Source: Bacteroidales bacterium | GTDB lineage: Bacteria; Bacteroidota; Bacteroidia; Bacteroidales; VadinHA17 | Length of the DNA: 12,751 bases | Assembly (NCBI GenBank): GCA_025455505.1 | Contig: JALOMK010000118.1 | Location: forward strand, 1-12,751 | Direction of reading: 5' to 3' | Shown here: piece after piece, positions 1-12,751 of the stretch | Position numbering within the stretch: the first letter of the stretch is position 1 | Layout of the letters: the number at the start of each line of letters is the position of its first letter | Translations under genes and position numbers: made by a program | Notes under the pieces: generated by a model | The model's database searches: none | Told to the model about the DNA's origin: nothing | The model's input: only the letters and a program-made list of their open reading frames with translations

Positions 1-68
1 TCTCAGCTCCATCATCGAGATACTCATTACCGAGTTTGCCCGGGTTCATGGAAAGGAGAATAAGATAG

Positions 69-410
69 AGATCCTCCTTCCCGATAAACAAAAACATCTG
101 GTCAAGTTCCTTCGTATGTTTCGTCGGGGGACTGAGCCTTCTTCTCTTCTCTGTATTCTACCTTGTTATTGATATCTGGCAGTACAGGAAATGGACATTC
201 TTCTTTGTTGTTATCGGACTGAATCCGATTACAATCTACCTTGCCGGCAGGATACTGAATTTCAGATCGGCGACAAGGTTCTTCTTCGGAGGACTTGCAG
301 AAATACTCCCCGATAAATGGACCGAACTTGTCAATGGAATCGGGATAACTGCAATAGCCTGGCTTTTCCTGTATTTCCTCTACCGTAACAAGATATTCTT
401 AAAACTGTAA
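69..410 (+). pseudogene. C-terminal remnant of DUF5009/COG4299 (NagX-like) membrane acyltransferase, frame broken upstream
   Basis: Frame 3 is open from 69 to the TAA at 408-410 and encodes about 113 residues. It begins with FPINKNIWSSSF, then a hydrophobic helix, a short charged turn (IDIWQYRKW), two more hydrophobic stretches and a C-terminal YFLYRNKIFLKL. The PINKN-W-SS motif followed by membrane helices is typical of the C-terminal half of DUF5009/COG4299 proteins, which are multi-pass membrane proteins related to heparan-alpha-glucosaminide N-acetyltransferase. No start codon lies in this frame, and a TAG at 66-68 closes it just before the motif. Frame 2 is open across 2-172 and could be the upstream part shifted by one or more bases, but I see no convincing family match there. 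It is therefore either a decayed gene or a sequencing/assembly break. The stop is 35 bases before the permease, so the two were probably co-transcribed. Confidence 0.6.
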
Positions 411-445
411 GCCCAGGCCGGAAATCAATTGTAATACCAGATCAA

Positions 446-1795
446 ATGAACACAGACACTAAATCCGGACCCGGGCTAAGGCGCGCACTGGGGCTCTCAT
501 CACTTGTCCTTTACGGGATCATCCTTATCCAGCCCACGGCCCCGATGCCACTTTTCGGGGCGGCATCGAGCCTGGGACAAGGCCATGTTGTAACAACAAT
601 ATTAATCGGAATGGTTGCAATGCTTCTCACAGCCATAAGTTATGGCAAGATGGCAAATGCATATCCAAGCGCCGGGTCGGCATATACTTATGTAAGCCGC
701 GAAATACACCCCTCGCTGGGCTACTTTATCGGCTGGGGCATGATCTTCGACTATGTGATGAACCCGATAATCTGCGTGATCTGGGCCAGCAAAGCCTCAA
801 TGAATTTCATTCCTGAGATTCCCTTTGCAGGATTTGCGGTTTTCTATGCAGTGCTTTTCACCTCAATGAACCTGAGAGGCATTGAAGCCAGCGCCCGGAC
901 GAATTCAATAATTGCTGCAGGACTGGGAATTGTGATACTTCTCTTCCTGGGTTCAGCGGTAAGGTACCTGTTCATAAATCCTCCGGCAGGAGCCGCCGGC
1001 TGGCTTAAGCCCTTTTACAATCCTGAGACATTTTCATTCTCCGCCGTGTCAGCAGGCGCTTCCCTGGCTGTGCTCACTTACATAGGATTTGATGGCATAT
1101 CCACACTTTCGGAGGAGGTTCATAACCCGAGGAAGAACATATTGCGTGCCACTGTGCTTGTCTGCCTTATTACCGGCATCCTCGCATCGATACAGGTATA
1201 TTTTGCACAGCTTGTATGGCCCGAAACCACATTCCCCGACCAGGACACAGCCTTTGTATATGTGGCTGGCAAGGCCGGTGGCCAGTGGCTGTTCTTTGCC
1301 GTAAACATAGCCCTGCTTATAGCAACAATCGGATCAGGATCGGGGGCACATCTCGGCGCCGGAAGGCTGCTCTACGGAATGGGGCGTGACAATGCAATAC
1401 CCCGGAAGTTTTTTGGAGTTGTAAATGCACGCACCCGTGTACCCAGCAATAACATTATTCTGATCGGATTTTTTGTTCTCGCCGGCGCCTTTTTCCTGTC
1501 ATATCCCCTCGGAGCCCAGCTTCTGAACTTCGGGGCACTGATTGCTTTCATGGGCGTAAATGCCTCTGCCTTTACAAGATACTTCATCAGGAGCGAAAAG
1601 AAGAACATCCTCCAGTTCCTGCTTCCCCTGCTAGGTTTTGCCGTTTGTTTCTACCTGTGGATGAGCCTCGACATCAAGGCCAAGATAGTCGGACTTTGCT
1701 GGCTCTCGGCAGGAGTTCTCTACGGGGCATGGAGGACATCGTGGTTCAGGAAACCACTGCTTTACGTTGACTTTGAAAAGGAAGACAGGGAATGA
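446..1795 (+). CDS. APC-superfamily amino acid/polyamine permease
   Basis: A 449-residue inner-membrane transporter with about 12 hydrophobic segments and a short cytoplasmic N-terminus. Recognisable APC signatures are an early helix with GIILIQPTAPMPLFG (24-38), the YPSAGSAYTYVSREIHPSLG block (73-92) followed by GW, the FDG..TLSEEVHNPRKNI loop after helix 6 (215-232), and GRLLYGMGRDNAIP (306-319), a conserved cytoplasmic loop of amino acid permeases. The length is normal for the family, so the gene looks complete. Family members import amino acids or polyamines by cation symport or exchange; the substrate cannot be read from the sequence. The ATG at 446 is the first in frame, and no strong Shine-Dalgarno sequence precedes it. 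It lies 35 bases after the broken acyltransferase on the same strand and converges with the symporter gene at 3480-1870, so it is probably unrelated to the sugar operon. Confidence 0.85.
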   Translation: MNTDTKSGPGLRRALGLSSLVLYGIILIQPTAPMPLFGAASSLGQGHVVTTILIGMVAMLLTAISYGKMANAYPSAGSAYTYVSREIHPSLGYFIGWGMIFDYVMNPIICVIWASKASMNFIPEIPFAGFAVFYAVLFTSMNLRGIEASARTNSIIAAGLGIVILLFLGSAVRYLFINPPAGAAGWLKPFYNPETFSFSAVSAGASLAVLTYIGFDGISTLSEEVHNPRKNILRATVLVCLITGILASIQVYFAQLVWPETTFPDQDTAFVYVAGKAGGQWLFFAVNIALLIATIGSGSGAHLGAGRLLYGMGRDNAIPRKFFGVVNARTRVPSNNIILIGFFVLAGAFFLSYPLGAQLLNFGALIAFMGVNASAFTRYFIRSEKKNILQFLLPLLGFAVCFYLWMSLDIKAKIVGLCWLSAGVLYGAWRTSWFRKPLLYVDFEKEDRE

Positions 1796-1838
1796 TGCTT
1801 GCTTCCCGACAGAACTGACAGAATTCAAGGGTTAAGAA

Positions 1839-1859
1839 ACAGGCCCGGCAGAGGCCTGT
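1839..1859. terminator. Hairpin between convergent genes, candidate bidirectional terminator
   Basis: ACAGGCC (1839-1845) and GGCCTGT (1853-1859) are perfect reverse complements around a 7-base loop. The hairpin lies in the 74-base gap between the permease stop (1795) and the symporter stop (1870), where both transcripts must end. There is no clear T-tract on either side, so intrinsic termination is plausible but not certain. Confidence 0.4.
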
Positions 1860-1869
1860 CAGAGTCCTG

Positions 1870-3480
1870 TCAGCTCAGCCAGATGTATATTGCCAGTGTT
1901 ACGGCTGAAAGTACCCCAAGCTGCAGCCTCCAGTCTTTCAGGCCTTCAAACCTCGCTATCCTGCCTTTGAAATCATAGGTTGTGTTTACAAGCTTATCAG
2001 GCGCTGTTTTTTCAGTGAAGGCTGAAACCGCAAACAAGACTGCAGTTATTATAATCTCAGCCCATAATCCCCTGTACCCGAAATTCAGCGTCAGATCGTG
2101 ATGCAGGAAGGGAAAAAGCTGCCTGCCTGTTTCCGGACCGAGGAACTGGTCAGTTACGAAAAGAGTCGCAAGCGCTATACCTGTTATAACAGATGCAGCG
2201 GCACCCTTAAGTGTAACTCTCCTGCTTACTATTCCAAAAAATATTGCAGGGAATACTGGTATTACAAGGTAGGCAGAAAGTGTCTGCAGGTATTTATACA
2301 AACCCTCCTCATTCCTGTAAACAAGCCAGGCTGCGCCGATCCCGAGTATTGTAACTATAACAATTATCACCCTGCCGAGAGACACCTGTCGCTTTTCGCC
2401 AAGTCCGGGTTTGAACTCCAGAATAAAATCCCTTACAACAAGTGTTGAGACTGAATTCAGAACAGCTATCAGGGATGTCACCAGGGCTGCCATGAGTGAG
2501 GCAAGCAGAAGTCCCCGAAGTCCGGTTGGAAGCAGGTTGTTCAGAAGAAGAACAAAAGTCTGCTTCGTTGAATCACCCTCAAGTTCTCCGGGGAAAAGGG
2601 CATAGGCGATAACCCCCGGGAGTGCAAAAATAAAAAGAGGAAGCAGCTTCAGAGTCACTGCCAGCATCGAACCCCACCTGGCCTGTCGTATATCACGGGC
2701 AGCAAGCACCCTTTGCACGTTGACCTGGTCGATGCCCCAGTAAAAAATACCGGCGTAAAATGCTGTTGCCAGTATACCCCAGAAGGGATAAACCTGGTCC
2801 CCGGGACGATTGATCGTCATCATTTCCGGCACCTTATCCATTAACCCTTCCCATCCGCCAACCCTGACAAGTCCTGTTATTACCATTATCGATGAACCAA
2901 GAATCATTATTATCACCTGGATGACGTCAGAGTACGCGACAGCTGTAAAACCACCGACAATTGTGAATATTGCCACTCCCGCAGCTATCCAGCATACTGT
3001 TGTCATTACGTTCCAGCCTACGAGGCTGTTCAGTACAAGTGCTCCTGCAAACAGAGTGAAGGCGAGCTTTGTCATTATGCTGATAATAAGCATCAGTCCC
3101 GAAAAGAAGGTTCTTGCTCTCCTGTTGTATCTCAGCTCAAGGAACTCCGGTATTGTATATATCCTGTTTTTCATATAGTAAGGAAACAGGAAGGCGCAGG
3201 CAAAACCGAGCGTTATGGCACATGTAAGTTCGACTGATCCTGCTGCGAGCCCGTACCTGTATGAATCGCCTGACAATCCCACAAGATGCTCTGCCCCTAT
3301 GTTCGTTGCAAAAAGAGAGGCCCCCACTACAGGCCAGCTCATCGACCGGCCTCCGAGGAAAAAACCCGAACTGTCCTTCGATGCATTCCTGCGCCAGGCC
3401 ATTATCAGCCCGAAAGACAGGCTTCCGCATATCATTATGAAGAGAATTATCCAGTCAAGCGTTCCGAGGGAGAGGTTCAT
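1870..3480 (-). CDS. SGLT-type sodium:sugar symporter (SSS family)
   Basis: A 536-residue polytopic membrane protein of the solute:sodium symporter family. The N-terminal region has FFLGGRSMSWPVVGASLFATN (about 40-60) and IGAEHLVGLSG (61-71), the pattern of helix 1 and its discontinuous sodium/sugar site in SGLT proteins. IVGGFTAVAYSDVIQ (174-188), DQVNVQRVLAARD (251-263) and LKLLPLFIFALPGVI (277-291) match SGLT sugar carriers better than proline or pantothenate carriers. It should bring a monosaccharide or small glycoside into the cytoplasm with Na+. Its ATG overlaps the stop of the upstream epimerase gene in an ATGA arrangement, so translation is coupled. Pairing an SGLT carrier with an AGE epimerase is a recurrent theme in Bacteroidota sugar operons, for example for mannosides or N-acyl sugars. 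The substrate itself is inferred only as 'a sugar acted on by this operon'. Confidence 0.88.
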   Translation of the reverse strand: MNLSLGTLDWIILFIMICGSLSFGLIMAWRRNASKDSSGFFLGGRSMSWPVVGASLFATNIGAEHLVGLSGDSYRYGLAAGSVELTCAITLGFACAFLFPYYMKNRIYTIPEFLELRYNRRARTFFSGLMLIISIMTKLAFTLFAGALVLNSLVGWNVMTTVCWIAAGVAIFTIVGGFTAVAYSDVIQVIIMILGSSIMVITGLVRVGGWEGLMDKVPEMMTINRPGDQVYPFWGILATAFYAGIFYWGIDQVNVQRVLAARDIRQARWGSMLAVTLKLLPLFIFALPGVIAYALFPGELEGDSTKQTFVLLLNNLLPTGLRGLLLASLMAALVTSLIAVLNSVSTLVVRDFILEFKPGLGEKRQVSLGRVIIVIVTILGIGAAWLVYRNEEGLYKYLQTLSAYLVIPVFPAIFFGIVSRRVTLKGAAASVITGIALATLFVTDQFLGPETGRQLFPFLHHDLTLNFGYRGLWAEIIITAVLFAVSAFTEKTAPDKLVNTTYDFKGRIARFEGLKDWRLQLGVLSAVTLAIYIWLS

Positions 3481-4763
3481 ACGATTTCATTTTGGAATTT
3501 GTCTTCAATCTTCCTGAGCCTGTCAATGGATTGTATCATTGATCGCACAGTATGGTAGTTTATCTTCCATGAATGGCTCATGTGGGTCCATACGGGTTCG
3601 CCCTTTCTCGACATGAGGGGAAACCACTCTCCCACTCCCCTGTTGACCATCCTGTCGAGCACAAAGCGGTGAACGTTTTTGTATGCTTCCCAATATTTTC
3701 TATCGCCGAAGATAATGACGGCATCGAGCAGGCCAATCAGCACCTCTGCCTGCTGCCAGAACTCCTTCTCCCTGTCATAAACCCCGCCTGCATGCGGACC
3801 CTCCACATAAACGCCCCCGAATTCCCGGTCAATTCCGTTGTCAACTGTATGGTCGAATATTTTCCTTAAAACATCAGAATATTCATTCCTGTCAGCCTTT
3901 AAAATATCGAGGGCATGAATAAGAAGCCATGCGAATTCGGCATTGTGCCCGTAACAGGTATTGTCAGTGGCATTCCCCTTGCTCCCTTCCGCGGAAAACC
4001 TGTCCCATCCCCAGATTATGTCGAATTTTATCTGGGGTGCGATGCTCCAGTCCCTGTAGAACTGGGGTATGCCGGTTTTGTAAGCAGGATGAAGAATTCT
4101 CTTCAAAAGCAACTCAATTACTTCAAGGAGTTTGCGCCTGTGAACCTCCTCACCAGTACATTCATAAAGAGTTGTGAAGGCTTCCATAAGGTGCATGTGC
4201 ACATCCATGGTTTTCCTGTCGCCTCCACTGCTCCCGGGCCCGCTGAGGTTCCACTGCCTGCCGAACATCTCAAAATAACCGCCATGCATTGTGTCGGTGC
4301 AGTGTTTCTGAATAAGGTCGAACAGCATGCAGGCATATTCTGCCCCGGCCGGATCGCCTGTGGCCAGGGTGTATTCACTCAGCGAGTAGATTGCAAAGCT
4401 CTGGCCGTAAAGTACCTTGCTGTCGATTGTTACTTCGCCCTCCCTGTTGCACATCCAGAAGAACCCTCCCGCTTCCCTGTCCCACATTTTACTGATGAGG
4501 AAATCAATTCCATGTGCGGCAAGGTCCTTAAAGTCACCATTTGCGTAACCTGCCCTCAACGCCGATGACATAGTATAAAGGGAACGTGTCTGTGAAATGA
4601 GCGATTTCTCATCTTCGCCACTATCGTTGCCAAACCTGTCGAAATGAGTAAGGTATCCTCCGTTCCTGCTGTCCTTTATTCTTTTGAGCCAGAACGGAAG
4701 CAGTTCGTTGTTAAGATGGTTTTCGAGCTCCTCCCTGAGGGCCTTCACTTCGCTTGTATCCAT
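3477..4763 (-). CDS. AGE-family sugar 2-epimerase (cellobiose 2-epimerase/N-acylglucosamine 2-epimerase type)
   Basis: A 428-residue soluble enzyme with the (alpha/alpha)6-barrel pattern of the N-acylglucosamine 2-epimerase superfamily; the length is normal. Visible signatures are SQTRSLYTMSSALR (57-70), YGQSFAIYSLSEY (119-131), MDVHMHLMEAFTTLY (186-200), TCYGHNAEFAWLL (269-281), KEFWQQAEVL (333-342) and a C-terminal HSWKINYHTVRSM (397-409). In cellobiose 2-epimerases the equivalents of the HMHLMEA, YGHNAE and WK..YH histidines (here about H191, H273, H404) form the catalytic set, and all three are present. The family inverts C2 of free glucose/mannose-type aldoses, N-acylhexosamines or beta-1,4-disaccharides in the cytoplasm. 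The YGHNAEFAWLL form leans toward the cellobiose/mannose-epimerase side, but the substrate is not fixed. It starts 6 bases after the DHS-like gene and overlaps the symporter start by ATGA, so sugar import and epimerisation are coupled. Confidence 0.85.
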   Translation of the reverse strand: MDTSEVKALREELENHLNNELLPFWLKRIKDSRNGGYLTHFDRFGNDSGEDEKSLISQTRSLYTMSSALRAGYANGDFKDLAAHGIDFLISKMWDREAGGFFWMCNREGEVTIDSKVLYGQSFAIYSLSEYTLATGDPAGAEYACMLFDLIQKHCTDTMHGGYFEMFGRQWNLSGPGSSGGDRKTMDVHMHLMEAFTTLYECTGEEVHRRKLLEVIELLLKRILHPAYKTGIPQFYRDWSIAPQIKFDIIWGWDRFSAEGSKGNATDNTCYGHNAEFAWLLIHALDILKADRNEYSDVLRKIFDHTVDNGIDREFGGVYVEGPHAGGVYDREKEFWQQAEVLIGLLDAVIIFGDRKYWEAYKNVHRFVLDRMVNRGVGEWFPLMSRKGEPVWTHMSHSWKINYHTVRSMIQSIDRLRKIEDKFQNEIV

Positions 4764-4769
4764 ATGCTT

Positions 4770-5885
4770 TTAGTGGTGATTTAACATTTTATAAAGCGCC
4801 GGAAGGAATTCCCTGTTATCAGCTGAAAGGTAATCCATCTCACCCCCCATCCGCGCAAAGGTCTTGCAGTATCTCAGGTAGTATGCGGGATTATCAGGCG
4901 GAGGTTCCCCGGATTTCTTCCAGTCCCAGTCGGAAGCGGCCAGATCGACTACAAGCATATAATGGTCATGAATCCTGCTGTTCTCCTGTATCTTAATGTT
5001 TTGTGCCATTGAGAGGGCCTTCTCGAAGATCATCGGCGACATCACGGCAGAACCCACAGACAGGTAGACGCCGTTGCTGATGTCAAGTACCGAGCCAGCA
5101 AAGGAAAGGAAATCCCTGAGCGCAGTGCGGCCGACGGCAGCACCGTTGTTAAGGGGATGATTGTAGATTATATCGTGTCCGATCATCGGATGACCTGTAA
5201 AAGGAATTCCAAGTTCCCAGGCTGCCGCCTGTACTGAAAATGACTTGAATGGATGGGATATTTGCATAAAGCCCGGGCTGATTCCGAACCTGGCTATTGT
5301 TCCGGCCAGATCGAGAGCGGCCGCAGCCTTGTCAGGATCGGCAGTCAGGATCTCTGAGGCTTCTTTCAGCAGGCTGTCCCGTGCCGGTATCATTAATCCT
5401 CCCTCACTTATCATTTTTCCAACTGAATCTCCGTATCCAAGGCCGCAATAAGCCCCTGTTATTATTGCAAGGTTGATATAGAAGCCTGTTTCATGCCATA
5501 TTCCGAACTTTCCCTCACCTACATTTACCTTTACATCCTCGCTTGAACGTCCCTGGAAAGCGAATTCCCAGTCATGAATTATCCCTGCACCGTTGGTAGC
5601 CAGATGTGTAAGCCATCCCTGCTTCATAAGTTCAATCAGCACAGGTGCATTCCCGTTCTTAATGGCATGAGCTCCGAAAGCAATTATAACTGAAGCACCA
5701 TTCTCCCTGGCACCACGTATCTTCCCTGCCGCCTTAAGCGCTGCAGCCTCCGTTCCTGGCGGGAATCGGTCGTCAGGACCCGGAAGCCTGATATTATCCT
5801 TCTCAATAAATACCTTATCGATTCGCTCCGACAGGCTTCTTACCCTGAGCAAATCCCTGTTGATTACTTTCCTTTCCTTTTTCAT
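4770..5885 (-). CDS. Uncharacterised deoxyhypusine-synthase-like protein
   Basis: A 371-residue soluble protein without signal peptide or membrane segment. Its pattern recalls a bacterial group loosely described as deoxyhypusine-synthase-like: FGAHAIKNGNAPVLIELM (70-87), THLATNGAGIIHDWEFAFQG (93-112), SSEDV (114-118), GEGKFGIWHETG (123-134), FTGHPMIGHDIIYNHPLNNG (229-248), DFLSFAGSV (258-266) and YLSVGSAVMSPMIFEKAL (274-291). The glycine-rich NGAG.IHD segment and the GSAV motif suggest a Rossmann-like nucleotide-binding core. True deoxyhypusine synthases modify eIF5A, which bacteria lack, so another reaction is likely, perhaps an NAD-dependent step on a sugar or sugar phosphate; that is inference. 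The ATG overlaps the upstream HAD stop (ATGA) and the epimerase follows 6 bases after its stop, placing it inside the operon. I know of no established function for this group. Confidence 0.6.
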   Translation of the reverse strand: MKKERKVINRDLLRVRSLSERIDKVFIEKDNIRLPGPDDRFPPGTEAAALKAAGKIRGARENGASVIIAFGAHAIKNGNAPVLIELMKQGWLTHLATNGAGIIHDWEFAFQGRSSEDVKVNVGEGKFGIWHETGFYINLAIITGAYCGLGYGDSVGKMISEGGLMIPARDSLLKEASEILTADPDKAAAALDLAGTIARFGISPGFMQISHPFKSFSVQAAAWELGIPFTGHPMIGHDIIYNHPLNNGAAVGRTALRDFLSFAGSVLDISNGVYLSVGSAVMSPMIFEKALSMAQNIKIQENSRIHDHYMLVVDLAASDWDWKKSGEPPPDNPAYYLRYCKTFARMGGEMDYLSADNREFLPALYKMLNHH

Positions 5886-7036
5886 TGCATATTTAGAAGA
5901 TCCAGGATTTGTACATAACCTGAAAAATCGGGTATTACAAGACCCGCTCCTGCCTTGATAAGGCGGGATCTTTTGCGTTGATTGAGCCCGTATCGTCTCA
6001 GTTCGTTGGAAGCCACGCCAATTGCGAATCCGCCCCTTTTTACTGTCTCCCTTACTTCCACCGGTCCATCGCCGAAAGTGAGCACTACCCCGGCTGTTGC
6101 TCCACCGATTGAACCAAGGATCTTATCGAGCACAACCTTCTTGGCCTCTGTGTTGATGTCTCCCACAGCGCCAAAGATCCTGCCCCCGAAGAGATCCGCA
6201 TAGCCGAGGATTTCAGCCTCCCTCTGTACGTCGGAGGTATCGGTGCCGCTGGCAAGGTAAAGCAGGACACCACGATCATGAAGCGCTTTGAGAAATGCAA
6301 CTGCTCCCTTGATTGTAAGATCGCTTATCCCGAGCTCCTTTCTTCCAAGCTTTCCAGTCCTTGCATCCACAACCTTCATCAGTTCAGTGTTATATATCCT
6401 CTTGTAGCCATGCTCATCAAGTATTCTGCCAGCCGGTACAAAACCATATTCCTTCACAATTGAAGCGAGACCGGCCATCTGGACAAGGGTCTGCACCCCT
6501 GTGGTTTTATCGATGAAATCATCCACTCTCGCCCTGACTGTCCTGTGGAGGGAATCATCCTCACCGGTGAACCTGTCCCCGAGTATTTCCCTGACCATCA
6601 TCGGGGCCATAACATTTTCCCAGCCTTCGCGCAGGGTCGATATAGTCCCGTCGTGATCAAAAATAACATGATTGAAGCGCCGGCCGCGTTCCGGCCAACT
6701 TATTATCTCAATTTCCGATCCCTCGAGGTAATGCGCATTATGCTCATTTTCTGCGAGGTCCGGGGAATAAACAAGGTCAGGATCGGTTCCTGCCTGCAGT
6801 ATCTCAGCAGGACTGGCAGTGCCGGTCTGAAAAAGTTTCTGCACTGTGACCCCGGCAACATAGGTCCCGAGTGTTGCAGCCTCTTCAAGCCCGCAGCCTG
6901 CTGCAAGCGCCGCAGCAACACCTGACAGGTAGCTGTCACCGGCACCTACAGTATCGACACGGGAGTTTATCATGAGCCCGGGGATCTCTTTAATACCGGA
7001 TGAGTCACAGAAAAAGGGGTTTCCCGGATCCGGCAA
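5882..7036 (-). CDS. C-terminal part of PfkB kinase fused to HAD-superfamily phosphatase (downstream half of split gene)
   Basis: 384 codons if read from the first ATG, but the true protein probably began at 7754. Residues 11-80 are the end of a PfkB/ribokinase fold: DSSGIKEIPG, then DTVGAGDS (28-35), the PfkB anion hole and catalytic aspartate, then GTYVAGVTVQK. Residues 120-384 form a HAD domain: motif I FDHDGT (126-131, D127 nucleophile, D129 acid), motif II LYLASGTD (259-266), a lysine near 299-300, and motif IV TFGDGPVE (320-327). About 130 residues between motifs I and II make a C1-type cap as in phosphoglycolate-phosphatase-like enzymes, unlike the capless GmhB. The assumed role is phosphorylating a sugar and removing a phosphate from the same or a related sugar. 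The kinase half here lacks its substrate-binding N-terminus, so alone only the HAD domain could be active. It ends in an ATGA overlap with the DHS-like gene. Confidence 0.75.
   Translation of the reverse strand: MPDPGNPFFCDSSGIKEIPGLMINSRVDTVGAGDSYLSGVAAALAAGCGLEEAATLGTYVAGVTVQKLFQTGTASPAEILQAGTDPDLVYSPDLAENEHNAHYLEGSEIEIISWPERGRRFNHVIFDHDGTISTLREGWENVMAPMMVREILGDRFTGEDDSLHRTVRARVDDFIDKTTGVQTLVQMAGLASIVKEYGFVPAGRILDEHGYKRIYNTELMKVVDARTGKLGRKELGISDLTIKGAVAFLKALHDRGVLLYLASGTDTSDVQREAEILGYADLFGGRIFGAVGDINTEAKKVVLDKILGSIGGATAGVVLTFGDGPVEVRETVKRGGFAIGVASNELRRYGLNQRKRSRLIKAGAGLVIPDFSGYVQILDLLNMQ
7005..7036 (-). other. Frameshift/deletion junction within the PfkB kinase
   Basis: Minus-strand sequence here is ccctttttctgtgactca. 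The upstream frame reads G-K-P-L-F-L then TGA; the downstream +1 frame reads C-D-S-S-G-I-K-E-I-P-G and continues to DTVGAGDS. PfkB/HldE relatives usually have a segment of roughly eight to nine residues (a TRG..G-type turn and strand) between the GKP.F. strand and the next strand, and it is missing in either frame. A deletion whose length is not a multiple of three therefore explains the data better than a single-base error. Confidence 0.7.
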
Positions 7037-7754
7037 ACAAGCTTTCAGCGTACTTGCTCACCTCGCTGAACGGCATTTTATCATCGGGGGATTTATCAGC
7101 TCCGCAAAGGCGTGCCGCTTCGGTATCGTTCATTTTTCTTATCGCGGCTCCGAACTGGTCATTGTAATTGCGGCTGTCAGCGATAATTATCTTTTCCGGG
7201 TGCCTGGCAATAAGTCGGACAAGCTTTTCCCTGAAGTAGTCAGTATGAATACCCGACGGGACCTGCTGGTTGATTATCACAGCGTCCGCTGAGAGCAGGG
7301 AGCTTTCAAAATCAGACAGGAGCAAGTCGGCAGTCGAGTCGTAAAGTTTATTGAAATTCCCGAAATCAATCCTTCCAAGCTCCTTGTCGCCCGTATAAGG
7401 TTTTGAATATGTGTGGGTCTGCCACTCGCTGTCCTGGAAAAGCATGTGCCCCGAATTGATCCCAAGGGTTCTCATTATTTCAAGCATCTGGTTACCGAAA
7501 GGATCATGGCCTGCGACCCCAAAGGCCAGAACTTCGCCAACTCCCATTGCTGCCAGGTTGGCTGCGACATTTCCCGCTCCGCCAAGAGAGTATTTCTGAC
7601 GGCACACAGGGTGCGTTGGCTCGCCAGTTTCTATCGAGATCTCACTCGCCGATTCATCGATGAACCAGTAAGCGTCGAGACAAAAATCTCCTATAACAAT
7701 AATCCGTGTCCTGCTGACATTCTCCAGCAGCTTTTGCAATTGTTCCCTCTTCAT
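7005..7754 (-). CDS. N-terminal part of HldE/RfaE-like PfkB sugar kinase (upstream half of split gene)
   Basis: 249 codons ending at a TGA (7005-7007) that interrupts the kinase domain. Residues 17-32 (RIIVIGDFCLDAYWFI) and SLGGAGNVAANLAAMG (56-71) followed by FGVAGHDPFG (78-87) are the N-terminal strand and substrate/lid glycine motif of HldE/RfaE-type PfkB kinases, which phosphorylate C1 of heptose-7-phosphate; related PfkB enzymes act on other sugars. The catalytic DTVGAGDS lies downstream in another frame (5882-7036), so this half cannot be a working kinase alone. The intact parent would have been about 630 residues: kinase then HAD phosphatase, with no nucleotidyltransferase domain as in HldE. 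The ATG at 7754 starts three bases after the TAG of the SIS isomerase gene, which supports this start and coupling. An assembly or sequencing error, or true decay, are both possible. Confidence 0.75.
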   Translation of the reverse strand: MKREQLQKLLENVSRTRIIVIGDFCLDAYWFIDESASEISIETGEPTHPVCRQKYSLGGAGNVAANLAAMGVGEVLAFGVAGHDPFGNQMLEIMRTLGINSGHMLFQDSEWQTHTYSKPYTGDKELGRIDFGNFNKLYDSTADLLLSDFESSLLSADAVIINQQVPSGIHTDYFREKLVRLIARHPEKIIIADSRNYNDQFGAAIRKMNDTEAARLCGADKSPDDKMPFSEVSKYAESLFAGSGKPLFL

Positions 7755-7757
7755 TTT

Positions 7758-8396
7758 CTATCCGTATAGTTCTTCTTCAAGAATCCTGCATAGGGTATGG
7801 TAAAGGGGCAGGTGAAGTTCCTGCACCCTGGCTGTTTCAGTTTCAGGCACATTCAGAAGAATGTCGCACATCGCAGCCATGGCTCCGCCGGATTTCCCTG
7901 TAAGACAGATTACCTTCATGCCCGCTGACCTTGCTGTAATTATTGCATCTATTACATTCTGTGAGTTGCCCGATGTGCTGATTGCAATCAGGATGTCCGA
8001 ATCGCGGCCATAGCTCACTACCTGCTGGGCAAATACGAGTGAGGGATCGGTGTCGTTGGCCACTGCGGTCATTAGTCCGGCATGGGAGGCAAGCGATATT
8101 ACAGGCAGACCCTGTTGAAGCTTCCCCGCAAGCCAGGCACCCCTATGCCCGCCTGTTGCAATAAGGCCCGATTGCACTGAAGCTTCCAGGGGCCTTGGCT
8201 TTTCAAAGCCCTTTAAAAGTTCGCCTGCAATATGATCAGCGTCGGCTGCGCTTCCGCCGTTGCCGCAGATCAGAAGCTTCCCCCCGTTTCTGAAGCAGTC
8301 TGTAAGAAGAGAAGCTGCGTTCAGGATTGAGCTCCCCAGAGGCTGAAGCCCGGGAAACCTTCCTGTAAGTTCATCAATATAATTGCTGGCTTTCAT
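7758..8396 (-). CDS. GmhA-like SIS-domain phosphosugar isomerase
   Basis: A 212-residue cytoplasmic protein with the SIS fold of sedoheptulose-7-phosphate isomerases. LLICGNGGSAADADHIAGEL (41-60) is the phosphate-binding loop plus two zinc-ligand positions (H55, E59), and ISTSGNSQNVIDAI (139-152) is the second SIS loop. The C-terminal VQELHLPLYHTLC (191-203) supplies Q192 and H200 with the same spacing as the Q172/H180 zinc ligands of E. coli GmhA. The zinc-site residues seen in E. coli GmhA therefore appear conserved. The loop between the first helix and GLMTAVANDTD (about 61-116) is longer than in E. coli GmhA. GmhA proper converts sedoheptulose-7-phosphate to heptose-7-phosphate; here a different phosphosugar is possible. 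It is the first gene of the tight operon, 37 bases after the MFS stop, and precedes the kinase by 3 bases. I give no symbol because the canonical heptose pathway is incomplete here. Confidence 0.82.
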   Translation of the reverse strand: MKASNYIDELTGRFPGLQPLGSSILNAASLLTDCFRNGGKLLICGNGGSAADADHIAGELLKGFEKPRPLEASVQSGLIATGGHRGAWLAGKLQQGLPVISLASHAGLMTAVANDTDPSLVFAQQVVSYGRDSDILIAISTSGNSQNVIDAIITARSAGMKVICLTGKSGGAMAAMCDILLNVPETETARVQELHLPLYHTLCRILEEELYG

Positions 8397-8433
8397 CCTG
8401 ATTTTTTATTTCTTAGTATCCGGTCCGTATTTC

Positions 8434-9681
8434 TTACTTTTTGTCGTCAGTCAGGTTTGATGTTACAGGTCTGAGAAGAAGAAGCTGAAGTATGATTGCT
8501 GCAACAACAAATACAGAAAGGAAGGCAATGTCCCTTGCCAGGTTTCCGGAATCTGCCGACTTTCCCAGGAAAGAAGTAATCACTGCGCCGGAGGATATTC
8601 CTGCAAGGTTCATTAGCCCATAACCTGTTGCCCTGTACCGTGGTGAAGCGAACTGGCATAATATTGGCATGCAGTTGACATCGAACATTCCGAAACCAAA
8701 ACCAAAACAGGCTGCCCCTCCGAGCAAGCGGGGAAGCGTGTCCCCCGTGCCAAGCAGAATTACTGCCGGTATTGTAAGCCCCAGTCCGATTGCACCTGTG
8801 TAAATCCTTCCCCTCAGCGTGCTCTGCATCCACCTGTCGGCAGCAATACCCCCGGCAAGAACGCCGACAAGTGCTGACAGGGCAATAGTAATCGTGGAAA
8901 GAGGACCGGCAACCTCCATCCTTATTCCCAGCGATGTTGACAGCAGTGTCGGCAGCCAGTTTTTTGTAGCCCAGCCCGGCAGACTCGGGGCGGAAAAATA
9001 AAAAAGGATTACCCAGAAGGGAATGCTTCCAAGCAGTATGCCCATTCCCCTGAACGATTCTTTAAAACGCTGAAAAACACTTGCTGACGCATCCCTTACA
9101 ATTGAATAGGCTTTTTTCTCCCTGAGGAAAGCAATCAGGACGAAACTGTAAAGCAGGCCTGCCAGCCCGAATGAGAAAAAAGTTGCCTGCCAGGAAAAGT
9201 TTCCTGCTATCGTGGCCCCGAATCCGCCAAGGGCCTGGCCGAGATAGTTGCCTGTCATATGTATCCCGATTGCCAGCGACCTGCTTTTACCTTCGTGGTA
9301 GTCAGCAATAAGTGCAAGCCCCGCCGGCATGTAAAAAGCCTCGCTGATGCCCATTACAGCCCTGAGAATGTATAATTGCCTGAAAGTAGTCGCGAATCCC
9401 ATGAGGCAGGTAACACCCGACCATACGAAGAGGCTGAAAACTATCAGCCACTTTCTGTTAAGCCTGTCGGCGATAATCCCTGAAACAGGACTCATAAAGG
9501 CATATACCCATAGAAATATAGCCATCAGCCTTCCGAAATTGGCAGCCGACTGCAGTTCAGCAATATCAGCCATCATTGATGGCTTCATCGTTGAAAGCAT
9601 CTGCCTGTCTATATAATTAAGCAGGACGACGAACCAGAGAAGTCCGACAACAAGCCAGGGGTATGATTTGCGCTCAGTCAT
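8434..9681 (-). CDS. MFS transporter, sugar-acid/hexuronate (ACS-like) type
   Basis: A 415-residue inner-membrane protein with about 12 hydrophobic helices. LNYIDRQMLS (21-30) in helix 1, the MFS motif A equivalent GIIADRLNRKWLIV (68-81) between helices 2 and 3, and RAVMGISEAFYMPAGLALI (107-125) in helix 4 follow the pattern of the anion:cation symporter branch (hexuronate, glucarate and other organic-acid carriers). Later, FGFGFGMFDVNCMPI and ATGYGLMNL match helices 10-11 of the same group. It probably moves a sugar acid or other organic anion with H+ across the inner membrane. The neighbouring GH105 gene, whose family releases unsaturated uronic acids, makes a uronate substrate attractive, but this is inference. 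It is 74 bases downstream of the serine hydrolase and 37 bases upstream of the isomerase, so it may belong to the same transcript. Confidence 0.8.
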   Translation of the reverse strand: MTERKSYPWLVVGLLWFVVLLNYIDRQMLSTMKPSMMADIAELQSAANFGRLMAIFLWVYAFMSPVSGIIADRLNRKWLIVFSLFVWSGVTCLMGFATTFRQLYILRAVMGISEAFYMPAGLALIADYHEGKSRSLAIGIHMTGNYLGQALGGFGATIAGNFSWQATFFSFGLAGLLYSFVLIAFLREKKAYSIVRDASASVFQRFKESFRGMGILLGSIPFWVILFYFSAPSLPGWATKNWLPTLLSTSLGIRMEVAGPLSTITIALSALVGVLAGGIAADRWMQSTLRGRIYTGAIGLGLTIPAVILLGTGDTLPRLLGGAACFGFGFGMFDVNCMPILCQFASPRYRATGYGLMNLAGISSGAVITSFLGKSADSGNLARDIAFLSVFVVAAIILQLLLLRPVTSNLTDDKK

Positions 9682-9755
9682 TAACAGCTACAGGAAAAGC
9701 AGAACAAATCCATATTATCCGGATTGATGATTCACCAGCGTAATCACTGGTTCTT

Positions 9756-11018
9756 TCAGTCGGAAAGTGACTGGTAAACCATGGTCCTGAATTTCTCATG
9801 AATCTCGCCATGATTGAATCCCATGTGCTGAAAGAACAGCAGAGCAACGATTTTTTCCTGAGGGTCAGCCCAGTATATCGTTGCAAAATATCCTCCCCAA
9901 CCAAATGATCCTTCGGATATTCCGTACCTCTTCTGTCCTTCTTCCGTAGTAACCTGGAATCCAAGCCCGAATTTATCGGCTCCCAGGCTAAGCTCCCCAA
10001 TCTGGTTGCATGTCATCAGGTCAACAGTCCTGCGCGCCAGTATCCTCTTCCCGTTATATTCGCCCTTGTTAAGAAGCATCTGGAGGAAAATGCCGTAATC
10101 CCTTGTAGTTGAGCTGAGTCCTGCCCCGCCTGAAAAGTATGTTCCGTCGACAAGAGGGTAATTCACAAAATCGTTGCTGAAGTTACCAAGCCTGTGGCCG
10201 CTGTCTTCTGCTGCAACCTTTACGAGTCTTTCCTTTTTCGGTTCCGGAAGATAGAACCAGGTGTCGTCCATCCCGAGCGGTTCAAAAAGGTGATTCTTCA
10301 GGTACACATCGAAGCTCTCCCCCGACACGACCTCGACAAGATATCCGAGAACGTCGGTATTCAGACCATATGTAAATCTTTCACCCGGGTTGTGCGCGAG
10401 AGGAAGCTTACCCAGGGCACGGATCTTCTCGCCAAGGTTTATTTTTTCACTAACAAATCCTGTCGGGATACCTGCCTTTGCATAGATTGCATTCATCATT
10501 GACGAACCAATGCCGGCATAGTCGATTCCTGAAGTGTGAGTAAGCAGGTCCCGGATAGTAACCTCTCTCTCTGCCGGGATTGTTGTATACGAGGTATCAG
10601 CCGGATTATACTTGTCAACTACTCCCGGACGGGAAAACTCAGGTATGTATTTTGAGATAGGATCATCGAGGAGGAACCTGCCCTCTTCAAAGAGCATCAT
10701 CACTGCAACGCTGGTTATGGCTTTTGTCTGGGATGCTATCCTGAAAATATTTTCAGTGGCCAGTGGAGTTTTCGCCTCAACATCACTGTAGCCGAAAGCC
10801 TTATCGTACACGATTTTTGAATCGCGTGCCATGAATGCCGCAGCCCCGGCAACCCAGCCGCTGTCGACAGCCTGCTGAAGCACCCTGTCAATTCGGGCCA
10901 GCCTCTCAGGTGAAACTTTCACCGATTCAGGTGAACCGGGGAGGAGTACCTGCGTTTCATTCCCCGTGCAAGAGGCAAGCAGAAGTACGCCTGCTAACAG
11001 AACCAAGACTTTTTTCAT
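9756..11018 (-). CDS. Serine-hydrolase lipoprotein, class C beta-lactamase/EstB-like family
   Basis: A 420-residue protein starting with a lipoprotein signal: MKK, a hydrophobic run, then LLAS-C with the lipidated cysteine at 17. It should therefore sit in the periplasm or outer envelope. The fold is that of serine beta-lactamase-like esterases and peptidases: S96-Q-T-K99 (SxxK nucleophile and base), LLTHTSGI (158-165), Y217-G-L-N220 as the YxN-like motif, and GSFGWGG near the C-terminus in place of KTG. FRIASQTKAIT and the GWGG ending are common in Bacteroidota esterase/transpeptidase-like paralogues and do not indicate antibiotic resistance. It could be a deacylase for substituted glycans or an unrelated housekeeping hydrolase. 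It lies 82 bases after the GH105 stop and 74 bases before the MFS gene on the same strand. Confidence 0.82.
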   Translation of the reverse strand: MKKVLVLLAGVLLLASCTGNETQVLLPGSPESVKVSPERLARIDRVLQQAVDSGWVAGAAAFMARDSKIVYDKAFGYSDVEAKTPLATENIFRIASQTKAITSVAVMMLFEEGRFLLDDPISKYIPEFSRPGVVDKYNPADTSYTTIPAEREVTIRDLLTHTSGIDYAGIGSSMMNAIYAKAGIPTGFVSEKINLGEKIRALGKLPLAHNPGERFTYGLNTDVLGYLVEVVSGESFDVYLKNHLFEPLGMDDTWFYLPEPKKERLVKVAAEDSGHRLGNFSNDFVNYPLVDGTYFSGGAGLSSTTRDYGIFLQMLLNKGEYNGKRILARRTVDLMTCNQIGELSLGADKFGLGFQVTTEEGQKRYGISEGSFGWGGYFATIYWADPQEKIVALLFFQHMGFNHGEIHEKFRTMVYQSLSD

Positions 11019-11060
11019 ATCGCTAACTAGTTGATTATAAATAGTAATGTACTACATCAA

Positions 11061-11066
11061 ATTATA
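11061..11066 (-). promoter_or_regulatory. Possible promoter element upstream of the serine hydrolase
   Basis: The minus strand reads TATAATTTGATG about 43 bases before the ATG at 11018, in an AT-rich gap. It contains a perfect TATAAT and is one base off the Bacteroidota -7 consensus TAnnTTTG. I see no well-placed TTG at -33, so confidence is low. Confidence 0.25.
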
Positions 11067-11079
11067 GTATCAGCAATCC

Positions 11080-11094
11080 GTCAGACCTTCTGAC
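11080..11094. terminator. Short perfect inverted repeat after GH105
   Basis: GTCAGA (11080-11085) and TCTGAC (11089-11094) flank a 3-base loop just after the GH105 stop (11101). No T-tract follows on the minus strand. It could be a weak terminator or an operator for the serine hydrolase gene; the sequence does not decide. Confidence 0.3.
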
Positions 11095-11100
11095 CTAACC

Positions 11101-12201
11101 TTAATTTTCAGCTTTTTTCGGCTTTTCTTCTTTCTGCTTCTTTGGTTTTGGTTCCATTTCCTTTGAAAGCTTGTAGACTTCGCTTCCGGCAAGAAGGAAA
11201 CAGCCAAGCCCGAAGTCCTCGAAGTTGGGAACTATATCATAACCAACGGGCTGGCTGTCCTTTGGCTCCTTTCCCGTCCCCTGAACCCAGCCCAGGAAGC
11301 CGTTTTCATGAACGGATTCCTTTACCATTGCGTTCCAGGCCTTTGTAACTACAGGGAGGTAATCCTTTTTGCTTATCAGGCCCCTGTTTATACCCCAGGC
11401 CATTCCATATACGAAAAGCGAGGTTCCGGTAAGTTCCCTGCCACCAAAATGAGCGGGATCCTTAAGGCTTACATTCCAGTAGCCGTCCTCGCGCTGGAGC
11501 GGAACAAGGGCCTCAAGCATGTCCTTTAAAGTCTTTTCGTATTCACTTATATATTTGTTTTTTTCTGGAAGGGCTTCAATTGTCCGAACCAGAGCGGCAA
11601 CAACCCATCCGTTTCCCCTTGACCAATAGCAGTTTTCGCCGTTGGGTTCCTTGTAAGGAGGTACAAAATCCTTATCGCGCCACCAGAGCATTTCCTCAGG
11701 ATTATATAATCCGCTTGTGCCGTGCTTAAGTTTTGTAAACATGTACATTTCGTGCATGCGTTCAAAATATCTCTTGTCACGGTAAATAGTTCCAAGCCGG
11801 GCATATACTGGCATCGCCATCTGCAGGGCATCAATCCAGTTCCAGTCATCGATTTTGTCACTTGCGAGCATGTTATCGACAGAGGCCTTGATATCCCTGA
11901 TGCGTTCTTCCTTGTACCTGTCCATAAGGTACAGTTCTATGTATGTCTGTCCGCAGCACTGGTTATCGGCGTTCCTCGTTTTTACACCATCGCGAAGTCC
12001 CCATTTATGAAACTCTCCCCAGCGCAACATGTAGTCGAGGTATGAGGGGTCGGGATTCAGCCTGTAAAGAGCCATCAGTCCCTCGTAATAAACGCCTCTT
12101 GTCCAGATGTTGCTGGGCCGTTCACGTTCGGTGATTATTGTTTTACCTACATCCGGCCACTTTTCCATGAAATAGTGGTTAGCAAGAACCATGGCGTTCA
12201 T
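11101..12201 (-). CDS. GH105/GH88 unsaturated (rhamno)galacturonyl hydrolase, 5' end apparently lost
   Basis: 366 codons from the ATG at 12201. GH88/GH105 signatures are abundant: RPSNIWTRGVYYEGLMALY (28-46), ADNQCCGQTYIELY (78-91), WNWIDALQMAMPVYARLG (120-137), GLYNPEEMLWWRD (164-176), ENCYWSRGNGWVVAAL (189-204), REDGYWN (237-243), GGRELTGTSLF (253-263). D79 and D124 correspond to the aspartates used by YteR-type enzymes, which hydrate the double bond of unsaturated uronic acid-ended oligosaccharides from pectin or similar glycans. The domain starts immediately at residue 1, whereas Bacteroidota homologues usually carry a signal peptide first. The frame continues upstream with five codons (SSDET-like) to a TAG at 12217-12219, with no better start. 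The missing signal suggests loss of the 5' end or a cytoplasmic variant. The C-terminus has a lysine/glutamate-rich tail (from about 349). Confidence 0.82.
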   Translation of the reverse strand: MNAMVLANHYFMEKWPDVGKTIITERERPSNIWTRGVYYEGLMALYRLNPDPSYLDYMLRWGEFHKWGLRDGVKTRNADNQCCGQTYIELYLMDRYKEERIRDIKASVDNMLASDKIDDWNWIDALQMAMPVYARLGTIYRDKRYFERMHEMYMFTKLKHGTSGLYNPEEMLWWRDKDFVPPYKEPNGENCYWSRGNGWVVAALVRTIEALPEKNKYISEYEKTLKDMLEALVPLQREDGYWNVSLKDPAHFGGRELTGTSLFVYGMAWGINRGLISKKDYLPVVTKAWNAMVKESVHENGFLGWVQGTGKEPKDSQPVGYDIVPNFEDFGLGCFLLAGSEVYKLSKEMEPKPKKQKEEKPKKAEN

Positions 12202-12406
12202 CGTCTCATCGCTGCTCTATGCACTTTACTATCAGACCATGTGGACGGTCTGGGTTCAGCCTCCCGCAAACAAAGCAGTGATGTTTATCATGTTTACTGG
12301 CCTCGGCATGCTTTTTTCCTACAGCTATAAAAAATCCGGCAGTTTTCTGGTGAACTGGACCATGCATATCTTCACCGGATTAAATTACCGCCTGCTGTTT
12401 CCATAG
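12191..12406 (+). pseudogene. Fragment resembling the C-terminus of a CPBP-family intramembrane protease
   Basis: A 71-codon stretch encoding three hydrophobic segments. SSLLYALYY (7-15), FTGLGMLFSYSYKKSGSFLV (35-54) and WTMHIFTGLNYRLLF (56-70) recall the last helices of CPBP (CAAX-like) membrane proteases, where a helix ends in FxxxH, a short loop has the '..tGs...' turn, and the final motif is H....N. The EE..R catalytic motif of the N-terminal part is absent. The frame is closed at 12173-12175, so at most five more codons exist upstream, and these overlap the GH105 gene. I read it as a 5'-truncated remnant, not a complete small protein. The family call is tentative. Confidence 0.4.
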
Positions 12407-12544
12407 CCCGCTGCACACCGGCTCAGCTTCCCGCCCAAAACAATTTTGCCCGCCTTTGCGGACGATATAAAGTTGACCCCTTAAAGCATGAAGCCCTGTC
12501 CGATACTCTTAGTAGCGGACAGGGTTCGCTTGAGCGTTAAGAAG
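12407..12544. other. Intergenic stretch between CPBP-like fragment and tRNA-Ser
   Basis: 138 bases with no gene that I can support. The only visible structure is the inverted repeat at 12494-12524, described separately. The part before it is mixed composition without open frames, repeats or an attachment-site-like duplication of the neighbouring tRNA ends. Confidence 0.5.
12494..12524 (-). terminator. Hairpin downstream of the tRNA-Ser genes, candidate terminator
   Basis: CCCTGTCCG (12494-12502) and CGGACAGGG (12516-12524) are perfect 9-base reverse complements around a 13-base loop. The repeat lies about 20 bases past the 3' CCA of tRNA-Ser(GCT) in the direction of tRNA transcription. The following minus-strand bases have only a short TTT, so it is a plausible but not textbook intrinsic terminator for the tandem tRNA transcript. 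Confidence 0.5.
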
Positions 12545-12636
12545 TGGCGGAGAGAGAGGGATTTGAACCCTCGGTTGAGCTTTCGCCCAACACTCGCTTA
12601 GCAGGCGAGCGCCTTCGACCACTCGGCCATCTCTCC
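12545..12636 (-). tRNA. tRNA-Ser (anticodon GCT)
   Basis: The minus strand gives acceptor GGAGAGA (from 12636) pairing with TCTCTCC, discriminator G and a gene-encoded CCA (12545-12547). The D-loop block GGCCGAGTGGTCGAAGGC, an anticodon stem-loop with CTGCTAA (anticodon GCT, reading AGC/AGU), a long variable arm (TGTTGGGCGAAAGCTCAAC) and GGTTCAAATCC in the T-arm are all visible. The extended variable arm marks a class II serine tRNA. The length is 92 bases including CCA. Confidence 0.95.
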
Positions 12637-12663
12637 ACGAATCTCGATATATAAATAAATTTC

Positions 12664-12751
12664 TGGCGGAGGGAGTAGGATTCGAACCCACGTCACGTTT
12701 CCGTGAAACGGTTTTCAAGACCGCCGCCTTCAACCACTCGGCCATCCCTCC
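12664..12751 (-). tRNA. tRNA-Ser (anticodon TGA)
   Basis: The minus strand starts at the last base of the window with acceptor GGAGGGA, pairing with TCCCTCC, discriminator G and encoded CCA (12664-12666). The D-arm GGCCGAGTGGTTGAAGGC, anticodon loop CTTGAAA (anticodon TGA, reading UCN codons), a long variable arm with the TTTCACGGAAACGTGA hairpin and GGTTCGAATCC T-arm identify a class II serine tRNA. It is transcribed ahead of tRNA-Ser(GCT), with only 27 AT-rich bases between them, so they probably form one transcript. Confidence 0.95.

Follow-up and report, generated by a model that had tools for sequence, protein, structure and literature searches.

The 12,751-nucleotide contig analysed here (the window), from a Bacteroidales bacterium of the VadinHA17 lineage, carries a row of five genes that is a widespread, uncharacterised unit in which heptose-like enzymes are joined to mannose epimerisation and uptake (Table 1). 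No description of such a cluster was found in a search of literature titles and the openings of abstracts, in keeping with the sequence-only reading, which had left it without an assigned pathway. The row is tentatively proposed, at somewhat less than even confidence, to represent, in minimal form, a conserved locus that serves the use of a manno-configured sugar (mannose and/or manno-heptose) and includes a heptose-phosphate module.

Table 1. Genes of the row and its possible upstream extension, with positions in the window
Feature	Position	Strand	Basis or remark
MFS transporter that may start the run	8434..9681	-	PF07690, 158.1 bits; 37 nt separate it from GmhA
GmhA-like SIS-domain sugar-phosphate isomerase, 212 aa	7758..8396	-	SIS_2, TIGR00441
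PfkB (HldA-like) kinase-HAD phosphatase fusion	5882..7754	-	Split by a break into two reading frames, 7754-7005 and 7036-5882
GSU2086-family protein, 371 aa, deoxyhypusine-synthase / LOR-SDH fold	4770..5885	-	NF052581
AGE-superfamily epimerase, predicted mannose-2-epimerase orthologue, 428 aa	3477..4763	-	Similarity to PDB 8h1k
Sodium/solute symporter (SSF, SGLT-like), 536 aa	1870..3480	-	PF00474, TIGR00813

The five genes all lie on the minus strand in the order GmhA, kinase-HAD, GSU2086, AGE and symporter (SSS), separated in turn by 3 nt, a 4-nt overlap, 6 nt and a second 4-nt overlap. The coordinates bear out the tight run described earlier, and profile matches confirm the families named for its members, with the kinase-HAD gene found to be broken. 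The run may start further upstream, at the MFS gene; a homologue of this transporter (756 bits) is located upstream of GmhA at a related locus (L038), with one HAD gene intervening. Scans for sigma-70 promoters (13 promoter-like sites against 10.1 +/- 3.3 in shuffled sequences) and for terminators (17 sites against 10.6 +/- 3.1) were uninformative.

The AGE protein matches GlcNAc_2-epim with 159.5 bits and, at full length and high identity, PDB entry 8h1k (684.7 bits, 66.7% identity across 417 residues). The record of 8h1k names it an N-acylglucosamine 2-epimerase; entries 8h1k to 8h1n are what we take to be mannose 2-epimerase of Runella slithyformis. An assignment as GlcNAc or cellobiose 2-epimerase was rejected, with 685 bits for 8h1k compared with 184 bits for the best chain named cellobiose 2-epimerase. 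The earlier assignment to the AGE family therefore stands and can be made more exact, in that the protein is, by sequence, an orthologue of mannose 2-epimerase. It differs from the R. slithyformis enzyme in its setting, with an adjoining symporter and heptose-type enzymes. At another locus (L189), the encoded protein starts almost as 8h1k does and no gene of the module is near. The symporter of the window scores 227.3 bits against SSF (PF00474) and 302 bits against TIGR00813, above the cut-off of 184. Saburi 2019 and Wang 2023, associated with the R. slithyformis enzyme, both appear in the reference list of PMC13363691.

The isomerase matches SIS_2 with 81.6 bits and the gmhA family TIGR00441 with 160.8 bits, under the curated cut-off of 209.45. 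Its residues H55, E59, Q192 and H200 align with the metal-site positions of Escherichia coli GmhA. Both pieces of the kinase gene match PfkB, and the HAD portion matches PF00702 (37.6 bits). The N-terminal piece reaches 92.1 bits against TIGR02198 (cut-off 345), a score that is not fairly comparable as the gene is broken. HldA was the best fold match for one intact kinase orthologue and, both by sequence and by fold, the best solved relatives of the heptose-type enzymes are heptose enzymes. The isomerase-kinase-phosphatase logic of heptose type proposed earlier is supported.

The reading frame of the kinase-HAD gene is interrupted between about positions 7036 and 7005. Two landmarks flanking this site are 25 nt apart in the window and 54 nt apart in all 20 orthologues possessing both (51 orthologues were compared, of which 31 did not match the pattern). 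This difference in length rules out a plain one-base sequencing slip. Relatives carry intact copies of about 632 aa, an example being Mariniphaga anaerophila (L114); with the gene broken in the assembly, this strain may lack a working pathway.

The product of the third gene matches NF052581 with 317.3 bits (cut-off 250) and shares the deoxyhypusine synthase fold. It is not deoxyhypusine synthase proper, since no Pfam family was matched at E <= 1e-3; identity to that enzyme and to the LOR/SDH domain (AgrE/ArgZ C-terminal) is 10-20%, and the gene context differs from theirs in being one of sugar genes. In the literature searched, GSU2086 appears as a table row only. Members of this family follow heptose genes elsewhere. 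Geobacter sulfurreducens has the order hldE (GSU2085), GSU2086 and gmhA (GSU2087), which resembles the window in placing a family member beside GmhA and a heptose-type kinase. The window differs in carrying the 371-aa form and in lacking an adenylyltransferase; this form is 28-32% identical to seven aligned short forms other than GSU2086 itself. Of the genomes of the phylum with a short form, 13 of 13 carry the adenylyltransferase but not HldD, the controls being hand-picked (n = 17), five of them with NF052581 matches below cut-off (19.8-28.1 bits). In a tree of the family the window protein sits, with unsure placement, on a long branch (0.98) among mostly non-Bacteroidota rows (fork 91/86).

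Of 60 related genomes, 19 contain the kinase-HAD, and precisely these 19 also contain the GSU2086 protein; the module that the two mark is found in 17 of the 36 genomes that represent the genus. A close epimerase is present in 17 of the 19 module genomes and absent from the remaining 41. Close GmhA homologues follow this pattern less strictly, being absent from four module genomes (distant matches of 94 and 98 bits in G004 and G030, a partial 82-bit match in G021 and none in G017) and present in three genomes without the module. Among the best 80 of 544 matching loci, sorted by hand into Bacteroidota-labelled and other, no more than 9 kb separates the kinase-HAD from the DHS-like gene in 47/49 and 11/31 loci, respectively, counts that are lower bounds where contigs are short. 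The 80 loci and 60 genomes overlap, with 13 contigs of matching length, and Fisher values take no account of kinship. With the same genes at many related loci, a cluster private to the source genome is ruled out, and the clustering anticipated from the window is conserved outside it.

No GH38, GH92 or ROK gene occurs within the window. In Prolixibacteraceae relatives the same genes stand beside LacI, ROK kinase and GH38/GH92 alpha-mannosidase genes, a neighbourhood shared with Bacteroidota alpha-mannoside utilisation loci (GH38/GH92), which makes alpha-mannoside use the setting of the unit. The heptose-type module is not known as a component of alpha-mannoside loci described so far.

Two blocks can be distinguished in the proposed locus. 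The first, epimerase and symporter, joined elsewhere by GH38/GH92, ROK, MFS and LacI, would serve sugar release, import and epimerisation: alpha-mannosidases outside the cytoplasm would free mannose or a mannose-like sugar, which the Na+ symporter would import and the mannose 2-epimerase would convert from the manno to the gluco form. The second, comprising the isomerase, kinase-HAD and GSU2086 protein, would act on a heptose-type phosphate. GmhA would interconvert a ketose 7-phosphate (sedoheptulose 7-phosphate) and manno-heptose 7-phosphate, the kinase would place a phosphate on C1 and the HAD part would remove one phosphate, while the GSU2086 protein may use a bound NAD to oxidise and then re-reduce one carbon. 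Products of the first block could enter the second, with the whole devoted to use rather than synthesis; a phosphatase fused to a kinase is odd in a route that is solely degradative.

Synthesis was weighed in two forms. Standard ADP-heptose synthesis for lipopolysaccharide (GmhA, HldE or HldA+HldC, GmhB, HldD) is suggested by the GmhA metal-site residues, the kinase nearest to HldA and joined to a phosphatase, and the Geobacter neighbour genes. The window departs from that pathway in the fusion of the HAD to the kinase and in a GmhA under its curated cut-off, and relatives depart from it in the alpha-mannosidases around the genes. The window yielded no nucleotidyltransferase, as the sequence-only reading had stated, and the rfaE_dom_II adenylyltransferase (TIGR02199) was not found in the source genome, which is 69% complete. 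Adenylyltransferase and HldD (TIGR02197) each exceed their cut-offs in one of the 19 module genomes, the same one (G042), and are below cut-off or absent in the other 18, with weaker TIGR02199 matches in many. The standard pathway would need an unrecognised adenylyltransferase and epimerase; it is already contradicted and very improbable. The module might instead turn sedoheptulose 7-phosphate into a sugar 1-phosphate for an unrecognised nucleotidyltransferase and a glycan, with the mannoside link a matter of co-regulation only. Isomerase, kinase and phosphatase are indeed activities of nucleotide-heptose synthesis, and at a Calditrichaeota locus (L176) kinase, HAD and GH38 come immediately after a gene judged by eye to resemble the HldE nucleotidyltransferase, and GmhA lies beyond them. 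The scarcity of TIGR02199, the LacI, exported mannosidases and symporters that accompany the genes in relatives, and the presence in only about half of the genus make this anabolic role improbable.

Use of a hexose is an unlikely but more serious alternative to the manno-configured locus with a heptose-phosphate module. The GmhA-, HldA- and HAD-like enzymes would have been recruited to mannose or fructose phosphates, and the locus would serve plain alpha-mannan or N-glycan mannose catabolism. GH38, GH92, ROK and mannose 2-epimerase all suit mannose, isomerase and kinase piece score below the curated heptose cut-offs, and in three genomes of the class the kinase adjoins the epimerase while GmhA, HAD and GSU2086 genes are lacking nearby. 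However, mannose should be able to reach glucose 6-phosphate through an epimerase plus a hexokinase, for example ROK, which is near in 14/49 Bacteroidota-labelled loci (best 80 of 544); this would leave the further activities superfluous, and both the nearest solved relatives and the company of GSU2086 genes point to heptose. It is also conceivable, at low probability, that mannose uptake and epimerisation and the heptose-like module are unrelated transcription units, adjacent by chance or joint transfer. In L028, L029, L032, L037 and others, AGE and SSS are encoded on the other strand, so the blocks may be neighbours only, and the grouping of the five genes into a single operon is not fixed; the operon read from the sequence holds for the packing in the window but not as a general arrangement. 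Against unrelated units, the epimerase tracks the module across the 60 genomes, also when the two are on separate contigs (G007, G012, G014, G022), and tight same-strand packing recurs in L031, L034, L035 and L038.

The proposed gene set links the GSU2086 protein to heptose enzymes and alpha-mannoside use, which makes its function directly testable; this conserved protein may represent a novel type of sugar epimerase. A bolder proposal, which we consider doubtful, is that proteins of this family use NAD to epimerise (ADP-)manno-heptose or its phosphates at C6, replacing HldD on a deoxyhypusine-synthase fold, and that the cluster catabolises L-glycero-D-manno-heptose to sedoheptulose 7-phosphate once GH38/GH92 enzymes have released it from lipopolysaccharide-type glycans. 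If so, a classic step of lipopolysaccharide synthesis would have a second solution, and the fate of a common Gram-negative surface sugar would be explained. A literature search on heptose catabolism brought up a single paper, which concerned ADP-heptose synthesis instead. Relatives of the protein are numerous (6326 of 8000 scored candidates at E <= 1e-3), and all are named 'hypothetical protein' among the 120 matches listed. Around lone GSU2086 genes of other phyla, no shared theme was apparent by eye. The kinase-HAD is not near the GSU2086 gene in 20/31 non-Bacteroidota-labelled loci (best 80 of 544; some contigs short), and a kinase or HAD match at E <= 1e-20 was found in only 12 of 22 genomes with a GSU2086 gene. 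With so many GSU2086 genes unaccompanied by the kinase-HAD, the protein has a role outside the module as well.

The GmhA-like isomerase, kinase-HAD, GSU2086-family, epimerase and symporter genes of the window follow one another with spacings of 3 nt, a 4-nt overlap, 6 nt and a 4-nt overlap, and an MFS gene on the same strand terminates 37 nt upstream of them. At a related locus (L038), a 756-bit homologue of the MFS protein lies upstream of GmhA, with one HAD gene in between. The draft genome holding the window, as its contig 85, is 2.52 Mb in size and 69% complete. Two tRNA genes, a GH88-type hydrolase and a serine-hydrolase/beta-lactamase-fold protein are also encoded here (Table).

Table. 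Coordinates of features in the window and at compared loci
Feature	Position	Strand	Remark
GmhA-like isomerase, PfkB-HAD fusion, GSU2086-family protein, AGE epimerase, SSF symporter	window, 8396 to 1870	minus	in that order
Kinase-HAD gene, two frames	window, 7754-7005 and 7036-5882	minus	
tRNA-Ser (GCT, TGA)	window, 12545-12636 and 12664-12751	minus	operon's strand
GH88-type hydrolase	window, 11101-12201	minus	tRNA-Ser pair upstream
Serine-hydrolase/beta-lactamase-fold protein	window, 9756-11018	minus	tRNA-Ser pair upstream
HldA-like kinase + mannose 2-epimerase, two-gene unit	L188:8988-11325, L190:8414-10712, L191:9022-11311		no further module gene nearby
Calditrichaeota cluster	L176:8100-13444 and 14739-15575		
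Tandem paralogues, 400-450 aa	L087:765-4546, L126:727-8050, L125, L108, L089		adjoin kinase-HAD/GSU2086, often with GH92

Among 60 related genomes, the GSU2086 protein scored over the cut-off in nineteen, and a full-length kinase-HAD was identified in exactly the same nineteen and in none of the other 41 (the window's own copy is split). A close epimerase (at least 635 bits) accompanies them in 17/19 genomes against 0/41, and a close GmhA (at least 222 bits) in 15/19 against 3/41. Within the window's genus, GSU2086 and kinase-HAD occur together in 17 of 36 genomes and neither occurs alone.

The best 80 of 544 loci from a scan of named genomes were annotated with profiles built in this analysis and grouped according to their record titles, neighbours being counted up to 9 kb from GSU2086. 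The 49 Bacteroidota-labelled loci among these 80 carry kinase-HAD (47), AGE (31), SSS (30), GmhA (26), GH38 (17), GH92 (14) and ROK (14), while the 31 others carry kinase-HAD (11), GmhA (5), SSS (3) and AGE (1). Prolixibacteraceae such as Mariniphaga and Maribellus show the order LacI, ROK, GmhA, GH38, GH92 or MFS, kinase-HAD, GSU2086; AGE and SSS, where present, follow GSU2086 directly or a few genes later, and this pair is on the opposite strand in several relatives. The N-termini of displayed GH38, GH92 and Gfo/Idh copies have an export-type look (GH38, 4/15 displayed; GH92, hydrophobic in 15/15). The tandem paralogues of 400-450 aa possess hydrophobic N-termini in 24/25 cases, and the one member scanned gave no Pfam match. 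One protein of 693 aa (P0114) appears by eye to contain two tandem GSU2086-type domains.

In its orthologues, kinase-HAD forms one protein of roughly 632 aa; the window's gene is divided between two frames. Two conserved kinase landmarks are 25 nt apart in the window versus 54 nt in the 20 orthologues possessing both (31 of 51 fell outside the pattern); therefore, either the kinase has been lost in this strain or the sequence is misassembled there.

The conservation of the locus and its genomic setting are established. Its GH38/GH92, symporter, epimerase and ROK genes would suit a system that takes up and metabolises mannose or a similar sugar, while GmhA, the HldA-like kinase-HAD and GSU2086 would act on manno-heptose phosphates. 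A mannose ring is present in the L-glycero-D-manno-heptose of lipopolysaccharide. This sugar could in principle be released by mannosidase, epimerised, phosphorylated and isomerised to sedoheptulose-7-phosphate, a route that may apply to the locus. The enzymes may instead act on hexoses, to which the mannose-type genes also point, or the module may make heptose rather than use it. Adenylyltransferase (TIGR02199), a finishing enzyme of the ADP-heptose pathway, scored over the cut-off in 13/60 genomes but in only 1/19 module genomes (G042), weaker matches being common, and HldD (TIGR02197) likewise exceeded its cut-off in 1/19, again G042. The module is not the standard ADP-heptose pathway, yet heptose genes lie near GSU2086 genes elsewhere.

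A shorter GSU2086 form was identified in 13 further sampled genomes of the phylum (14/296 over the cut-off, including the window's own), seven aligned examples sharing 28-32% identity with the window's protein. Both loci scanned for a heptosyltransferase-type gene (L047, with a score below the curated cut-off, and L084) have one two genes upstream. Adenylyltransferase scored over the cut-off in 13/13 short-form genomes and HldD, at E <= 1e-50, in 0/13. Among 17 hand-picked controls without the GSU2086 family over the cut-off, eleven have adenylyltransferase (G100 slightly under the cut-off), ten of these with HldD (absent from G092); the difference from the short-form genomes, lineage effects included, gives a Fisher value of 6e-6. 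Four order-level genomes with adenylyltransferase over the cut-off were also checked: G038 fits the pattern (HldD present, GSU2086 absent), G036 and G050 have neither GSU2086 nor HldD over the cut-off, and G042 has all three. Pooled, HldD occurs in 1/14 genomes with the GSU2086 family versus 11/14 without (Fisher 3e-4) and, counting once per family, in 1/6 versus 10/12 (Fisher 0.013), lineage effects being included in both; G009, in which the adenylyltransferase match is broken and below the cut-off and HldD scores 208 bits, is not counted here. The short GSU2086 gene adjoins a gene with sub-cut-off matches to the CPBP-type intramembrane protease family at L045, L047, L048 and L055, and DUF3108 genes immediately precede GSU2086 in both Pfam-scanned loci (L074, L084).

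Beyond the order, the epimerase was found at E <= 1e-150 in six of 395 class genomes, the window's among them. Of the five besides the window's, three (G712, G681, G308) carry it immediately next to a kinase from the module kinase's subfamily, with no further module gene nearby, and two have it but lack the module. In the Calditrichaeota cluster (L176) the genes run, in order, LacI-type, SSS, aldolase-like, HldE-like nucleotidyltransferase (by eye), kinase, HAD and GH38. GmhA lies farther along, and the cluster may be a more complete form of this pathway. In Hydrogenedentota (L182), a separate HAD of the kinase-HAD's subfamily adjoins GH38. Kinase-epimerase and HAD-GH38 links therefore exist outside the full cluster.
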